In this document: positions 1 to 64,000 of the stretch, one piece after another
How the letters are laid out: each line of letters opens with the position of its first letter
Position numbering within the stretch: position 1 is the first letter of the stretch
The notes under the pieces: generated by a model
Told to the model about the DNA's origin: nothing
The model's input: the letters and a program-made list of their open reading frames with translations, nothing else
Database searches by the model: none
Source: Terriglobia bacterium
GTDB lineage: Bacteria > Acidobacteriota > Terriglobia > Acidiferrales > UBA7541
Assembly (NCBI GenBank): GCA_020072785.1
Contig: JAIQGG010000002.1
Coordinates: 744,001-808,000, forward strand
Length of the DNA: 64,000 nucleotides
Reading direction: 5' to 3'
Program-made: the position numbers and the translations under genes

Positions 1-781
1 GGCTGTGCACGCGGACGAGGGGCGGGGTGGGGCCCTCGAGATCGCCGCGGATGAGGGCGATGTGCTGGTCGCGGTCGACGTCGCTGGCATAGGCGATCAT
101 GCGGAAGTCGCCGTTGCGCGTGGGCAGAACGGTTTCCGCGACGCGGCGCACGTAGCGCTCGTGCTGCATGCGGTAGCGGATGAGGTCGGCGACGGTGAGC
201 ATCTTGAGGTTGTGCAGGCGGCAGAAGTCGAGGAGCTGCGGGACGCGGCTCATGGTGCCGTCTTCGTTCATGATTTCGCAGATGACCCCGGCGGAATTGA
301 GGCCGGCGATGCGCGCGAGGTCCACGGAGGCTTCGGTCTGGCCGGCGCGCACGAGGACGCCGCCATTGCGCGCGCGGAGCGGGAAGACGTGGCCGGGACG
401 GGCGAGGTCCTGCGGTTTGGTCTTGGGGTCTGTGGCGGCGAGGATGGTGGTGGCGCGGTCGGAGGCGCTGATGCCGGTGGTGGTGCCCAGGCGGGCGTCA
501 ATGGCTTCGCAGAAGGCGGTGCCGTGCGCCGAGGTGTTGATGGAGGACATCAGCGGCAGGTGCAGCTCGTCGCAGCGCTCCTCGGTGAGGGTGAGGCAGA
601 CCAGGCCGCGGCCGTACTTGGCCATGAAGTTGATGGCTTCCGGGGTGACCTTTTCCGCGGCCATGGCCAGGTCGCCTTCGTTTTCGCGGTCCTCGTCGTC
701 CACCAGGACGATCATGCGCCCCAGGCGGATCTCTTCGATGGCTTCCTCGACGGTGGCGAAATTGGCGCGGGTATCAGTCAT
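1..781 (-). CDS. ribBA: RibBA: 3,4-dihydroxy-2-butanone-4-phosphate synthase / GTP cyclohydrolase II (3' end outside window)
   Basis: The minus strand reads from an ATG at 781 through 260 codons and runs off the left edge. The N-terminal RibB domain has its acidic signature [11 protein letters not shown] near residue 28 and a conserved THR-less but typical GHVFPLRAR stretch near residue 138. After about residue 208 the sequence passes into the start of a GTP cyclohydrolase II domain (RMIAYASD...), so this is the fused RibBA form that makes both early riboflavin precursors from ribulose 5-phosphate and GTP. A TATATT hexamer lies only about 9 nt upstream of the ATG and no Shine-Dalgarno is visible, so a leaderless message is possible. 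ribD and ribE lie 17 kb away. I see no FMN riboswitch in front of it. Confidence 0.93.
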
Positions 782-1305
782 GTCGTTGAAAATATAGCAG
801 AAGTGAGGGGTAATGACGCAAGGAGGTAAGGAAGCAAGAGAATAGCCCGCGCGAGGCGTGCACGGGGAAATGTAAAGTGACGGTTGAAGGTGATGGCTCT
901 TTCATACCCCCCACCCCCCGTAGCGATGGAAAGAGTGCGGAATCGATTGAAAAGAAAAGGGTTGCATGAACGCCGTTGCGGAAAAGAGTGTGTAAGAGTT
1001 TGAAAGCAAAGGGGTTGAATAAAGGGGACGGAAAAGAGGACGAGACGAGAGAGCGTCACTTGGGGATCGGGCCGGGGCTGGAGCTTGGCAAACACGGGGA
1101 AGGATAGCATGGGGGTATCAACTGGTTAAATGTTATGCAGGGAACGGGGAGAATTGAGGAGTGGACGGCAATGGGGCGGGATTAACGGTGCGGGCGGCAG
1201 CAAGACGAACAAGAAAAAAGCAAAGTCAAAAGCCCCAGGTGCGAAACTAGCACCCAAGGCACCCGGCGGCAAACTGCGCGTGCAGTGCGGACGAAGGTAA
1301 GAAAT
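782..1305. other. Intergenic stretch between ribBA and the HNH gene
   Basis: About 520 bp without a convincing gene; small ORFs on both strands have no recognisable features. The plus strand is purine-rich. The only structure I can point to is a short hairpin GGTGC-gaaacta-GCACC at 1237-1253. The likely ribBA promoter lies at the left end. Base composition changes toward AT-richer DNA near 1200, where the accessory region begins. Confidence 0.5.
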
Positions 1306-2277
1306 ATGAGTAAATGCATCTTGTGCGGTTCGGCGGAGAACCTAACGGAGGAACACATCTTTCCTGACGCGCTAGGTGGGTGTGTGGTGCTCGCAAATGG
1401 GACGTGCGCCACTTGCAATAGCACTGCTTCGACGCAATTCGAAGCGGAGTTCATCAATGGATTCGCAATTGTTCGGCAACTGTTGGGGATTGAGAACAGA
1501 GAGGGCAAGGTGCCTAGCCTGAAGGCAACAGTGGAAATCGAAGGTCAAGCACATGTGGCCACAATCAAACCAGAGGGCAAAATCGAAATACCTCCAATGA
1601 AGATTGAGCGGCAAGACGAAGCGGGCAGAAAAGAAATCATCTACAGGACCTTCAAGAAAGGGGACGCTGAGAAAATCATCGAGAAGGCGAAGAGCAAAGG
1701 AATTGAACTTGAGAACGCCCCCATCGCGGACCTAGCACGTGAAGTCGATGCTGTAGTCCATGTTTCATTGGACTTCATTGGAAGACAAAGCGGACTGCGA
1801 ACTGCTGCGAAGGCTGCCTATGCGGCTCTCGCCCTGAAGACCGGCGTAGGGTATGCGCTTTCTGGAACGTTCGATACGGTAAGAAACTATTGCCGCAATG
1901 GAGGTACTCCGACGCCCGCTCGCCTGTTTCTAAACGACAATTTTCAGGCCAGCTTTCACATTGGCCCCCACCAACACGCAATCGTCTGCGCTGGTGATGC
2001 AAAAACTAAGCGGACACATGCTCTCGTTATCTATTTCGGAAACCTATTCTATTATGTGCGAGTGAGTGACACATACGAGGGAGCCGATTTTAACTGGACG
2101 ATGGCTTGCGATGCCCAAAGAGACGAAGAGGTGAAGTTTATTGTCGGTGAGTATGACAACGAGTTCCTGATGTTGGAGGACATCGCATCTGGAAACACTC
2201 ATTGGGACGATATAAAAGCGTCCGGGGACTATCTGATGCGGAATTTCTCGAAGGCACTAGGTCTGAAATTCGAGTAA
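1306..2277 (+). CDS. HNH endonuclease-like protein (HNH_5-type zinc motif)
   Basis: A 323-residue protein whose first 45 residues contain C4-x2-C7, then EEHIFPDALGG, then C-x2-C-N. This is the arrangement of the HNH_5-type nuclease fold, in which two CxxC pairs hold a zinc and the EH(I/V)P segment carries the catalytic His. The remaining 280 residues match nothing I recognise. I chose the ATG at 1306 because the CxxC pair follows directly and AAGG lies just upstream; an in-frame ATG at 1285 would add seven residues. The gene stands alone, is clearly lower in GC than ribBA or pit, and sits beside a transposase-bearing island, so recent transfer is likely. A defence or mobile-element role is possible but unproven. 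Confidence 0.75.
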   Translation: MSKCILCGSAENLTEEHIFPDALGGCVVLANGTCATCNSTASTQFEAEFINGFAIVRQLLGIENREGKVPSLKATVEIEGQAHVATIKPEGKIEIPPMKIERQDEAGRKEIIYRTFKKGDAEKIIEKAKSKGIELENAPIADLAREVDAVVHVSLDFIGRQSGLRTAAKAAYAALALKTGVGYALSGTFDTVRNYCRNGGTPTPARLFLNDNFQASFHIGPHQHAIVCAGDAKTKRTHALVIYFGNLFYYVRVSDTYEGADFNWTMACDAQRDEEVKFIVGEYDNEFLMLEDIASGNTHWDDIKASGDYLMRNFSKALGLKFE

Positions 2278-2544
2278 CTAGAAGTTACAAGGAGGCGTCT
2301 CACACAGGAGACGGGTCGTGAGCGGGAGCCATACCGTAGCTTAGCTCATTCGAGCACTTGGTCGAGAAACTACAAACGGTTTCAGGTCGGAATAAAAACG
2401 AAGGTTTCTTATATGGCAATAGGGATAGGCTACGCAAACGCGCGTTGTTGAAGCGGAATCAAGGGCAGGAGAGCAAAAGTCAGTAGCCATCATTCTCTTG
2501 CAGGGGTCGCATTTGATTTCGAGGTATCGAGGCATAAAGGGCGG
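2278..2544. other. Intergenic stretch downstream of the HNH gene
   Basis: A spacer between the HNH gene and the first R1 repeat. A minus-strand reading frame (2341-2604) crosses it, but its N-terminus is encoded by the repeat and the rest shows no family features, so I do not call a gene. No terminator with a T-tract is evident after the HNH stop codon. Confidence 0.4.
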
Positions 2545-2679
2545 GCGGGTGGCGTATTCTTCGGATCGCATTTCGCTCCGCGCAGCCCACGGCGAGGATA
2601 CCACTTCTGTAAATTAGCTTGGATTAGTGTGATGGGGAGCACCCCGAATCTGCTTATTCATTAAGTCTAAACCACCCGC
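2545..2679. repeat. R1 interspersed repeat, copy A
   Basis: A 135-bp element that begins GCGGGTGG and ends CCACCCGC, so it has 8-bp perfect terminal inverted repeats. It shares the internal core GGCGAGGATACCACTTCTG with copies B, C and D (4448, 5197, 5959). The right half overlaps the last 21 codons and stop of the minus-strand gene at 2614-3231. The size and inverted ends suggest a MITE-like or REPIN-like non-autonomous element. Confidence 0.75.
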
Positions 2680-3231
2680 TTGGTCGCGGAACGGTGGAAT
2701 CTCAAATGGCTCCGACAGTGCGACGGCGGCGTGTGCCTCTCGCCAGCTCTGAGAGAAGAACTTCTTCAGGTAGGCTCGTGCCTTCTCTTCAGTTTCGAAA
2801 TAATTGATTCGAAATCGGAATTTGCCTTCGAGCCGAATGTTCTGTTCCTTACAGACCCCAAACAGGGGAACCTTAAGGACGAAGTCCAAAGTTGTGGCCC
2901 CGCTTGGGTTCAGCTTGACCACGTCCGGGGGTGGCGTGTCCACACAAGGGATCACGATTTTCCAGCCTTCCTTCGTTCGCCACTGTTCAAGAAACACGGG
3001 ATAGAGGCGTGGCCCTGATTCGTAATTGATCCCAGTCAGGAAAGCCGGTCTGCCTGACATATTGGCCACCTTCAGCGAGAAGTGAACCTCGTCGCGACTC
3101 ACCCTCTCGACTCGTTCAAGGACAACCTTAATACCTGCGGGTTCATCCGACGTCTGAAGCGGTGAAAATCCGACACACAAAATGGTGAGCAAGCTCCACG
3201 CTAAGAAGCCATTTAGAGTGTTTGTGCACAC
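2614..3231 (-). CDS. Putative secreted protein of unknown function
   Basis: A 205-residue protein starting at a GTG. Residues 8-25 form a hydrophobic segment (FLAWSLLTILCVGFSPL) that looks like a signal peptide or anchor. The mature part has a beta-rich pattern (VHFSLKVANMSG, TTLDFVLKVPLFG) reminiscent of an Ig-like fold; I recognise no family. The last 21 residues and stop codon are encoded inside R1 copy A, so the repeat has probably replaced the original C-terminus. It has no operon partner, and the RAYT gene is divergent upstream. GC content is lower than in the core genes of the window. Confidence 0.6.
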   Translation of the reverse strand: MCTNTLNGFLAWSLLTILCVGFSPLQTSDEPAGIKVVLERVERVSRDEVHFSLKVANMSGRPAFLTGINYESGPRLYPVFLEQWRTKEGWKIVIPCVDTPPPDVVKLNPSGATTLDFVLKVPLFGVCKEQNIRLEGKFRFRINYFETEEKARAYLKKFFSQSWREAHAAVALSEPFEIPPFRDQAGGLDLMNKQIRGAPHHTNPS

Positions 3232-3409
3232 TGTTTGTATTACTCCTTCACGGGAAGATGGCGGGTGGCCCAGAGGCCACCGATGATTGTCTTTTTTGTC
3301 TCGCTAAGGAATACACGACGGGAGAATATCATTGTTGCATCTCACTGGAGCGTTAAAATGCGGGCGTGCGGGTGCCCCACGTGCCGGTTTTGCACGTGGG
3401 GTCTTTCCG
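3232..3409. other. Divergent intergenic region with hairpin and T-run
   Basis: This lies between the minus-strand secreted-protein gene and the plus-strand transposase. It contains GGTGGCC-caga-GGCCACC at 3264-3281, followed by a run of six T at about 3292, which resembles a rho-independent terminator reading rightward, and then the transposase-proximal hairpin at 3375-3401. The GCGGGTGGCCCA string at its left end matches the beginning of R1 and may be a truncated R1 copy. Confidence 0.5.
3375..3401. repeat. Left hairpin of the RAYT element
   Basis: A perfect inverted repeat CCCCACGTGC-N7-GCACGTGGGG. It lies immediately upstream of the transposase ATG at 3410 and resembles the right-end hairpin (3976-4000) in its CCACGTG stem and 7-nt loop. 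The 3' arm ends in GGGG, eight nucleotides before the ATG, so the hairpin may also mask ribosome binding. REP-type hairpins of this kind are the expected substrate of the enzyme encoded next to it. Confidence 0.75.
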
Positions 3410-3940
3410 ATGCCGATAAAGCTCAAACGCTACTACGGACGCGGGGATTTGCATTTTCTTACCTTCAGTTGTTACCGGCGGCTGCCGCTGCTGAGGACGA
3501 TTCGTGCGCGAAACGTGTTCGTGCACGCACTGGGAAAGATACGCGAGCGGCATAAATTTCTGCTGGTGGGATACGTGGTGATGCCAGACCACGTGCATCT
3601 TTTGATCAGCGAGCCGCCGAAGGTTACGCCCTCGGTAGTGCTGAAAGCGCTGAAGCAGCGCGTCTCACGGGATTTGCGGAGAAACAAACGCCGCATTTCG
3701 ACGGCGCAGTTGCGGCTGCCATTCATGAGCGCTGGCGGCGGGCTGCCGCGATTTTGGCAGCCTAGATTTTACGACTTCAATGTCTACAGCGCGAAGAAGA
3801 AGAGGGAGAAGCTGGAATACATGCATGCCAATCCCGTGAAACGGGGACTGGTGAAAAATCCGGGCGCTTGGATGTGGAGCAGTGCTCTCTTTTACGAGAA
3901 AGGGGAGACCGGATTGGTGCCGATCGATCCGGTGGATTAG
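3410..3940 (+). CDS. rayT: REP-associated tyrosine transposase (RAYT, IS200-like Y1 fold)
   Basis: A 176-residue HUH single-strand nuclease of the Y1_Tnp family. The start MPIKLKRYYGRGDLHFLTFSCYRR matches the usual N-terminal strand, followed by the metal-binding HUH pair in MPDHVHLLI (about residue 70). The C-terminal helix RFYDFNVYSAKKKREKLEYM carries candidate catalytic tyrosines and is followed by the HANPVKRGLV motif typical of RAYTs. I chose ATG 3410 because earlier in-frame codons lie in the hairpin. The gene is bracketed by CACGTG hairpins, as expected for enzymes that act on REP/REPIN sequences. A solo copy of its right flank lies at 6321-6464. All expected motifs are present, so it looks intact. 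Confidence 0.9.
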   Translation: MPIKLKRYYGRGDLHFLTFSCYRRLPLLRTIRARNVFVHALGKIRERHKFLLVGYVVMPDHVHLLISEPPKVTPSVVLKALKQRVSRDLRRNKRRISTAQLRLPFMSAGGGLPRFWQPRFYDFNVYSAKKKREKLEYMHANPVKRGLVKNPGAWMWSSALFYEKGETGLVPIDPVD

Positions 3941-4044
3941 AGAGCCCGTAAACGAGCAACCGCGCAAAGCGAAGACCCACGTGTAACACCGACACGTGGG
4001 GCACCCCCCCCCAAACAATCTACGAGCTGACGTCTGGGCCACCA
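3932..4044. repeat. RAYT right-end repeat, copy 1
   Basis: Begins in the last codons of the transposase and includes the hairpin CCCACGTGT-aacaccg-ACACGTGGG (3976-4000), a poly-C tract, and the string ACGAGCTGACGTCTGGG. The same sequence recurs at 6354-6464 in the same orientation with only a few substitutions and a 2- to 3-base difference in the C tract. Confidence 0.85.
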
Positions 4045-4051
4045 GCCAGCG

Positions 4052-4315
4052 TTAAGTTTGAAGTGATAGGAGAAACATCGCGCCGCAGACAGGGCCTGCG
4101 ACAGCTAGAAACCACCACCTCGAACCCCAGAGGCCTGCGATCAAAGCTGTCGCCAGGGCTGCGCACAGCATTGCAACTAAAGCAACCAGCGATACCTCGT
4201 ACCTCCCCGGATGCGGCCAGTCGGTCGGGATGTACATGTATACCCAATAGCCGAAAGAAAGAACGACGCTGGCTATTCCAAAAGCGTTCGCCAGCCTGCG
4301 CGATCCTAAAAGCAT
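4052..4315 (-). CDS. Small membrane protein of unknown function
   Basis: An 87-residue protein with three predicted membrane helices (roughly residues 12-30, 40-58 and 62-85), ending FLAVAGPVCGAMFLLSLQT. I prefer the ATG at 4315, which has GGAG seven nucleotides upstream, over the in-frame GTG at 4345 that would add ten residues. I recognise no family. It is a single-gene unit between the RAYT right end and R1 copy B, like the two other orphan genes to its right. Whether it is expressed is unknown. Confidence 0.5.
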   Translation of the reverse strand: MLLGSRRLANAFGIASVVLSFGYWVYMYIPTDWPHPGRYEVSLVALVAMLCAALATALIAGLWGSRWWFLAVAGPVCGAMFLLSLQT

Positions 4316-4447
4316 GCCCCATCTCCGACACAGTGAGCAGCCCACCCTAGGGGACTGAAAAGGTTGTGTTCGCCAAAGTGCATGTTCCCAGTTGCTCGCG
4401 GAGGGTTATAGAGCGGGTCGATTATCACCGGGTGAACGTTGAAATGG

Positions 4448-4570
4448 GCGGGTGGCCCATTCCTTCGGATTTTCCTTTCTTCCTTGGGGTGCACGGTGAG
4501 AGGATACCACTTCTGTAAGTTATCGTGGAGTAGTGCGATGGGGTGCCCCTCATCAAACCTGAGCCACCCG
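4448..4570. repeat. R1 interspersed repeat, copy B
   Basis: A 123-bp element starting GCGGGTGGCCCA and ending GAGCCACCCG, so the ends are inverted. It shares the GAGGATACCACTTCTGTAA core with copy A and the TAGTGCGATG block with copy C. It is followed after 40 bp by R2 copy B, in the same order as at 5197-5471. Confidence 0.8.
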
Positions 4571-4610
4571 TGTTTGAATGAGCGTGGGAGAGAAAGAAGA
4601 AAGAGGATGA

Positions 4611-4747
4611 GCCCACCCTTTGAAAAACCACAAAGGGTAGACCACCCGAAATCGCTCTTTAGTCCAGGTTGGGGAATTTCGCTCGTGCCCACCGCGTGAT
4701 TCTGGCAGCAGCAAACAAACGGGAAGTTTCCATGCGCCACCCGCCCG
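4611..4747. repeat. R2 interspersed repeat, copy B
   Basis: A 137-bp element, nearly identical to 5336-5471. It starts GCCCACCCTTTGAAAAACC, contains the hairpin ACCCTTTG-N8-CAAAGGGT and the blocks CCAGGTTGGGGA and TTTCGCTCG, and ends CATGCGCCACCCGCCC. It ends 17 bp before the stop codon of the minus-strand gene at 4764. Confidence 0.85.
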
Positions 4748-4763
4748 ACATCTCGAACACTCT

Positions 4764-5138
4764 TTATTTGCGGTGAATAAGCCAGTAAATCTTCAGCCTT
4801 TGTAGGAGCACGAGCATGCCGTAGATGGCAATGAGGAGCGAGGCGTACCTCCAAGGCGGGCGGAAAATACGGTTGCCAAGAATACCTGTTGAGATAGCAA
4901 GACAGGAATAAACGACCAGGACGCCTCCTCCGGCGAAAGCTACCGCGATAGATGAGCGCAGGACCCACAGATGCGAGAACAGGAACAGCAAAAGGGACAA
5001 GAGGCCCACGATAAAGATGGAAAACAGCCACACTCTGCTGGACTCCGACGGGCGCCAGAGAATCGCACTGATCAGTGCAATCAAGACTGCGGGGCATATC
5101 AGGTACATCAGTTGGATGGACACAGTGAGAAGCGACAA
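4764..5138 (-). CDS. Small membrane protein of unknown function
   Basis: A 124-residue, very hydrophobic protein with about four membrane helices (roughly residues 8-27, 36-56, 62-84 and 95-115) and a basic tail RLKIYWLIHRK. The TTG start at 5138 is supported by GGAGGG seven nucleotides upstream; in-frame GTG 5123 and ATG 5108 are alternatives. I recognise no family. It forms a one-gene cassette: R2 copy B lies 17 bp after its stop and R1 copy C begins 59 bp before its start. It could be an orphan phage-type or immunity-type membrane protein, but nothing proves that. Confidence 0.55.
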   Translation of the reverse strand: MSLLTVSIQLMYLICPAVLIALISAILWRPSESSRVWLFSIFIVGLLSLLLFLFSHLWVLRSSIAVAFAGGGVLVVYSCLAISTGILGNRIFRPPWRYASLLIAIYGMLVLLQRLKIYWLIHRK

Positions 5139-5196
5139 ATCACGGCCCTCCGTTGGAAGCTCGCAGGTATGGTCCCTTTCGATTGTTAATTACTGG

Positions 5197-5323
5197 GCGG
5201 GTCGTCCACTCCTGCGGATTTTTCCCTTCTTCCTGGCGGCGCACGGCGAGAGGATACCACGTCGGCAAGTCAGCGTGGGGTAGTGCGATGAGGGTGCCCC
5301 TTGATCAAACCTGGGCTACTCGC
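5197..5323. repeat. R1 interspersed repeat, copy C
   Basis: A 127-bp element starting GCGGGTCGTCCACTCC and ending GGCTACTCGC, a more diverged copy of R1-B that keeps GGCGAGAGGATACCAC and GGTAGTGCGATG. R2 copy C follows after 12 bp. Confidence 0.8.
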
Positions 5324-5335
5324 GAAAGAGGAAGA

Positions 5336-5471
5336 GCCCACCCTTTGAAAAACCGCAAAGGATGGGCTACCCGGAATTGGTCTTTATGCATGGTTGGGGA
5401 GCTTCGCTCGTTCCCACCGCGTGGTTCTTGCATCAGCAAACAAGAGGGAAGGTTCCATGCGCCACCCGCCC
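5336..5471. repeat. R2 interspersed repeat, copy C
   Basis: A 136-bp direct copy of R2-B. The left hairpin region CCCTTTGAAAAACCGCAAAGG, the middle GGTTGGGGAGCTTCGCTCG and the right end CATGCGCCACCCGCCC are conserved. It ends 8 bp before the stop codon of the gene at 5479, so the position relative to the gene is nearly the same as for R2-B. Confidence 0.85.
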
Positions 5472-5478
5472 ATTTATT

Positions 5479-5937
5479 CTATTTTTTGTATCCGTGTTCC
5501 TTGAACCACTCGTGCATCTGCTGGGGCGTCATGTTTTCGGAATCGGACAGCTTCTTTAGGACGTCCTCAAACGGCACTTTGCGTTCTGCGGGAAACGACG
5601 TGTAGAAATCCGTGATCTGTTTCTCGTAATACGCCACGGGCTTGGAGAAGCCAACGCCCCTGGTGGCACACTTGCCAAACAGATCGTCCTGAAAGCTGTG
5701 TGGTTCCTGCGGCGGCGCGACTTCGTAATATGCCTCACACCCTTGTGCAAATCCGCGGCTTAGTCCAATCGTGTAGCCCCAGACAAAACCAAGCCGGGTG
5801 TCGGAGTTCATGCTTAGCCATGCATCCCCTTCCCGGTTGTACGTCTGAGCCGACGTATAGTGCACGAATAGGGCGAGGAGAACTGCCAGGACTGTTCCAA
5901 CGAAGACGAGAGCTCTATATGAATGCGGATGCTTCAT
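5479..5937 (-). CDS. Putative exported protein of unknown function
   Basis: A 152-residue protein. Residues 8-26 (LVFVGTVLAVLLALFVHYT) form a signal peptide or anchor, followed by TSAQ, a plausible cleavage region. The mature part has WLSMNSDTRLGFVWGYTIGLSRGFAQGC, a pattern I associate loosely with Rap1a/Tai-like small periplasmic proteins, and a C-terminal VPFEDVLKKLSDSENMTPQQM helix. The ATG at 5937 was chosen because further upstream the frame runs into R1 copy D. The gene sits between R2-C (8 bp away) and R1-D (22 bp away). Family assignment is weak. Confidence 0.6.
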   Translation of the reverse strand: MKHPHSYRALVFVGTVLAVLLALFVHYTSAQTYNREGDAWLSMNSDTRLGFVWGYTIGLSRGFAQGCEAYYEVAPPQEPHSFQDDLFGKCATRGVGFSKPVAYYEKQITDFYTSFPAERKVPFEDVLKKLSDSENMTPQQMHEWFKEHGYKK

Positions 5938-5958
5938 ATGGTTAGTTTCTCCCGGACT

Positions 5959-6121
5959 GCGGGTGGCGCATTCTTCGGAGCGCATTTCGTTTCTCGCAGA
6001 TCATGGCGAGGATACCACTGTCATACGTCATTCCGGAGTGATAAAAGGGCACCATATCGGGTGGGCTTCGATAAGAGCGAAGGCCATCCGAGATCGCTCT
6101 TTGCTCCAGGTTTGGGAGCTG
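5959..6121. repeat. Fused, shortened R1-R2 repeat, copy D
   Basis: Starts GCGGGTGGCGCATTCTTCGGA like copy A and keeps GGCGAGGATACCACT, then passes directly into the middle part of R2 (CCGAGATCGCTCTTTGCTCCAGGTTTGGGAGCT is recognisably the R2 block, 6087-6120). It appears to be an internal-deletion derivative of the R1-R2 composite. Confidence 0.7.
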
Positions 6122-6257
6122 GGCCGGGCTAAAGCCCGGCCGCTACATAGGAAAGAGCGCATAGGAAAGAGGGCAGAAGGAGAGGCAAGAAGAGGTGCGA
6201 AGAGCAGGCGGCCGTCGAAAAGCAAGAGAAAGCCGCAGGGCGCAGCCCTGCGCTACA
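6122..6257. repeat. Two palindromes ending in GCTACA
   Basis: Two hairpins of a dispersed intergenic type: GGCCGGGCT-aa-AGCCCGGCC at 6122-6141 followed by GCTACA, and CGCAGGGC-gca-GCCCTGCG at 6234-6252 also followed by CTACA. A relative with the same CGGCTACA end lies at 27301-27380. The spacer between them has no gene. Confidence 0.65.
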
Positions 6258-6320
6258 GGTTGGCGCTACGGGCGGCGGAAGAATTCACAGAGAGAGTTGC
6301 GATGGAGCTGTTCTGGAACG

Positions 6321-6464
6321 GAAATGATCACCGGAGTAGGTGCACGGGAATCGGGTGGATTAGAGAGCCCGTAAACGAACAGCCGCGCAGAGCGAAGACC
6401 CACGTGTAACACCGACACGTGGGCCCCCCCAACAATCTACGAGCTGACGTCTGGGGCACCCGCC
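6321..6464. repeat. Solo RAYT right end with remnant of a transposase 3' end
   Basis: 6354-6464 is a direct copy of the RAYT right flank at 3932-4044, including the identical hairpin CCCACGTGT-aacaccg-ACACGTGGG (6399-6423) and GAGCTGACGTCTGGG. About 35 bp to its left (from about 6321) still align, with substitutions, to the last codons of the RAYT gene, including its final GGTGGATTAG. No transposase frame remains. This is a decayed second copy or a non-autonomous derivative. Confidence 0.75.
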
Positions 6465-6543
6465 GAAATTCGAAATTCGAAAAGCGAAATTGGGAAGGAA
6501 GAGAGGGGGCAGGGAGTGGGGGCGGGTGGCGCTGCGGAGGGCG

Positions 6544-7539
6544 TCAGGGCAGGAAGGAGTGCATGACGTGGAAGAGGGCGGCGCCGAAGAGGGCGGCGCC
6601 AGGGATTGTGAGCACCCAGGCCCAGACGATGCGGCGGGTGACGCCCCAGCGCACCGCGGTGAGGCGGTGCGAGGCGCCGACGCCCACGATGGCGCCGGTG
6701 ATGGTGTGCGTGGTGCTCACCGGAATGCCGAAATGGGCGGTGACGCCGAGCGTCAGAGCGCCGGCGGCTTCGGCGGAAAATCCGCCGAAGGGGTTCAGCT
6801 TGGTGATGCGCTGGCCCATGGTCTTGATGACGCGCCAGCCGCCGGCCATGGTGCCGCCGGCCATCGCCAAGTGACAACAGATGATGACCCAGAAAGGCAC
6901 GGAGTAGGTCTTCATGAGGCCGCCGGCGACCAGGGCGGCGGTGATGATGCCCATGCCTTTCTGGGCGTCATTGGTGCCGTGGCCCAGGCTGTAGGCGGCG
7001 GCAGAGAAGAGCTGCAAGCGGCGGAACCAGCGGTCCACCTTGAGGGGGCGCTGGTGGCGGGCCAGCCAACTGGTGGCCACGCTGACCAGCAGGGCGATGA
7101 TCAGGCCGATGATGGGGGCGAGAAAGATGAACAGCACGGGCATGGTCCAGCCGTGGAGGACGAGGGCGCGGAAGCCGGCATTGGCGACGGCGGCGCCGCC
7201 GTAGCCGCCCATAAGGGCGTGGGAGGAACTGGTGGGCAGGCCGAGGGCCAGGGTAATCATGTTCCAGAGGATGGCGCCGATGAGCCCGGCGAGGAGCACG
7301 TGCTCGTTGACCATCTCGATGTGTACGAGGCCCTTGCCGATGGTCTTGGCCACGGCGGTGCCGAAGGCGAAGGCCGCGACGAAATTCCAGAAGGCGGCCC
7401 AGACCACGGCGCGGAAGGGGGTAAGCACGCGGGTGGAGACGACGGTGGCGATGGAGTTGGCGGCGTCATGCCAGCCGTTGGTGAACTCGAAGGCCAGGGT
7501 GAGAGCGATGATGATGCCGACGAGGCCCAGGCTACCCAC
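6544..7539 (-). CDS. pit: PiT-family inorganic phosphate transporter
   Basis: A 331-residue integral membrane protein with the duplicated PiT signature. The N-terminal copy is FEFTNGWHDAANSIATVVST (about residues 17-36), and the C-terminal copy includes GHGTNDAQKGMG and IPVSTTHTITGAIVGVG. It imports phosphate, usually as a metal-phosphate complex, with proton coupling. The start is a GTG at 7539. A DUF47 gene lies directly upstream on the same strand with a 76-bp gap, which is the usual partner arrangement. Length is typical of the compact bacterial PiT proteins that lack a long central loop. No Pho-box could be identified by eye. Confidence 0.95.
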   Translation of the reverse strand: MGSLGLVGIIIALTLAFEFTNGWHDAANSIATVVSTRVLTPFRAVVWAAFWNFVAAFAFGTAVAKTIGKGLVHIEMVNEHVLLAGLIGAILWNMITLALGLPTSSSHALMGGYGGAAVANAGFRALVLHGWTMPVLFIFLAPIIGLIIALLVSVATSWLARHQRPLKVDRWFRRLQLFSAAAYSLGHGTNDAQKGMGIITAALVAGGLMKTYSVPFWVIICCHLAMAGGTMAGGWRVIKTMGQRITKLNPFGGFSAEAAGALTLGVTAHFGIPVSTTHTITGAIVGVGASHRLTAVRWGVTRRIVWAWVLTIPGAALFGAALFHVMHSFLP

Positions 7540-7615
7540 GGTGCGGGACCTCGCGGAGCAGAGGCGGAGCGGCAGAAACGGAAATGGGTCGTGGCATAGC
7601 GGAGCTCGCTCCTGG

Positions 7616-8242
7616 TCAGGTGCTCTTCAGGGTGATGGTTTCGATGACGTTGGCGACGTCCTCGCACTTGTCCACGGCGGTCTCGATGACCTCGAAGATC
7701 TCCTTCCATTTGATGATCTGGACGGGATCTTTCTCTTCATCGAAGAGCTGGGCGATGAGCTTGCGGCAGAGGCGGTCGCTCTCGTTTTCCAGGCGGTTGA
7801 TCTCGATGCAGTGCTTGAGGACGAAGGCGGGCTTGTTCAGGGCGCGCACGGCGATGACCACCTCGGCGGTGGTGTCGAGCAGGATCTTGGCCAGCTCCTC
7901 GGTGCCGGGGCGAATGGCGGCCACGCGGTAGAGGACGAAGCGGCCGGCGGCGGCGTCGATGAGGTCGAGGACGTCGTCCAGCTTGGAGCACAACTCGTGG
8001 ATGTCTTCGCGGTCGAAGGGGGTGACGAAGGTCTGGTTGAGCTTGGTGAAGAGGGCGTGGGTGATTTCATCCCCGGCGTGCTCGATGGCCTTGATGTTGG
8101 TGGCCTGCTCGGGCACGGCGGTGTAGTGCGAAAGCATCTCGACCAGGGCCTTGGCTCCCCCATGGATGTTATCCGCTTGCTTTACAAAGAGATCGTAGAA
8201 ATCCTCTTGGCGTGGAAGAAAGCGCCGCAGAATGCCTGGCAT
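7616..8242 (-). CDS. DUF47 (PhoU-like) protein, partner of the PiT transporter
   Basis: A 208-residue all-helical protein of the DUF47/PhoU-like family (COG1392). It starts MPGILRRFLPRQEDFYDLF, a typical N-terminus, and carries the metal-binding style helices ExxxD in IKAIEHAGDEITHALF (about residues 50-65) and IETAVDKCEDVANVIETI near the end. Proteins of this family are encoded next to pit genes and are thought to modulate phosphate uptake. Here it is the first gene of a two-gene operon with pit. About 125 bp with no visible gene separate it from the groEL terminator. Confidence 0.92.
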   Translation of the reverse strand: MPGILRRFLPRQEDFYDLFVKQADNIHGGAKALVEMLSHYTAVPEQATNIKAIEHAGDEITHALFTKLNQTFVTPFDREDIHELCSKLDDVLDLIDAAAGRFVLYRVAAIRPGTEELAKILLDTTAEVVIAVRALNKPAFVLKHCIEINRLENESDRLCRKLIAQLFDEEKDPVQIIKWKEIFEVIETAVDKCEDVANVIETITLKST

Positions 8243-8368
8243 AAGTTCGGACTCCCCCGTCTGGAATCAGGATGAGGCAGAAAGACTATAGCGGAGCACA
8301 GGGCGGGAGGCAAGGAAGCGGGGGGCGCGAGTGGGGAGGCGGGACTTGTGACGCGCCAGCAAAAGTGA

Positions 8369-8400
8369 AAAGGGCGCCCCGGTGGTCCGGGACGCCCTTT
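8369..8400 (-). terminator. Rho-independent terminator of groES-groEL
   Basis: An inverted repeat with 14-bp arms (8369-8382 and 8387-8400, loop TGGT) and one mismatched pair. On the minus strand the 3' arm is followed by TTTT-CAC-TTTT. It lies 28 bp after the groEL stop codon. Confidence 0.85.
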
Positions 8401-8428
8401 GTGTACATGGGGTTAGTTAGGGAGCGGT

Positions 8429-10087
<1,659 letters not shown>

Positions 10088-10123
10088 TCAAAACCGTTTC
10101 TTGCATTGGGATGAAAACGAAAG

Positions 10124-10441
10124 CTACCTCTTCGACGCAGCCTTGGCTGCGCCGCTGAGCTTCGCCAGGATCTCGTCCTCGCGCAGGATCAGGTACTCTT
10201 CGTCCTCGATCTTGATCTCCGTGCCGCTGTACTTGCCGAAAAGAACGCGATCGCCCGCCTTCACATCCAGCGGGATCAATTCGCCCTTCTCGCGGCGGCC
10301 GGAGCCGGCTGCGATGACTTCACCTTCTTGGGGCTTCTCTTTGGCCGTGTCCGGGATGATGATGCCGCCCTTGACGGACTCTTTTTCTTCAATGCGCTTC
10401 ACAATCACACGATCGTGGAGCGGTGTCAGATTGACTGCCAT
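10124..10441 (-). CDS. groS: Co-chaperonin GroES (Hsp10)
   Basis: A 105-residue co-chaperonin, the lid of the GroEL chamber. It shows [38 protein letters not shown], which includes the mobile loop, and ends with the beta-hairpin region [24 protein letters not shown] chose ATG 10441: GGAGGA lies nine nucleotides upstream of it, whereas the in-frame ATG at 10450 directly abuts that Shine-Dalgarno. It has a short basic tail AAKAASKR. It is the first gene of groES-groEL, with the CIRCE operator 58 bp upstream. Confidence 0.97.
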
Positions 10442-10498
10442 CGTGCACATTCCTCCATAAGCGGATCTAAAACCGGGATTTGAGCGGGAGGAAAGAGA

Positions 10499-10525
10499 TT
10501 AGCACTCCTCCCAGTCGAGTGCTAA
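10499..10525. promoter_or_regulatory. CIRCE operator (HrcA binding site)
   Basis: A perfect match to the CIRCE consensus TTAGCACTC-N9-GAGTGCTAA. It overlaps the -10 box of the groES promoter. HrcA bound here is known to repress groESL until heat or misfolded protein titrates GroEL. hrcA itself is not in the window. Confidence 0.98.
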
Positions 10526-10552
10526 TATAGGCACAATGTCCTTGCAAGTCAA
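10524..10552 (-). promoter_or_regulatory. Sigma70-type promoter of groES-groEL
   Basis: On the minus strand TTGACT (10552-10547) is separated by 17 nt from TATATT (10529-10524). Spacing is ideal and both boxes are near consensus. The CIRCE operator begins within the -10 box and covers the expected start point. Confidence 0.88.
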
Positions 10553-10639
10553 GTCCTTAGCGGACACCCGGAGTGCTTGCCGGTCCCGCGCTTTCAGGGC
10601 AATGCATTACTAAACTTCATAAATAGAATGACTTAAATG

Positions 10640-10659
10640 GTGCAAGGAAAATCTTGCAC
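10640..10659. promoter_or_regulatory. Palindrome between groESL promoter and the two-component operon
   Basis: A perfect inverted repeat GTGCAAG-N6-CTTGCAC in an AT-richer pocket of the intergenic region 10553-10810. It has no T-tract and no adjacent stop codon, so a protein-binding operator is more likely than a terminator. The regulator is unknown; the NtrC-type regulator encoded at 12850 is one candidate. Confidence 0.4.
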
Positions 10660-10718
10660 TTGGGCGTTGTCGTGCACTCTTTCCCGGCGTAGAATCCGGC
10701 TGATCCTTGTATCGTGGC

Positions 10719-10787
10719 GACCGCCAAGCGGTCAGCTATTTCTGTGACCGCGAAGCGGTCAGCTATCTTTGTGACCGCAAAGCGGTC
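10719..10787. repeat. Three tandem GACCGC-NNN-GCGGTC palindromes, 27-bp period
   Basis: Palindromes at 10719-10733, 10746-10760 and 10773-10787, exactly 27 bp apart, with spacers CAA, GAA and AAA. The same palindrome occurs singly at 22906 and 45099 and doubled, again 27 bp apart, at 56694-56735. It ends 24 bp before the sensor kinase start codon. Confidence 0.9.
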
Positions 10788-10810
10788 AACATGCCCCGCG
10801 CGGGAGAGCG

Positions 10811-12853
10811 ATGCATCTCTTGCCCTACATCCGCCTGATCGGCTTCACGGCTGGAACGCTCCTGCCGCTGTTTTGGATGGTGGTGATTCTGGGCCACCGC
10901 CGGCAGCGCAACTTCGAGCGCGTGCTGTTCTTCCTGTGCCTGGCGCTGCTGGCCTTTTACGGCGGCTCGCTGCTAGCTCTGAATGCGCAGATTCATTATG
11001 CGGAGCCGCCAGCGGCGCTGCTGGCTTTCGCCGTGACCCTGCTCAGCGCGGGACTGTGTTTCCTGCCGCCGCTTCTCATCCACCTGCATGCCGAATACGC
11101 GGGGACCCAGGGGGTGCCGCTGCAACTGACGAAGAAGCGGTTGCGGCTGTTCCTGACGTATCTTCCGGGGCTGTATTTCGCGGTGCAGACCTACCCGCGG
11201 CTGACCGCGGGCTACGGCTTCGGACTTCTGGAACCGGGGAACGGCCTGGGCAGGGTATACAGTTTCTGGCTCGGGGTTAGCCTGCTGTTCTGCACAGGGC
11301 TGGAACTGCGCCTGGCGGAGGCCGCCGGATTTCCGCCCGTGCGCGCATTTCACCGCTTTCTCGCCGGGCTGCTGGGGATGGGCGCCGCGCTGGTCTTCTC
11401 CCTGCACGTTTTCCAGTGGCCCGCGAATCAGGCCCTGGCCGGGGCGCTGAACACGGCGCTGCTGCTGCTGCCGATTTTGCCGCTGGCGGTGTTGATCTAC
11501 CTGGTGCAGCGTTACAACTTCCTGGAAATCGGGCAGCAGAAGAACCTGCTGTACGCCGTCTCGGCAACGTTTCTGGCGCTGCTCTACCTGAGCCTGGTGC
11601 GGCGGGTAAGCGGGTGGCTGGAGCCCATCCTGCCGCCGGAGGCCACCGCCGCGGTGCTGCTGTTTATGCTGGTGATCTTCGTAGAGCCGCTGCAGCGAGT
11701 GCTCGGCGGCCGCTTGCGCGACACGCTGCACCAGGAAATGGACCGTCTGCAGCGGCTCACCGCGGAGATTCAGCAGGAAGCCCGGCAAGGCGACCTCGCC
11801 GCGCTGATCCGCTTTATCGAGCAGCGCGTCAAGGAGGCTTTTGAGGTGGAGTCGGTGCGCCTGGAACTGACGGGGAGCAGCCACGGCGCGGGGTTCACGG
11901 CGGAGCAAGCGCCGGAGGCGCCCGAGCCTGCGGTGCTGCCCTTTGCGCAGCGCGAGTTTGCCATCCGCCAGGGCGAAGAAGTATTCGGCTACCTGCATGC
12001 GCAGCCGCACGGCGCCGCGCTCTCCGGAGAGACTTGCGCGGCGCTGGAATTTCTGTGCGAACAGCTGCCGGGGGCGCTGGACCTGTGCCGGTTGATCGAA
12101 GAAAAGCTGCGGCTGGAGCGGGAACTGGCGGAACGCGAGCGGCTGGCGCTGGTGGGGCAGATGGCCGCCAGCATCTCGCACAACCTGAAAAACCCGCTGG
12201 GCTCGATCAAGACCATCCTGCAGGTGCAGCTGGAAAGCCCAGAGCTGCCGGAGAAGCTGCGCGGGGAGACGCGCCTGGTGCTCGAGGAGGTGGGGCGGCT
12301 CTCGGCGAAACTGAGCCAGTTGCTGCAGTTCAGCCGGCCGGCGGTGCGCGGCCAGCGTTTGACGGCGAGCTGCGACGCCCGTTCGGTGGGCGAGGAAGTC
12401 GCGAGCGTCCTGCGGCACGAGGCCGAAGGCCGCGGCGTCGCCCTGGAGACGAGTTTCCCGGAGGGGCCGCTGGAGGTGACCGCGAGCCGCGATGCGCTGA
12501 GCGACGTACTTTCCAACCTGCTGGTGAACGCGCTGGAAGCGGCGCCGAAGGGCGGGCACGTGGCGCTGCGCCTGACCGCGGAGAACGGCCATGCGGTGCT
12601 GAGCGTGGAGGACGACGGCCCGGGCATCCCGGCGGTGCTGCGCAGCCGCGTGCTGCAGCCTTTTTTTACCACCAAGGCGCACGGCACGGGGCTGGGCCTG
12701 GCGATCGTCTCGCGGCGGGTGGCGGAATCGGGGGGGCGGCTGGAGTGGGAGAGTCCCGCGGCGAACGGGCGCGGCACGCGGTTTCGCGTGACGCTGCCGC
12801 TGGCGCAGGAAGAAGCGGGGAAATCCACAGCGGGGAACCGGGGGAAGCCATGA
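10811..12853 (+). CDS. Membrane sensor histidine kinase
   Basis: A 680-residue kinase. Residues 1-300 hold about eight membrane helices, including the region PLFWMVVILGHRR and LPPEATAAVLLFMLVIFV. A cytoplasmic GAF-like segment follows (about 310-430). The HisKA domain has MAASISHNLKNPLGS with the phospho-acceptor His457. The ATPase domain shows the N-box LSNLLVNALEAA (about 568), DDGPGIP (about 608) and TGLGLAIVSR (about 632). The stop codon overlaps the start of the response regulator gene (ATGA), so the two are translated together. The stimulus is unknown. The integral N-terminus suggests sensing in or at the membrane, and the overall plan resembles PrsK-type kinases. Confidence 0.93.
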   Translation: MHLLPYIRLIGFTAGTLLPLFWMVVILGHRRQRNFERVLFFLCLALLAFYGGSLLALNAQIHYAEPPAALLAFAVTLLSAGLCFLPPLLIHLHAEYAGTQGVPLQLTKKRLRLFLTYLPGLYFAVQTYPRLTAGYGFGLLEPGNGLGRVYSFWLGVSLLFCTGLELRLAEAAGFPPVRAFHRFLAGLLGMGAALVFSLHVFQWPANQALAGALNTALLLLPILPLAVLIYLVQRYNFLEIGQQKNLLYAVSATFLALLYLSLVRRVSGWLEPILPPEATAAVLLFMLVIFVEPLQRVLGGRLRDTLHQEMDRLQRLTAEIQQEARQGDLAALIRFIEQRVKEAFEVESVRLELTGSSHGAGFTAEQAPEAPEPAVLPFAQREFAIRQGEEVFGYLHAQPHGAALSGETCAALEFLCEQLPGALDLCRLIEEKLRLERELAERERLALVGQMAASISHNLKNPLGSIKTILQVQLESPELPEKLRGETRLVLEEVGRLSAKLSQLLQFSRPAVRGQRLTASCDARSVGEEVASVLRHEAEGRGVALETSFPEGPLEVTASRDALSDVLSNLLVNALEAAPKGGHVALRLTAENGHAVLSVEDDGPGIPAVLRSRVLQPFFTTKAHGTGLGLAIVSRRVAESGGRLEWESPAANGRGTRFRVTLPLAQEEAGKSTAGNRGKP

Positions 12854-14259
12854 AGACGATTCTCATCGTGGACGACGAACCGGCGGCGCGCTACGGGTTG
12901 CGGCGGGCGCTGGAAAGCAGCTACCGCATCGCGGAGGCCGATTCCGTGGAAGCGGCGCGCGCGGCGCTGCCGCGGGAGAAGCCCGATCTGATTCTGCTCG
13001 ATGCGATTTTGCCGGGAGAAGACGGTCTGTCGTTTCTGCGCTGGCTGCGCGAGCAGGGCAGCGAAGTGCCGGTGTTGATGGTGTCCGCGCTGGACACGGC
13101 CAGGACCGCGGTGGAAGCGCTGCGGCTGGGCGCGGCGGACTATTTGGTGAAAGGCTTCGAGCTGGACGAACTGCGGCAGCGCGTGGCCAACCTGCTCAAG
13201 CTCTGCTCGCTGGAGCAGGAAAATGCGCGGCTGCGCCAGCAACTGGCCGGCGAAGGGCAGTTCGGGCCGATGCTGGGGCGCGCGGCGGAGATGCGCCGGG
13301 CCTTCGAGGTGGCCGACCGCGTGGCGCCCACCGACTCCACGGTGCTGATCCTGGGGGAGAGCGGCACGGGCAAGGACCTGCTGGCGCAGGAGATTCACAA
13401 CCGTTCGCCGCGCGCGGGCCGGCCGTTCGTGGCGGTGAACTGCGCGGCGCTGCCGGAAACGCTGATCGAATCGGAGCTGTTCGGCTACGAGCGCGGGGCG
13501 TTCACCGGAGCGGCGCAGCAGAAGAAGGGCAAATTCGAGCAGGCCACGGGGGGCACGCTGTTTCTGGACGAGATCGGGGACATGAATCCGGTGACGCAGG
13601 CCAAGGTGCTGCGCGCGTTGGAAAACCGCACTATCGAGCGGCTCGGAGGAACGCAGGCCATTGCGGTGGACGTGCGCGTGATCAGCGCGACGCACCGCGA
13701 CCTGCCGGCGGAGATTCGCGCCGGGAAATTCCGCGAAGACCTGTTCTACCGGCTGCGCGTGGTGGCCGTGGAGCTGCCGCCGCTGCGCGCGCACAAGGAA
13801 GACATTCCGCTGCTGGCGGAGTCCTTTCTGCGGCTGCACGCGGCGCGGCTGGGGCGCGGCGCGCAGCTGACGCGCGAGGCGCTGGCCGCGCTGGAGCGCT
13901 ACGACTGGCCCGGCAACGTCCGCGAACTGAAGAACGCGCTGGAGCGCAGCCTGGTGTTGTGCCGCGGCGCGGAAATTGCCGTGGACGACCTGCCCGGGGA
14001 GATCGTGCGCGGCGAGCCGCTCACCGCGAAACCCGGCGGGGGCGCCGGGGAGGCCGGCTTGGGGGAGACGGATTTCCGGGAAGCCAAGCGCAAGTTCGAG
14101 ATCGCCTATCTGACGCGGCAGCTGGCGGAGCGCAGGTGGAACGTGTCGCGCACGGCGGCGGCCATCGGGCTGCATCGCCAGAGCCTGCAGGAAAAGCTGC
14201 GCGAGCTGGGCATCCGGCGCCCCGGGCACGAGGCTGCCGACGCGGGGGAAGAGGAGTAG
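12850..14259 (+). CDS. NtrC-family sigma54-dependent response regulator
   Basis: A 469-residue regulator with three domains. The receiver (1-120) has the acidic pair in IVDDE and phospho-acceptor Asp51 in [10 protein letters not shown]. The AAA+ domain (about 140-375) has Walker A GESGTGKD (169-176), the sigma54-contacting GAFTGA loop (216-221) and Walker [12 protein letters not shown]. The C-terminal Fis-type helix-turn-helix includes [20 protein letters not shown]. It is the cognate partner of the kinase at 10811 by 4-bp overlap. It activates sigma54 promoters. I found no good -24/-12 element in the adjacent intergenic region, so its targets are probably elsewhere. Confidence 0.95.
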
Positions 14260-14265
14260 GCGGAC

Positions 14266-14907
14266 GTGAGCGGTGAGGCAAAGTTTGCTGCGGCGGCGCT
14301 GGCCGGCTACGTCCTGGCCGGCGGGGGCAGCACGCGCTTTGGCAGCGATAAAGCGCTGGCCAAGCTGGAGGGCCAGCCCCTGCTGCTGCGCATGACGGCG
14401 CTGGTCGAGAAAGTGGCGGGAGCGGCGTCGGTGGTGGCGCCGGCGGAGCGCTACGCGGGGCTGGGGGTGCGCATCGTGGCGGACCGCTGGCCCGGCGCGG
14501 GGCCGCTCGGGGGGATCGCCACGGCGCTGCTGCATGCCGCGGAGACGCTGCCCGGCTGCGAGTGGAACCTGGTGCTCGGCTGCGATCTGCCGTTTCTGAG
14601 CGGGGAGTGGCTGAGCTATCTCGTGGACTATGCGCGCAAGAGCGGCGCGCAGGCGGTCCTGCCGGTTTCCGCCGAAGGCCCCGAACCGCTGTGCGCCTGC
14701 TACCGCACGGACGCCGGGCCGGCGCTGGCGGCGCTGCTGGAGGGCGGGGTGCGCAAGATCATGGCCGCGCTCGAACGCGTGCGGATGGAAGTCCTTGACG
14801 AGGGGCACTGGAAACGGTTTGATAGCGCGGGGCGTTTGTTCCTGAACATGAATACGGCCGCGGAGTACGCGCGCATCCGCGCCGGAGGGGAAGAGAACAA
14901 GCCGTGA
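14266..14907 (+). CDS. mobA: Molybdenum cofactor guanylyltransferase
   Basis: A 213-residue NTP-transferase fold protein. The nucleotide-binding motif LAGGGSTRFGSDKALAKLEG (about residues 16-35) is the MobA signature, and GPLGGI and LGCDLPFL, with the metal-binding Asp, follow. MobA attaches GMP to molybdopterin to give the bis-MGD cofactor. The start is GTG 14266, six bases after the regulator stop. It overlaps the ABC ATPase gene by 4 bp. No other molybdenum cofactor gene is present here, so the location looks like operon hitch-hiking rather than pathway clustering. Confidence 0.9.
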   Translation: MSGEAKFAAAALAGYVLAGGGSTRFGSDKALAKLEGQPLLLRMTALVEKVAGAASVVAPAERYAGLGVRIVADRWPGAGPLGGIATALLHAAETLPGCEWNLVLGCDLPFLSGEWLSYLVDYARKSGAQAVLPVSAEGPEPLCACYRTDAGPALAALLEGGVRKIMAALERVRMEVLDEGHWKRFDSAGRLFLNMNTAAEYARIRAGGEENKP

Positions 14908-15668
14908 GCGAGGTCTTCTTCGAGTTCCGCGACGTCTGCAAATCGTTCGACGACCATCTGGTGCTGGACCATGTGAGCTTCACGGTGCGGCGCGGGGAGA
15001 CCTGCGTGATCATGGGGCGCAGCGGCGTCGGCAAATCGGTCGCGCTGAAGCACATCATGGGCTTTCTGCACGGCGATTCCGGGCAGATCCTGGTGGACGG
15101 CGAAGACGTGACGCAATTTTCCGAAGAGGAATTCATGCGCGTGCGCTCCAAGGTGACCATGGTCTTTCAGTCCGGCGCGCTTTTCGATTCGCTGACCGTC
15201 GGCGAAAACATCGCTTTTCCGCTGGCCAGCAAGAAAGAGCTGGACGACGAAGCCATCGAAGCGCGCGTGCAGGAACTGGCGGAGATGCTGGAGGTCGCCG
15301 ACGTGCTCGACAAGCTGCCCTCGGAGCTTTCCACGGGCACGAAGCGCGCCGTGGCCATGGCCCGCGCGCTGGCGCAGGATCCCGAGGCGATACTCTACGA
15401 CGAGCCGACCACCATGGTGGACCCCATCATGGTTTCGCACATGAGCGACCTGATCCTGCGGCTCAAGGAGCGCTTCCACAAGACTTCCATCGTGGTGACC
15501 CACGACACGCACCTGGCGAAGAAGCTCGCCGACCGGGTGGTCTTCCTGCAGGAAGGCCGGGTCTCCTTTTTCGGCCCGTGGGAAGAGTTCGAAGGCTCCC
15601 CGGACGCGTTTCTCCGCAATTTCCGCATGCAGGACGAACTGATCCCCGCACTGGACGTGACCGTGTGA
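14904..15668 (+). CDS. ABC transporter ATP-binding protein, MlaF/Ttg2A-like
   Basis: A 254-residue ATPase. Walker A is GRSGVGKS (about residues 38-45), followed by Q-loop VFQSGALFDSLTVGENIAFPL, Walker B ILYDEPTTMVDP and the H-loop VVTHD. The FQSGALFDSLTVGENI segment is typical of MlaF/Ttg2A, the ATPase of retrograde phospholipid transport. The ABC signature reads LSTGTKRAVAMARAL instead of LSGGM, an unusual replacement of the first glycine. No MlaE permease or MlaD substrate protein is encoded nearby. It starts with GTG 14904 and overlaps both neighbours by 4 bp. Confidence 0.88.
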   Translation: MSEVFFEFRDVCKSFDDHLVLDHVSFTVRRGETCVIMGRSGVGKSVALKHIMGFLHGDSGQILVDGEDVTQFSEEEFMRVRSKVTMVFQSGALFDSLTVGENIAFPLASKKELDDEAIEARVQELAEMLEVADVLDKLPSELSTGTKRAVAMARALAQDPEAILYDEPTTMVDPIMVSHMSDLILRLKERFHKTSIVVTHDTHLAKKLADRVVFLQEGRVSFFGPWEEFEGSPDAFLRNFRMQDELIPALDVTV

Positions 15669-17113
15669 GCCATCCAGCCTCCACCACCGGGGAAGCGGCG
15701 CCGCAACTGCGCCGCACGATGGGCTTCTGGGACGTGCTGCTGTTCAATATTGCGGCGGTGCTGGGGCCGCGCTGGATTGCGGCCGCGGCCCACAACGGCG
15801 CCTCCTCGATCAGCCTGTGGGTCATCGCCGCGCTCTTCTTTTTCGTGCCCACGGCGCTGGTCATCACCGAGTTGTCCACGCGCTTTCCGCACGAGGGCGG
15901 GCTGTACGTCTGGTCCAAGGAAGCGTTCGGGGATTTCCACGGCTTTGTGGCCGGCTGGACCTACTGGGTCTATACGTTTTTCTATTTTCCGGGGCTGCTG
16001 CTGGCGAGCGCGGCGATGGCCGCGTACGTGGGCGGAAATTCCTTTGGGTACCTGGCGCAGAGCCGCACATTTCTTCTGTGGGGCTCCTTCGTGCTGCTGT
16101 TTGTGGCGGTGGCGCTGAACCTGATAGGGCTGAATATCGGCAAATGGCTGCAGAACGCCGGCGGCGTGGGCACCTATCTGCCGCTGCTGCTGCTGGTGCT
16201 GACCGCGATTGTGGTGCGGTGGCGCCACGGGTCGGTCACGCATTTCACCATGCACAACATTCTGCCGGTGTGGAACTGGGATACGGTGAACTTCTGGTCG
16301 CAGATCGCCTTTGCGTTTACGGGGCTGGAGCTGGTCTCGGCAATGAGCGACGAGATCCGCGAACCGCGGCGCACGCTGGCCCGCGCCATTCTGGGCTCGG
16401 GAGTGCTCATCGCCGGGATTTACATTGCGGCCACTGTCGCCCTGCTGATGCTCCTGCAGGATATGCAGGTGGACGCGAAATCCGGGGTGTTCCAGGCGCT
16501 GGCGGTCGGCACCGGGATCCTGAAGGTGGGGATCGTGGGCATGTTTGCGGCGCTGCTGGCGGCGGTGGGAAATGCGGGCGGCATCGGCACGACGGTGGCC
16601 GGGGTTTCGCGCGTGCCGTTTGTGGTGGGCGTGGACCGCTATCTGCCTTCCGCGTTCGGAAAGATTCACCCGCGCTGGCGGACGCCCTATATCGCGATCC
16701 TGGTGCAGGCGGGAATTACGGGACTCGTGCTGCTGCTGAGCCAGATCAATGAGACGGCGAACAGTTCCTATCAGATTCTGGTGGATGCCGCGGTGATCCT
16801 GTACTTCATTCCGTTTCTGTACATGTACGCGGCAGTGATCAAGCTGGCGGCGCGCAAAGACCGCGGGGAGAACGAGCACCATGTGCTGGTGCCCGGCGGG
16901 AAGTTCGGGGTGTGGCTGTGCGGCGGGCTGGGCTTTACGGTGACGCTGGCGAGCATCCTGTTTTCGATGATTCCGCCGGGCGAAACGACGAACAAGCTGC
17001 TCTTCGAAGTGAAGCTGCTGGGCGGCTCGGCCATTGCCGTGGGGATCGGCCTGGCGCTGTACTGGCGCGGGGCGCGGGCGAAGAAACGGGAAGAAGCGAC
17101 TGGCGGCTCGTGA
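15665..17113 (+). CDS. APC-superfamily amino acid permease
   Basis: A 482-residue membrane protein with about twelve helices. The N-terminal MGFWDVLLFNIAAVLGPRW, ELSTRFPHEGGLYVWSKEAFG and the central AFTGLELVSAMSDEIREPRRTLARAIL are hallmarks of the APC amino-acid/polyamine permease family. I chose GTG 15665, which overlaps the ATPase stop by 4 bp; an upstream in-frame start at 15578 would lie inside the preceding gene. The substrate cannot be read from sequence. It closes a five-gene plus-strand run and faces the ribE gene, only 18 bp away, on the other strand. Confidence 0.9.
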   Translation: MSHPASTTGEAAPQLRRTMGFWDVLLFNIAAVLGPRWIAAAAHNGASSISLWVIAALFFFVPTALVITELSTRFPHEGGLYVWSKEAFGDFHGFVAGWTYWVYTFFYFPGLLLASAAMAAYVGGNSFGYLAQSRTFLLWGSFVLLFVAVALNLIGLNIGKWLQNAGGVGTYLPLLLLVLTAIVVRWRHGSVTHFTMHNILPVWNWDTVNFWSQIAFAFTGLELVSAMSDEIREPRRTLARAILGSGVLIAGIYIAATVALLMLLQDMQVDAKSGVFQALAVGTGILKVGIVGMFAALLAAVGNAGGIGTTVAGVSRVPFVVGVDRYLPSAFGKIHPRWRTPYIAILVQAGITGLVLLLSQINETANSSYQILVDAAVILYFIPFLYMYAAVIKLAARKDRGENEHHVLVPGGKFGVWLCGGLGFTVTLASILFSMIPPGETTNKLLFEVKLLGGSAIAVGIGLALYWRGARAKKREEATGGS

Positions 17114-17131
17114 AGAGAGCCGGTCGAATCT

Positions 17132-17776
17132 TCAAAAGCCTTCTTCCATTAACTTATCGATGGTGAGCTTTGACTCGGGAGCCGCATTGCGGGCTTGCAG
17201 GTAGCGCTCCACGTATTTTCCCAGGACATCGCCTTCGAGGTTGACGGGATCGCCGGGCTGGCGGTCGCGGATGTTGGTGTGCGCGTGAGTATAGGGGATG
17301 ACGGCAATCTCGGCGATGCGGGCGCCGCAGCGGGCGACGGTGAGGCTGATGCCGTCGATGGTGATCGAGCCCTTGGGCACGATGTAGCGCGCGAACTCTT
17401 TCGGGACTTCGACGCCCCACCAGAAGTTTTCGCCTTCGGGAGTAAGGTGCGTGACGCGGCCGACGCCGTCCACGTGGCCCAGCACGAAATGGCCGCCGAA
17501 CTCCTTGCCGGCGGTGAGGGGCTGCTCGAGATTGACGCGCGCGCCGGGCTGCAGCTCGCCAAAGGAGGTTTTGCGGATGGTCTCGCCAGAGAGGTCCGCG
17601 GAAAAGCGCTGCGGGTCGCAGGCGATGACGGTGAGGCAACAGCCGTTCACGGCGATGGAATTGGCGATGGCCAGCCGCGGGGCCACGGCCGGGGCGTGAA
17701 TCGTCACCCGCCCGCCTTCGCCCGTGAGCTTCAGCGTTTCGATCGTGCCGGTGTGCTCAATGATTCCCGTAAACAT
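17132..17776 (-). CDS. ribE: Riboflavin synthase, alpha subunit
   Basis: A 214-residue protein of two tandem lumazine-binding domains. It begins with the diagnostic MFTGIIEHTG and contains NGCCLTV and the repeat-domain equivalent IDGISLTV. It dismutates two 6,7-dimethyl-8-ribityllumazine molecules to riboflavin. ATG 17776 was chosen over an earlier in-frame codon because MFTGI is the invariant N-terminus. It overlaps the end of ribD by 20 bp, so the two are cotranslated. RibH (lumazine synthase) is not in this window. Confidence 0.96.
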   Translation of the reverse strand: MFTGIIEHTGTIETLKLTGEGGRVTIHAPAVAPRLAIANSIAVNGCCLTVIACDPQRFSADLSGETIRKTSFGELQPGARVNLEQPLTAGKEFGGHFVLGHVDGVGRVTHLTPEGENFWWGVEVPKEFARYIVPKGSITIDGISLTVARCGARIAEIAVIPYTHAHTNIRDRQPGDPVNLEGDVLGKYVERYLQARNAAPESKLTIDKLMEEGF

Positions 17777-18881
17777 CGCGCAGGTATCCCTCGATGGCAA
17801 AGTCCGGACCGAACTGCCGCAGGCGCACCTTGGCGAGCGGCGGAAGCGCCAGGTTTTTCGCGCGGGCGAAGGGCACGCCGGTTTCCCCGGCGAGCTTGGG
17901 CGCGTAAAAGAGCACCAATTTGTGCACGATGCCGGCGGCCAGGGCCGCGCCGTTCAGCTCGCTGCCCGCTTCCAGCAGCACGCTCAGGATATCGCGGCGG
18001 CCCAGCTCCTGCAGCACCTTCCGCAGGGGGATGCGCCCGGGCGATCTGGCAGGGGCGCGCAGGGTGAGCACTTCCACGCCGGCGCGCTCGAGGCGCTTTA
18101 CGCGGGCCGTGCCGCGCGGGGCCAGGGTGAAGACCAGCAGGTCGTCGCCGGCGGTTTCCACGAGGCGCGAGGCAAGCGGCAGACGCAGCTTGGAATCGAG
18201 GACGACGCGCAGCAGGCGCCGGCGGCGGTCCAGGCCGCTGCGGTCGGTCATCAGTGGATCGTCGGCGAGGACCGTGCCGACGCCGGTGAGCAGGGCGTCG
18301 CTCGCGTGGCGCATGCGGTGGACTTCAGCGCGGGATTCCTCGCTGGTGATCCACGTGGAGCTTTTCTGCTTCTTCCTGGTTTGCGGCAAAGCCAGCTGGC
18401 CGTCCAGCGTCAGCGCCGATTTCAGCGTGACCATCGGCTGCCTGGTGCGGATCCAGCAGGCGAAGGGCTCGTTCAGGCGCTGCGCGTCCTCTTCGAGAAC
18501 GCCGCCATCGGCTTCCACGCCCGCGGCGCGCAGTTGCTCGAAGCCCTGGCCGGCCACGGCGGGGTTAGGGTCCTGCATGGCGGCGACGACGCGGCGAATG
18601 CCCGCGGCGAGGATGGCGCCGGTGCAGGGCCCGGTGCGGCCGGTGTGGCAGCAGGGCTCGAGGCTGACGTAGAGGGTGGCGCCGCGGGCCTTCTCGCCCG
18701 CCGCTTTCAGGGCGATGATTTCGGCGTGGTCGCGCCCCTGGTACTGATGGGAACCTTCGCCGACGAGCTCGCCGTCGCGCACGATCACCGCGCCCACCAT
18801 GGGGTTGGGGCTGGCGAGGCCGGCGCCCTTGCGCGCCAGGGCCAGCGCACGCTCCATAAACGGAATGTCGTAGCGGTCCAT
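17757..18881 (-). CDS. ribD: Bifunctional riboflavin deaminase/reductase RibD
   Basis: A 374-residue enzyme. The N-terminal deaminase (1-145) has the zinc site HAE in GRDHAEIIALKAAG and PCCHTGRTGPC. The C-terminal reductase (about 150-365) has MVTLKSALTLDGQLA and GVGTVLADDPLMTDR. It performs steps two and three of riboflavin synthesis. ftsY lies 20 bp upstream on the same strand and ribE overlaps the 3' end. Length is typical. Confidence 0.96.
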   Translation of the reverse strand: MDRYDIPFMERALALARKGAGLASPNPMVGAVIVRDGELVGEGSHQYQGRDHAEIIALKAAGEKARGATLYVSLEPCCHTGRTGPCTGAILAAGIRRVVAAMQDPNPAVAGQGFEQLRAAGVEADGGVLEEDAQRLNEPFACWIRTRQPMVTLKSALTLDGQLALPQTRKKQKSSTWITSEESRAEVHRMRHASDALLTGVGTVLADDPLMTDRSGLDRRRRLLRVVLDSKLRLPLASRLVETAGDDLLVFTLAPRGTARVKRLERAGVEVLTLRAPARSPGRIPLRKVLQELGRRDILSVLLEAGSELNGAALAAGIVHKLVLFYAPKLAGETGVPFARAKNLALPPLAKVRLRQFGPDFAIEGYLRDVYGNH

Positions 18882-18901
18882 TGTTTGCGTAGCCGTCTCA
18901 G

Positions 18902-19858
18902 TCAGTCGAAAAGCGAATCGACGTAGGCCGCCGCGTCAAAGGGCACGAGGTCGCCGATCTGCTCGCCGGTGCCGACAAAGCGGATGGGCAGGCCCAGCTC
19001 GCGGGCGATGGCCACGACGATGCCGCCCTTGGCCGTGCCGTCCAGCTTGGTCAGGATGATGCCGGTGACGCCGACGGCGGCGGTGAATTCGCGGGCTTGC
19101 GCCAGGCCGTTCTGCCCGGTGGTGGCGTCGAGGACGAGCAAGACGTCATGCGGCGCGCCGGGGATGACTTTTGCCGCGGTGCGTTTCATCTTCTCGAGCT
19201 CGGCCATCAGGTTCGATTTGGTGTGCAGGCGCCCGGCGGTGTCCACGATGACCGCATCCACGGCGCGGGATTTGGCGGCGGCCACGGCGTCGAAGACGAC
19301 CGCGGCAGGGTCCGCGCCGGGCTTCTGGCGGATCATTTCCACGGCGTTGCGCTGCGCCCAGATCTCCAGCTGTTCGATGGCCGCGGCGCGGAAGGTGTCC
19401 GCGGCGCACAGGAGCACGCTGCGGCCCTCCTGGCGCAGGCGGTTGGCGAGCTTGCCGATGCTAGTGGTCTTGCCCGCGCCGTTGACGCCGACGATGAAGA
19501 GCACGCGCGGCCCTTCGCCGCTGGCGCCATTCGCGGCGCCCGCACCCGCGGCCGGGGTTAGAATGCGCAGAATCTGCTGCTTGATTTCGCGCTTGACCTG
19601 CGCGGCGTCGGCCAGTGCCGCACGGTCCATCTTTTCGCGCACCGCTTCCAGGATCTCGCGCGTGGTGCCCACGCCCAGGTCCGCGGCCAGCAGCGCCGTC
19701 TCCAGCTTCTGCAGCAGCGCGGGGCTGATCTGCCGCTCGCCGCGGAAGATCTCCTCGACTTTGGTGGAAAGCGCGGCGCGCGTCTTGCTCACCGACTGTT
19801 TCAGGCGGTCGAGCAGTGACGCGTCCTGCTGGTCTTTTTTTCCGAAGAGCGAAATCAT
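18902..19858 (-). CDS. ftsY: Signal recognition particle receptor FtsY
   Basis: A 318-residue SRP GTPase. It has an NG-domain layout: helical N domain (to about 100), then G1 [15 protein letters not shown], the [11 protein letters not shown] insertion motif, DTAGRLHT and [10 protein letters not shown], and it ends with [13 protein letters not shown]. It receives ribosome-SRP complexes at the membrane. The acidic A domain of the E. coli protein is absent, as in many bacteria. ATG 19858 ([12 protein letters not shown]) was preferred because the longer frame starts at a TTG with an unusual Cys/Arg-rich leader. It is the first gene of ftsY-ribD-ribE. Confidence 0.95.
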
Positions 19859-19997
19859 ACAGTTGTCTCTGCGCCTGCAGGGGTAAACCAAAATTGTAGC
19901 AGAAGAGGGAGGGCGGGGAACGGAAAGGGCGGGCGGCAGCGGGTACCTTTGCCGTGGCGGCCGCTTTCCGCCGCCAAATGAGGCGATAAATCCGCCG

Positions 19998-21779
19998 TTA
20001 CACCTGCACTTCGACGGCGGTGAGCTTCAGCTTGCCCTTGTGGATGGTGGTTTCGAGGGCGTGGACGATGGAGCCGTCGAACTTGGTGCCCGCCAGGGCC
20101 TTGATCTTACCCAGGGCGAAGTCAGTCTCCATGGCCGACTGGTAGGGGCGGTTGGTGGTCATGGCGTCGAAGGTGTCGGCCACGGCGATGATGCGCGCCA
20201 TCAGGGGGATCTGGGTCCCCTGCAGGCCGTAGGGATAGCCGCGCCCGTCCATGTGCTCGTGGTGCAGCTCGATGCCCGGGAGCATCTCCTTGAGCTGGGA
20301 GACCGGGCGCATGATGTTGGCGCCCTTGACGGTGTGCTGCTTCATCAGGTCGAATTCTTCCGAGGTCAGCGCGCCGGGCTTTTTGAGCACGCGGTCGTCC
20401 ACGCCGATCTTCCCCACGTCGTGGAGCAATGCGGAGATGCTCAGGCGGTCGAGGTCCGCGGCGTTCAGGCCCAGCTCCTGGGCGATGAGCATGGAATACT
20501 TGGCCACGCGGCCGGAATGACCGCGGGTGTAGGGGTCCTTTTCGTCGATGGCCGCGGCGAGCATGCGGATGGAGCCGAGAAAGAGTTCGCGGTTTTCCTC
20601 GGCGGCTTCCTTCAGCCGCTCGATGTACTCCTCGATGTCCCCGGCCATCTTGTTGAAGGTTTCGGCGAGTTCGCTGATTTCCTCGGCGCCGCGCACCGGC
20701 GTGCGCTGGTGGAATTCTCCGCGGCTGATGGCGCGCGTGGATTCCGCGAGGCTGCGGATGGGCTGGCTGATGCCCACGGCAAAAAAGTATCCGACGAGGA
20801 TGGCCGCCAGGGTCACGATGACCACGAAGATGAGCGCCTGGCGGTTCAACTCCTTCACCCCGGCGTCTTCCCGGGCCTGGGCCAGGCTGCGCTGGGCGAT
20901 CACCGCCCAGTCCACTTCCGGCAGCGTGCTGTAAGTGCCGATCATCTCAATGGAGTGGCTCTTGTCCTTCTCCGAGAAGCGCATGGTTTCCGTGGCGCGC
21001 AGCTCCTGCGGCAGCGAGCGCACCTGGCCGACGATCGTGGACATGGCGCTGAGATCGGTGCCCGGCACGAAGTCGCCCTGACTGGGATGGGCGACGACGT
21101 GGCCGTAGTGGTCCACGACAAAAACGACGCGGCCGCGCACGCTGGTTTCCTTCAGGCGGCGCAGCAGGGGATCCAGCGAGACCACTGCGGCCAGCATCCC
21201 CGTGAATTCGTCGCCCACCTTCAGGGGCAAGGCGATGACGAATGCCGGGCGGTTATCCTGCCCCAGCGCCAGCGGGTCGCTGCGGAACTTCAGCGACTGC
21301 ACGCAGGTTTCGAAGGCCCGCTGCAGCGCCTTGTTCACGAAGGGATCCTGGTCCGGCCGGAAATTGCCCGGCGACGCGCCCGTGCCTTTTCCCGTGCGGC
21401 CCACGGCGGTCAGGTAGATGAAGGTGCTCGGATTGCTGGCGACGAAATTTTCCAGCAGACGCGTCACCTTGGGCTGCGCTTCGGGGTCTTCCACGTTCTG
21501 GATCAGCCCGGTCAGCATGAGGATCTGCCGCTGGCTGATCAGCTGCTGCGTCAGGTTGGAATCGAACAAATTGATTTCGTCGGCGAGCGAGCGCGTCAGC
21601 TCGCTCTGCTGGACACGCTCGGTGTCCACCAGCTTGCCCTCGCTGAGCTGCAGCACCTGGCGGTGATAGAGGCCCAGGGGCAAGGCGCTGACCAGCAGCA
21701 TCGCGCCCAGCACGAGCCACAAAATGCGCACGCGTCCCGAGCGCAATTTCTTCCAACCGCGAACGAGGATTTCGGCCAT
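19998..21779 (-). CDS. HD-GYP domain cyclic-di-GMP phosphodiesterase with periplasmic sensor
   Basis: A 593-residue membrane receptor. A first helix at about residues 19-40 is followed by a large periplasmic Cache-like region to about 310, a second helix (IFVVIVTLAAILVGYFFAVG) and a HAMP domain. The C-terminal HD-GYP domain has HSGRVAKYSMLIAQELGL, the HDVGKIGV metal site and HHEHMDGRGYPYGL. Such domains hydrolyse cyclic di-GMP. ATG 21779 was preferred because GAGG lies just upstream. It is a single-gene unit, with 112 bp before gpsA and 140 bp after ftsY. The ligand is unknown. Confidence 0.94.
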   Translation of the reverse strand: MAEILVRGWKKLRSGRVRILWLVLGAMLLVSALPLGLYHRQVLQLSEGKLVDTERVQQSELTRSLADEINLFDSNLTQQLISQRQILMLTGLIQNVEDPEAQPKVTRLLENFVASNPSTFIYLTAVGRTGKGTGASPGNFRPDQDPFVNKALQRAFETCVQSLKFRSDPLALGQDNRPAFVIALPLKVGDEFTGMLAAVVSLDPLLRRLKETSVRGRVVFVVDHYGHVVAHPSQGDFVPGTDLSAMSTIVGQVRSLPQELRATETMRFSEKDKSHSIEMIGTYSTLPEVDWAVIAQRSLAQAREDAGVKELNRQALIFVVIVTLAAILVGYFFAVGISQPIRSLAESTRAISRGEFHQRTPVRGAEEISELAETFNKMAGDIEEYIERLKEAAEENRELFLGSIRMLAAAIDEKDPYTRGHSGRVAKYSMLIAQELGLNAADLDRLSISALLHDVGKIGVDDRVLKKPGALTSEEFDLMKQHTVKGANIMRPVSQLKEMLPGIELHHEHMDGRGYPYGLQGTQIPLMARIIAVADTFDAMTTNRPYQSAMETDFALGKIKALAGTKFDGSIVHALETTIHKGKLKLTAVEVQV

Positions 21780-21891
21780 ACCGCCTCTTATTCTACGCAA
21801 CCCGCGGAGAAGGTGGGGCGGCAGTTCCAGGGCGTGTCACCGTTTTCCAACTAGCACTTTGGTACCATCGCAACGCCCCGCGCCGCGCGCT

Positions 21892-22896
21892 CTATTCGTG
21901 TTTGAGCGGGCGTTCCATGATCGCGCGGATGGCCTCACGCGGTGAGCGCTGCCCGTGCAGGATGGCGTAGACCTGCTCGGTGATGGGCAGCTCCACGCCC
22001 GGACGGTGCGCCAGTTCGCGCAGGGCGTCGGTGGTGTGCACGCCCTCGGCCACCATGCGCATTCCGGCAAGGATTTCGCCCAGCGCCCGGCCTTTGCCCA
22101 GCTCCACCCCGATGTGGCGGTTGCGGCTGAGCGCTCCCGTGCAGGTGAGGACCAGATCGCCCAGCCCGGCGAGGCCGCTCAGCGTTTCCGGCTGCGCTCC
22201 CAGGGCCACGGCCAGCCGGGTCATCTCCGCAAGGCCGCGGGTGATCAGCGCCGCCAGGGAGTTGGAGCCCAGTCCCAGGCCCTGGCAGGCTCCGGCGGCG
22301 ATGGCGATGACGTTCTTCATGGCCCCGGCGTATTCCACGCCGCGAACGTCGTCGTTGGTGTACAGCCGGAAGGCGGGCCCGGAGAGTTCCTCCTGCAGGG
22401 TGGCCGCGAGCGCCGTGTCGCGCGAAGCCAGCACCACCGCCGTGGGGTCGCCGCGCACGGCCTCCGCGGCAAACGACGGCCCGGAGAGCACCGCGATGCG
22501 CGGAACAAACTTCGGCGAGACGACCTGCGCGAGGACTTCGCTCATGCGCGCGTGGGTGCGCGGCTCGAGGCCCTTGGTGGCGCTGACGAAGGCCATTTCC
22601 GGCTGGAGATGCGGCAGCGCCAGCGTATAAACGCTGCGCGCGTGCGCCGAGGGCATCACCCCGAGCACGATGCGCGCGCCAGCCAGCGCCTCGCCAGCCT
22701 CCGGCGTGACACGCACCCCGGGTGGGATCGCCCAGCCCGGCAGATAGACGGCGTTGACGCGATCGCGGCGCATGGCTGCGGCCAGCGCCGGGTCGTGCAC
22801 CCACAGCGAGACGCCGTGCCCCTTGGGGTTCTGCGCCAGCAGGATGGCCAGCGCCGTGCCCCAGCTCCCGCCTCCGAGGATGGCGATCTGCGTCAT
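21892..22896 (-). CDS. gpsA: Glycerol-3-phosphate dehydrogenase [NAD(P)+]
   Basis: A 334-residue cytosolic enzyme that reduces dihydroxyacetone phosphate to sn-glycerol 3-phosphate for phospholipid synthesis. The Rossmann motif ILGGGSWGTALAILLA stands at residues 5-20. SATKGLEP and the catalytic lysine region GAMKNVIAIAAG are present, followed by TRGLAEMTRLAVALG. ATG 22896 fits the Rossmann start; an upstream frame passes through a palindromic repeat. It directly follows plsY, so the supplier and consumer of glycerol 3-phosphate are paired. Confidence 0.96.
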   Translation of the reverse strand: MTQIAILGGGSWGTALAILLAQNPKGHGVSLWVHDPALAAAMRRDRVNAVYLPGWAIPPGVRVTPEAGEALAGARIVLGVMPSAHARSVYTLALPHLQPEMAFVSATKGLEPRTHARMSEVLAQVVSPKFVPRIAVLSGPSFAAEAVRGDPTAVVLASRDTALAATLQEELSGPAFRLYTNDDVRGVEYAGAMKNVIAIAAGACQGLGLGSNSLAALITRGLAEMTRLAVALGAQPETLSGLAGLGDLVLTCTGALSRNRHIGVELGKGRALGEILAGMRMVAEGVHTTDALRELAHRPGVELPITEQVYAILHGQRSPREAIRAIMERPLKHE

Positions 22897-22905
22897 TTCA
22901 AGTGT

Positions 22906-22920
22906 GACCGCGAAGCGGTC
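22906..22920. repeat. GACCGC-GAA-GCGGTC palindrome between plsY and gpsA
   Basis: A single copy of the 15-bp palindrome seen in tandem at 10719 and 56694. On the coding (minus) strand it begins inside the TGA stop codon of plsY, so the repeat supplies that stop. Confidence 0.85.
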
Positions 22921-23563
22921 AACTGTCCTCGCCGTTCTTGCGGCGGCGCAGCACAAAGCGCGGCTCTTCGCCTGCCAGCAGGCGGCGGATGTTGCCTTCG
23001 TGCTTCCAGATGATCAGCAGCGCGGCCAGCAGCGTGCCGAAACTCACGCTAAGCGGCGGCGCGTGGTGCGGCGCCCAGAAGAGATAGACCAGCAGGGGCA
23101 TGGCTGCGGCGGCGGCGATCGAGCCCAGCGACACGTAGCCCCAGAAAACCACCACGAGGATGAACAGGACGATCGCGGCGCTCATCGCCAGCGGGCAGAG
23201 CACGAAGAAGACGCCCGCGGCGGAAGCCACGCCTTTTCCGCCGCGAAACCCCAGCCACACCGGGAAGCAGTGTCCGGCGATTGCCGCCAGCCCGGCAAGG
23301 ATCATCCAGATGGCGGATTCGCCGGCAAAATGCGCCGCCAGCCACACCGGCAGGGCGCCCTTGGCGGTATCGAGGAGCAGCGTCAGGATGCCCGCGGCGG
23401 CGCCGGCGGCGCGGGCCACGTTGGTCGCGCCGATATTGCCGCTGCCCACGCGGCGCACGTCCTGGCCGCCAAACAGCTTGCCCAGCAGCAGGCCAAAAGG
23501 GATGGAGCCGAGCAGGTAGCCCGCGAGGGGAATGGCCAGGTAGAGCAGGAAAGTGCGGTCCAT
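22919..23563 (-). CDS. plsY: Glycerol-3-phosphate acyltransferase PlsY
   Basis: A 214-residue integral membrane protein with five or more helices. It shows the three PlsY motifs: GYLLGSIPFGLLLGK (about 15-29), GSGNIGATNVAR and the glycine-rich FRGGKGVASAAG. It acylates glycerol 3-phosphate from acyl-phosphate, the first step of phosphatidate synthesis. It is followed by gpsA on the same strand. The stop codon coincides with the dispersed GACCGC palindrome, and the basic C-terminus RRRKNGEDS may be repeat-adjacent rather than ancestral. Confidence 0.96.
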   Translation of the reverse strand: MDRTFLLYLAIPLAGYLLGSIPFGLLLGKLFGGQDVRRVGSGNIGATNVARAAGAAAGILTLLLDTAKGALPVWLAAHFAGESAIWMILAGLAAIAGHCFPVWLGFRGGKGVASAAGVFFVLCPLAMSAAIVLFILVVVFWGYVSLGSIAAAAAMPLLVYLFWAPHHAPPLSVSFGTLLAALLIIWKHEGNIRRLLAGEEPRFVLRRRKNGEDS

Positions 23564-23569
23564 GCGCGG

Positions 23570-24145
23570 CTAGCCCTCCTCCCGGTCGAGAGGATACGCC
23601 GCCAGGCGCGTGTATTTCGCTGCGGCGGGCTGCAGGTCGCTCTCGAAAAGGCAGAATTCGCGCGCCGTGTGTTGCCCGAAGCTCAGCGCGGCGCGTTCGT
23701 GCGCGGCGGCCCGCAGTTTTTCGATATTGCCCGGCCCCTGCGGAAAGCGGGCCAGCGTCAGGTGCGCCGAAAAGTTGCGCTGCTCGCGCGCGATGCCCAG
23801 CGGCTCGAGACTGTCTTCAATGCCACGCGCCAGCCGCGCCATGGCCTTTTCCTCCGGACCCACGGCGATGTCCGCCCAGAAGATGCGCGGCCGCTTTTCG
23901 TCGGGGAAAAAGCCCAGTCCGCGGAAGTCCAGCGCGATGGGTCCCGGGCCGCGCACGGAAGAGAGCGCAGCGCGGATGGCGTCCAGTTTCTCCGGCGCCG
24001 TTTCGCCGATGAATTTCAGGGTCACGTGAAGATTCTCCGCGCGGATCCAGCGCGCCTGCGGCGCCAGCGGCCGCAGCTCCCGGATCAGCGCCGCCAGATT
24101 CTCGCGCACTCCCGCGGGAATCTCCAGCGCAACAAAGAGGCGCAT
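23570..24145 (-). CDS. thpR: RNA 2',3'-cyclic phosphodiesterase (2H family)
   Basis: A 191-residue 2H phosphoesterase. Two catalytic HxTx motifs are visible: HVTL (about residues 40-43) and HLTL (about 128-131). MRLFVALEIP is the usual N-terminus. Members open 2',3'-cyclic RNA phosphates or, in reverse, ligate tRNA halves in vitro. It lies four bases after cinA and six before plsY on the same strand, so it is part of a compact transcript without an obvious functional link. Confidence 0.92.
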   Translation of the reverse strand: MRLFVALEIPAGVRENLAALIRELRPLAPQARWIRAENLHVTLKFIGETAPEKLDAIRAALSSVRGPGPIALDFRGLGFFPDEKRPRIFWADIAVGPEEKAMARLARGIEDSLEPLGIAREQRNFSAHLTLARFPQGPGNIEKLRAAAHERAALSFGQHTAREFCLFESDLQPAAAKYTRLAAYPLDREEG

Positions 24146-24149
24146 CGCG

Positions 24150-25439
24150 TCAGCCTCGCCCGGGCTCTTTGCCCGTGGCCTTCAAGGATCCTTTCGCGGA
24201 GCCGCTGTAGAGGAAATGCACGCGCACCATGTCCAGCGCGATCTGGGAAGCCTGCCAGCGGATGCCTTCGCGGTCGCCGGGGAAGAGCAGGGAGCGCTCC
24301 TTGACGCCGGCGGCGCTGGCCAGCCCGATGTGCACCGTGCCCACGGGCTTTTCTTCCGAGCCGCCGCCGGGCCCGGCGATGCCGGTGATGCCCAGGCCGA
24401 GCGTGCTGCCCACGCTGCGGCGGATGCCTTCGGCCAGGGCGATGGCCACCTCGGAGCTGACCGCGCCCTTGGTCTGGATCGTTTCCGCAGGGACATTCAC
24501 CCACGCGGTTTTCAGTTCGTTGCTGTAGCAAACCACGCCGCCGAGAAAATAGGCCGAGCTGCCCGCGAGGCTGGTCAGCCGCTGGGCCACCAGGCCGCCG
24601 GTGCAGCTTTCCGCCGCGGCGATGGTGGCGTTGTTCATCATGAGCAGCTGCGCCACGACCTCCTCGAGCGATTCGCCCGTGGTGGTGAAGAGGCGCTCGC
24701 CGAGCGCCAGTTGCAGCCCCTCGGTGATTTCGCCGAGCGTCTTTTCGGCGTGCCGGGCGTCGCCGGTCCACAGCCGCAGGTGGATCTGCACTTCGCCCGG
24801 CGCGGCCAGCACCGTGGTGTTCACGTCCGTGTAGCGCTTGTAGATGGGGGCGATGAGCTGCTCGACGTGCGATTCGCCCATGCCCGCCACGCGCAGCTCG
24901 CGGTGGAACATGCGCACGCCGGAGATGCGCCGCAGGAGCCGCGGCACGATCTGTTCCAGGAACATGGGCTTCAGCTCGCGCGGCGGCCCGGGCAGCAGCG
25001 CGATCATCCGCCCGGCGTCCTCGAGCCACAGACCCGGCGCGGTGCCTCGCGGATTGTCCAGGGCCTCCGCGCCTTCCGGCACCATGGCCTGGCGCACGTT
25101 GACCGGCGGCATCTCCCGGCCGAAGCTGCGGAAGCGCGCTTCGATGGCGCGCACGATGGCCTCGTCGCGGCGCAGCTGGCGCCCGAGCAGGCCGGCCAGC
25201 GTTTCGCGCGTCAGGTCGTCTTCGGTGGGGCCCAGCCCGCCTGAGGTGATCACCAGCTCGACGCGCTGCAAGGCGCCGCGAAAAGCGTCGGCGAGCAGCT
25301 GGCGGTCGTCGCCCACAATCGTCTTGCGCACCACCTCGATGCCCAGTTTGTTCAGCTCCTCGGTGAGGAAGAGCGAGTTGGTGTCCACGCGGTCCGGGGT
25401 GAGCATCTCCGAACCCACGGCGATGATTTCCGCTTTCAT
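24150..25439 (-). CDS. cinA: CinA-like nicotinamide-nucleotide amidase
   Basis: A 429-residue two-domain protein. The N-terminal MoaB-like domain starts MKAEIIAVGSEML and has SGGLGPTEDDLT and LPGPPRELKPMF. The C-terminal PncC-type amidase (about 265-415) has AAAESCTGGLVAQRLT with the active-site serine, and GITGIAGPGGGS. It recycles NMN from the pyridine nucleotide cycle. In some species cinA is part of the competence regulon, but no recA is next to it here. The start overlaps the stop of the NHL protein by 4 bp. Confidence 0.94.
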   Translation of the reverse strand: MKAEIIAVGSEMLTPDRVDTNSLFLTEELNKLGIEVVRKTIVGDDRQLLADAFRGALQRVELVITSGGLGPTEDDLTRETLAGLLGRQLRRDEAIVRAIEARFRSFGREMPPVNVRQAMVPEGAEALDNPRGTAPGLWLEDAGRMIALLPGPPRELKPMFLEQIVPRLLRRISGVRMFHRELRVAGMGESHVEQLIAPIYKRYTDVNTTVLAAPGEVQIHLRLWTGDARHAEKTLGEITEGLQLALGERLFTTTGESLEEVVAQLLMMNNATIAAAESCTGGLVAQRLTSLAGSSAYFLGGVVCYSNELKTAWVNVPAETIQTKGAVSSEVAIALAEGIRRSVGSTLGLGITGIAGPGGGSEEKPVGTVHIGLASAAGVKERSLLFPGDREGIRWQASQIALDMVRVHFLYSGSAKGSLKATGKEPGRG

Positions 25440-26491
25440 GCTTGCGCCGATCCAGGAAGCGGCAGGCCGAAGACGTCCCAGTCCAAGGTGTAGAGTTCGC
25501 CGGTGGTGGCGATGATGGCGCGGCCACCCGGCTGCAACGCCAGGCCGACCACGCCCGGGCCGCTCAACACCAGTTCGGGCTGGCCCTGCGGGGTGAGGCG
25601 CACGATGCCGCGGCGGCCGCCGTGCGACGCGGCCACGTAGAGATTCAAGTCGCGATCGAAGGCCAGCCCCTGCGGGCGGCCCAGCCCGCGATAAAACGTG
25701 TGCACCTCGCCGCCGCGGGTGATGCGGTAGACGCGGTCGAAGCTGGAGGTGGTCGGCCCGGTGACGTAGAGCTCGCCGGAAGGGTGAAACGCCAGGTGAT
25801 AGGCGGAGATGGAAGGCTCCAGCGTGGCGAAGACGAAGATCTCGCGCTCCGGGCTGATCTTGAAGATGGTGCCGCTGCGGTCGCCGACGTAGAGATTTCC
25901 GGCGTGGTCGAAGGCCAGCCCAGTGGCGATGCCCATGCCCTCGATCCACTGTTCGGCGCGCCCGTCCGGCGTGATGCGGTGCACCGTGCCGTCGTGGCGG
26001 CAGGTGACGAAGAGATCTCCGGCGCGGTCCAGCGCCAGCCCCGTGGGATTGATCAGCGAAGTGAGGAACGGCTTGATGCTGTAGTTGGCGGTGATCTTGT
26101 AGAGCGAGACCGGCACGCGCTGCCCGCGCGGCCCGCTGAAGGTCACGTAGATGTTGCCCTCGGGGTCCACCGCGGGGTTGGCCACGGGGTGCAGATTGTC
26201 CGCCACCTGCACGCCGATGGCGAGGGGATGCGGCCGGCTCTCCGCGGCGCCCGTGGAGACGCGCACCGTGCCGCCGCTGGCTCCCTCCGGCACGCGCGCG
26301 ATCAGGCGCTTTTCCGCAGCCAGGAGCAGCCCGCCCTCGGCCTCGCCGAAACGCACCAGGGGCCGCGCGTGGCTGCGCGTGGAAAAGCCGCTGCCCAGGA
26401 TGGAGATTTCGCCGCCGGGAATGGCGGCCGCGGGCGTGACGCGCTCGATCCGCGGAATGCCGTTCTTTGCCGCCGTGTCTCCGAATTTCAT
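25436..26491 (-). CDS. IPT/TIG plus NHL-type beta-propeller protein
   Basis: A 351-residue protein. Residues 15-95 look like an IPT/TIG Ig-like domain (PRIERVTPAAAIPGGEISILGSGF). After about 100 come repeated blades with the pattern PxGLAxDxxGxLYV (PTGLALDRAGDLFV, ATGLAFDHAGNLYV, PQGLAFDRDLNLYV), typical of an NHL or SMP-30-like propeller. There is no clear signal peptide. It may bind a ligand or act as a lactonase-like scaffold; no catalytic residues can be assigned. It is cotranslated with cinA through an ATGA overlap, and pgpA ends 8 bp upstream. Confidence 0.82.
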   Translation of the reverse strand: MKFGDTAAKNGIPRIERVTPAAAIPGGEISILGSGFSTRSHARPLVRFGEAEGGLLLAAEKRLIARVPEGASGGTVRVSTGAAESRPHPLAIGVQVADNLHPVANPAVDPEGNIYVTFSGPRGQRVPVSLYKITANYSIKPFLTSLINPTGLALDRAGDLFVTCRHDGTVHRITPDGRAEQWIEGMGIATGLAFDHAGNLYVGDRSGTIFKISPEREIFVFATLEPSISAYHLAFHPSGELYVTGPTTSSFDRVYRITRGGEVHTFYRGLGRPQGLAFDRDLNLYVAASHGGRRGIVRLTPQGQPELVLSGPGVVGLALQPGGRAIIATTGELYTLDWDVFGLPLPGSAQA

Positions 26492-26499
26492 GGTTGGTT

Positions 26500-27114
26500 T
26501 CAGATCAGGCCCAGGTGCAGCACCAGGCGCAATACCAGCGCGGCGTACACGGCCGCCATCCAGTCATCGGCCATGATACCCCAGCCGCCGGGAAGTTTTT
26601 CCAGTTGCCGCGCCGGAAACGGCTTCCAGATGTCGAACACGCGAAAAAGTATAAAACCCAGCAAGAGGGTTTTCCAGTGCAGGAGCGCGAAGGGCCCGCC
26701 GCCGAGAAGTAGCGCGAGATGCTGGCCGGAAACTTCATCAATCACCACGGACTGCGGATCCTCAATTCCCGCATACTTCGCAACTCGCGCCGCGCTCCAC
26801 ACGCCGATCCCTGCAACAAGGAGCAGCACAAGTGATGGAAGAAAGACAAATGGGAGTGCGGAGGACGGTTGATTTCGAAAACCGGGGATCACGCCGGAAT
26901 CCAGAAGAGAAGACAATCGCCATCCCAGGTGCAGCACGCATACTGTTAGCGCTACACCAACGATCGAGCCAAACGTGCCGGGGGCTTTGGGAGCGTAACC
27001 GACGCCTAGGCCTGTTGCGAGGGCGAGGGCCAGGCGCGGTTTCTTGCGCGGTGCGGCTTCCGGCACTTCAGAGGGCGGCGCGTCCGTGGCCGGGGTGTCA
27101 GTGTTCGGATTCAT
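26500..27114 (-). CDS. pgpA: Phosphatidylglycerophosphatase A
   Basis: A 204-residue membrane phosphatase that converts phosphatidylglycerophosphate to phosphatidylglycerol. After a 30-residue Pro/Lys-rich N-terminus come the family motifs GYAPKAPGTFGSIVG (about 41-55), VVIDEVSG, FRVFDIWKPFPARQLEKL and GGWGIMADDWMAAVYA. The 5' end overlaps the YacG gene by 17 bp. It joins gpsA and plsY as a third phospholipid gene within 5 kb. Confidence 0.93.
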   Translation of the reverse strand: MNPNTDTPATDAPPSEVPEAAPRKKPRLALALATGLGVGYAPKAPGTFGSIVGVALTVCVLHLGWRLSSLLDSGVIPGFRNQPSSALPFVFLPSLVLLLVAGIGVWSAARVAKYAGIEDPQSVVIDEVSGQHLALLLGGGPFALLHWKTLLLGFILFRVFDIWKPFPARQLEKLPGGWGIMADDWMAAVYAALVLRLVLHLGLI

Positions 27115-27289
27115 TCGGTTTGGGTTTCTCTTCGAGATCCTCTTCGTCGAAAACCGGTTCGGAGACGACGTATTTTTCGCTGGCCCAGTGACCGAGATCG
27201 ATCTCCCGGCAGCGTTCGCTGCAGAAGGGGAAGTCGGCGTCCTTGTCGGAGTCCGTGGGTTTCTTGCAGATGGGGCACCGGTGTTTCAT
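27098..27289 (-). CDS. yacG: YacG-type zinc protein (DNA gyrase inhibitor family)
   Basis: A 63-residue protein with C5-x2-C8-x14-C23-x3-C27 and the signature FCSERCREIDLGHW, followed by an acidic tail. This is the YacG/DUF329 zinc finger; the E. coli member binds gyrase B and inhibits it. Length is normal. It overlaps the start of pgpA and is the likely first gene of the transcript running to gpsA. The composite palindrome at 27301 lies directly upstream. Confidence 0.92.
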   Translation of the reverse strand: MKHRCPICKKPTDSDKDADFPFCSERCREIDLGHWASEKYVVSEPVFDEEDLEEKPKPNESEH

Positions 27290-27300
27290 GTCTCAGGTGT

Positions 27301-27380
27301 TGTAGCCGCCCTCTTCAGAGGGCGGGGTCTGCTCCTCGGTTTCGATCGAAAAGGCCCGCGGTCTTAAGACCGCGGCTACA
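27301..27380. repeat. 80-bp compound palindromic element
   Basis: Outer inverted ends TGTAGCCGC and GCGGCTACA enclose two hairpins: CCGCCCTCT-tc-AGAGGGCGG at 27306-27325 and the perfect 20-bp palindrome CCGCGGTCTTAAGACCGCGG at 27356-27375. It sits between yacG and rimO. The CGGCTACA end recalls the palindromes at 6122-6257. Confidence 0.75.
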
Positions 27381-27473
27381 GCTCTGCGCTAAAGTTCCGA
27401 ACCCCAGAGGCGCAGAAAAATTCCGCATCGCCCGTCTGTGACGAACTCTCTTCGACTGACACTATAACGCGAT

Positions 27474-28940
27474 TTAGCCGAGAACGCGGAGGGGTGCGCC
27501 GGTGGAGATGCGGTGCAGCTTCTCGGCGGGCGGAGGAGGCGGCGTTGCGCTGACGGCCTGGGCGGCGCGGGCTGCGGGGCGGGGCAGAATCTCCAGGACG
27601 CGGGCGATCAGGTCGTAAGCGTCGGTCTTGGTGATCTCCACGCGCACAGCGTCGCCGGCCTCGGCGGCTGCGCCGCGCACTTCGATGTCCGTGAGGTAGA
27701 GTTTGCCGTCAATGTCCGGGGCCATGCCTTCGAGGCGCGCTTCCCAGACCAGCGGATTGTCCGCGGAAGGGCCCTCGACCAGGGCGGTGTGCGTCTGGCC
27801 CTTGAAGGCGCGCAGTTTCTTGCGGGAAATCTGCTTCTGGAGGGCCATCAACTGGCCGCGGCGGCCGGCCATCGTCGCGGCGTCCACTTTACCGCCGAGC
27901 GCGGCGCTCGCCGCGGTCTCCACGTCGGAATATTCGAACACGCCCATCCAGTCGAACTCCGCAGCGCGCACGAAAGCGCACAGTTCGTCGAAATCAGCGG
28001 AGGTCTCGCCGGGGAAGCCGACGATGAACGAGGTGCGCAAGGCCACGCCGGGAATCGTCGCGCGAATGCGTTCCAGCAGCTTGAGGAAGGCTTCGCCGTT
28101 GGACCCGCGCTTCATGCGCGCCAGCAGGTTGCGGCTGGCGTGCTGCAGCGGCATGTCCATGTACTTGGCGAGGCGCGGCTGCGCCGCGAGCGTGTCCAGC
28201 AGCTTCTGGGTCACGCGGTTGGGATAGGCGTAGAGGAAGCGCACCCAGAGCAGACCGGCTTCGCCGCCCACCTGCGCCAGCTTTTCGAGCAATTGCGCCA
28301 GGCCGTCGCGCAGGCCGAGGTCTTCGCCGTAAGAAGTCGTATCCTGCCCGATCAGGGTGATCTCCCGCGCGCCGCCCGCCGCGAGGTTTTCCGCCTCGCG
28401 CACCACCGATTCGAAGCGCCGGCTGCGGAACTTCCCGCGCAGCTGCGGAATGATGCAGAAGGTGCAGGGATGATCGCAGCCCTCGGCGATCTTGATGTAG
28501 GCGGCGTGGCGCGGCGTGGTGACGACGCGCGGCGTCAGATCGTGGTAGAGAAACGCGGGCGCCGCCGCGGGCAGCACGCGCAGGTCGCCGCGCACCGCTT
28601 CCAGGATGCGCTCCACTTCGCCCGTGCCCACCACCGCGTCCACTTCCGGAATCTGCTCCAGAATCTGCTGGCGGAAGCGCTCCACCAGGCACCCGGCGAC
28701 GATCAGCTTCCTGGCCGCGCCGAACTTCTTGTGCTCGGCCATTTCCAGGATGGTGTCCACCGATTCCTTCTGCGCCGCCTCGATGAAGCTGCAGGTGTTC
28801 ACCACCAGCACATCGGCCTCGTCCGCGCGCGGCGTCAGCTCGTATCCGCCGTGCGTGAGGATGCCCATCATGACCTCGCTGTCCACGAGGTTCTTGGGGC
28901 AGCCCAGGCTCACGAATCCGACTTTGGGTGTCTTGGCCAT
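27474..28940 (-). CDS. rimO: Ribosomal protein uS12 methylthiotransferase RimO
   Basis: A 488-residue radical-SAM methylthiotransferase. The N-terminal domain has cluster cysteines C14, C50 and C84 (VSLGCPKNLVDSE, VNTCSFI, AGCLVE). The radical-SAM cluster is C155-x3-C159-x2-C162 in EGCDHPCTFCIIP. A TRAM domain follows (about 375-445). It modifies a conserved aspartate of protein S12. A Pro/Ala-rich tail of about 35 residues extends beyond TRAM, longer than usual. It is a single-gene unit. Confidence 0.96.
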   Translation of the reverse strand: MAKTPKVGFVSLGCPKNLVDSEVMMGILTHGGYELTPRADEADVLVVNTCSFIEAAQKESVDTILEMAEHKKFGAARKLIVAGCLVERFRQQILEQIPEVDAVVGTGEVERILEAVRGDLRVLPAAAPAFLYHDLTPRVVTTPRHAAYIKIAEGCDHPCTFCIIPQLRGKFRSRRFESVVREAENLAAGGAREITLIGQDTTSYGEDLGLRDGLAQLLEKLAQVGGEAGLLWVRFLYAYPNRVTQKLLDTLAAQPRLAKYMDMPLQHASRNLLARMKRGSNGEAFLKLLERIRATIPGVALRTSFIVGFPGETSADFDELCAFVRAAEFDWMGVFEYSDVETAASAALGGKVDAATMAGRRGQLMALQKQISRKKLRAFKGQTHTALVEGPSADNPLVWEARLEGMAPDIDGKLYLTDIEVRGAAAEAGDAVRVEITKTDAYDLIARVLEILPRPAARAAQAVSATPPPPPAEKLHRISTGAPLRVLG

Positions 28941-29080
28941 CAGCAGGAATTTGCGCTTCCACGCAATTCCCTAGTGTAACACGCAGCGCGGAGGGGATTT
29001 TGCAGCGGCGGCGGCATTTAACCCGAGCGGGCCGGGGGGCCGTCCGGGGGCGAGATAAACTCGCCGCTGCACTCGGAAAG

Positions 29081-31318
29081 TTATCGTGCGCGCAGCGCGG
29101 CGCGAATTTCCGCCAGCAGCGCGCGCAACCGCAGCGCATCGCAGGGCACGCCGCCATAGCGGGCCCGCGCATAGATCTGCGTGAACTCGCTCACCGCGGG
29201 AGCGATTCCCGGGGCCTCGATGGCCGCCGCGAATTCGTACGGCGTTTGCGCTTCGCTGTGCTTCCAGCCGCGCCGCGAGAGCACGCGCAGAAACTCCTGG
29301 TAGAGCAGGGAAGCGAGCTGCGGGTCACGCCGCGCCCCGCCCGGAGCGCGCACCCGCCATTCGAGGCGCATCCGCCGCGCGAGGCGCCGCAAGCCGCCGA
29401 AGTTCAACAGCAGCAGGAGAAGTACCAGGGCGACAGGAAGCACAGCGCGCAGCGTTCCGTGGCTTTTCTGCCAGGACTTGAGGCGCTCTTTCCCGCGCTC
29501 CTGCAGTTCGTCGAAGAAGTTCCGCGCTCGCTCGTTCCAGGAGCGCGAGCCGCGCTGCACCGTCTGTGCGAGCGTAATCTGGTGCGCGAAATCGTAGTTG
29601 ATGACCCATTCATTCCAGGAGAGCTGGAACCAGTCCCAATACGCGGCCATCCGCCCGAGCAGGTTCTTTTCGGCTTCCGCCGCCCCGGGGGTGGGATCGA
29701 AGGTGAGCCAGCCGTAGTTGGGGAAGTACACCTCGACCCAGCTGTGCGCGTCGCTGGCGCGCACGATGTAGTCCTTGCCGACGTCGTTGTACTCGCCGGG
29801 GAGAAAGCCGTTCACCAGGCGCGCGGGGATGCCCAGTGTGCGCAGGAGCACGGTCATGGCCGAGGCGAAGTATTCGCAATGCCCGGCGCGGGTCACGAAC
29901 AGGAAGTGCGCCAGGGCGTCGTCGCCGGGACGGCCCGTAAGGTTCAGCGAATAGGCGTAATTGCTCTGCAGGTAGGCTTCGATGGCCGCGGCTTTGTCGA
30001 AAGGCGTTGCCGCGCGCGCGGTGATCTGCCGCGCCAGTGCGGCGATGCGCGGATCGAGCACGGGGAGCTGCAGGTAGGTCTCGCGGAGCCCTGGGGGATA
30101 TTTCGCGGAGGCGGAACGCAGCAGAGCCGGGGCCACCCGGGGCAGCAGGGAATATCCCTCGTAGCGCGTGGGCGTGTAGTTGTGGAAAGGATTGAAGAAC
30201 GAAGAGGTGGGATCCATCAGCAAGTAGGCGCGCCGGCTTGCGGTAATTCCCATGTCAGCGGAAAAAGTTCCCCGCAGCGAGAGGACGTAGGAGGGCGCGA
30301 ACACCGCGTCGGTCGCCACCGGCTCGAGCAGCACCGTATAGTGCAGCGACATGGAATGCGCGCGCAGGCCGGCCGGAAACGCCGGCGGGCGAATCCAGCC
30401 GTCGCCATCCACGGACAGCGCTTCCCGCGTCCGCTCCGGCGTGAACCAGCGCTTGCCGTCGAAATCCGTGAGCGCGATGCCGCGCCAGCGCAGACGCACA
30501 CTGCGCGGAAGCTGGCCGGCCTTCACGCGCATGACCACCGTGGAGTCTTTCTTGATCTCGCCGATCTGTCCCAGCTCGACATCCTCGCTGAAGCCGGACA
30601 TCAGCGCGGGCTGCAGGCCCATTTTTCCGAAATATCCGGCGCTGAAGCGCGGAAAGAAGAAGAAGAACAGCGAGCCGAGAAGGATCGCGCCCAGCGTCAC
30701 GCTCAACGCGGCGATGCCCAGGGCGCGGTGGAAGCGCTTCTCCAGCCCCGGCCGGGCGGCCAGCGACAGTGACACCGCGCCCTGGGCGCCGCGGCGCATC
30801 TCGTAGCCGAGAAACGTGGCCACGGCAAAAAGCAGATACAGGAAAAAGAGCCCCAGGAAATAGGTGTCGATGGTGAGCACCGCAGCTGCCAGCACCGTGC
30901 CGAACGATAGCAGCGCCAGGAAGAGCGCGTCCCGGTCGTTGGCCGCGCTGTACAGGCGCACAAAGAACACGTACAGCAGGAGATGCACGGCGGCGAGCAG
31001 AGCGGCGTACAGGCCGGGATTGGGCGCGCCCGCCGCATAGTTCCGTGAAAAGATCAGGTAGTCCGCGGGGAAGACCGCGAAGTAGGCGATGACCAGCCAG
31101 GTCGCCAGCCGGTGGCTGAACTCCGGCCCGTGCCTCCGCCAGCCGCGAATTCCCTTGTAGAGCACGGCCAGCGGCGCGAAGACCGCCGTCGGCGGGTCGA
31201 GTTTGCCCGTCGCGGCCAGCGTGCTCACGGCCGTAAGAATCAGGCAGAAGAGCGCGGTGCGGAAGAACCGCTCGGCGGGCGGTGCCGCTGCGGGAAAGGC
31301 TGTAGCGGTGCTCGACAT
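29081..31318 (-). CDS. TgpA-like membrane transglutaminase (DUF3488 / transglut core / DUF4129)
   Basis: A 745-residue membrane protein. About seven helices occupy residues 20-215. A periplasmic transglutaminase-like domain (about 440-570) shows the Cys of AGHCEYFASAMTVLLRTLG, the His of DAHSWVEVYFP and the Asp of TFDPTPG. A further helix (about 640) precedes a C-terminal DUF4129 region. TgpA of Pseudomonas is essential for growth and is usually encoded with MoxR and DUF58 partners. Here those lie 1.3 kb upstream, separated by mutY, on the same strand. The protein substrate is unknown. Confidence 0.92.
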   Translation of the reverse strand: MSSTATAFPAAAPPAERFFRTALFCLILTAVSTLAATGKLDPPTAVFAPLAVLYKGIRGWRRHGPEFSHRLATWLVIAYFAVFPADYLIFSRNYAAGAPNPGLYAALLAAVHLLLYVFFVRLYSAANDRDALFLALLSFGTVLAAAVLTIDTYFLGLFFLYLLFAVATFLGYEMRRGAQGAVSLSLAARPGLEKRFHRALGIAALSVTLGAILLGSLFFFFFPRFSAGYFGKMGLQPALMSGFSEDVELGQIGEIKKDSTVVMRVKAGQLPRSVRLRWRGIALTDFDGKRWFTPERTREALSVDGDGWIRPPAFPAGLRAHSMSLHYTVLLEPVATDAVFAPSYVLSLRGTFSADMGITASRRAYLLMDPTSSFFNPFHNYTPTRYEGYSLLPRVAPALLRSASAKYPPGLRETYLQLPVLDPRIAALARQITARAATPFDKAAAIEAYLQSNYAYSLNLTGRPGDDALAHFLFVTRAGHCEYFASAMTVLLRTLGIPARLVNGFLPGEYNDVGKDYIVRASDAHSWVEVYFPNYGWLTFDPTPGAAEAEKNLLGRMAAYWDWFQLSWNEWVINYDFAHQITLAQTVQRGSRSWNERARNFFDELQERGKERLKSWQKSHGTLRAVLPVALVLLLLLLNFGGLRRLARRMRLEWRVRAPGGARRDPQLASLLYQEFLRVLSRRGWKHSEAQTPYEFAAAIEAPGIAPAVSEFTQIYARARYGGVPCDALRLRALLAEIRAALRAR

Positions 31319-31441
31319 GGCGCAGATTTCATCCTAGCACCGCGCCGCTGCGCGTGGCCGTGGCAGCGCGAATCTGCCAACGTCTGCCGGGCGGAATAAT
31401 TCTTCGTGCAGGGAAAGCGCGTGCGAAGGAGCCGGAAACTT

Positions 31442-32572
31442 CTATTCCGGCCGGACTGGGGCTGCGGCCCGCGCGATCTTGCGCGTGAGGTTGGAGACGG
31501 GAAGCGTGTGCAATTCGCCCAGAAGCAGGGCGCGCGCGCCGCGCGGGCGCGGCAGCTTCTTCACGCGCACCAGAAACGGCGCAATCGTGATCTCGCGGTG
31601 GGTGACGGCCTGGCGCACGGGTTTTGCCGCGGCAATCTGCGCGCCGGCCGCCGCGGCCAGACCGAAACTCTTCCCGAGATGAGTGCGCAGAGCGCTCCGC
31701 GCGTTTTTTCCAGCGCGCACCGCCGGGAAATGCCACATCCGTGAGAAGAGCGGCGAGAGTTCCCCGGGTGTCCCGGGCGCGGCGGCGCGGCGCGGCGGAG
31801 GGAGCAGCAGGGTGCGTCCCTGCGGGTCGAGGAAGACCGCGGCCGCGAGATGCACCTGCACCGGCGCGCGCTTGCGGCGCTTTTCCGGAATGGTCTCCGC
31901 AAGGCCCCGGCGGCGCGCGCGGCACCAGCGCGCCACCGGGCACGCCGCGCAGTCCGGCGCGCGCGGCGTGCAGAGCGTCGCGCCCAGCTCCATCATCGCC
32001 TGGTTCCAGTCGCCGGGATGATTGCGCTCCAGCAGGCGGTCCGCGGAAGCTTGCAGGCCTTGCCAGCGGCGCGGCGCGCGCAGGTCCCCGCGCAGCGCTT
32101 CCAGCCGCGCCAGCACCCGGGCCACGTTGCCGTCGAGCACGGCGTGCGGCGCGCCATAGGCGATGCTCAGAATCGCCGCGGCCGTATAGCGCCCGATTCC
32201 GGGCAACGCCAGCGCGGCTTGGTAGTCGCGCGGAAATACGCCGGCGTGGCGGGCCACGATCTCCCGCGCCGCGCGCTGGAGGTTGCGCGCCCGGCTGTAA
32301 TAGCCGAGCCCCGACCAGTGCCGCAGAATCTCCTCTTCGGGAGCCTCGGCCAGCGCGCGCACATCCTGAAAGCGCGCCACGAAGCGCTCGTAGTAGGGAA
32401 TCACCGCGGCCACGCGCGTCTGCTGCAGCATGATCTCCGAAAGCCAGATGCGGCCGGGATCCTGGGTGCGGCGCCAGGGCAGGTCGCGCTGCCGGCGCGC
32501 GAACCACGCCAGCAGCTGCCGCCGGAATTTTCCGAGTTCTTTCCCTGCGAGAGGCACGCGCCATTTTCGCAC
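31442..32572 (-). CDS. mutY: A/G-specific adenine glycosylase MutY
   Basis: A 376-residue base-excision enzyme that removes adenine opposite 8-oxoguanine. It shows LPWRRTQDPGRIWLSEIMLQQT with the catalytic Glu, the HhH motif LPGIGRYTAAAI, VLDGNVARVLARL with the catalytic Asp, and the iron-sulfur ligands C-x6-C-x2-C-x5-C in CTPRAPDCAACPVARWC. A C-terminal NUDIX-like 8-oxoG recognition domain follows from about residue 235. Composition is very Arg/Ala-rich. It lies between the transglutaminase and DUF58 genes on the same strand. Confidence 0.95.
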   Translation of the reverse strand: MRKWRVPLAGKELGKFRRQLLAWFARRQRDLPWRRTQDPGRIWLSEIMLQQTRVAAVIPYYERFVARFQDVRALAEAPEEEILRHWSGLGYYSRARNLQRAAREIVARHAGVFPRDYQAALALPGIGRYTAAAILSIAYGAPHAVLDGNVARVLARLEALRGDLRAPRRWQGLQASADRLLERNHPGDWNQAMMELGATLCTPRAPDCAACPVARWCRARRRGLAETIPEKRRKRAPVQVHLAAAVFLDPQGRTLLLPPPRRAAAPGTPGELSPLFSRMWHFPAVRAGKNARSALRTHLGKSFGLAAAAGAQIAAAKPVRQAVTHREITIAPFLVRVKKLPRPRGARALLLGELHTLPVSNLTRKIARAAAPVRPE

Positions 32573-32632
32573 ACCCGGCGCGCGTTTCCTCTCTGCGTAC
32601 CGCCGTTCTTCACTGAGTTTGTGCGAGGCCCA

Positions 32633-33952
32633 CTACAGTTCGGGCAGGAAGATGAAGTACGCGGAATTCCACAGATCTTCGGGGATCGTGCCGGGCGACT
32701 GGCTGGTCAGCACGATCTTGGCAAGCTCGGGATCGCCGCTGAGCGATTGCAGCAGCTGCGCTCCGCCCTCCTGGCGCAGCGGCTCGCTGAGGGCGAGCAG
32801 GCGCAGCACGTCGGAGATAATCTCCGCGGCGGGAGCCAGGGGCGTTTCCGCGCCGAGGGTGCGGAAGCGCAGCAGGGCGTTGGTTTCGTAGAAGTGCCAG
32901 GCGATGCTGGCGCAGAGGGCCACGGCGCGCTCGAACATCTCCGCGGCGTCCGGCAACTCCGCGGGCAGCGCCGGGTCGAAGACCAGCAGCACGCGGCGGT
33001 CGTCTTCGCGGTTGAACTCGCGCACCAGCAGGGTGCCGGTGCGCGCCGAAGCCTTCCAGTGCACGTGCCGGGCGCTGTCCGTGGGCAGGTAGTCGCGCAG
33101 GGCGTGCAGGTCCTGGCCGCGGCCCTTCTTCAGGCTTTCGATCGAGCCCTGCAGCGCGGGCAGCACCGCGCGAAAATCCGCCGTGGCTTCCACCGACGGA
33201 TAAACCAGCGCTTCCGTGCGCAGGTCCACGGGGCGCGCCTTCTGCAGAAACCCGAAGGGGAAGCGCGTGACGATCTTGAAGGCCTCCTGGCGATACACTC
33301 CGCGCCGCGGAAACAGCAGGGGCACCCACTGCTGCACCCGCCCCTGCCGCGGCACGTACGGGAAATAGACCGGGGTCTCCAGCACCGCCGCGCGCGCCGC
33401 TCCCTTCGCTGCCACGCCCTCCAGGCGCAACGAGAACGACGGCAGCGTCAGCTTCTCGTTCTGCAGCTCGACGCTGGCACGCACCGGCGCGCCCGCGAAA
33501 ATCTCCTCCGGCAGCTCCAGGCGAATGGCCACGCCCGAAAGCGTGATGGTGGAGAGAATGCCGGACATGAGAATGGCGGCGATCAGGCTGGCCAGAATCA
33601 GAAAGAGCAGGTTATTGCCGGTATTCATCGCCGCCAGGGCCACGGCAAACACTCCGCCGATGTAGATCCAGCCCTCGCGGGTCAGCTTGTACTCCATTTT
33701 GTAGGCGACCCAGCGCAGCGGCGTGCGCCGCGCCAGCACCGGCACCAGCGTCACCGCCACCCAGCCCGCCAGCACCAGCGAGGAGAGCGCGGAAATTCCG
33801 GCCAGGGCGACGTGGCCCATCTCCGCAGCGGCGCCGGAATAGAGAGCGAGAAGCAAGGCCACGGTCAGCGCGGCCATGGCCAGGAAAAACGCGCGGACGC
33901 CCGGGCTGTCCATTCTTACCCAGAGCTTCGCCAGCGTGGCCGTGCGGTTCAC
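32633..33952 (-). CDS. DUF58 domain protein
   Basis: A 439-residue protein with membrane helices at about residues 22-68 and 95-135, then a cytoplasmic or periplasmic beta region. The DUF58 signature is RDYLPTDSARHVHWKASARTGTLLVREF, shown here only as the block near residues 283-310, followed by RRVLLVFDP, the start of a vWA-like fold. DUF58 proteins accompany MoxR ATPases. The start overlaps the MoxR stop by 4 bp, so the two are cotranslated. The partner transglutaminase gene lies beyond mutY. Confidence 0.92.
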   Translation of the reverse strand: MNRTATLAKLWVRMDSPGVRAFFLAMAALTVALLLALYSGAAAEMGHVALAGISALSSLVLAGWVAVTLVPVLARRTPLRWVAYKMEYKLTREGWIYIGGVFAVALAAMNTGNNLLFLILASLIAAILMSGILSTITLSGVAIRLELPEEIFAGAPVRASVELQNEKLTLPSFSLRLEGVAAKGAARAAVLETPVYFPYVPRQGRVQQWVPLLFPRRGVYRQEAFKIVTRFPFGFLQKARPVDLRTEALVYPSVEATADFRAVLPALQGSIESLKKGRGQDLHALRDYLPTDSARHVHWKASARTGTLLVREFNREDDRRVLLVFDPALPAELPDAAEMFERAVALCASIAWHFYETNALLRFRTLGAETPLAPAAEIISDVLRLLALSEPLRQEGGAQLLQSLSGDPELAKIVLTSQSPGTIPEDLWNSAYFIFLPEL

Positions 33953-34914
33953 AGGGGTACGCGTGCAGATTCGACGATTTCGCGGAGAAACGCCTCGACC
34001 CAGTCGGTCTTCTTGGCCCCGGCGGCGGGCCCGGCGCTCTTGATGTTGGCGATCACGCGGTGGGCGAGCACCGGCACGAAGAGCTGCTTGAAATCGTCGG
34101 GCAGGCAGAAGTCGCGCCCGTCCAGATACGCGCGGGCCTGCGCCGCGCGCTGCAGCATCAGCGTCCCGCGCGGGCTCACCCCCAGCGCCAGTTCCGGCGC
34201 CTGCCGCGTCCGCGTGACGATGGCCATGGCGTAATCCAGCAGGCTGTTCTCCACGCGCACGCGCGAGACCGCCTCCTGCATCGCCAGCACGTCCTGTGCG
34301 GTGGCCAGGGGCTCCAGATCCTTCAGCGGATCGTCGCTCGTCTGGCTGGAGCGCTTGCGCAGAATCTCTTTCTCGGTCTCCACGGAGGGGTAGCCCATGC
34401 GGATGCGCATCAGGAAGCGGTCCAGCTGCGATTCCGGCAGCGGGTAGGTGCCGTGGTGCTCCACCGGGTTCTGCGTGGCCACCACCAGGAAAGGCAGCGG
34501 CAGCGGGTGCGTCCGCCCGTCCACGGTCACCTGGGCCTCGTTCATGGCCTCCAGCAGCGCCGATTGCGTGCGCGGCGTGGTGCGGTTGATCTCGTCGGCC
34601 AGGATGACGTTGGCGAAGATCGGCCCGGGGCGGAATTCGAATTCGCGGTTTTCGGGGTTGTAGACGCTCACGCCCAGCACGTCGCTCGGCAGCAGGTCGG
34701 AGGTGAACTGGATGCGCTGGAAGGTGCAGTGGAAGGAGCGCGCCAGGGCCTGCGCCAGCGTCGTCTTGCCCACGCCCGGCACGTCTTCGATCAGCAGGTG
34801 CCCGCGGGCCAGCAAGGCCACCAGCGCCAGCTGAATGGCCTCTTCTTTCCCGTAGATGGCGCGGGAAAGGCTGCGCTGCAATTGCGAGACGATCTGGGCG
34901 GCGGCGATGGGCAT
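33949..34914 (-). CDS. moxR: MoxR-family AAA ATPase
   Basis: A 321-residue AAA+ ATPase. Walker A is DVPGVGKTTLAQALA (about residues 38-52), Walker B VILADEINRTTPRTQ and sensor 1 VVATQNPVEHHGTYPLPE. MoxR ATPases act as chaperones that assemble or activate vWA/DUF58 partners, here the adjacent gene. ATG 34914 begins MPIAAAQIVSQLQRSLSRAIYGKEEA, the usual start. tRNA-Val lies upstream and divergent, 45 bp away. Confidence 0.95.
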   Translation of the reverse strand: MPIAAAQIVSQLQRSLSRAIYGKEEAIQLALVALLARGHLLIEDVPGVGKTTLAQALARSFHCTFQRIQFTSDLLPSDVLGVSVYNPENREFEFRPGPIFANVILADEINRTTPRTQSALLEAMNEAQVTVDGRTHPLPLPFLVVATQNPVEHHGTYPLPESQLDRFLMRIRMGYPSVETEKEILRKRSSQTSDDPLKDLEPLATAQDVLAMQEAVSRVRVENSLLDYAMAIVTRTRQAPELALGVSPRGTLMLQRAAQARAYLDGRDFCLPDDFKQLFVPVLAHRVIANIKSAGPAAGAKKTDWVEAFLREIVESARVPL

Positions 34915-34917
34915 CGG

Positions 34918-34946
34918 TTGAATCTCGCTCTGCTTCGTGTTAAAAA
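34918..34946 (+). promoter_or_regulatory. Probable promoter of tRNA-Val
   Basis: TTGAAT (34918-34923), a 17-nt spacer and TAAAAA (34941-34946), with the mature tRNA starting 14 nt later. It lies in a short AT-rich pocket in otherwise GC-rich DNA. The -10 box is imperfect. Confidence 0.6.
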
Positions 34947-34959
34947 TAATTAGTACCGT

Positions 34960-35036
34960 GGGCGACTAGCTCAGTTGGTTAGAGCGCTCCCCTCACACGG
35001 GAGAGGTCAAAGGTTCAAGTCCTTTGTCGCCCACCA
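34960..35036 (+). tRNA. tRNA-Val (anticodon CAC)
   Basis: A full cloverleaf can be drawn. The acceptor arms are GGGCGAC and GTCGCCC, the D arm is GCTC...GAGC and the anticodon arm is CTCCC-CTCACAC-GGGAG with CAC at positions 34-36. The T arm is AAAGG-TTCAAGT-CCTTT. The discriminator A at 35033 is followed by an encoded CCA. The CAC anticodon reads GUG. Confidence 0.97.
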
Positions 35037-35077
35037 TCTCTTAAACGCCTGTACCCGATTCTAGCGGAATTTTCCCC

Positions 35078-35551
35078 ATGTCAACGGTCCTCCGTAGCCT
35101 CGAGTTTCTATCCCTGAGCCTGTGGCTCGGCGGCGACATTTTCCTCAGCTTTGTCGTCGCGCCCGGGGCGTTTGCGGTGCTGCCGGGGCGCGATCTCGCC
35201 GGCTCGATGGTCGGCTACGCCCTGGGCCGCCTGCACATTCTCGGCATCGTCTGCGGCATAGTCTTCTTCGCCGCGCGGCTGGCCCGCACGCGCTCCTTCG
35301 CCAACTTCGCCGCGCCCGTGGCCCTGGCCGTGGTGCTCATGCTCGCGCTCACTGTGGCCTCGCAGTACGGCGTCACCTCGCGCCTTGCCCGCTTGCGCTC
35401 GGAGATGGGCTCCGTGCAGAACACTGCCGCCGATAATCCCCTGCGCCGCGAATTCGACCGTCTGCACCGCCTCTCCGTCCAGCTCGAATCCGGCGTCCTC
35501 CTCGGCGGCCTCGCCGCCCTCTACCTGCTCACCCGCGAAGCCGTTCGCTGA
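35078..35551 (+). CDS. DUF4149 membrane protein
   Basis: A 157-residue protein with four membrane helices (about residues 5-30, 45-65, 75-95 and 135-153). FLSLSLWLGGDIFLSFVVAP near the start is the DUF4149 pattern. Function is unknown. The 3' end overlaps the convergent glycosylase gene by 31 bp. It starts 42 bp after the tRNA and may be read through from its promoter. Confidence 0.85.
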   Translation: MSTVLRSLEFLSLSLWLGGDIFLSFVVAPGAFAVLPGRDLAGSMVGYALGRLHILGIVCGIVFFAARLARTRSFANFAAPVALAVVLMLALTVASQYGVTSRLARLRSEMGSVQNTAADNPLRREFDRLHRLSVQLESGVLLGGLAALYLLTREAVR

Positions 35552-36261
35552 CGCCGGCTGGCCTTCCTTCTCTTGTTCTTCTTTTTCGCCGGGGCGCGCC
35601 CGATCTTGCGGGCTTTGCGGCTGTCCCGCTGCACCGCGCGCCACATGTACCAGCTCGCGACCGTGCGATACGGCCGCCAGCGCTCGCCGAACGCCAGCAG
35701 CTCCTTCGGCTTGGGTATGTAACGTTTGCCGTAGGTCAGCGCGTAGCCCTTCTGTACGCCCAAATCGTGAATCGGCAGCACGTCCGGCCGGCCCAGCCGG
35801 AAGATCAGGAACATCTCCACGGTCCACGCGCCCACCCCGCGCACGGAGATCAGCCGCGCGACCAGCTCCTCGTCCGAAAGCGCCTCCGCCTCGGCGCGAG
35901 AAGGAACCACGCCCGAGAGCGTCTTCCGCGCGAGGTCCTTCATGGCCCGCACCTTGGCCCCCGAGAGCCCCGCCTTGCGCAGCGCCCGCGTGGGCAGCTT
36001 CAGCATCTCTACCGGTGACGGCGCGCTCCTGCCCGCGCCCAGAGCCTTCACGCGGTTGAAGATCGTCTCCGCGGCCTTGCCGGAGATGGACTGATACGTG
36101 ACAGCTTCGAGCAGCGCCGCATAAGGGCTCTCCGTCCCGTCGGTTTCCGTCCGGAACTCCTCGGTACTCTGCATCAGCCGCGCCAGCCGCTGGTCCTTGG
36201 CGGCCAGTCTGTCCATGGCCAGGCGCAGGTCAAAAGGCGGCAATCGTCTTTCGGTCGTCAC
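35521..36261 (-). CDS. DNA-3-methyladenine glycosylase II-like (AlkA/MAG, HhH-GPD)
   Basis: A 246-residue HhH-GPD glycosylase. YAALLEAVTYQSISGKAA is the N-terminal helix pattern, SVRGVGAWTVEMFLIF is the helix-hairpin-helix, and the catalytic Asp lies in DVLPIHDLGVQKGY. It excises alkylated purines. The GTG at 36261 was chosen because GGGAG lies seven nucleotides upstream; a TTG at 36288 is possible. The last 30 residues are extremely Lys/Arg-rich, which could help DNA contact. It resembles the smaller bacterial MAG enzymes without the AlkA N-terminal domain. Confidence 0.9.
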   Translation of the reverse strand: MTTERRLPPFDLRLAMDRLAAKDQRLARLMQSTEEFRTETDGTESPYAALLEAVTYQSISGKAAETIFNRVKALGAGRSAPSPVEMLKLPTRALRKAGLSGAKVRAMKDLARKTLSGVVPSRAEAEALSDEELVARLISVRGVGAWTVEMFLIFRLGRPDVLPIHDLGVQKGYALTYGKRYIPKPKELLAFGERWRPYRTVASWYMWRAVQRDSRKARKIGRAPAKKKNKRRKASRRQRTASRVSR

Positions 36262-36383
36262 GTGCTCTCTCCCGCCGGCGATGCGCAAGAGAATACCAAG
36301 CCCTGCGAACCACCGCCCCAGGAATCTTGCCGCGAGTCACCAGTCACTGCTCCATGCTCCACGTGTGCTAAAATTTCACGCTT

Positions 36384-37460
36384 ATGCAAACAGGCATTAT
36401 TGGACTACCCCAGGTCGGCAAGACCACGCTCTTCCGCATCCTCACCAAGGCGCACGTCGAAGGCAAAGCCGGCGCCCAGGCGACCCACGTGGGCGTGGCC
36501 AAGGTGCCGGAGCCGCGCCTGCTCGAGCTGGCCAAGCTCTATAACCCCAAGAAGATCACTTATGCCACGGTGCAGTACGTGGACGTCGGCGGCATGCAGA
36601 AGGACCGCGCCAAAGATTCCGGGGTGCTCGCGCCGCTGCGCGACGTGGACACCATCGCCCACGTTCTCCGCGTCTTCGACGATCCCTCCGTGCCGCATTC
36701 CGCCGGGAGCATTGACCCGCTGCGCGACGCCACCAACCTCGAGCTGGAGCTGATCCTCGCCGACCACGACCAGATCATCCGCCGCCTGGAGCGCCTGGAC
36801 AAAGACCTCAAGAAGAAGCGCGACCCGGTCCTGGAGGGTGAGAAGGCAGTGCTCGAGCGCTGCAAGGCGCACCTCGAATCGGAAAAGCCCCTGCGCGAGC
36901 TGGAGATCACTCCGGAAGAGAAGAAGTTCATCAGCGGCTTCCTCTTCCTCTCCCAGCGCCCCATGCTCTTTGTGCTGAATCTCGGCGACGAAGAAGCCGC
37001 CGAGCTCTCCACCGCCGTCGAGCGCCACAAGCTCGGCGCGCTGCAGGGCCGGCCGAACACCGCGGTCGTGGCCATCTGCGGCCGCCTGGAAGCCGAGCTC
37101 GCCGAAATGGACGAGAAGGAAGCGGCCGAGCTGCTGGCCTCCTACGGCTTGAAAGAACCGGGCCTCAACCGCTTGATCCGCGCCACCTACGACTTGATGG
37201 GCCTGATCTCCTTCTTCACCGCCGGCGAGCCGGAAGTCCGCGCCTGGACCATCCGCAAGGGCTCCACGGCGTCCAAAGCCGCGGGCGAGATTCACAGCGA
37301 CATCGAAAAAGGCTTCATCCGCGCGGAAGTCGTGCGCTGGAACGACCTGCTGGAGGCCGGCAGCCTCGCCGCCGCCCGCGAAAAGGCCAAGGTCCGCCTC
37401 GAAGGGCGCGATTACATCGTGCAGGAAGGCGACGTCATTCTCTTCCGCCACAGCGGCTGA
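36384..37460 (+). CDS. ychF: YchF/Obg-like P-loop ATPase with C-terminal TGS domain, divergent
   Basis: A 358-residue protein that begins MQTGIIGLPQVGKTTLF (P-loop), has a coiled-coil insertion (about 125-170) and ends with the DUF933/TGS-like domain (RAWTIRKGSTASKAAGEIHSDIEKGF, near residues 285-310). YchF proteins are ribosome-associated ATPases. The segment after the G3 aspartate reads DVGGMQKDRAKDSGVL instead of the usual DIAGLVKGASKGEGLGN, so the conserved GEGLGN loop is missing. The G4 region is LNLGDEE. It may be a lineage-specific paralogue. The ZIP gene follows after 6 bp. Confidence 0.87.
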   Translation: MQTGIIGLPQVGKTTLFRILTKAHVEGKAGAQATHVGVAKVPEPRLLELAKLYNPKKITYATVQYVDVGGMQKDRAKDSGVLAPLRDVDTIAHVLRVFDDPSVPHSAGSIDPLRDATNLELELILADHDQIIRRLERLDKDLKKKRDPVLEGEKAVLERCKAHLESEKPLRELEITPEEKKFISGFLFLSQRPMLFVLNLGDEEAAELSTAVERHKLGALQGRPNTAVVAICGRLEAELAEMDEKEAAELLASYGLKEPGLNRLIRATYDLMGLISFFTAGEPEVRAWTIRKGSTASKAAGEIHSDIEKGFIRAEVVRWNDLLEAGSLAAAREKAKVRLEGRDYIVQEGDVILFRHSG

Positions 37461-37466
37461 CGCGGC

Positions 37467-38210
37467 ATGCTGCACTCCGAAACAGTCCGCATTGCGCTGG
37501 CCGCCGGCCTCGGCCTGGTGGCCGCCGGCGGCAATATCCTCGGCGGCTATTTCGTGGTGCGGCGGGACTGGCCGCGCCAGTTTCTCCACTATTTTCTGGC
37601 CCTCGGCGCCGGCTACATGCTGGCCGTGGCCTTCCTGGAGATCATTCCCGAGGCGGTGCACCTGGGCGGAGAGAACGCGCTGCTATTTGTCCTCGCCGGC
37701 TACTTCCTGGTGCACCTGTTCGAACACATCCTTGCGCCGCATTTTCACTTCGGCGAAGAAACGCACGCCGAGGAGATCCGCCACCACCATGCCAGCACGA
37801 CGGCGCTGCTGGGTCTGGTGATCCACACGTTTTTCGACGGCGTGGCCATCGCCGCGGGCTTTCTCGTCTCCACCTGGCTGGGCGTGGTCATCTTCGTCGC
37901 CGTCTTCCTGCACAAACTCCCCGAAGGCTTTACCGTGGCCTCCGTGGTCCTGGCCAGCGGGCAAGGCCGGCGGCAGGCCCTTTATGCAGCGGGGTTTCTG
38001 GGAGCCGCGACGCTCGCCGGAGTCCTGCTCACCACCCTGCTGCAGGCGCAACTCCAGTACGCTCTGCCACTTTCCGGCGGCGTGACGGTTTATGTAGCGG
38101 CCACCGACCTGCTCCCCGAGGTCAACCGCGAGCCCGGCTGGCGTACCGCCCTGCTGGTCTTTCTGGGCGTCGCCAGCCTGCTGGCGCTGAAGCATTTAGC
38201 GCATTTCTAA
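37467..38210 (+). CDS. ZIP-family metal transporter
   Basis: A 247-residue protein with about eight helices. The binuclear metal-site motifs of ZIP carriers are intact: HTFFDGVAIAAG in TM4 and HKLPEGFTVASV in TM5. A His-rich cytoplasmic loop (HFHFGEETHAEEIRHHH) between TM3 and TM4 is typical and may sense or bind metal. It probably imports zinc or another divalent cation. It is cotranscribed with the YchF-like gene (6-bp gap). No Zur-like box is evident. Confidence 0.92.
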   Translation: MLHSETVRIALAAGLGLVAAGGNILGGYFVVRRDWPRQFLHYFLALGAGYMLAVAFLEIIPEAVHLGGENALLFVLAGYFLVHLFEHILAPHFHFGEETHAEEIRHHHASTTALLGLVIHTFFDGVAIAAGFLVSTWLGVVIFVAVFLHKLPEGFTVASVVLASGQGRRQALYAAGFLGAATLAGVLLTTLLQAQLQYALPLSGGVTVYVAATDLLPEVNREPGWRTALLVFLGVASLLALKHLAHF

Positions 38211-38282
38211 GCGCACCCCTGTTTCCTCTGGCGCACACTTCTTCGGCTGCAACTTTCTGTCTCTGAACGGGTTGTATAGACT

Positions 38283-38897
38283 ATGGAGGTCATGGCCAGA
38301 ACCGACGTCCAGTTGATGCAGGACGTAAAGTCGGGCGACGAGCAGTCCTTCGCCCTGCTCCTGCACCGCTATCGGAGTCCGCTGGTCAACTTCCTTCACC
38401 GGATGGTGCGCAATCGCGAGCAGGCCGAGGACCTCGCGCAGGAAGTTTTCATCCGCGTTTACCGCGCGCGCGAAGACTACGAACCCAGCGCGAAGTTCAC
38501 CACCTGGCTTTTCCGCATCGCCACCAATCTGGCGCTGAATTCCATCCGCGACAATCACCACCGGCAGATGGAAATATCCATCGATCAGCCGCTGGCGGCG
38601 GATGCCGAGGACGGCGATGAGCGCCGCCTGGACGTGGCCGACGGCCACCTGGACATCGAGCAGCATTTGGTCGAGCAGGCCCGGCAGGCCATGATCCGCC
38701 GCGCCATCGCCAAGCTGCCGGAAAAGCAGCGCGCGGCCGTGCTCCTGCACAAGTATCAGGAGCTGGACTACCGCGAAATCGCCCGGATTCTGGAATGCTC
38801 GGAAAGCGCGCTGAAATCGCTGCTCTTCCGGGCCTATGAAACGCTGCGCATCGAGCTGGCTCCCCTGGTGGGCCAGCCGCCAAAGCAGCAGGGATAA
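38283..38897 (+). CDS. ECF-type RNA polymerase sigma factor
   Basis: A 204-residue sigma factor. Region 2 (about 25-95) includes FLHRMVRNREQAEDLAQEVF and TTWLFRIATNLALNSIRD. Region 4 (about 140-190) has LPEKQRAAVLLHKYQELDYREIA and ESALKSLLFRAYETLR. There is no region 3. ATG 38283 is followed by an in-frame ATG three codons later with GGAGG too close to it, so the first is used. An anti-sigma gene follows after 15 bp. It probably responds to envelope stress. Confidence 0.94.
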   Translation: MEVMARTDVQLMQDVKSGDEQSFALLLHRYRSPLVNFLHRMVRNREQAEDLAQEVFIRVYRAREDYEPSAKFTTWLFRIATNLALNSIRDNHHRQMEISIDQPLAADAEDGDERRLDVADGHLDIEQHLVEQARQAMIRRAIAKLPEKQRAAVLLHKYQELDYREIARILECSESALKSLLFRAYETLRIELAPLVGQPPKQQG

Positions 38898-38912
38898 GAA
38901 GGGAAGAAGGTC

Positions 38913-39377
38913 ATGAACTGTGCGCGAATGGAAAGCCGGATCCTGCCGTACCTCGACGGCCGCCTGAAGGAAGGCGAGCGGGCCGAGGCGGAGAAGCACC
39001 TCACGGCGTGCGCCGTCTGCCGTCTGCGCGTCAACGAATTCCGCTCCCTCTCCGGGCTGCTCGACGAGCTGCCGAAGATCGAGCCGTCCGCGGGTTTCGA
39101 TCTGCGGATGCAGGCGCGCATCGCCGCCGAGCCCCCGCGCCAGAGCTGGTGGGCCTGGCTCGCCCCTTCGCCGCGCGTGGCCTTTGCCGCTTCACTGCTT
39201 CTGCTGGCTACCGTCTGGGTCGCCTCGCGGCCCGCCGAGCAGGGACTCAACATGGCCGCGCCCGACACCGAAGTGCGCATGATGAAGGACCTGCCGGTGC
39301 TGGAAGATTACGACGTGCTCGCCAACTTCGAGCCGCTCCCGGATCTTCCGCCACCCGTGGATGCGGAGAACCAGTAA
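38913..39377 (+). CDS. Zinc-finger anti-sigma factor
   Basis: A 154-residue protein. The N-terminal zf-HC2 domain has C3 and H-x3-C-x2-C in KHLTACAVCRLRVNEF. A single membrane helix (about residues 88-106, VAFAASLLLLATVWVA) leads to an acidic periplasmic tail. It would hold the sigma factor encoded just upstream at the membrane. The tail ends EPLPDLPPPVDAENQ. The DUF3106 gene follows after 28 bp. Confidence 0.9.
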   Translation: MNCARMESRILPYLDGRLKEGERAEAEKHLTACAVCRLRVNEFRSLSGLLDELPKIEPSAGFDLRMQARIAAEPPRQSWWAWLAPSPRVAFAASLLLLATVWVASRPAEQGLNMAAPDTEVRMMKDLPVLEDYDVLANFEPLPDLPPPVDAENQ

Positions 39378-39405
39378 GAGGAGATTTTCCCGGTAAGAGT
39401 GGAAC

Positions 39406-40191
39406 ATGCACCGCACCGCACAATTCGCTCGCTGGCTTCTGGTCCCCCTCGCCGCGCTGGCGCTTCCGCTGGCCGCCGTGGCGGCGCAGAACCAGTCCGA
39501 CCGCCCGGATAAGCGCGAACAGAACCGCGAACGGCCTCGCGAACAGCGCCACGAACAACGGCAGCAGCAGTCCCGGGCAGAGCGTCAGCAGGAACGGCAG
39601 CGGCAGCGCCCGCCCGCCGGTAATGCGCAGCGCTCCCTGCCCGGCCGCGCAGCGCCTCCTTCGCGCGCGCCGGGACTCCAGCCGCCCTCGGCGTCCGGAC
39701 GGCAGTTTGCTCCGAGTGAGCGGCCCGCCGAAGCGCCGCGCGCGGGCACACAGCCTCCCTGGGTGGACCGCCTGCGCAACATGTCGCCACAGGAGCGCGA
39801 GCGCGTTCTCGAGAACCAGGGCAAATTCCGCTCTCTGCCTCCGGACCGCCAGGAGCACATTCGCCGCGACTTCCAGCGCTGGGACCGCCTGACGCCCCTG
39901 CAGCGCGACGAACTGCGCGACCGCGAGCGGGTCTGGCGCCAGATGACGCCCGAGCAGCGCGAGCACATCCGCGCCGACGTCCTGCCACGCTGGGAGCAGA
40001 TGCCCTTTGAACGCCGCCAGGCCATCCAGCGGCGCCTGCGCGTCCTCCGTGAGATGCCGGAATCGGCGCGCAACCAGCACCTCCGCGATCCCAATTTCAC
40101 CCGCGGCATGAGCCGGGAGGACCAGGCTCTGCTCGACGACCTCAGCCACCTCCACGTCGGCGGCGCCCCCGAACTTCCCGCCGAGCATTAG
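39406..40191 (+). CDS. DUF3106 secreted protein
   Basis: A 261-residue protein. A signal peptide (about 1-27, WLLVPLAALALPLAAVAAQ) precedes a very Arg/Gln/Pro-rich region (28-105) and then repeated helical motifs of the form MxPxERxxxLxNxxxFRxLPPxxRExIRxxxxRW (about 120-235). This is the DUF3106 pattern, which resembles heavy-metal-sensing periplasmic repressors such as CnrX/Spy in its Arg-rich helical repeats. Position after an ECF sigma/anti-sigma pair suggests it is either the stress sensor or the main target. Function is unproven. Confidence 0.85.
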   Translation: MHRTAQFARWLLVPLAALALPLAAVAAQNQSDRPDKREQNRERPREQRHEQRQQQSRAERQQERQRQRPPAGNAQRSLPGRAAPPSRAPGLQPPSASGRQFAPSERPAEAPRAGTQPPWVDRLRNMSPQERERVLENQGKFRSLPPDRQEHIRRDFQRWDRLTPLQRDELRDRERVWRQMTPEQREHIRADVLPRWEQMPFERRQAIQRRLRVLREMPESARNQHLRDPNFTRGMSREDQALLDDLSHLHVGGAPELPAEH

Positions 40192-40222
40192 CCGCGACAG
40201 CCGCAGAGGCACGGCACGCCAT

Positions 40223-40243
40223 GCCCCGGACAGCAGCCGGGGC
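40223..40243. repeat. GC-rich palindrome
   Basis: GCCCCGG-N7-CCGGGGC, followed by CGTACC, 32 bp after the DUF3106 stop. There is no T-tract. It resembles the dispersed intergenic palindromes at 6122 and 27356 in position and style, and could also help end transcription. Confidence 0.5.
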
Positions 40244-40312
40244 CGTACCCACCTGTTTTGACGAACGCGCTCTGCGCTGCCGCGTTGACAACAGCCCTCC
40301 CGCGGCGTCATC

Positions 40313-41593
40313 GTGACTGTTGCAGTTCCGTTGCATCCAATCGGGGGGAGGAACAACCCGCACGTGTCCGCGCGCTTCCGCGCTCTGCAGCACCGTAATT
40401 TCCAACTCTTCTTCGCCGGTCAGCTTACTTCGCTCATCGGCACGTGGATGCAGTCCACCGCGCAGCTCTGGCTCGTCTATAAGCTGACCGGCTCGGCGGC
40501 CCTGCTCGGTCTGTTCGCTTTCGCCAACCAGATCCCCATCCTGCTGCTGGCCGCCGTGGGCGGCTATGTCGCCGACCACTTCAACCGCCACCGCGGCGTC
40601 ATCTGGACGCAAACGGCCTCCATGTGCCTGGCCCTGCTGCTCGCCGCGCTCACCCTGTCGCACCACGTCCGGGTGTGGCATCTCATCGTCATCGCCTTCC
40701 TCGTTGGCATCGTCAACGCCTTTGACGTGCCCATCCGCCAGGCCTTCATCATCCAGATGGTTGGCAGGCCCGACCTGCCCAACGCCATCGCCCTGAACTC
40801 CTCGATCTTCAACGGAGCACGCGTCGTGGGCCCGGCCCTCGCCGGTCTGGCCATCGCCTGGGTCGGCGAAGGCTGGTGTTTTTTCTTCAACGCCTTGAGT
40901 TTCCTCGCCGTCATCGCCGCGCTGCTGGCCATGCGCCTCGCGCCGGTTGCGCCCAAGCCCGAAGGCGGCTCGCCGCTGCAGAATTTCATCGAGGGCTTCC
41001 GCTTCGTCATGGGCGATGTGCCCATCCGTTCGGCGCTGCTGCTGCTCAGCCTGCTCAGCCTGCTCGGCCTGCAGTATTCCGTCTTTATGCCCATCTTCGC
41101 CACCGACATCCTGCATGGCGGCCCGCGCGGCCTGGGCTTCCTGATGAGCGCGGCGGGCGTCGGCGCGGTGATCGGAGCGCTGCACTTCGCCGCGCGGACC
41201 GCCTACAAGGGCCTGGCGCGTTTTATCGCCGTGACCTCTTCCATCTGCGCCGCCGGTCTCATCGTCTTCTCCCAGTCGCAGCTCTTTCTGCTCTCGGCGG
41301 GCGTGCTCGCCGTGGTCGGCTTCGCCGCCACCGCGCAGATGGCCGCCACCAACACCATCGTGCAGAACCGCGTCTCGGACGAACTGCGCGGCCGGGTCAT
41401 GGCCGTTTACGCCGCGATGTTCATGGGCGTGCAGCCCATCGGCGCGCTGTTTGCCGGCATCATCGCGCGGCACATCGGCGCGCCGCTCACGCTCACCATC
41501 TTCGGCTCGGTGTGCCTTGCCGGCACGCTCCTCTTCGTCTTCCGCGTGCTTTTGCGCATCGAGCCGTCCCCGCCACTCCCCGCCCCTTCGTAG
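40313..41593 (+). CDS. MFS exporter (MFS_3, EntS-like)
   Basis: A 426-residue transporter with twelve predicted helices. LFFAGQLTSLIGTWMQSTAQLWLVYKLTGS (near residues 33-62) is the MFS_3 signature region, followed by VADHFNRHRGVIWTQ between TM2 and TM3. Members export siderophores or drugs. The frame opens at GTG 40313; GTG 40364, preceded by GGGGGGAGG, is an alternative start that would remove 17 residues. The 213 bp after its stop, facing pqqB, contain no gene. Confidence 0.88.
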   Translation: MTVAVPLHPIGGRNNPHVSARFRALQHRNFQLFFAGQLTSLIGTWMQSTAQLWLVYKLTGSAALLGLFAFANQIPILLLAAVGGYVADHFNRHRGVIWTQTASMCLALLLAALTLSHHVRVWHLIVIAFLVGIVNAFDVPIRQAFIIQMVGRPDLPNAIALNSSIFNGARVVGPALAGLAIAWVGEGWCFFFNALSFLAVIAALLAMRLAPVAPKPEGGSPLQNFIEGFRFVMGDVPIRSALLLLSLLSLLGLQYSVFMPIFATDILHGGPRGLGFLMSAAGVGAVIGALHFAARTAYKGLARFIAVTSSICAAGLIVFSQSQLFLLSAGVLAVVGFAATAQMAATNTIVQNRVSDELRGRVMAVYAAMFMGVQPIGALFAGIIARHIGAPLTLTIFGSVCLAGTLLFVFRVLLRIEPSPPLPAPS

Positions 41594-41806
41594 CCAGCTG
41601 CGGAGAGCGACGTCTATTTCAGTCATTCCGAGGGAAGTCCCGATGTTCTTCATCAGGAGTGAGTCGAGGAATCTTTCCGCAATCGAAGAGAGATTCCGCG
41701 CTGCGCTTGGAATGGCGGATGCAGATGTGCGGTTCGGCGAACTCTCGAGCGGGATGGGGCGGTAAAGCCAGTCAGCGCCTAGGCCGGCAGTTGCCCGCAC
41801 CAGTTG

Positions 41807-42739
41807 TCACAGTTCCAGCTCCATCCCATCGAAAGCGATCGCCCGCCCCGCCGCCAGCAACTCCCGGTGTTCCGCGCTCTCCTCATCGAGAATGGGGTTG
41901 GTGTTGTTCAGATGGATGAGCACGCAGCGCGTCTGATGAGCGGACTGCAATTGCCCGAGAAGGCCGCTTGCGCCAGAGAGCGGCAAGTGCCCCAGCTGCC
42001 GGGCCGTCTTGCCGCTGCTTTGTATTTTGATGAGTTCGTCGTCCGTCCAGAAGGTCCCGTCAAGCAATGCCAGATGGCTCTCGCTGATGCGTCGTTTCCA
42101 ATCTTCGCCGCGGCCCGGCAGGCTGGGAGCATAGAAAAACCTCTTCTCGCCTTGCACCAGCTGCAGGCCGATCACGGCTTCTTCTTCCGGCAAGCTGCTC
42201 CGCAGATGGTCGCTCACATAGTCCGGAAAACTCCCGTTCAGCGGCACGGCCTTGCAGAAAAGATTCATTTTTGCTCCGGCCGGGCCCTGCGCGACGAGGG
42301 AAATCAGCCGGTCCAGAGGAAGAACTTCCCAGCGCGACGGAGGGTTGGAGCGCGCTAAGGTGCGGAAAAGGCTGTTGTCCTCGGTCAGTATGCGCCGCAC
42401 CGATAAGGTCGAATAGATCCGCAGCGGCTGGAATTCCCGCAGATGGAGCAGGCCCAGTACGCACTCCACGTCCGCACTCGTAAGCAGGATCGCGGAGATG
42501 GGGGTGCTGCGCGGCGCGCCCTTCGGAGCAAATTCAGAGTGCGCGGCGAGCTGTTGCCGCAAGTCGGGAGAAGCGTTCAGGAGGAACCAGGAAGAACCGT
42601 CGGGCGAAACCGCGAGCTGCGCCTGGGTGCGCGCGCGCCCGCGCAGGGTGCCATCGCGCAGGCGGCTGCAATTGCGGCAGGCGCAATTCCACTGGGGAAA
42701 TCCGCCCCCGGCGGCGGAGCCGAGGACCTTGACGCGCAT
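41807..42739 (-). CDS. pqqB: PqqB-like metallo-beta-lactamase-fold protein with altered metal motif
   Basis: A 310-residue PqqB homologue. It begins MRVKVLGSAAGGGFPQWNC and has the structural zinc ligands C19, C21 and C24 (CACRNC). GHLPLSG (H251), LLDGTFWTDDEL (D227) and IHLNNTNP (H276) are conserved. The usual Asp-His pair of the active-site metal motif is replaced by Glu92-Cys93 (LTSADVECVLGLL). PqqB hydroxylates the Tyr of the PQQ intermediate, so loss of these ligands questions activity. A PqqA-like peptide gene lies 6 bp upstream. pqqC, pqqD and pqqE are not present. Confidence 0.88.
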   Translation of the reverse strand: MRVKVLGSAAGGGFPQWNCACRNCSRLRDGTLRGRARTQAQLAVSPDGSSWFLLNASPDLRQQLAAHSEFAPKGAPRSTPISAILLTSADVECVLGLLHLREFQPLRIYSTLSVRRILTEDNSLFRTLARSNPPSRWEVLPLDRLISLVAQGPAGAKMNLFCKAVPLNGSFPDYVSDHLRSSLPEEEAVIGLQLVQGEKRFFYAPSLPGRGEDWKRRISESHLALLDGTFWTDDELIKIQSSGKTARQLGHLPLSGASGLLGQLQSAHQTRCVLIHLNNTNPILDEESAEHRELLAAGRAIAFDGMELEL

Positions 42740-42745
42740 ACAGGC

Positions 42746-42823
42746 TTACAGTTCCGCACCGGCGGAAGAGTTAATTTCGCAGTTCAGGTCCATCTCTTCG
42801 TGCTGTGGCGTGACCCGTTCCAT
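42746..42823 (-). CDS. pqqA: PqqA-like precursor peptide lacking the conserved tyrosine
   Basis: A 25-residue peptide too short for usual gene callers. ATG 42823 has a G-rich Shine-Dalgarno (AGGGGGG) seven nucleotides upstream. Its core LNCEINSSAGAEL aligns with the E-x3-Y core of PqqA (for example EINSY in Gluconobacter), but the tyrosine position is Ser20 (codon TCC, one base from TAC). The glutamate (Glu16) is kept. PQQ is built by joining that Glu and Tyr, so this peptide cannot be a normal substrate. It is followed 6 bp later by pqqB. Confidence 0.7.
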   Translation of the reverse strand: MERVTPQHEEMDLNCEINSSAGAEL

Positions 42824-43143
42824 TGGTGCACCCCCCTGCGAGCGGTCATCTCGCCGCGCCCGCTCAGATGGCGCGACCCGCGCAGTATAACGTTGCCCTC
42901 GCTGCCGCAAGAGGTTTTTTCCACGGCCCATTCTGCCCGCGCCAGGTTTCCGCCGCGTGAGCCTGGTCTGGCTCCCACCGGCGCATGCTGTGACTCGCAC
43001 CGGGAGCAGCAAGGCCACCACCAATCCTCGTCGCTCCGGACCCCCGGAGCGCAATCCCTAGGGGCTATTTTTCCGCGCTGCGCAGGGTGTTCCACTTTCT
43101 GCTTCGGCCTGCGAAATATTTTTATCAATATTGAGAATTCCCC
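42824..43143. other. Intergenic region between pqqA and the mraZ promoter
   Basis: 320 bp between two divergent units. I see no gene with recognisable features on either strand and no strong palindrome. The left end carries the pqqA ribosome-binding site. The pqqA promoter should be here but no clear -35/-10 pair stands out. Confidence 0.45.
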
Positions 43144-43171
43144 TTGACAAGCCCGGAATCCAGTCTATTAT
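43144..43171 (+). promoter_or_regulatory. Sigma70-type promoter of the dcw cluster
   Basis: TTGACA (43144-43149) is a perfect -35 box, followed by a 16-nt spacer and TATTAT (43166-43171). It lies 104 bp upstream of mraZ and directly abuts the MraZ boxes. Confidence 0.85.
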
Positions 43172-43195
43172 GTGGCACAAAGTGGAAGGAAGTGG
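43172..43195 (+). promoter_or_regulatory. Three MraZ boxes (GTGG, 10-bp spacing)
   Basis: GTGG at 43172, 43182 and 43192, exactly 10 bp apart. MraZ binds (G)TGGG/GTGG direct repeats with this spacing and represses its own cluster in other bacteria. The boxes start at the end of the -10 hexamer, which would block polymerase. Confidence 0.85.
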
Positions 43196-43274
43196 TGAGC
43201 AGTAGAGAAGAGTAGAGGACATTAGAGGGTCGTGGTGATTCGCCATAATCGCTGCCACACTTTGAGCCAAACAC

Positions 43275-43715
43275 ATGAAACTGCGGGGGAACTGTCCGGC
43301 GAAGGTCGACGAGAAGGGTCGGTTGAAGATACCCGCCGTGTTTCTCGACGCGCTCAAGGAGTACGGGAACCAGTTCTACATCACCAGCACCACGGGGGAA
43401 TCGGCGCGGATCTATCCGATGAAAGTCTGGTCTGAGATCGAGGACAAGCTGGCTAAAGTCTCCTCGCAGAACCGGGCCAAGAGGAAGTTTCTGATGCGCA
43501 CCAGCTATTTCGGACAGACGGTCGAAGTGGACGGGCAGGGCCGGGTGCTGGTGCCCGCGGTGCTGCGCGAGGCCGCGCGGATGAAGGGCGAAGTGGACGT
43601 CTTCGGCAACCTCGACTATCTCGAGGTCATGAACCATAGCCGAGTGATGGAAGACCTGAAAAATTCGCCGTACACCGATGACGACGACAAGGCATTGGAA
43701 GACCTGGGGATTTGA
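43275..43715 (+). CDS. mraZ: Transcriptional regulator MraZ
   Basis: A 146-residue protein with two SpoVT/AbrB-like beta domains. Each carries the DxxGR motif: VDEKGRLKIPAVF (about residues 10-22) and VDGQGRVLVPAVLRE (about 86-100). MraZ forms large rings and binds direct repeats upstream of its own gene. It is the first gene of the dcw cluster, and its operator boxes are visible 80 bp upstream. Confidence 0.96.
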   Translation: MKLRGNCPAKVDEKGRLKIPAVFLDALKEYGNQFYITSTTGESARIYPMKVWSEIEDKLAKVSSQNRAKRKFLMRTSYFGQTVEVDGQGRVLVPAVLREAARMKGEVDVFGNLDYLEVMNHSRVMEDLKNSPYTDDDDKALEDLGI

Positions 43716-43742
43716 GGCTGCCAAAGCCAGGGCAGGGAGAAT

Positions 43743-44618
43743 TTGACAGCGCCGCACACGCCGGTGCTCTTGCAGGAGGTGCTCGAATGGCTGCGAATCA
43801 GGCCCGACGGAACGTATCTGGACGCCACCCTGGGCGCCGGCGGCCATGCGGAAGCCATCGCGCGGCACTTGACCTCCGGGCGGTTGATCGGCCTGGACCG
43901 GGACGCACGGGCTATCGAGCTGGCGCGGGAGCGCCTGAAGAGCTTTGGGGCGACAGTGACGCTGGTGCAGTCGCCGTTTTCGAGGATTGCGACGGTCGTG
44001 CAGGAGCTGGAGCTGCCGCCGTTGGACGGCGTGCTGGCCGATCTGGGAGTTTCCAGCATGCAGCTTGACCGCGCCGAGCGCGGCTTTTCGTTTCGCGAAG
44101 CGGGTCCGCTGGACATGCGCATGGACGACCGCGACGCCGAGACCGCAGACGAGATTGTGAATCGCTGGCCGGAGCAGGAACTGGCCGATTTGCTCTATCG
44201 GGAAGCCGAAGAGCACGATTCCAGAAGGATCGCCAGGGCCATTGTCCGCGCGCGTCCCATCCGGGACACCGCGCACCTGGCAACGGTTGTAGCAGGGGCC
44301 CGGAAGCAATGGGGAAGGCAGAGACTGCATCCCGCGACAAAAACATTTCTGGCGCTGCGGATAGCGGTGAATCGAGAGGTGGAGGAACTCGGGCAGTTTC
44401 TTCTCCGGACCCCTGCTACTTTGAATTCCGGCGGACGCTGGGTAGTGCTCAGCTACCACTCGCGGGAAGACTGCCTGGTGAAACAGGCTTTTCGGGAAGG
44501 CCAGCGCCAGGGGGTGCTGCGCAACCTGACCAAGCATGTGATTCCCCCGAGGGCCGCGGAAATCGCCGCCAATCCCCGGTCGCGCAGCGCGAAGCTCCGC
44601 TGCGCCGAGAAAATATGA
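43743..44618 (+). CDS. rsmH: 16S rRNA m4C1402 methyltransferase RsmH
   Basis: A 291-residue SAM methyltransferase. It shows HTPVLLQEVLEWL near the start, the SAM loop DATLGAGGHAEAIA (about 28-41), ADLGVSSMQLD and the C-terminal LSYHSREDCLVKQAF. It methylates N4 of C1402 in 16S rRNA. The start is TTG 43743. The stop overlaps the ftsL start (ATGA). Slightly shorter than the E. coli enzyme. Confidence 0.96.
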   Translation: MTAPHTPVLLQEVLEWLRIRPDGTYLDATLGAGGHAEAIARHLTSGRLIGLDRDARAIELARERLKSFGATVTLVQSPFSRIATVVQELELPPLDGVLADLGVSSMQLDRAERGFSFREAGPLDMRMDDRDAETADEIVNRWPEQELADLLYREAEEHDSRRIARAIVRARPIRDTAHLATVVAGARKQWGRQRLHPATKTFLALRIAVNREVEELGQFLLRTPATLNSGGRWVVLSYHSREDCLVKQAFREGQRQGVLRNLTKHVIPPRAAEIAANPRSRSAKLRCAEKI

Positions 44619-45034
44619 GTTTCCTTGGGAAGAAGCGGGCCGCCATGACTGAATTTCACACCATCAAGCGCATCGACAACTCGCGGCTGGTCCGCGCCAT
44701 GCAGCCCGCGCGAACCCGCGATCTGGCGCGCACCGTGGCCCTGTGGTGCGCGGTCGCCGCTTTCTTCCTGTGCTACGGCTACCAGCGCTTTAATTGCATC
44801 GAGCTCAGTTTCCAGCTGGAGGACTTGAAAGCCCGGCAGACGCAGGCTTCGGCCACCAACACGGAACTCAAGCTGGAAGTTGCCGGTCTGCGCAATCCCA
44901 GCCGCATCGATCTGATCGCGCGCCGCCAGCTCGGCTTGACCGAGCCTCTGCCGAACCAGATGGAGGCTGGCAGCGGCCCCAGCGACGCGGAAGTGGCCGC
45001 CGTGCAGGAAGCGCGGCCCGGCCGCGCGCAATAG
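44615..45034 (+). CDS. ftsL: Cell division protein FtsL-like
   Basis: A 139-residue bitopic protein. A cytoplasmic N-terminus of about 42 residues precedes one membrane helix (LARTVALWCAVAAFFLCYGY, about 38-57) and a periplasmic coiled coil (LSFQLEDLKARQTQASATNTELKLEVAGL, near 65-93). It corresponds in position and layout to FtsL, which works with FtsQ and FtsI at the septum. Start ATG 44615 overlaps rsmH by 4 bp. Sequence similarity to E. coli FtsL is low, as expected. Confidence 0.88.
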   Translation: MSFLGKKRAAMTEFHTIKRIDNSRLVRAMQPARTRDLARTVALWCAVAAFFLCYGYQRFNCIELSFQLEDLKARQTQASATNTELKLEVAGLRNPSRIDLIARRQLGLTEPLPNQMEAGSGPSDAEVAAVQEARPGRAQ

Positions 45035-45098
45035 CCGCGGAACAGTTTCAGAACCGCCGGGGCGGACGCCAGCACGGCCCGCGAGCCAACCGGGGGTT

Positions 45099-45113
45099 GA
45101 CCGCTTTGCGGTC
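45099..45113. repeat. GACCGC-TTT-GCGGTC palindrome between ftsL and ftsI
   Basis: A single copy of the dispersed 15-bp palindrome, in the same orientation (GTTGACCGC...GCGGTCAC) as at murC, but here 65 bp after the ftsL stop and 64 bp before ftsI. Confidence 0.85.
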
Positions 45114-45177
45114 ACCCAGAATAAGGATGCAAGCGGCGGTGCGCAGGGCAGAAAAACACCGGCCGGCCTGAAACGAC

Positions 45178-47289
45178 ATGTCAGCGCCCCGTTCCCACGT
45201 CCGTTTGCTGCTCGTCGCCGGCGTGGTGCTGCTCTGGACGCTGGCGGTGACCGGCCGCCTCGCCTACCTGCAGCTTTTCCGTTACAGCGACTATCTGGGC
45301 CGGGCGCAGCGCCAGCAGCAGCGCATCGTTGAAGTCACCCCGCGCCGCGGCTCCATCTACGACCGCAACCTGCATCCCCTGGCCATGAGCGTCCCGGTGG
45401 ATTCCGCCTTTGCCGTGCCCGCGGAGATCCGCGACACGCCGCTCGCTGCGCGCCTGCTCTCCAGCGTCCTGCACATCCCCCGCGACGTTCTCGAAGCGCG
45501 CCTCGATCCCTCGCGCTCCTTCGTGTGGATCGCCCGCAAGCTTCCCCCGGAAAAGGCTCAGGCTCTGGCCGCGCTCAATCTCCGCGGCATCTACTTCCAG
45601 AAGGAAAACCAGCGCTTCTATCCCAAGCGCGAGCTGGCCGCGCACGTCCTGGGCTACGTGGACCTGGACGAAAAGGGCATCGGCGGCATTGAATACGCCC
45701 TCGACCGCCAGATCCGCGGCAAAGCCGAAAAGATCCTGGTCATGTCCGACGCCCGGCGCCGCTGGTTCGACGCCACGGAAACCACGCGCGATGGCGCCGC
45801 CAGCGTGGTCCTGACCCTGGACGAAAAAATTCAGTACATCGCCGAGCGCGAATTGGCCGCAGCCATCGCGCGCACCCACGCCGTGGCCGGCACCGTGGTG
45901 GTCCAGAACCCGGCCAACGGCGAGCTGCTGGCCGTCGCCAACTGGCCGCGCTTCAATCCCAACGCCGCCGCCGAGAGCCCCGCCGAAGCCCACATGGACC
46001 GCGCCATCAGCGCCCTCTACGAGCCCGGCTCCACCTTCAAGCTCATCACCCTGGCCGCGGCCTTCGACGAGCGCCTCATCCGTCCCGACGACGTCTTCGA
46101 TTGCCAGAACGGCGCCGTGTACATCGCCGGGCACCGCATCCGCGACCACAAGCCCTTCGGCTTGCTCAGCGTGAAACAGATCCTGGCGGAGTCCAGCGAC
46201 GTGGGCGCCATCAAGATCGCTCTGCGCCTTGGCGCTCCTAAATTCTATGAATACATCCGCGCCTTCGGATTCGGTGCGCCCACCGGCGTGGACCTGCCCG
46301 GCGAGAGCAAAGGGCTGCTGCGGCGTCTGGAGAACTGGACCCCGGTCTCCATCGGCTCCATCTCCATGGGGCAGGAGGTCGGCGTTACCCCTATCCAGCT
46401 GGTTACCGCGGTTTCCGCCATCGCCAACGGCGGTCTGCTGTACCAGCCGCGCGTCGTCCAGGAACTCCGCCGCGGCGAGGAAGCGGCGTCCCTGCCCGCC
46501 GCGCTGGCTCCGCGAGAGCCGCGGCGCGTCATCCGTCCGGAGACCGCCGCGACGCTGCGCCGGCTGATGGAAGGCGTGATCCTGGATGGTACCGGCAAAC
46601 TGGCCCGCCTCGACGGCTGGACCGCCGCGGGCAAGACCGGCTCGGCGCAGAAGATCGATCCGGCCACCGGGCGCTACTCCCCGGACAAGCTCATCGCCTC
46701 GTTTTCGGGCTTTGCGCCGCTCAACAATCCGGCGGTGACCATACTCGTTTCCCTCGATTCGCCGGTAGGACTGCACGAAGGCGGGCAGGTGGCCGCACCG
46801 GTCTTCAAGCGCATCGCCGAACAGGTTCTGGCCTATCTGGATGTGCCGCGCGACGTCCCTGGAAGCCGCCGCCTGCTGCTGGCTTCCTACCGCGGTCCAG
46901 CCGGGATCGGCTCCAGGCGCGACGACGGCGACCTCGAAGATTTTGCCGCGGTCGATTTTTCCGCACAGCCCGAAGGGGCCCTGACCGAATCTAATAAAAG
47001 GACGGAGTCGGAGCCCCCCAGCGTCACCATTGCGGTGGACCAAGGCGGCGACATTGCCGTGCCCCTGCTGCAGGGCAAAACCATGCGCGACGTCACCAGC
47101 GACTGCCTGCGCCTCGGCCTCGACCCCGTGCTCGTGGGTACCGGCGTGGTTACCGAGCAATCGCCGCAGCCCGGCGTCAAAGTCCGGCGCGGCAGCAAGA
47201 TCATCGTGCGCTTCGGCGCGCCGCAGTTGGCGGCGCAGAATCCGCCGCAGGAGCGGAAGCCCCGCACCGGAACAGGAAAACAGAAATGA
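45178..47289 (+). CDS. ftsI: Septal penicillin-binding protein FtsI/Pbp3 with C-terminal PASTA domain
   Basis: A 703-residue class B PBP. One membrane helix (about 8-30) is followed by a dimerisation domain and the transpeptidase. The active-site motifs are STFK (Ser285, Lys288), SSD (339-341) and KTG (486-488). A PASTA domain stands at about 620-685 (IAVPLLQGKTMRDVTSDCL...), as in SpoVD or PBP2X-like enzymes of Gram-positives; E. coli FtsI has none. It crosslinks septal peptidoglycan with FtsW. The 3' end is close to the murE frame. Confidence 0.95.
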   Translation: MSAPRSHVRLLLVAGVVLLWTLAVTGRLAYLQLFRYSDYLGRAQRQQQRIVEVTPRRGSIYDRNLHPLAMSVPVDSAFAVPAEIRDTPLAARLLSSVLHIPRDVLEARLDPSRSFVWIARKLPPEKAQALAALNLRGIYFQKENQRFYPKRELAAHVLGYVDLDEKGIGGIEYALDRQIRGKAEKILVMSDARRRWFDATETTRDGAASVVLTLDEKIQYIAERELAAAIARTHAVAGTVVVQNPANGELLAVANWPRFNPNAAAESPAEAHMDRAISALYEPGSTFKLITLAAAFDERLIRPDDVFDCQNGAVYIAGHRIRDHKPFGLLSVKQILAESSDVGAIKIALRLGAPKFYEYIRAFGFGAPTGVDLPGESKGLLRRLENWTPVSIGSISMGQEVGVTPIQLVTAVSAIANGGLLYQPRVVQELRRGEEAASLPAALAPREPRRVIRPETAATLRRLMEGVILDGTGKLARLDGWTAAGKTGSAQKIDPATGRYSPDKLIASFSGFAPLNNPAVTILVSLDSPVGLHEGGQVAAPVFKRIAEQVLAYLDVPRDVPGSRRLLLASYRGPAGIGSRRDDGDLEDFAAVDFSAQPEGALTESNKRTESEPPSVTIAVDQGGDIAVPLLQGKTMRDVTSDCLRLGLDPVLVGTGVVTEQSPQPGVKVRRGSKIIVRFGAPQLAAQNPPQERKPRTGTGKQK

Positions 47290-47378
47290 CCAGCGGAGTG
47301 CGCAATGCCCCGGAATGTAAGGATGCACACAGGGAGGAAGCCCCGGAAATTTTTCCGGGCGCAGGGGAAAAACGTAGC

Positions 47379-48857
47379 ATGAACCTCGGCGATCTATTGC
47401 AAGGTGTGGAGCGGCTCCCCGCGGCGGTGGCGATGGACGCCGAGATCCGCCAGGTCGTCTGTCACTCCGCGAAAGTGCAGCCCGGCGCGCTCTTCTTCGC
47501 CCTGCACGGCGCCAAGGCCGACGGCCACAAGTACGTCGCCGAGGCCATCGCCCGCGGCGCCCTGGCCATTGCCAGCGAGGAGCCGCGTCCGGCGGAACTC
47601 CCGGCGCAGATCGCCTGGGTCCAGGTGCGTGAGCCGCGCAAAGCCCTGGCTATCACCGCTGCCAACTTCTTCGGGCATCCCGCGGAGGCCCTGCAACTCG
47701 TCGCCGTCACCGGCACCAACGGCAAAACCACCACTACGCATCTCGTGGACGCCATTCTCAAGGCCTCCGGGGCAAAGACCGGCCTCTTCGGCACCATCGA
47801 ATACCACACCCCGCGCGGCTGCTATCCCGCGCCCAACACTACCCCGGAGTCCGTGGACCTCCAGGGCTTTTTCGCCGAGATCCGCGACGCCGGCGGCAAC
47901 TACGCCGTGCTGGAAGCCAGCTCCCACGCTCTCTCGATGGACCGCTTGTGGGGCTGCCGCTTCGCCGCCGCCGTCTTTACCAACCTCACCCGCGAGCATC
48001 TCGACTATCACAAGACTTTCGAAGACTATTTCGCCGCCAAGCGCCGCCTTTTCGAAGGCACGGGCGCGGGCGCCCCGGGCTGTGCCGTCGTCAATGCCGA
48101 CGATCCTTACGGCCCGCGCCTCGCCGGCCTCGCTCAGCAAACCCTCACCTACGGCTTGCAGGAGCCCGCGGACATCACCGCGAAGAAGTTCGCCCTCTCC
48201 TTCGCCGGCCTCTCCTTCAGCGCGCAGACCCCGGCGGGGAAGATCGCCATCCAGTCTCCGCTGGTGGGCCGCATCAACGTTTACAACATTCTCGCGGCCA
48301 TCGGCGCGGCGCAGGGTCTGGGCATTTCCAATGAGCTCATTGCCGCGGGCATCGCGCAGCTCGAACACGTTTCCGGCCGCTTCCAGCGCATCGACCTCGG
48401 CCAGCCCTTCCTGGTCATCGTGGATTATGCGCACACCGACGACGCGCTGGATAATCTCATCCGCACCGCGCGCGAGCTTAATCCCAAGGGCCGCATCATC
48501 CTGCTCTTCGGCTGCGGCGGCGAAAAAGACCGCACCAAGCGCCCGGTCATGGGCGAAGTGGCCGGGCGGCTCAGCGACCTCACCGTGCTCTCCAGCGACA
48601 ATCCGCGCAGCGAGGATCCGCTGAAGATCATCAGCGACATCGTGGTGGGAATGCAGAAAACCGCGGGAAAGTATCTGATCGAACCGGACCGCGAAAAGGC
48701 CATCGGCCTGGCATTCGACGAGGCCCGCGCCGGCGATATCGTCCTGCTGGCCGGCAAAGGCCATGAGAACCGCCAGATTCTGGCGGATCGCACCTTGGAG
48801 TTTGACGACCGCGAGATGGCGCGGCGCGCCTTGCGGCAACGCGGGTTTGGCACGTAA
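47379..48857 (+). CDS. murE: UDP-MurNAc-tripeptide synthetase MurE
   Basis: A 492-residue Mur ligase. The ATP loop is GTNGKTTTTHLVDAIL (about 112-127), with TPESVDLQ and the carbamylated-lysine region further on. SSDNPRSEDP carries the DNPR motif that selects meso-diaminopimelate. I chose ATG 47379 (MNLGDLL), with AGGGG upstream. An in-frame ATG at 47286 overlaps the ftsI stop and would add 31 residues, so it cannot be ruled out. Confidence 0.95.
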   Translation: MNLGDLLQGVERLPAAVAMDAEIRQVVCHSAKVQPGALFFALHGAKADGHKYVAEAIARGALAIASEEPRPAELPAQIAWVQVREPRKALAITAANFFGHPAEALQLVAVTGTNGKTTTTHLVDAILKASGAKTGLFGTIEYHTPRGCYPAPNTTPESVDLQGFFAEIRDAGGNYAVLEASSHALSMDRLWGCRFAAAVFTNLTREHLDYHKTFEDYFAAKRRLFEGTGAGAPGCAVVNADDPYGPRLAGLAQQTLTYGLQEPADITAKKFALSFAGLSFSAQTPAGKIAIQSPLVGRINVYNILAAIGAAQGLGISNELIAAGIAQLEHVSGRFQRIDLGQPFLVIVDYAHTDDALDNLIRTARELNPKGRIILLFGCGGEKDRTKRPVMGEVAGRLSDLTVLSSDNPRSEDPLKIISDIVVGMQKTAGKYLIEPDREKAIGLAFDEARAGDIVLLAGKGHENRQILADRTLEFDDREMARRALRQRGFGT

Positions 48858-48985
48858 CGCGCTCTCCCGAATAGGAGGGAGCGCGGGGCGCGCCAGAGGC
48901 AGACTTCCGAAAGGAGGAATCCTCAAAACCGGTGAGACCCCACGCACGTGCGGTAAATCTGCGTAAGAGCAGTGCCTTGAGGACT
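48858..48985 (+). promoter_or_regulatory. Structured leader upstream of murF
   Basis: A 130-bp gap in an otherwise tight cluster. It holds a stem-loop (48858-48866 with 48877-48885), a GAAA-capped hairpin CTTCC-GAAA-GGAGG (48904-48917), a CGCACGTGCG palindrome (48943-48952), CTGC-N6-GCAG (48959-48972), and TCCTCAA (48920-48926), which pairs with TTGAGGA (48977-48983). The last element contains the murF Shine-Dalgarno GAGG, five bases before the ATG, so the fold can hide it. It matches no riboswitch class I recognise. Confidence 0.5.
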
Positions 48986-48987
48986 TT

Positions 48988-50424
48988 ATGCGGTGGACGC
49001 TTACACAAGTGGCTGGCGCTTTGGCTGTTCCCCCGGGCCCCGGGCTCGCCCCCCTGGCCCGGATGGCCGGCGTCTCGATTGATTCTCGCACGCTTCGAGC
49101 CGGCGACCTGTTTATCGCCATCCACGGTCCGCGTCATAACGGACACGAGTTCGTGGCCGCCGCGCTGGAGCGCGGGGCCGTGGCCGCGGTGGTGGCGCGC
49201 GCGGAAGCCGGGCGCTTTTCCGAAGCCGTGCTCGCGCGCTGCCTCGTCGTGGAAGACACCTTTCAAGCGCTGCAGCGGCTGGGAAGCGCACAGCGCCAGG
49301 CCTGGGGCCGCCGCATCGCCGGCGTCACCGGCTCGGTGGGCAAGACCACCACGAAAGAGATCCTGGCAGCCCTGCTGGGCGCGCGGTTCCGCGTCCTGAA
49401 ATCCGAGGGCAACCTGAATAACGAATATGGACTGCCGCTGACGCTGTGCCGCCTGGAAGAGACGCACGAAGCCGCGGTGCTGGAAATGGGGATGTCGCGG
49501 CGCGGAGAGCTGGCGCGCCTCGCGGCCGTGGCCCGCCCGGATGTGGGCGTGGTCACGCGCGTAACCCCCGCGCATCTCGAATTTTTCGCTTCCCTCGACG
49601 AAATCGCCCTGGCCAAGCGCGAGCTGATCGAAGGTCTGAACGGTCCCGATTCCGTGGCCGTGCTCAACGCCGACGATCCGCGCGTGGCGGCCTTTGCCGC
49701 GTTTGCCCCCGGGAGCGTGCTCACCTATGGGGTCGAGCAGCCCGCCGCGTTCCGCGTGGAGGCCATCGAGGACCGCGGCGCGCTGGGCTCTGCGTTCGTC
49801 TACGTCGCGCCCGCCGGGCGTGCGCGCCTCGAACTGTCCTTGCCCGGACGGCACCTGGTCGCCAACGCCCTGGCGGCGCTGGCCGCGGCCAGTGTTTGGG
49901 GCGTGGGCGCGGCCGAGGCGCAGCGCGTCTTCCCGCAACTGCATCCCGCGGCCATGCGCGGGGAGCTGCTGCGCTTTGACGACGACACCGCGGTCATCGA
50001 CGACAGCTACAATTGCAGCCCGGCCTCGCTGGTAGCGGCTATCGACGTTCTCGCCGCCACCCCGGGCTTCCGCCGCCGCATTCTCGCCGCCGGGGAAATG
50101 CTCGAGCTCGGCGCGGCCTCGCCGGAGCTGCACCGCGAAGCGGGCCGCGCAGCCGTGAAAACCGGGAAGGTGGACTGGATCCTCAGCGTGCAAGGCCAGG
50201 CCCGGGAAATTGCCGAAAGCGCGGTCTCCGCCGGGCATCCCCGCGCGCAGACGAAGCATTTCGCCTCTTCCGCCGAGGCCGCGGAGTTTCTCGCCGCATT
50301 TCTGCAGCCGGGCGACCTGCTGCTGGTAAAGGGCTCGCGCGGAGTGCAGATGGAACGCATCGTCGAGGCGCTGCTCGCCCGCCACACACCCGTGGCCAAC
50401 GCGCGCCAGGGGGCGCAGCACTGA
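48988..50424 (+). CDS. murF: UDP-MurNAc-tripeptide:D-Ala-D-Ala ligase MurF
   Basis: A 478-residue Mur ligase that adds D-Ala-D-Ala. It has [16 protein letters not shown] (about 30-45), the ATP loop [29 protein letters not shown], and the C-terminal [19 protein letters not shown] 48988 follows GAGG by five bases. Length is normal. It ends one base before mraY. It is the only dcw gene here with a long structured leader. Confidence 0.96.
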
Positions 50425-50425
50425 G

Positions 50426-51559
50426 ATGCTCTACTACCTCCTTTACGAATTGCTGCACCGCACTTTCAGCCCCTTCAACGTCTTTCGTTATCTGACCGTG
50501 CGCACCGCCTATGCCAGCCTCACGGCGCTGTTTCTCTCGCTGGTCTTTGGGCCCTGGGTCATCCGCAAGCTGCGCGAGCTGCAGATCGGCCAGTACATCC
50601 GCGAGGAGGGGCCGCAGGAGCACCGCAAGAAGGCTGGGACACCGACCATGGGCGGCGTGCTCATCGTTCTGGCTACCGCGGTGCCCACGCTGCTGTGGGC
50701 CGATCTGACCAACATCTTTGTGCTTCTCGCGCTCTTTGCCCTCTTCGGGTTTGCGGCCATCGGCTTCGTCGACGACTATTCCAAGGTTTCCCGGAAGCAC
50801 AACCGCGGGATGAGCGGCCGCCGGAAGCTCTTCTTCCAGGGACTGGTCAGCGTGGGCGTCGGGGTGGTGCTGCTGGTGCTGGCGGCGTTTCGCGCCTATT
50901 CCACCGAGCTGGTCTTTCCCTTTTTCAAGCGCCTGCACCCGGACATGGTCATCCACTCCCTGCGAGGGCATGCGCACTTGTGGCCGCTGGCATTTGTGCC
51001 GTTTCTGGTCTTCGTGACCCTGGTCATTGTGGGCTCCTCGAACGCGGTGAACCTCACCGACGGTCTCGACGGCCTGGCCATCGGCTGCACGGTGATCGCC
51101 GCGGGCGCGCTCACGGTCCTCACCTACGTGAGCAGCAACTACCGCTGGGCCACCTATCTCGAGATTCAGTACATCCCGCGCGTGGGCGAGCTTACGGTCT
51201 TCTGCGGCGCGCTGGTGGGAGCTTCGCTGGGCTTTCTCTGGTACAACGCGCACCCCGCGGAAGTGTTCATGGGCGACGTGGGCTCGCTGGCGCTCGGCGG
51301 CACCCTGGGCGTGGTCGCGGTCATCATCAAGCAGGAGATCCTGCTCTTCTTCGTGGGCGGAATCTTCGTGGTGGAAGCGGTGTCCGTGATCCTGCAGGTG
51401 GCGTCGTTCCGCCTGCGCGGCAAGCGCATCTTCCGCATGGCGCCCATCCATCACCATTTCGAGCTGCTGGGCTGGAGCGAATCGAAAGTGATCGTGCGCT
51501 TTTGGATTGCGGCGCTGATTTTCGCGCTCTTCGCGCTGACCACGCTGAAGTTGCGCTAG
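50426..51559 (+). CDS. mraY: Phospho-MurNAc-pentapeptide transferase MraY
   Basis: A 377-residue membrane enzyme with about ten helices that makes lipid I. It shows [13 protein letters not shown] (about 69-81), [17 protein letters not shown] with the acidic residues, [15 protein letters not shown], the [12 protein letters not shown] metal site and the [13 protein letters not shown] motif. All catalytic residues are present. It starts one base after the murF stop. Confidence 0.98.
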
Positions 51560-51590
51560 GCGATTTTTGCAAAGGGGTTTTGCGGGAAGC

Positions 51591-53018
51591 ATGCCGGAAA
51601 CAGTCGAACTTCGGGGCAAGCGCGTGCTGGTCGTCGGACTGGCGCGGACGGGCATTGCCACGGCTCTGTTCTGCGCCGCGCGCGGCGCCCGCGTTACCGC
51701 CACGGAATCGCGCAGTGCCAGTGAGATTGGCGAGCCGGTGGACAAGCTGCGCGCCGCCGGCTGCGCCCTCGAGCTCGGCGGGCACCGCCCGGAAACCTTT
51801 CTCGCGCAGGACCTCATCGTCCCCAGTCCCGGCGTTCCCGCGGATGCTCCGCTGCTCGAAGCCGCGCGCGCCCAGGGCATCCCCATCTGGAGCGAAATCG
51901 AGCTGGCCAGCCGCTTCCTGAAGGGCCGCCTCATCGGCATCACCGGCTCCAACGGCAAGACCACCACCACCTCGCTGGTGGCCCACCTGCTCGAAGCCGC
52001 GGGCCTGCCCGTGATCCTCGCCGGAAATATCGGCACGCCGCTCATCGCCCGCGTGGAGGTCACCAGCGACACGAGCATCTCGGTCGTCGAGCTCTCCAGC
52101 TTCCAACTGGAGCTCACCGCGGCCTTCCGCCCGAACATCGGCCTCTTCCTGAATCTCACCCCCGATCATCTGGACCGCCATGCCAGCCTGGAAACCTACG
52201 GCCGGGCCAAGGCGCGCATGTTTGCCAACCAGACCGAAGCCGACTGCGCTCTCCTCAACGCCGACGACCCGCTCACCGCGCAGTATGCCCCCGCGCGCCC
52301 GCAGGTCTTCTGGTTCAGCCGCAAGCAGCGCGTCGCGCAGGGCGTTTACCTGCGCGGAAACGAAATCGTCTTCCGCCGCGACGGCAAAGAAGAGATCCTG
52401 CTGCTCCTCGAAGACGTCGGCCTGCCCGGCGCGCACAATCTCGAAAACGTTCTGGCCGCGGCGCTGGCTGCGCACCTCGCCGGCGCCGGCGCAGGAGCCA
52501 TTGCCCGCGGCGTGCGCAGCTTCGCCGGCGTCGAGCACCGCCTGGAATTTGTCGCGGAAATCGCCGGCGTGCGCTACTACAACGATTCCAAAGCCACCAA
52601 CGTGGACGCCACGCTCAAGGCCCTGGACGCTTTTCCCGGCCGCCTTCTGGTGATCCTCGGTGGAAAGGATAAAGGCAGCGACTATACCCTGCTGCAGCAG
52701 CCCCTGCGCGAAAAAGCCCTGCTGGCCCTGCTCATCGGCGCTGCCGCGGACAAGATCGGCGCGCAGATCACCGGCAGCGCGCCCCTCGAGCGCGCCGGCA
52801 CGCTCGAGCGCGCTCTGGAGATCGCCGCGCAGCGCGCGCGTTCCGGCGACGTCGTGCTCCTCGCGCCCGCCTGCGCCAGCTTCGACCAGTTTCAGAATTA
52901 CGAGCACCGCGGCCGCGTCTTTAAGCAGCTCGTCCGCCAGCTCGCCGGCCGGGCCAACGGCCAGAACGGCAATCCGGGCAACACGCAGGCCGCCGATGCG
53001 CCTGCAGGAAAGGGGTAA
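51591..53018 (+). CDS. murD: UDP-MurNAc-L-Ala:D-Glu ligase MurD
   Basis: A 475-residue Mur ligase. The N-terminal Rossmann motif is VLVVGLARTGIATALF (about 12-27), and the ATP loop is GITGSNGKTTTTSLVAHLL (about 112-130). YYNDSKATNVDATLKAL and LLAPACASFDQFQNYEHRG are diagnostic MurD blocks. ATG 51591 was preferred to an upstream in-frame codon at 51567. It adds D-glutamate to UDP-MurNAc-L-Ala. The gap to mraY is 31 bp. Confidence 0.96.
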   Translation: MPETVELRGKRVLVVGLARTGIATALFCAARGARVTATESRSASEIGEPVDKLRAAGCALELGGHRPETFLAQDLIVPSPGVPADAPLLEAARAQGIPIWSEIELASRFLKGRLIGITGSNGKTTTTSLVAHLLEAAGLPVILAGNIGTPLIARVEVTSDTSISVVELSSFQLELTAAFRPNIGLFLNLTPDHLDRHASLETYGRAKARMFANQTEADCALLNADDPLTAQYAPARPQVFWFSRKQRVAQGVYLRGNEIVFRRDGKEEILLLLEDVGLPGAHNLENVLAAALAAHLAGAGAGAIARGVRSFAGVEHRLEFVAEIAGVRYYNDSKATNVDATLKALDAFPGRLLVILGGKDKGSDYTLLQQPLREKALLALLIGAAADKIGAQITGSAPLERAGTLERALEIAAQRARSGDVVLLAPACASFDQFQNYEHRGRVFKQLVRQLAGRANGQNGNPGNTQAADAPAGKG

Positions 53019-53020
53019 AC

Positions 53021-54157
53021 GTGCCGCGCCGCCTCGAAATGGATCGCTGGTTATTTGGAGTGACGCTGACGCTGTGCTTTGCCGGTGCGGTCATGGTCTA
53101 CAGCGCCTCGGCGGTCACCGCCGGCGAGCAGTACGGGGAGTCCGCGCATTTTCTCCTGCGCCAGCTCGTCTGGCTGGTCCTCGGCCTCGGGGGCATGCTG
53201 GCCCTCATGCGCCTCGATTACCACCGCCTGCGCGAGCCCGCCGTGGTTTTCTCCGTGGTGTGTGTCGTCTTCCTGTTGCTCGTGGGCGTCTTTTTTTTGG
53301 ATAAGTCGCACGCCACGCACCGCTGGATCCGCTTTGGCGGCATCGGCATCCAGCCCTCCGAGCTGGCCAAGCTCGCCGTGATCCTCTATCTCGCCTGGTT
53401 TTTTGGCCAGAAGCGCCGCCAGGCCACGGCTCTCGAATTCAGCAAGAAAGACCTGCTGCAGACTTTGGCTCCCGCCGCCGCGCCGGTGCTCCTGTTTTTC
53501 GCCCTGATCGTCCTGCAACCGGACCTCGGCACCTCCGTCGAGATCGTGCTCATCGCCTTTGCGGTCCTCTTCGTCGCCGGGCTTTCCCCGAAATGGATCG
53601 GCGCCGGCCTCGCCGCGGCGATCCCCGTGCTCTATCTCCTGATCATGCGCGTCGGTTACCGCCACGACCGCATCCTCGGCTTCCTCAATCCCGAGGCCGA
53701 TCCCCAGGGCAAGGGCTTTCAGCTGCTGCAGTCGCTCATCGCCGTCGGCTCCGGCGGCTTCACCGGCGTGGGCCTGATGGAGAGCAAGCAGAAGCTCTTC
53801 TACCTGCCCGAAGCGCATACGGATTTCATCTTCGCGGTGATCTGCGAAGAGATGGGCTTCCTCGGCGCGCTGGTGATCATCGCGCTGTTCGTGGCTTACG
53901 GCTGGCGGGGATTGCGCGCCGCTTTTGCCGCCCCCGACCGTTTCGGGCAGTTTCTGGCGCTGGGCATCACCGCCATGGTCCTCAGCCAGGCCCTGATCAA
54001 TTTCGCGGTGGTTTTGGGCATGATGCCCACCAAGGGGATTCCGCTGCCGTTTGTGAGCTACGGCGGTTCGAGCCTGCTGGTGATGCTGCTGGCCACCGGC
54101 GTGCTCCTCAATATCAGCCAGCAGGCGCAGCCGCAGTCGCAGTCACAGGACTGGTAG
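53021..54157 (+). CDS. ftsW: Septal peptidoglycan polymerase FtsW
   Basis: A 378-residue SEDS glycosyltransferase with about ten helices. It contains GQYGE-like start YSASAVTAGEQYG, IQPSELAKLAVILY, LQPDLGTS with the catalytic-region Asp, EAHTDFIFAVICEEMGFLG and FVSYGGSSLLVMLLATG. It polymerises lipid II with FtsI. GTG 53021 starts 2 bp after murD; ATG 53039 is an alternative. The tail is Gln/Ser-rich (QAQPQSQSQ). Confidence 0.96.
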   Translation: MPRRLEMDRWLFGVTLTLCFAGAVMVYSASAVTAGEQYGESAHFLLRQLVWLVLGLGGMLALMRLDYHRLREPAVVFSVVCVVFLLLVGVFFLDKSHATHRWIRFGGIGIQPSELAKLAVILYLAWFFGQKRRQATALEFSKKDLLQTLAPAAAPVLLFFALIVLQPDLGTSVEIVLIAFAVLFVAGLSPKWIGAGLAAAIPVLYLLIMRVGYRHDRILGFLNPEADPQGKGFQLLQSLIAVGSGGFTGVGLMESKQKLFYLPEAHTDFIFAVICEEMGFLGALVIIALFVAYGWRGLRAAFAAPDRFGQFLALGITAMVLSQALINFAVVLGMMPTKGIPLPFVSYGGSSLLVMLLATGVLLNISQQAQPQSQSQDW

Positions 54158-54182
54158 GCACAACGGTGGATGGATAGATCGC

Positions 54183-55268
54183 GTGAAACTCTTAATCGCA
54201 GGCGGCGGCACCGGCGGCCACGTCTTCCCGGCGATGGCCATCGCCCGGGAATGGCTGGCCCGCGGAGAAGGCAGGGAAGTGGTGCTGGTGGGAACACAGC
54301 GCGGAATGGAAGCGAAGCTCGTGCGGCAGGCCGGGCTCCCCCTGGAGACGCTGCGCGTCGCCGGACTGAAAGGCAAAGGCGGCGCGACGCTGGCCAGAAA
54401 TCTGGCCATGCTCTTTCCCGCCATGCAGGATGCCGCGAGCGTTCTGCGGCGCCACAAACCTGTCGCGGCCTTTGGCGTGGGCGGCTACGCCGCGGGTCCC
54501 ATGCTCCTGGCGGCGTGGCTGGCGCGCATTCCCACCATCATCTTTGAGCCCAACGCCGAGCCCGGCTTCACCAACCGCGTCCTGGCGCGGCTGGCCACGC
54601 GCATTGCCACGGCCTACGAAGCGCCCGCAAGGAAGTGGGGCGCGAAAGCCGTGCTCACCGGCTGTCCCGTGCGCCCGGAATTTTTCGCCATCGCCGCGCG
54701 CAAGCCCCAGCCGCCTTTCCGCCTGCTCATCACCGGCGGCAGCCAGGGCGCCGTGAAGGTGAACCGCGCCTTCGTGGGCGCCATGGAGCGCCTGGCGGCG
54801 CGAAAAAATGAGTTGCGCGTAGTGCACCAGACCGGCGAACGCGATTATAATGTTGTGCGCGCCGCTTACGAACGGTGCGCATTTCCGGCGGAGGTGGTTC
54901 CTTTTCTGACGAATATGGCGGAGCGCTTTGCCTGGGCGGACCTCATTCTCTGCCGCGCAGGAGCTATCACCGTTGCGGAAGTTGCGGCCGCGGGCCGCGC
55001 CGCCATCTTCATCCCCTTCGGGGCCGCCACCGACAGCCACCAGCTGCGCAATGCGCAGGAGATGGCGCGGACCGGAGCGGGCCGCGTGATTCCCGAGCCG
55101 GAGCTCACCCCGGATCGTCTGACCAGCGAGATTTTTTCCCTCCTCGACCAGCCGCAGGAGATCGAAAAGCTTTCGGAAAACGCGCGGGGCCTGGCCCGGC
55201 CCACGGCCGCCCGCGACATCGTCACTCTGATTGAAGGGGCTCTGCGGCCCTGCGGGGGGCAGTCATGA
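54183..55268 (+). CDS. murG: Lipid II synthase MurG (GlcNAc transferase)
   Basis: A 361-residue GT-B enzyme. The first glycine-rich loop GGGTGGHVFPAMAIA is at residues 7-21, followed by GVGGYAAGPMLLA, the second-domain loop TGGSQGAVKVN, and FGAATDSHQLRNA near the end. The usual EQN before the second loop reads EPNAEPGFTN, a mild variant. GTG start. The stop overlaps the murC ATG. Confidence 0.96.
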   Translation: MKLLIAGGGTGGHVFPAMAIAREWLARGEGREVVLVGTQRGMEAKLVRQAGLPLETLRVAGLKGKGGATLARNLAMLFPAMQDAASVLRRHKPVAAFGVGGYAAGPMLLAAWLARIPTIIFEPNAEPGFTNRVLARLATRIATAYEAPARKWGAKAVLTGCPVRPEFFAIAARKPQPPFRLLITGGSQGAVKVNRAFVGAMERLAARKNELRVVHQTGERDYNVVRAAYERCAFPAEVVPFLTNMAERFAWADLILCRAGAITVAEVAAAGRAAIFIPFGAATDSHQLRNAQEMARTGAGRVIPEPELTPDRLTSEIFSLLDQPQEIEKLSENARGLARPTAARDIVTLIEGALRPCGGQS

Positions 55269-56695
55269 TGGTCACGTTCCGCAATTTTCAACGCATGCAC
55301 CTGGTGGGCATCGGCGGCATCGGCATGAGCGGCATCGCTGAAGTGCTGCTCACGCTCGGCTATTCCGTCAGCGGCTCGGACACCAGGCCCTCGCCCATCA
55401 CCGAGCGGTTGCGCAATCTCGGCGCGGCCATCTACGAGGGCCACAAGGCCGAAAACGTGGAGGGCGCGCACGTGGTGGTTATCTCTTCCGCGATCAAGGC
55501 GGAGAACCCCGAAGTGGTCGAGGCGCACAAGCACAAAATTCCGGTCATCCCCCGCGCGGAGATGCTCGCCGAGCTGATGCGCCTGAAATACGGCATCGCC
55601 GTGGCCGGCGCGCACGGCAAAACCACCACGACTTCACTCGTCGCCTCCGTTCTCGCTGCGGCGCATCTCGACCCGACTTTCGTCATCGGCGGCAGAGTGA
55701 ACCAGGCGGGCACCACGGCGCGGCTCGGCAAGGGCGAGTATTTCGTCGTCGAAGCCGACGAGAGCGACCGCACCTTCCTGCTGCTGGCTCCGGTCGTCGC
55801 CGTGGTCACCACCATCGACCGCGAGCACCTCGACCAGTACGCCTCGCTCGAGGACATCCAGGAAGCCTTCACGCAGTTCGTCAACCGCGTGCCCTTCTAC
55901 GGCGCGGCCATCCTGTGCCTGGACGAGCCCAACGTGCAGGCCATCATCCCCTGCGTGAAGCGCCCGATCATCACCTACGGCACCTCCAGCCAGGCCGACC
56001 TGGTCATCAGCGACATCGCGACCAGGGATTTGGGCAGCGACTTCCGCCTCACCTACAAGGGCGAGGACCTCGGCCTGTTCCACCTGCCCACGCCCCCGGG
56101 CGTGCACAACGTGCGCAACGCCGCCGCAGCCGCCGCCGTCGCGCTGTATCTCAACGTTCCCTCGGACCTGATCCGCGAGGGCCTGGCCAAATTCGCGGGC
56201 GTGGGCCGCCGCTTCGACATCAAGGGCGTGATCCACGACATCACCGTGGTGGACGACTACGGCCATCACCCCGCGGAAATCAAAGCCACGCTGGACGCCG
56301 CGCGCGGCTGCAAGTTCAGCCGCCTCCTGGTGCTCTTTCAGCCGCACCGCTACTCGCGCACCGAGCATCTCTGGGACGACTTCTGCCGCGCTTTCAACCA
56401 GGCCGACGTCCTGGTCCTCACCGACATCTACGCGGCGGGCGAAGCGCCTATTTCCGGCATCACCAGCGCAGCCCTGGCCGCCGCCATCCGCGGCGCCGGC
56501 CACAAAAACGTTTTCTACTGCGCCTCCCTGCAGGAGGGCATCGAGCATCTGCTGCGCGAAGCGCGGCCCGGCGACGCCATCCTGACGATCGGCGCGGGAA
56601 GCGTCAGCCGCGCCAGCCACGAGCTGGCGCTGCTGCTCGGCGCGAAATATCCGGAGGTTGCGGAGAAATCCGCGAAGCCTCCTGAAGCGCGTTGA
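55265..56695 (+). CDS. murC: UDP-MurNAc:L-alanine ligase MurC
   Basis: A 476-residue Mur ligase. It has VGIGGIGMSGIAEVLL (about 14-29), the ATP loop AGAHGKTTTTSLVASVL (about 114-130), EADESDRTFL, TIDREHLDQY, DDYGHHPAEIKATL and FQPHRYSRTEHLW. It commits UDP-MurNAc to peptide addition. The TGA stop is the first part of a GTTGACCGC palindromic repeat, so the C-terminus is set by that repeat. Confidence 0.97.
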   Translation: MMVTFRNFQRMHLVGIGGIGMSGIAEVLLTLGYSVSGSDTRPSPITERLRNLGAAIYEGHKAENVEGAHVVVISSAIKAENPEVVEAHKHKIPVIPRAEMLAELMRLKYGIAVAGAHGKTTTTSLVASVLAAAHLDPTFVIGGRVNQAGTTARLGKGEYFVVEADESDRTFLLLAPVVAVVTTIDREHLDQYASLEDIQEAFTQFVNRVPFYGAAILCLDEPNVQAIIPCVKRPIITYGTSSQADLVISDIATRDLGSDFRLTYKGEDLGLFHLPTPPGVHNVRNAAAAAAVALYLNVPSDLIREGLAKFAGVGRRFDIKGVIHDITVVDDYGHHPAEIKATLDAARGCKFSRLLVLFQPHRYSRTEHLWDDFCRAFNQADVLVLTDIYAAGEAPISGITSAALAAAIRGAGHKNVFYCASLQEGIEHLLREARPGDAILTIGAGSVSRASHELALLLGAKYPEVAEKSAKPPEAR

Positions 56696-56735
56696 CCGCT
56701 TTGCGGTCACCGAGAACTTTGACCGCTTGGCGGTC
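56694..56735. repeat. Two tandem GACCGC-NNN-GCGGTC palindromes, 27-bp period
   Basis: Copies at 56694-56708 (spacer TTT) and 56721-56735 (spacer TTG), exactly 27 bp apart, filling most of the 54-bp gap between murC and murB. The first begins within the murC stop codon. The same period is seen at 10719-10787. Confidence 0.9.
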
Positions 56736-56749
56736 ACCAAGAACGGCGA

Positions 56750-57667
56750 ATGAAGCCCATGACCATTGACGATCCCAAGATTCTCGCGGCGCTCCCGGAA
56801 CTCGGCGTGGAGCTGCGCCGGGGCGTGTCGATGGCCGAACTGACCTCGCTGGGTATCGGCGGCACCACCGACCTGCTGCGTATGCATCGCCACGACACCA
56901 TTCCGGAGCTGATCCGCCTGCTCGACGAGCGCGGCATTCCCCACCGCTTCCTGGGCGGGGGCAGCAACCTGCTGGTGCGCGACGGCGAGCTGCCCTGGGT
57001 GGTGCTGCAATTGGCGCGCTCCGAGCCGGAGGTGCGCATCGAGGGCAATTTCGTCTGGGTGGACGCCGCGGCGGACCTCGGCCGCACCGTCACCTTCTGC
57101 GCCAAGCACGATCTCGGCGGCATGGAAGGGCTCATCGGCGTGCCCGGCACGGTGGGCGGGGCGCTGCGCATGAACGCCGGCGCTTACGGCATGCAGATCG
57201 GCAGCTACGTCCGCGAGGTAACGCTGTACCGCGCGGCCGCCCGCCGGATGGAGACCCTCCGGGGGGACCGGATTTCCTTTGAATACCGGCACACTTCTTT
57301 TGCGCCTGATGATATGATGCTCGCGGTGAAACTGGAACTTCCCTCCAAACCGTTCCGCGAAATACTCCAAGGGATTCGTATCTGCAATGAGAAGCGGCGC
57401 TCCTCCCAGCCGCTCAACCAGAAAAGCGCCGGCTGCATTTTCAAGAATCCTCCGGGCGCGTCCGCCGGGCGCATGATCGACGAGCTGGGGCTCAAGGGAC
57501 ATTCCGTGGGCGACGCGCGGGTCAGCGACCGCCACGCCAACTTCTTCGTCAACGCCGGGCACGCCACCGCCGCGGACATGCTGGCGCTGATCGCCGACGT
57601 GCGCGAGCGCGTGCGCCAGGCCTACGGGTTTGAGCTGGAGAACGAGGTGATCATCTGGAACGGATGA
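56750..57667 (+). CDS. murB: UDP-N-acetylenolpyruvoylglucosamine reductase MurB
   Basis: A 305-residue FAD enzyme that completes UDP-MurNAc. It shows LTSLGIGGTTDLLR, FLGGGSNLLVRDGELP, the flavin region GMEGLIGVPGTVGGALRMNAGAYG (about 125-148), and the C-terminal SAGCIFKNPPGASAG with SAG and NP typical of the family. Translation starts at ATG 56750 or 56759. The stop overlaps the ftsQ start. It lacks the extra E. coli-type loop (type II MurB). Confidence 0.96.
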   Translation: MKPMTIDDPKILAALPELGVELRRGVSMAELTSLGIGGTTDLLRMHRHDTIPELIRLLDERGIPHRFLGGGSNLLVRDGELPWVVLQLARSEPEVRIEGNFVWVDAAADLGRTVTFCAKHDLGGMEGLIGVPGTVGGALRMNAGAYGMQIGSYVREVTLYRAAARRMETLRGDRISFEYRHTSFAPDDMMLAVKLELPSKPFREILQGIRICNEKRRSSQPLNQKSAGCIFKNPPGASAGRMIDELGLKGHSVGDARVSDRHANFFVNAGHATAADMLALIADVRERVRQAYGFELENEVIIWNG

Positions 57668-58617
57668 AGCCCATCGCGAGGAGCCGGGCCGCGGCCGCCG
57701 ACACTCCGGAAGAGAATCTGTACCAGCCGGAGCTGCTCGCCGAGGAAGAGCCGCGCTATCTGCGCCGCCAGAAGCCGATGGAGATCCGCAAGCGCAAGTT
57801 CACACCGCGCTCCTGGGCCTTCTATCGCCGGGTGCTGCTGGTGAGCGCGGCGGTGCTGGCGGGCGGCGCGGTGCTGTTCGTCACCGGGCGCTTCTTTCTT
57901 TATTCGCCGCAGGTGCTGCTGCTGAAGCCCGACCAGATCGAGGTGAGCGGCGCGCATCTGGTGGCCCGCGAAGCGATCGTCTCCAAATTCTACGCCGACC
58001 GCGGGCGCAGCGTTCTGCGCATCCCGCTGGAAGAGCGCCGCCTCGCCCTCGAAGAGCTTCCCTGGGTGGAGCAGGCCAGCGTGCAGCGCGTGCTGCCGAA
58101 CCGCGTGCGCGTGGAAATCACCGAGCGCACCCCCATCGCTTTCCTCCGCTCCGGCAATGAATTGGCGCTGATTGATGCGCACGGCGTGATTCTCGACCGC
58201 CCCGCCGGACAGGAGTTCCAGTTTCCGGTAGTCTCCGGTGTGCCGGAGAGCCTGCCGCTGCCGGAGCGCGAGCGGCGCATGCAGGTCTACCAGGACTTCC
58301 TGAAGGGCGTGGACCTGGTCAAGGCGGGCTCGTCCGAGCTCGTGAGCGAAGTGGACCTGGCCAACCCCAAGGATCTGCGCGTGGTCCTGACCGGCCTCGC
58401 CGGACCGGGCAGCGACGCGCAAGCCGTCACCGTGCACTTCGGCCAGGACAATTTCGTGAACAAGTACCGCATGCTGGTGGAGAATTTCGCGCAGTGGCAG
58501 GCCAATGCCGGCCGCGTGCAGTCCATCGATTTGCAGTACACGCGGCAGGTGGTGGTCAATCCGGAGACGAGCAAAGCCACCGCGAAGCCGGATGCGCCAA
58601 AGGCCAAAGCGCGATAG
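57664..58617 (+). CDS. ftsQ: Cell division protein FtsQ/DivIB
   Basis: A 317-residue bitopic protein. A basic cytoplasmic stretch of about 55 residues precedes one helix (LLVSAAVLAGGAVLFVTGRF, about 58-77). A POTRA domain follows (IEVSGAHLVAREAIV..., about 96-165), then the FtsQ beta domain. LPWVEQASVQRVLPNRVRVEITERTPIAF spans residues 134-162. It scaffolds FtsL and FtsI. A Lys/Ala-rich tail ends the protein. ddl is missing between murB and ftsQ. Confidence 0.94.
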   Translation: MKPIARSRAAAADTPEENLYQPELLAEEEPRYLRRQKPMEIRKRKFTPRSWAFYRRVLLVSAAVLAGGAVLFVTGRFFLYSPQVLLLKPDQIEVSGAHLVAREAIVSKFYADRGRSVLRIPLEERRLALEELPWVEQASVQRVLPNRVRVEITERTPIAFLRSGNELALIDAHGVILDRPAGQEFQFPVVSGVPESLPLPERERRMQVYQDFLKGVDLVKAGSSELVSEVDLANPKDLRVVLTGLAGPGSDAQAVTVHFGQDNFVNKYRMLVENFAQWQANAGRVQSIDLQYTRQVVVNPETSKATAKPDAPKAKAR

Positions 58618-58700
58618 CGCCGCGCCGCGAAGCGCGATAAGAAAGAGCAGCCGGGAAGTGACCGGGCAGGGCGGGGATTCGGGAACAAGGGAGCAGGGGC

Positions 58701-59915
58701 TTGGCCAAGAAAGAACGCTACCTGGTAGGGCTGGACATCGGCAGCACGAAGACCTGCGCGCTCATCGCCGAACTGGACGGCGAGCAGATTAAGTTCGTGG
58801 CGCTGGGCGCGGCTGAATCCAAGGGCCTGCGCAAGGGCCTCATCGTCAACCTCGATTCCACGGTCAGCTCCATCCGCCGGGCGGTCGAAGAGGCGGAGAG
58901 CGTCGCCGGGGTTCCGGTGGAGTCGGCGGTGATCGGCGTGGCCGGGAGCCACGTGCGCGGGGTGAACAGCCGCGGCGGGATTACCCTGGGGCAGCGCGCG
59001 CGCGACATCGAGCGCGACGACGTGCGCCGCGCCGTGGACGCCGCGCGCAACATCACGCTTCCCGAGGACCGCGAAGTGCTCCACGTGCTGCCCCATGAAT
59101 TCATCGTGGACGCTCAGGATGGCATCCGCGATCCGCTGGGCATGGTCGGGCAGCGCCTCGAGGCCAACGTCCATGTGGTCACTTCCTCGGCCGCCGCCAC
59201 CCAGAATCTGGTCACCGCGGCGAACAAGGCCGGCATCCTCATCAGCGACACGGTTCTCGAACCCCTGGCTTCCGCAGAATCCTGCCTGACGCAGGACGAG
59301 CGCGAACTGGGCTGCTGCCTGCTGGATATCGGCGGGGGCACGACCGAGCTGATCGTCTATGGCGGCGGCGTGGTGCGCCATTCCAGCGCCGTGCCCGTGG
59401 GCGGCGACCATTTCACCAACGACCTCGCGGTGGGTCTGCGCACCCCCATCCCCGAAGCGGAGAAGATCAAGCGCGCCCACGGCTGCGCCGCGGCATGGCT
59501 GCTGCGGGAAGACCAGGGGATCGAAATCGCCAGCGTGGGCGACCGCCCGCCGCGCACCGTCTTTTCGCGCATGCTCACGGAAATCATCGAGCCGCGCGCG
59601 CAGGAGCTGCTGGCGCTGATCCGCGACGACCTGCAGCGCGAAGGCCTGGACTCCCAGATTCCCGCGGGCTTCGTCCTGGCCGGGGGCGGGGCGCGGCTGC
59701 GCGGCCTGTTGGAGATGGCCGAGCAGGCCTTCCATCATCCGGTGCGCATCGCCGAGCCGCGCGGGCTGGTGGATCTGCCGGAGGCCGTGGCCCACCCCGA
59801 ATACGCCACGGTGGTGGGGCTGGTGCTGTATGCGGCGCGGGCGCGGCGCAATGCGACGCAGCGCCCGGGAAATTTTGTCTCCAGATTGCGGGCCATGTTT
59901 GCCGGCGCTTCGTGA
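58701..59915 (+). CDS. ftsA: Cell division protein FtsA
   Basis: A 404-residue actin-like ATPase. The phosphate-1 loop is GLDIGSTKTCALIAEL (about 8-23), phosphate-2 is LLDIGGGTTELIVYGGG (about 206-222), and adenosine binding is in VLAGGGARLRGLLEMAE. The C-terminal amphipathic helix NFVSRLRAMFAGA would tether FtsZ to the membrane. It starts at TTG 58701. It is 83 bp after ftsQ and 43 bp before ftsZ. Confidence 0.96.
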   Translation: MAKKERYLVGLDIGSTKTCALIAELDGEQIKFVALGAAESKGLRKGLIVNLDSTVSSIRRAVEEAESVAGVPVESAVIGVAGSHVRGVNSRGGITLGQRARDIERDDVRRAVDAARNITLPEDREVLHVLPHEFIVDAQDGIRDPLGMVGQRLEANVHVVTSSAAATQNLVTAANKAGILISDTVLEPLASAESCLTQDERELGCCLLDIGGGTTELIVYGGGVVRHSSAVPVGGDHFTNDLAVGLRTPIPEAEKIKRAHGCAAAWLLREDQGIEIASVGDRPPRTVFSRMLTEIIEPRAQELLALIRDDLQREGLDSQIPAGFVLAGGGARLRGLLEMAEQAFHHPVRIAEPRGLVDLPEAVAHPEYATVVGLVLYAARARRNATQRPGNFVSRLRAMFAGAS

Positions 59916-59958
59916 CCCAGACGAAGCGCCGCGTTAAATGGATAGACCAGGGGGAAGC

Positions 59959-61155
59959 ATGACAGCAAAAGACACGGGAATCCGGATGAGCTTCAGCGAG
60001 GAGCTGCAGCCGGCAAAGATCAAGGTGGTGGGCGTGGGCGGCGGCGGGTGCAACGCCGTCAACCGCATGATCCGCGCCAAGGTCGAGGGCGTCGAGTTCA
60101 TCGCGGCCAACACCGACCTGCAGGCGCTCAAGCTGTCGCAGGCTCCGGTGAAGCTGCAGCTCGGCGGGAAGCTCACCAAAGGGCTGGGCGCGGGCGCCAA
60201 TCCTGAGGTTGGGCGCAAAGCCGCGCTCGAAGACACCGAGAAGATCATCGAAGCGCTGGAAGGCTCGGACATGATCTTCATCACCTCCGGGCTGGGCGGG
60301 GGCACGGGCAGCGGCGCGGCGCCGGTGGTGGCTTCGCTGGCTTCCGAGCTGGGCGCGCTGACCGTGGCCGTGGTCACCAAGCCGTTTGCCTTTGAAGGCA
60401 AGCGGCGCATGCAGCAGGCCGAGCAGGCCCTGGCGGAGCTGGTGGGCGCGGTGGATACGGTCATCGTCATCCCCAACGAGCGCCTGATGGAGACGGTGGA
60501 GCGCGGCACGAGCTTCTTCGACGCTTTCCGCATTGCCGACGACATCTTGCGCCAGGCGGTGCAGGGCATCTCGGACATCATCACCGTCCCGGGCATTATC
60601 AACCGCGACTTTGCCGACGTGAAGGCCATCATGCAGGGGCAGGGCTACGCGGTGATGGGCACGGCCGTGGCTTCCGGCTCCAACCGCGCGGTGGACGCCG
60701 CCAACCGGGCCATCGCCAGCCCCCTGCTGGAGGACAATTCCATCCAGGGCGCGCACGGCATCCTCATCAACATCTGCGGCAGCTCCAGCGTGACGCTGCA
60801 TGAAGTCCATGAGGCTTCCTCGATCATCCAGAAGGCCGCCCACGAGAACGCCAACATCATTTTCGGCGCGGTGCAGGACGACGCCATGAAAGACTCCATC
60901 AAGATCACGGTCATCGCCGCGGGCTTCAAGGAAGTGCACAAGAAGTTTCCCGCGCAGAAGCCGCAATTCCTGCCGCGCACCTGGAAGGCGGGCAAGGAGC
61001 AAGCCGCCGCGGCCGTCGCAGGGGCGGGCGCCCAGGGCGAGCTGCCGAACGTCGTGCACCAGGTGCAGCAGAACGTCCGGGAAGTCAGCGCCGAAGTGCC
61101 AGCTGACGATCTGGATGTCCCCACCTTTCTCCGCCGCCAGGCCCAAAAAGCCTAG
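59959..61155 (+). CDS. ftsZ: Cell division GTPase FtsZ
   Basis: A 398-residue tubulin homologue. [27 protein letters not shown], the tubulin signature [13 protein letters not shown] and the T7 region [12 protein letters not shown] are all present. The C-terminal conserved peptide [13 protein letters not shown] binds FtsA. I chose ATG 59959, which follows AGGGGG closely; ATG 59938 would add seven residues. It is the last gene of the dcw cluster, followed by a hairpin at 61189. Confidence 0.97.
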
Positions 61156-61188
61156 CCGCGATCCAATAACTCGAAAGACTTCCTCGAT

Positions 61189-61210
61189 GGGGCACGATAT
61201 TTCGTGCCCC
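61189..61210 (+). terminator. Hairpin downstream of ftsZ, probable terminator
   Basis: Perfect 9-bp arms GGGGCACGA and TCGTGCCCC with a TATT loop, followed by TTTCG, 33 bp after the ftsZ stop. The same GGGGCACG/CGTGCCCC arms form the stronger terminator at 62708. Confidence 0.7.
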
Positions 61211-61489
61211 TTTCGTGTAGCGGGCTACGGCGGTGCCGCCATCCTCGGCCAAGGGGCCAGTTTGCGTTTTGTTTGCGTGCCGGATGCGAACGGGAAGAGG
61301 AATCGGCTGTTGACGGGGGGAAAGCAGGTGGCGTAACGTGCACAGCAATTCGCGGCGCCTGCCTCGACGGATACCGGGATGATTTCAGCCGGTGGAGATC
61401 GCGGAATGGCAAGCCGGGCAGGAATGCCGCTGCAGTGCAGGGAAGGGCAGTGGAGACGCGATTTCGCTGATTTTCCAGGAGAAAACACG

Positions 61490-62032
61490 ATGCGTAAACG
61501 ACTGACAGCACTTCTTTCGGTTCTGGGCTTGGCCGGGCCGGTGAGCGCCGCGCTGCCGGCCGGCGCGCAGAACAAGCCGGCGGGCACTCCGCCGCCGGCG
61601 CCTACAGCGCCGAACACGCCGCAGACCGTGACCCAGAAAGACGCGGATCTGAAGAAGCAGCAGGAAGAGCTGGCGCACAAGGAAGCCGCGCGGCAACTGG
61701 AGCTCAAGCTCCAGAAAGAGGCCATGCACATCAAGATGCACAAGGCGGACGCCGAGCAGCAGAGCGAGAAAAACGCCGGGTACATCAAGATGCAAAAGAC
61801 GGATGCCGGGCAACAGAGCGATAAACAAAAGGTGCACGAGAAGTGGACGAAAAACGACGCTGAGATCAAGGGCGAGAAGGGGCAGGCGGCGATCAAGATG
61901 GAGAAGAGCGCCGCGGAACTGAAGGCCGAGAAGAACCGTCAGGCAATAAAGCTCGATAAGAATGCAGCGGTGGATAAGACTGCGAAGAGCCAGGCGCCCG
62001 TGGTCACTCCGCCGCCCAACAAGCAGCCCTAA
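61490..62032 (+). CDS. Secreted lysine-rich coiled-coil protein
   Basis: A 180-residue protein. A signal peptide (about 1-26, LTALLSVLGLAGPVSAALPAGAQ) precedes a Pro/Thr-rich linker (27-48) and a charged helical region with imperfect repeats of the form IKMxKxDAxQQSxK (about 80-115) and related units to 165. It is highly charged with alternating Lys and Glu/Asp, and has no family I recognise. ATG 61490 has AGGAG eight bases upstream. The 280 bp before it hold only the ftsZ terminator and unassigned sequence. It may be a periplasmic structural or cation-binding protein. Confidence 0.75.
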   Translation: MRKRLTALLSVLGLAGPVSAALPAGAQNKPAGTPPPAPTAPNTPQTVTQKDADLKKQQEELAHKEAARQLELKLQKEAMHIKMHKADAEQQSEKNAGYIKMQKTDAGQQSDKQKVHEKWTKNDAEIKGEKGQAAIKMEKSAAELKAEKNRQAIKLDKNAAVDKTAKSQAPVVTPPPNKQP

Positions 62033-62057
62033 GCTGCGGCCGCCGGAAGGACACGCG

Positions 62058-62642
62058 ATGCTGCTTGCCGGATTGCGCCGCGGAGCGAGCCTGGCCGCGA
62101 GATGCAGAGATCTTTTTTCCCGAAGTCCCAAGGGGGTTCCCTACTGCCCAACACCGTTCGCGGTGGCGCGGCAGATGCTGGAGTTCGCCAGCGTGGGACC
62201 CGCGGACGTTGTCTATGACCTGGGGTCGGGCGACGGGCGGATACCCATTCTGGCGGCGCAGGAGTTCGGGTGCCGCGCCGTGGGAGTGGAGATCAACGGC
62301 AAGCTGTGGCGCGATTCGAATGATCTGGTGAAGCGCCTGCGGCTGGAAGAGCGCGTGCAGTTCCAGCGAGGCAGCTTTTTCGAAACGGATGTGCGGGCGG
62401 CCACGGTGGTGACGCTGTACCTTCTGACCGCCACGAATGCCGCCTTGCAATTCCATCTGGCAAGTCAGCTGTCGCCGGGCGCGCGCGTGGTGACGATCGA
62501 TTACCCCGTGCCGGGATGGCGCGCCGAGCAGCAGGTCGAGGTGAAGTCCGAGAACAACGTTTCCTACCTGTTGTTTCTCTACCGGCGCCAGGCGGTTCCC
62601 ACTGCGGAAGGAGCCACTGCCGCGGATCTGCGCGAAGTGTGA
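62058..62642 (+). CDS. SAM-dependent methyltransferase
   Basis: A 194-residue class I methyltransferase. After a short basic N-terminus comes PYCPTPFAVARQMLEFASV and the SAM loop VVYDLGSGDGRIPILAAQ (about 51-68), with GVEIN as the acidic end of strand two. The layout recalls DOT1-like or 50S L11-type methyltransferases, but the substrate cannot be read. ATG 62058 follows GGAAGGA by six bases. It lies 25 bp after the coiled-coil gene. Confidence 0.85.
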   Translation: MLLAGLRRGASLAARCRDLFSRSPKGVPYCPTPFAVARQMLEFASVGPADVVYDLGSGDGRIPILAAQEFGCRAVGVEINGKLWRDSNDLVKRLRLEERVQFQRGSFFETDVRAATVVTLYLLTATNAALQFHLASQLSPGARVVTIDYPVPGWRAEQQVEVKSENNVSYLLFLYRRQAVPTAEGATAADLREV

Positions 62643-62707
62643 GGCTGGCGGATGCAGTCGAGGTGATTTGAACGCAGATGTGAGATGGGTTGACGGATTT
62701 TCTTGCC

Positions 62708-62737
62708 GGGGCACGGTACATCGTGCCCCTTTTTTTT
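62708..62737 (+). terminator. Rho-independent terminator after the methyltransferase gene
   Basis: Arms GGGGCACG and CGTGCCCC with a 6-nt loop, followed by eight T (62730-62737), 65 bp after the stop codon. Confidence 0.88.
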
Positions 62738-62821
62738 GCCCGGCGTGGCGCGGAAGCGCGATTTATCGCGCCCCGGCGGTCGCAGCACCGCCCGCGACGC
62801 AGCCAGGAAGGATGCGGCGGG

Positions 62822-64000
62822 TTAGAAGTCGAAGAGGTAGGAGAACTTGACGAAGAATTCGTTGCCCAGGTCGGAGGGGTGCCTGGGGTTAAGCAGGGGA
62901 AGGGGGGAGAGCTGGAAGATGTCGTGGCTCTTCTGGTAGTTGTAGCCGGCGAGAAAGGCGGAGCGCGCGGTGAAGTCGTAAGCCATGATGGAGTTGACGT
63001 TCCAGCTGCCCCCGTGGCGGTTGTTTTCGAACTGCGCGAGGATGCGGGCGCGCCATCGGGTGGTGAACTGCTGGTTGATGCGGGTGATGAGCAGGCGGCG
63101 GTCTTGGAAGGGCGTGCCGTCCATGAGAAATTCGCGGTCGTACACGCCGCTGAACTGCACTTTAGTGCGGCCAAAGGCGTGGGCCAGCAGGCCCAGTTCG
63201 TGGCGCTGTTCGCGGCCGTAAAAATTCTCGTGGAACTCGGCTACTTTGCGGTGTACGAAGAGGTAAGTGAAGGAGACCGGCCGGTTTTCGTTGGTGGTGA
63301 TCTGGAATTGCTCGCGCGGCTGGATGTAGACGCGCGTGGGAACCAGCAGGGCGAAATTGGGCGTGAACTGGTTATAGCGCGTGCGGTCGTAGGAGTAGTC
63401 CACGGTCACCGTCCAGAAATTCTTGAGTTGCGCTTTCACGAGGGCATCGCCGCCGGCCCCCTGGAGCAGCCCGGCGGTGTCGCTGAGGGTGTCATAGTTC
63501 AGCTCGAAAAAGAGCTGGCGGATGTAGAAGCGGTTGAGGAAGGGCTTGTAGATGAGGTCCAGACCGGCGCGGTGGCGGTCGGTCTCGGGCTCGATACCGA
63601 TCTGGGTGATATCGAAGCCGCGGCCGAGGAACTTGTACGTGGCGATGAGTTCCCACTTTTCGGAGTTGTACTTGGCCAGCGAGCCGAACGTGGCGCGCTG
63701 GATGCCGCCGCTGGAGGTGATCTGGTTCTGGTTGTAGCCGGCCTGGTTCTGCCACGACCAGTGCGGGCCAAGGACGAGGTTGAGGTCCACGGCGTGGACG
63801 CGCTCGGTAGAGCCCACGTCGCCCGCAGCCTGGTCGCGGTTGACGGTGAGGAAGCCGATGGAGGAATTCTTGCCGATGTCGTGGGCCACGCGCAGGACAA
63901 AAAAGTTGGCGCCGGGGGCGAATTCGTTGCGGCGGTTACCCGTCACGGGATCGGTGACCGTGAAATCGCCGGCCTGCGTCCGGGTCTCCATCAGGCCGAT
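62822..64000 (-). CDS. DUF5916-type outer-membrane beta-barrel protein (5' part outside window)
   Basis: The minus-strand frame enters from the right edge and ends at 62822, giving 392 residues of a C-terminal region. It has amphipathic beta strands at regular spacing (FFVLRVAHDIG, WQNQAGYNQNQ, IRQLFFELNYDTL, FTYLFVHRKVAEF, ILAQFENNRHG) and ends FVKFSYLFDF with a terminal Phe, as in outer-membrane barrels. LMETRTQAGDF matches the DUF5916 proteins, which carry a CBM9-like N-terminal domain in longer versions. Substrate is unknown; a role in glycan or surface binding is possible. Confidence 0.8.
   Translation of the reverse strand: MGLMETRTQAGDFTVTDPVTGNRRNEFAPGANFFVLRVAHDIGKNSSIGFLTVNRDQAAGDVGSTERVHAVDLNLVLGPHWSWQNQAGYNQNQITSSGGIQRATFGSLAKYNSEKWELIATYKFLGRGFDITQIGIEPETDRHRAGLDLIYKPFLNRFYIRQLFFELNYDTLSDTAGLLQGAGGDALVKAQLKNFWTVTVDYSYDRTRYNQFTPNFALLVPTRVYIQPREQFQITTNENRPVSFTYLFVHRKVAEFHENFYGREQRHELGLLAHAFGRTKVQFSGVYDREFLMDGTPFQDRRLLITRINQQFTTRWRARILAQFENNRHGGSWNVNSIMAYDFTARSAFLAGYNYQKSHDIFQLSPLPLLNPRHPSDLGNEFFVKFSYLFDF

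Follow-up and report, generated by a model that had tools for sequence, protein, structure and literature searches.

The window, meaning the whole 64,000-nucleotide stretch analysed here, carries on its minus strand a 25-codon open reading frame, a full-length pqqB gene and, behind it, the scar of a deletion (Table 1). The small frame opens with an ATG preceded by a Shine-Dalgarno-like GGGGGG run, and its stop lies 6 bp from the start of pqqB (42739). The downstream product is PqqB according to an equivalog-level, full-length match with TIGR02108 (330 bits against a cut-off of 245, E 1.3e-98, residues 2-310). Coordinates, translation and this match agree with an earlier note on this DNA, which had described a 25-codon frame with its own Shine-Dalgarno just before pqqB.

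Table 1. Coordinates of the features at the pqq locus, in window positions; changes are given relative to G007, the nearest relative
Feature	Position	Strand	Remarks
Decayed pqqA (probable relic)	42746..42823	(-)	MERVTPQHEEMDLNCEINSSAGAEL, then stop; W3R, I11M, S18N, Y20S, N22G
Codon 20 of pqqA, TCC (Ser)	42764..42766	(-)	TAC (Tyr) in relatives
pqqB, full length, open	41807..42739	(-)	310 aa; D92E, E300A at near-invariant positions
Scar of the pqqC/pqqD/pqqE deletion	41566..41806	(-)	place occupied in G007 by L041 5758-7914
pqqC remnant, 25 bp	41772..41796	(-)	GQLPA*AL for GQLQAWAL, stop now inside
pqqE 3'-end remnant	41751..41773	(-)	DWLYRPIP for DWLYRPNP; abuts the pqqC remnant
Stretch with short dispersed repeat	41575..41760	(-)	eight partial copies at other places in the genome; absent in G007

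A profile built from 11 acidobacterial PqqA peptides retrieved the 25-codon product in a whole-genome search (E 6.3e-12, 48 bits), so the PqqA-type alignment on which the earlier note relied survives a profile search. It is the sole significant match: an intact second pqqA elsewhere in the genome was sought with the same profile and not found, the next match having an E value of 6.5. Searched against Pfam and NCBIfam, the peptide gave no match; the Pfam PqqA model PF08042 matched nowhere in the genome search, controls included, and our own alignment was used instead. By its alignment, the peptide is a genuine homologue of PqqA, far above chance, and it is encoded together with pqqB. Glu-16 and Tyr-20 of PqqA are the pair joined by PqqE (PMC10906245), and the numbering of the window peptide matches the published one. 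Glu16 is kept and position 20 is a serine, as the earlier note had seen; it had placed the serine codon at 42761-42763, but those positions hold GCC, the codon that follows it.

The nearest relative, G007, belongs to the same genus and has a complete pqqABCDE operon at the same chromosomal place. Its PqqA, MEWVTPQHEEIDLNCEISSYANAEL, shares with the window peptide the length of 25 residues, the MExxTPQHEE leader, the LNCE core with Glu16 and the AEL end, and both genes have their own ribosome-binding site directly before pqqB. Unlike G007 PqqA, the window peptide carries the five substitutions listed in Table 1, and polarisation with outgroups places all five on the lineage of the window and none on that of G007. 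In the readable genus relatives the peptide encoded just before pqqB hardly varies, its pattern being roughly MEW(T/V/I)TP(Q/R)HEE(I/V)xLxCE(V/I)SSYANAEL, and Glu16 and Tyr20 are always present. W3, Y20 and N22 are identical in all genus relatives read and all three are altered in the window peptide; the serine form, which the earlier note proposed to look for in related genomes, occurs in none of the relatives read.

Among the more distant Acidobacteriota and Proteobacteria recovered, nearly every pqqA beside pqqB encodes the E-x-x-x-Y core. The exception is a PqqA-like peptide of the Burkholderiales MAG ES-bin-258, MAWNKPEFTDMRFGFEVTMCILNR (JACMKV010000332.1; L102, 853-927), in which the essential Tyr is a Cys (TGC). 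It is the sole such frame in an 8.2-kb locus where pqqB, pqqC and pqqE follow downstream, each matched over nearly its full length. A base error in the MAG or a second pqqA elsewhere may account for the Cys form; still, as a lead to a Tyr-less PqqA this peptide is more promising than that of the window. A second PqqA-like peptide was also noted in G022, MEWEKPESTEISLACEISGYANAEL (L148, about 2134-2208; G022:C21:16633-16707), whose frame has no stop after Leu25 and lies directly 3' of a PQQ-dependent dehydrogenase gene, away from the pqq operon of that genome.

Downstream of pqqB the window departs from G007. The stretches 35453-41566 and 41806-47525 are collinear with G007 and 90-92% identical, and between them 240 bp stand against about 2.1 kb in G007 that hold intact pqqC, pqqD and pqqE. 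Unlike in G007, none of these three genes follows pqqB. The scar reads as a pqqC fragment, the C-terminus of pqqE and the repeat stretch, with pqqC and pqqE in the expected order. The remnants are short, and their score was matched by one of 244 random 75-mers, which makes them moderate evidence when taken alone; given their order and place, their alignment convincingly points to real remnants of pqqC and pqqE.

The lost genes do not reappear elsewhere. Genome-wide searches of the 98.9%-complete genome returned no match to pqqC and no match over the cut-off to pqqE; the same searches found pqqE above the family cut-off in 27 of 61 relatives and pqqC in 28 of 61. A PqqE hidden under another name was considered and rejected, the best radical-SAM match reaching 90 bits against a cut-off of 381. 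The sole PqqD-family gene in the genome (C1:44625) adjoins a different radical-SAM gene (C1:44924), and a 53-aa frame downstream of the latter could encode its precursor. This pair (L001, 1142-2595, and its candidate precursor at 2662-2823; G000:C1, in the genome of the window) is apparently a separate peptide-modification system, and G007, in addition to its pqq copy, has a PqqD gene at another place that matches with similar strength. The search for intact pqqA, pqqC, pqqD and pqqE that the earlier note had called for thus yielded no second pqqA, no pqqC, no pqqE and a PqqD-family gene that belongs to another system; of pqqB, pqqC, pqqD and pqqE, pqqB alone remains.

We searched 200 genomes of the class (completeness floor 90%), finding pqqB in 46 and pqqE in 44. 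Only two of the genomes with pqqB lack pqqE, namely that of the window and G017, a member of the same genus. Like the window genome, G017 keeps a whole pqqB and its quinoproteins while pqqE is destroyed; unlike it, G017 retains pqqD, a pqqC with an internal deletion and both ends of a pqqE that is cut to fragments, and no pqqA was found at its decayed locus. That locus (G017:C173; L143 / L049) is a second, separately decayed pqq operon with a mobile-element-like ATPase gene nearby. From their gene content, both loci look like operons being lost rather than a new system.

The two surviving genes have changed to different degrees. Of the two, pqqA is otherwise the more conserved gene, yet on the window branch five of its 25 codons changed their amino acid, compared with 20 of 310 for pqqB (Fisher p 0.03). 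Codon-model branch tests on pqqA gave no clear relaxation, with only 25 codons and saturated synonymous sites to work on. For pqqB, which has no indels relative to G007, polarised amino-acid changes numbered 20 on the window branch against 14 on the G007 branch, and with a different set of outgroups 19 on each, which suggests no clear excess. Codon models flagged pqqB on the window branch and fitted even better with the G007 branch freed, and we do not count these models as evidence. Against decay stands the state of pqqB, whole and without a clear surplus of changes: either the loss is recent or the gene is still used, and in that case the faster change of pqqA requires that pqqA was freed first. 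On the simplest reading of these counts, the loss is fairly recent and pqqA has drifted for longer than pqqB, or the difference arose by chance.

That pqqA is dead and pqqB alone is kept under selection for a secondary activity is unlikely. An open pqqB whose amino-acid change does not clearly outpace that of the G007 branch is what such selection might leave, and G017 likewise has its pqqB whole next to the ruins of an operon. However, in the 200 genomes pqqB without pqqE was met only in two visibly decaying loci, so that nothing points to an orphan PqqB that has persisted for long, and neutrality of the window branch is not firmly rejected (LRT 3.3). Moreover, the window protein is altered at Asp92 and Glu300, both otherwise near-invariant; Asp92, which the aligned relatives share with the solved PqqB 1xto, is a Glu in this protein, whose hydroxylase activity is putative. 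For the broader proposal that the altered peptide, the orphan PqqB or both are kept for a job besides PQQ synthesis, such as PqqB hydroxylating another substrate, we see a slim chance.

The earlier note had left two outcomes side by side, a decaying system or a peptide turned precursor of a different modified product. The second, with PqqB as the tailoring enzyme, is very improbable, even if the start, the ribosome-binding site, Glu16, the frame and the spacing to an intact pqqB are all preserved. Neither a PqqE-type enzyme nor the PqqD of the operon is left in the genome to act on such a precursor, and the only PqqD and radical-SAM pair is encoded on another contig, where it has its own candidate precursor nearby; its PqqD has a counterpart in the PQQ-competent G007. 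The absence of the serine form from all relatives read, the loss of the conserved leader residue W3 as well, and the place of PqqB in the known pathway, where it acts after PqqE crosslinking and proteolysis (PMC10906245), also speak against it. A sequencing or assembly error that produced the serine in an otherwise functional operon has a practically negligible probability, since 14 of the 75 nucleotides of pqqA differ from G007 with the frame still open, and pqqC and pqqE are missing from the whole assembly.

Decay is strongly supported: the genome as a whole lacks pqqC and pqqE, the locus has lost the pqqCDE segment that relatives still carry there, and a peptide that otherwise hardly varies has taken five changes. 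Judging from the sequences compared, the locus of this soil acidobacterium, which is related to Candidatus Acidiferrales MAGs, is very probably a relic of a pqqABCDE operon in which pqqA has been freed from selection and PQQ is no longer made; the window peptide would then be an ordinary relic, not a new product. Deletion of pqqC, pqqD and pqqE would have left pqqB behind and pqqA no longer held by selection. Substitutions at the crosslink Tyr and at the conserved Trp and Asn may have followed, with loss of expression or function of pqqA, so that PQQ could not be made.

The genome retains two full-length PQQ-dependent alcohol dehydrogenase genes (G000:C5:99161-100753 and G000:C5:1101-2609). 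The product of one of them, about 710 aa long, has a cytochrome domain and an adjacent Cys-Cys pair; it is 91.8% identical to its G007 counterpart, with a dN/dS of 0.145. Many Gram-negative bacteria use PQQ that they do not make themselves, and within Acidobacteria PqqU was reported in Vicinamibacteria only (PMC12124388). As in PQQ-scavenging bacteria such as E. coli with PqqU (PMC12124388), PQQ-dependent dehydrogenases are present in the window genome and PQQ biosynthesis is absent; unlike in the E. coli scavenger, the loss is recent enough to have left pqqA, pqqB and a scar. With its quinoprotein dehydrogenases kept, the bacterium probably uses PQQ that its neighbours synthesise and release.

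Gene loss and PQQ scavenging are both already known, and the finding is therefore a small surprise. The locus catches the loss of a cofactor synthesis part-way, with pqqA and pqqB left, a scar that comparison with a close relative makes readable, and the PQQ-needing enzymes kept. At least in this genus, PQQ dehydrogenase genes without full biosynthesis occur in the window genome, G017, G009, G018 and G019, which suggests that PQQ is shared in soil.

Follow-up and report, generated by a model that had tools for sequence, protein, structure and literature searches.

Why do two genes of one genome end inside copies of the same short palindrome? In the 64,000-bp stretch of Terriglobia DNA analysed here (the window), the stop codons of murC and plsY overlap the 15-bp palindrome GACCGC-N3-GCGGTC, which raises the question of what is being repeated and how it came to supply stops. 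Exact copies were found at seven sites of the window (10719, 10746, 10773, 22906, 45099, 56694 and 56721), where shuffled sequences gave an expectation of 0.01. All seven lie where the initial annotation had placed them, at four distant places, and the 27-bp period reported there is exact both at 10719-10787 and at 56694-56735. The murC stop (TGA, 56693-56695) is a T followed by the GA with which the palindrome opens, and the stop of plsY (minus strand, 22919-23563) is built from its last TC plus an A. Two of the sites are indeed located among dcw-type genes, where one (45099) separates a DivIC-like gene from a penicillin-binding protein gene and the other (56694) separates murC from murB. The features are listed in Table 1.

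Table 1. The 27-bp units and the candidate transposase gene of the window.
Feature	Position	Strand	Remarks
Unit 1 of the murC-murB array	56691..56717	+	27 bp; contains the stop of murC (TGA, 56693-56695)
Unit 2 of the murC-murB array	56718..56744	+	27 bp; followed by GGCGA (56745-56749)
Single unit in the gap between the DivIC-like gene and the penicillin-binding protein gene	45096..45122	+	27 bp; followed by AAGGA (45123-45127)
Single unit between plsY and gpsA	22897..22923	-	27 bp; supplies the plsY stop; also present in the sister species SRVP_26
Three-unit array, 3' end unit	10710..10736	-	27 bp; array upstream of a histidine kinase gene
Three-unit array, middle unit	10737..10763	-	27 bp; SRVP_26 has one unit at this array
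Three-unit array, 5' end unit	10764..10790	-	27 bp
Orphan RAYT (Y1 transposase) gene	3410..3940	+	Candidate trans-acting mover

The 15-bp palindrome that was first taken as the repeat is real, but it is only the core of a larger, asymmetric and oriented unit. Aligning the 67 exact copies of contig C1 and the window (830,580 bp) in one orientation gave the 27-bp unit GTT-GACCGC-TTY-GCGGTC-ACACATACA, which written whole reads 5'-GTTGACCGCTTYGCGGTC-ACACATACA-3'. GTT precedes the stem in 55 of these 67 copies, the loop is mostly TTC or TTT, and the GCGGTC arm is followed by AC and then by A-rich variable sequence, the tail being 9 nt long. The core is conserved far better than the tail. A flanking T before and A after the palindrome lengthen the stem to 7 bp around the 3-nt loop, and folded as single-stranded DNA the hairpin has a z-score of about -4.5. 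The genome holds many further copies: 253 exact cores were counted in its 3,729,688 bp (11 contigs), compared to 5 for a reversed-pattern control, and a weight-matrix scan of contig C1 and the window with a threshold of 14 bits detected 99 copies versus one in the reversed sequence. A chance origin of the window palindromes is ruled out by the shuffles and the reversed-pattern control.

In 1.07 Mb of the source genome the units form 82 arrays, namely 57 single units, 19 pairs, 5 triplets and one array of five. Same-strand neighbours within 45 bp are spaced by 27 bp in 33 cases, by 26 bp in one and by 31 bp in one, and no opposite-strand pair was present within 90 bp. Judged by the arrangement of the units, a CRISPR or TIGR array was rejected, since such systems have one or a few arrays, with unique spacers and next to effector genes, whereas here most of the dispersed arrays are single units.

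Among 36 genomes of the same genus, the unit reaches 253, 237 and 100 copies in three and 0-26 in the rest; hence, three species of this genus carry hundreds of dispersed copies. The genome with 237 copies, SRVP_26, is a Terriglobia MAG of a sister species. The 65 other relatives searched (101 genomes in all) have 0-6 copies each. Two cores at 27-bp spacing were found at 61 loci in a scan of 84,980 species genomes. Of these loci, SRVP_26 has 42; another 13 belong to other Acidobacteria MAGs (12 carry the label gp2), and the last 6 are spread over other groups and have different flanks. Relatives of the family are gp2 Acidobacteria MAGs. Viral contigs gave no match to the tandem pattern, and none of four core 15-mers led to a mention of the unit in the open-access PMC papers searched. 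A Mycobacterium contig (L130 2634-2729) carries four GACCGC-N3-GCGGTC cores spaced 27 bp apart; their linkers are unrelated, and the cores are probably independent of the family. At the end of a Saprospiraceae contig (L135 838-931), several copies of the palindrome have longer shared flanks and are in part inverted.

The close relationship of SRVP_26 to the source genome (about 87-92% DNA identity over long matches, 80% in one variable stretch) allowed a comparison of 35 distinct orthologous sites, in which neighbouring sites were merged, so that for example C4:91807 and C64:17239 are not counted separately. Unit number was equal at 9 and unequal at 26. The length change at the unequal sites was exactly 27 bp per unit in 12 and within 1 bp of this in 15; the other 11 depart from a multiple of 27 by more than 1 bp, several of them in DNA that has diverged or been rearranged. 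Of fifteen one-sided sites that were aligned, 9 showed a clean difference of 27 or 54 bp (53 in one). The window itself includes both situations, as SRVP_26 has one unit instead of three at 10710-10790 and shares the unit at 22897-22923. One gain could be polarised: a SRVP_26 gene for a protein with a P-loop motif has acquired nine codons in frame, and the encoded residues YMSDREAVN are absent from the source genome and from six other species. Ten loci entered this comparison, of which two were not readable. Target-site duplications at singleton units were not above expectation. The unit is thus gained or lost precisely in 27-bp steps and without target-site duplication. Together with the 253 copies and the conserved oriented unit, the clean presence/absence differences between two close species support the initial proposal that a defined unit is copied. 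A tail copied from the flank was considered as well and rejected: there was no excess in the source genome, and in SRVP_26 the 2 of 34 four-base tail-flank matches (0.12 expected) are too few.

These observations point to a mobile element. We consider, at a probability of about two in three, that the palindrome forms the centre of a miniature mobile element of 27 bp, non-autonomous and REP-like, which would insert 5' of an RWNGA-like motif and may be moved by a RAYT-type transposase. Alternatively, the units might be old and dispersed and change today only by replication slippage or unequal crossing-over, as in a VNTR, with no ongoing transposition. At many sites, the two species do differ just in how many units an existing array holds, and the tails of adjacent units are on average more alike than those of random pairs, with 3.6 versus 4.4 differences of 9 in the source genome and 2.9 versus 4.4 in SRVP_26. 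Identical adjacent tails occur in 2 of 33 cases in the source genome and in 11 of 69 in SRVP_26. Furthermore, two diverged 27-bp units take turns inside a called gene at C1:522.6 kb (L045 2551-2685, C1:522551-522685), which gives a higher-order repeat with a period of 54 bp. However, purely local change does not agree with clean 27-bp presence/absence at otherwise unit-free sites, including the outgroup-polarised gain inside a gene, nor with a motif right of the array ends (see below). The strict phase is also kept between units with unrelated tails, and many adjacent units have tails that differ as much as random pairs. We therefore regard a VNTR without transposition as an unlikely explanation of the whole family. 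Since adjacent tails are more alike than random and some neighbours are identical, insertion and local duplication both seem to act, and local duplication seems to contribute to part of the arrays.

For the mobile element, the sequence next to the units suggests where insertion occurs. Right of the terminal units, positions 1-5 read R, A/T, any base, G, A (RWNGA). The full motif follows 24 of 63 terminal units, compared to a share of 1.5% among the 5-mers of intergenic DNA. Position 4 is G in 52 of 63, with a background of 29% (43 of 53 when units just before a start codon are excluded). A RWNGA-like signal is likewise present right of the units of SRVP_26, and the left flank shows little signal. 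Nine clean empty alleles, read by eye, have G at position 4 in six (three lack it) and A at position 5 in eight. As G and A are thus mostly present in alleles that lack the unit, the motif is at least partly target and not element. Potentially, insertion takes place immediately 5' of the RWNGA-like motif. The first five bases of the element itself, GTTGA, fit this motif. It is therefore tempting to speculate that a new copy lands directly 5' of an old one by using the old copy's GTTGA, which would give head-to-tail arrays with a period of 27 bp; unequal recombination or slippage might then amplify some of them. A bias of orientation relative to GC skew could point to single-strand transposition; the comparison gave p = 0.013 with 40-kb windows in the source genome, and no effect with 80-kb windows or in SRVP_26.

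The relation of the unit to genes was analysed in contig C1 and the window, with gene positions from a simple custom gene caller. By these calls, 46 of the 67 exact copies fall between genes, 7 overlap the edge of a gene (a stop in 5 cases, a start in 2) and 14 are located inside genes, so that density is about 16-fold higher between genes (53 copies over 159 kb versus 14 over 671 kb). The initial statement that all copies sit between genes holds for the window, where seven of seven are intergenic or on a gene's stop, but not elsewhere. The 14 internal copies are distributed over 7 genes, and 13 of them are in frame and read DR-x-AV. Two of the unit-bearing genes are supported by Pfam and encode a TonB_C protein and a Peptidase_C26 protein. 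The TonB_C protein (L047 14394-16520) has five in-frame units in its linker, three of them, of the VDRFAVTHG type, in tandem, and the number of units differs in SRVP_26.

A TGA and its complement are located at the two edges of the stem, and each strand thus carries TGA in one frame. The two stop-free frames per strand would make the unit tolerable inside genes as nine extra codons. In the remaining frame, insertion near a gene end would supply a new stop, without any need for stop targeting. Targeting of stop codons, which the initial annotation had considered, was not borne out: of the 67 exact copies, 5 supply the stop of a gene, and this is explained by the TGA and its complement at the stem edges. 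In 28 of 28 readable relatives, murC has no unit and a different C-terminal end, and its stop overlaps or abuts murB, which indicates that the murC stop arrived with the repeat. These 28 come from 30 murC loci, of which one is the window itself and another (L104) was not readable. Judging by the sequence of the unit, the stops at murC and plsY are probably by-products of its TGA content.

It might be argued that the hairpins are kept by selection at many genes, as operators for a DNA-binding protein or as functional RNA hairpins. A core far better conserved than the tail, the strong hairpin and the mostly intergenic location would agree with this. Nevertheless, copy number ranges from 0 to 253 within one genus, presence differs at many sites between close species, and copies are found in frame inside genes. 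In contig C1 and the window, the units have no preferred direction with respect to genes (17 same, 15 opposite) and are not in excess in convergent gaps, and Rfam gave no match at the murC site. Selected sites are therefore a very improbable explanation.

As the mover of the unit, we propose an unlinked RAYT-type HUH (Y1) transposase, which may act in trans on the single-stranded hairpin. The source genome has three Y1 genes, and these and the sole RAYT found in SRVP_26, four in total, all pass the NCBIfam RAYT cut-off. The window RAYT, the RAYT at C1:581 kb and the one of SRVP_26 form one clade with 61-67% identity, the window RAYT being 67% identical to that of SRVP_26. These RAYTs are orphans, with no GTAG REPs and no similar hairpin nearby, and their clade also occurs in genomes with few units. 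None of 32 Y1 loci has units flanking a RAYT or other transposase gene; the nearest units lie 1.3-1.5 kb off, at two loci of the source genome (L017 and L018). The number of RAYTs as a predictor of unit number was rejected, with no relation across 36 genomes: one genome (G034) has 15 Y1 hits and a single copy, another (G025) no hit and 26 copies, and SRVP_26 one hit and 237 copies. In a further relative (G026), tandem arrays of a 41-bp hairpin (18 copies) are located on both sides of a RAYT (L081 871-1343 and 2001-2279).

In the accounts of Di Nocera and colleagues (PMC3733652) and in PMC8266576 and PMC2613905, GTAG REPs of the RAYT/TnpAREP group 3, such as SMAG of S. maltophilia, are short dispersed hairpins with a perfect stem, a 3-nt loop and a short 5' tag, which reach high copy number, are mainly intergenic, form tandems at some loci (tandem SMAG arrays, PMC2613905), supply stops and occur inside ORFs. 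All of this applies to the 27-bp unit as well, and with 253 exact cores it is a multi-copy palindromic repeat of 20-40 bp. Stops provided by the ends of REPs and REPs in frame within genes are described in PMC3733652, which treats GTAG and CGTC REPs, so that these consequences are already known. One could ask whether the unit belongs to an ordinary family of GTAG REPs that owes its mobility to a flanking RAYT (REPtron). RAYTs are present in the source genome, and a hairpin with a short 5' tag resembles the group 3 REP of S. maltophilia, described as a 16-nt perfect palindrome with a 3-nt loop preceded by GTAG (PMC8266576). However, the first four bases of the unit are GTTG and not GTAG, no unit flanks any RAYT, and the inverted pairs of GTAG REPs, BIMEs or REPINs are replaced by the 33 same-strand pairs in strict head-to-tail phase, with no head-head dimers. 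Nor does the unit favour 3' positions, whether convergent or unidirectional. Classic GTAG REPs are a different family in the same genome: their stem is GCCGGGC, they have one copy in the window (about 6123-6146, minus strand), and they flank the RAYT at C1:420 kb, the only REPtron of the genome (L017, C1:419114-422428). We give the ordinary REPtron very little credence as a source of the 27-bp units.

Like the CGTC REPs (RPE-4 and RPE-6 of Rickettsia, dRS3 of Neisseria), the unit is palindromic, has no adjacent dedicated transposase gene and has some in-frame copies (PMC3733652). The CGTC REPs listed there (Table 1 of PMC3733652) possess a CGTC tag, a stem of 8-9 bp and a loop of 4-5 nt, and head-to-tail pairs are given as negligible, whereas the unit has a 7-bp stem, a 3-nt loop, no CGTC and close neighbours that are head-to-tail. 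Because it lacks the GTAG and CGTC tags, head-head dimers and a flanking RAYT, we do not assign it to those REP families, though it works like a REP.

In outline, the unit is also similar to transposons that move as single strands. IS200/IS605 elements such as IS608 have a subterminal hairpin, cause no target-site duplication and insert beside a short fixed motif that resembles the element's own end. The unit likewise has a hairpin, shows precise insertion without target-site duplication, and would insert beside a short motif resembling its own end; unlike these elements, it is only 27 bp long and carries no gene. Guide sequences of IS200/IS605-type transposons are treated in PMC8266576, where, for TnpAREP, the tag of the REP is described to serve as guide for cleavage. 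Possibly, then, the unit stands for a new REP-like class whose tag GTTGA doubles as target, and an unlinked, retargeted candidate RAYT (e.g. that of the window, 3410-3940) keeps inserting copies against old ones, a suggestion that we put forward tentatively.

In summary, we regard the family as real, mobile and REP-like, and the proposed mechanism of tandem phase as plausible. REP-like repeats are abundant, and the way they spread has rarely been observed directly. The comparison of two close species offers sites that are cleanly filled in one and empty in the other, together with an insertion motif that can be measured and a simple geometric explanation of the tandem phase, namely a front end that fits the element's proposed target, and the overlap with stop codons and the in-frame peptide insertions are explained without a mechanism aimed at stops. 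If the suggestion of a tag that doubles as target is true, such a class would build phased arrays, spread nine-codon peptides into some genes and give others new stops.
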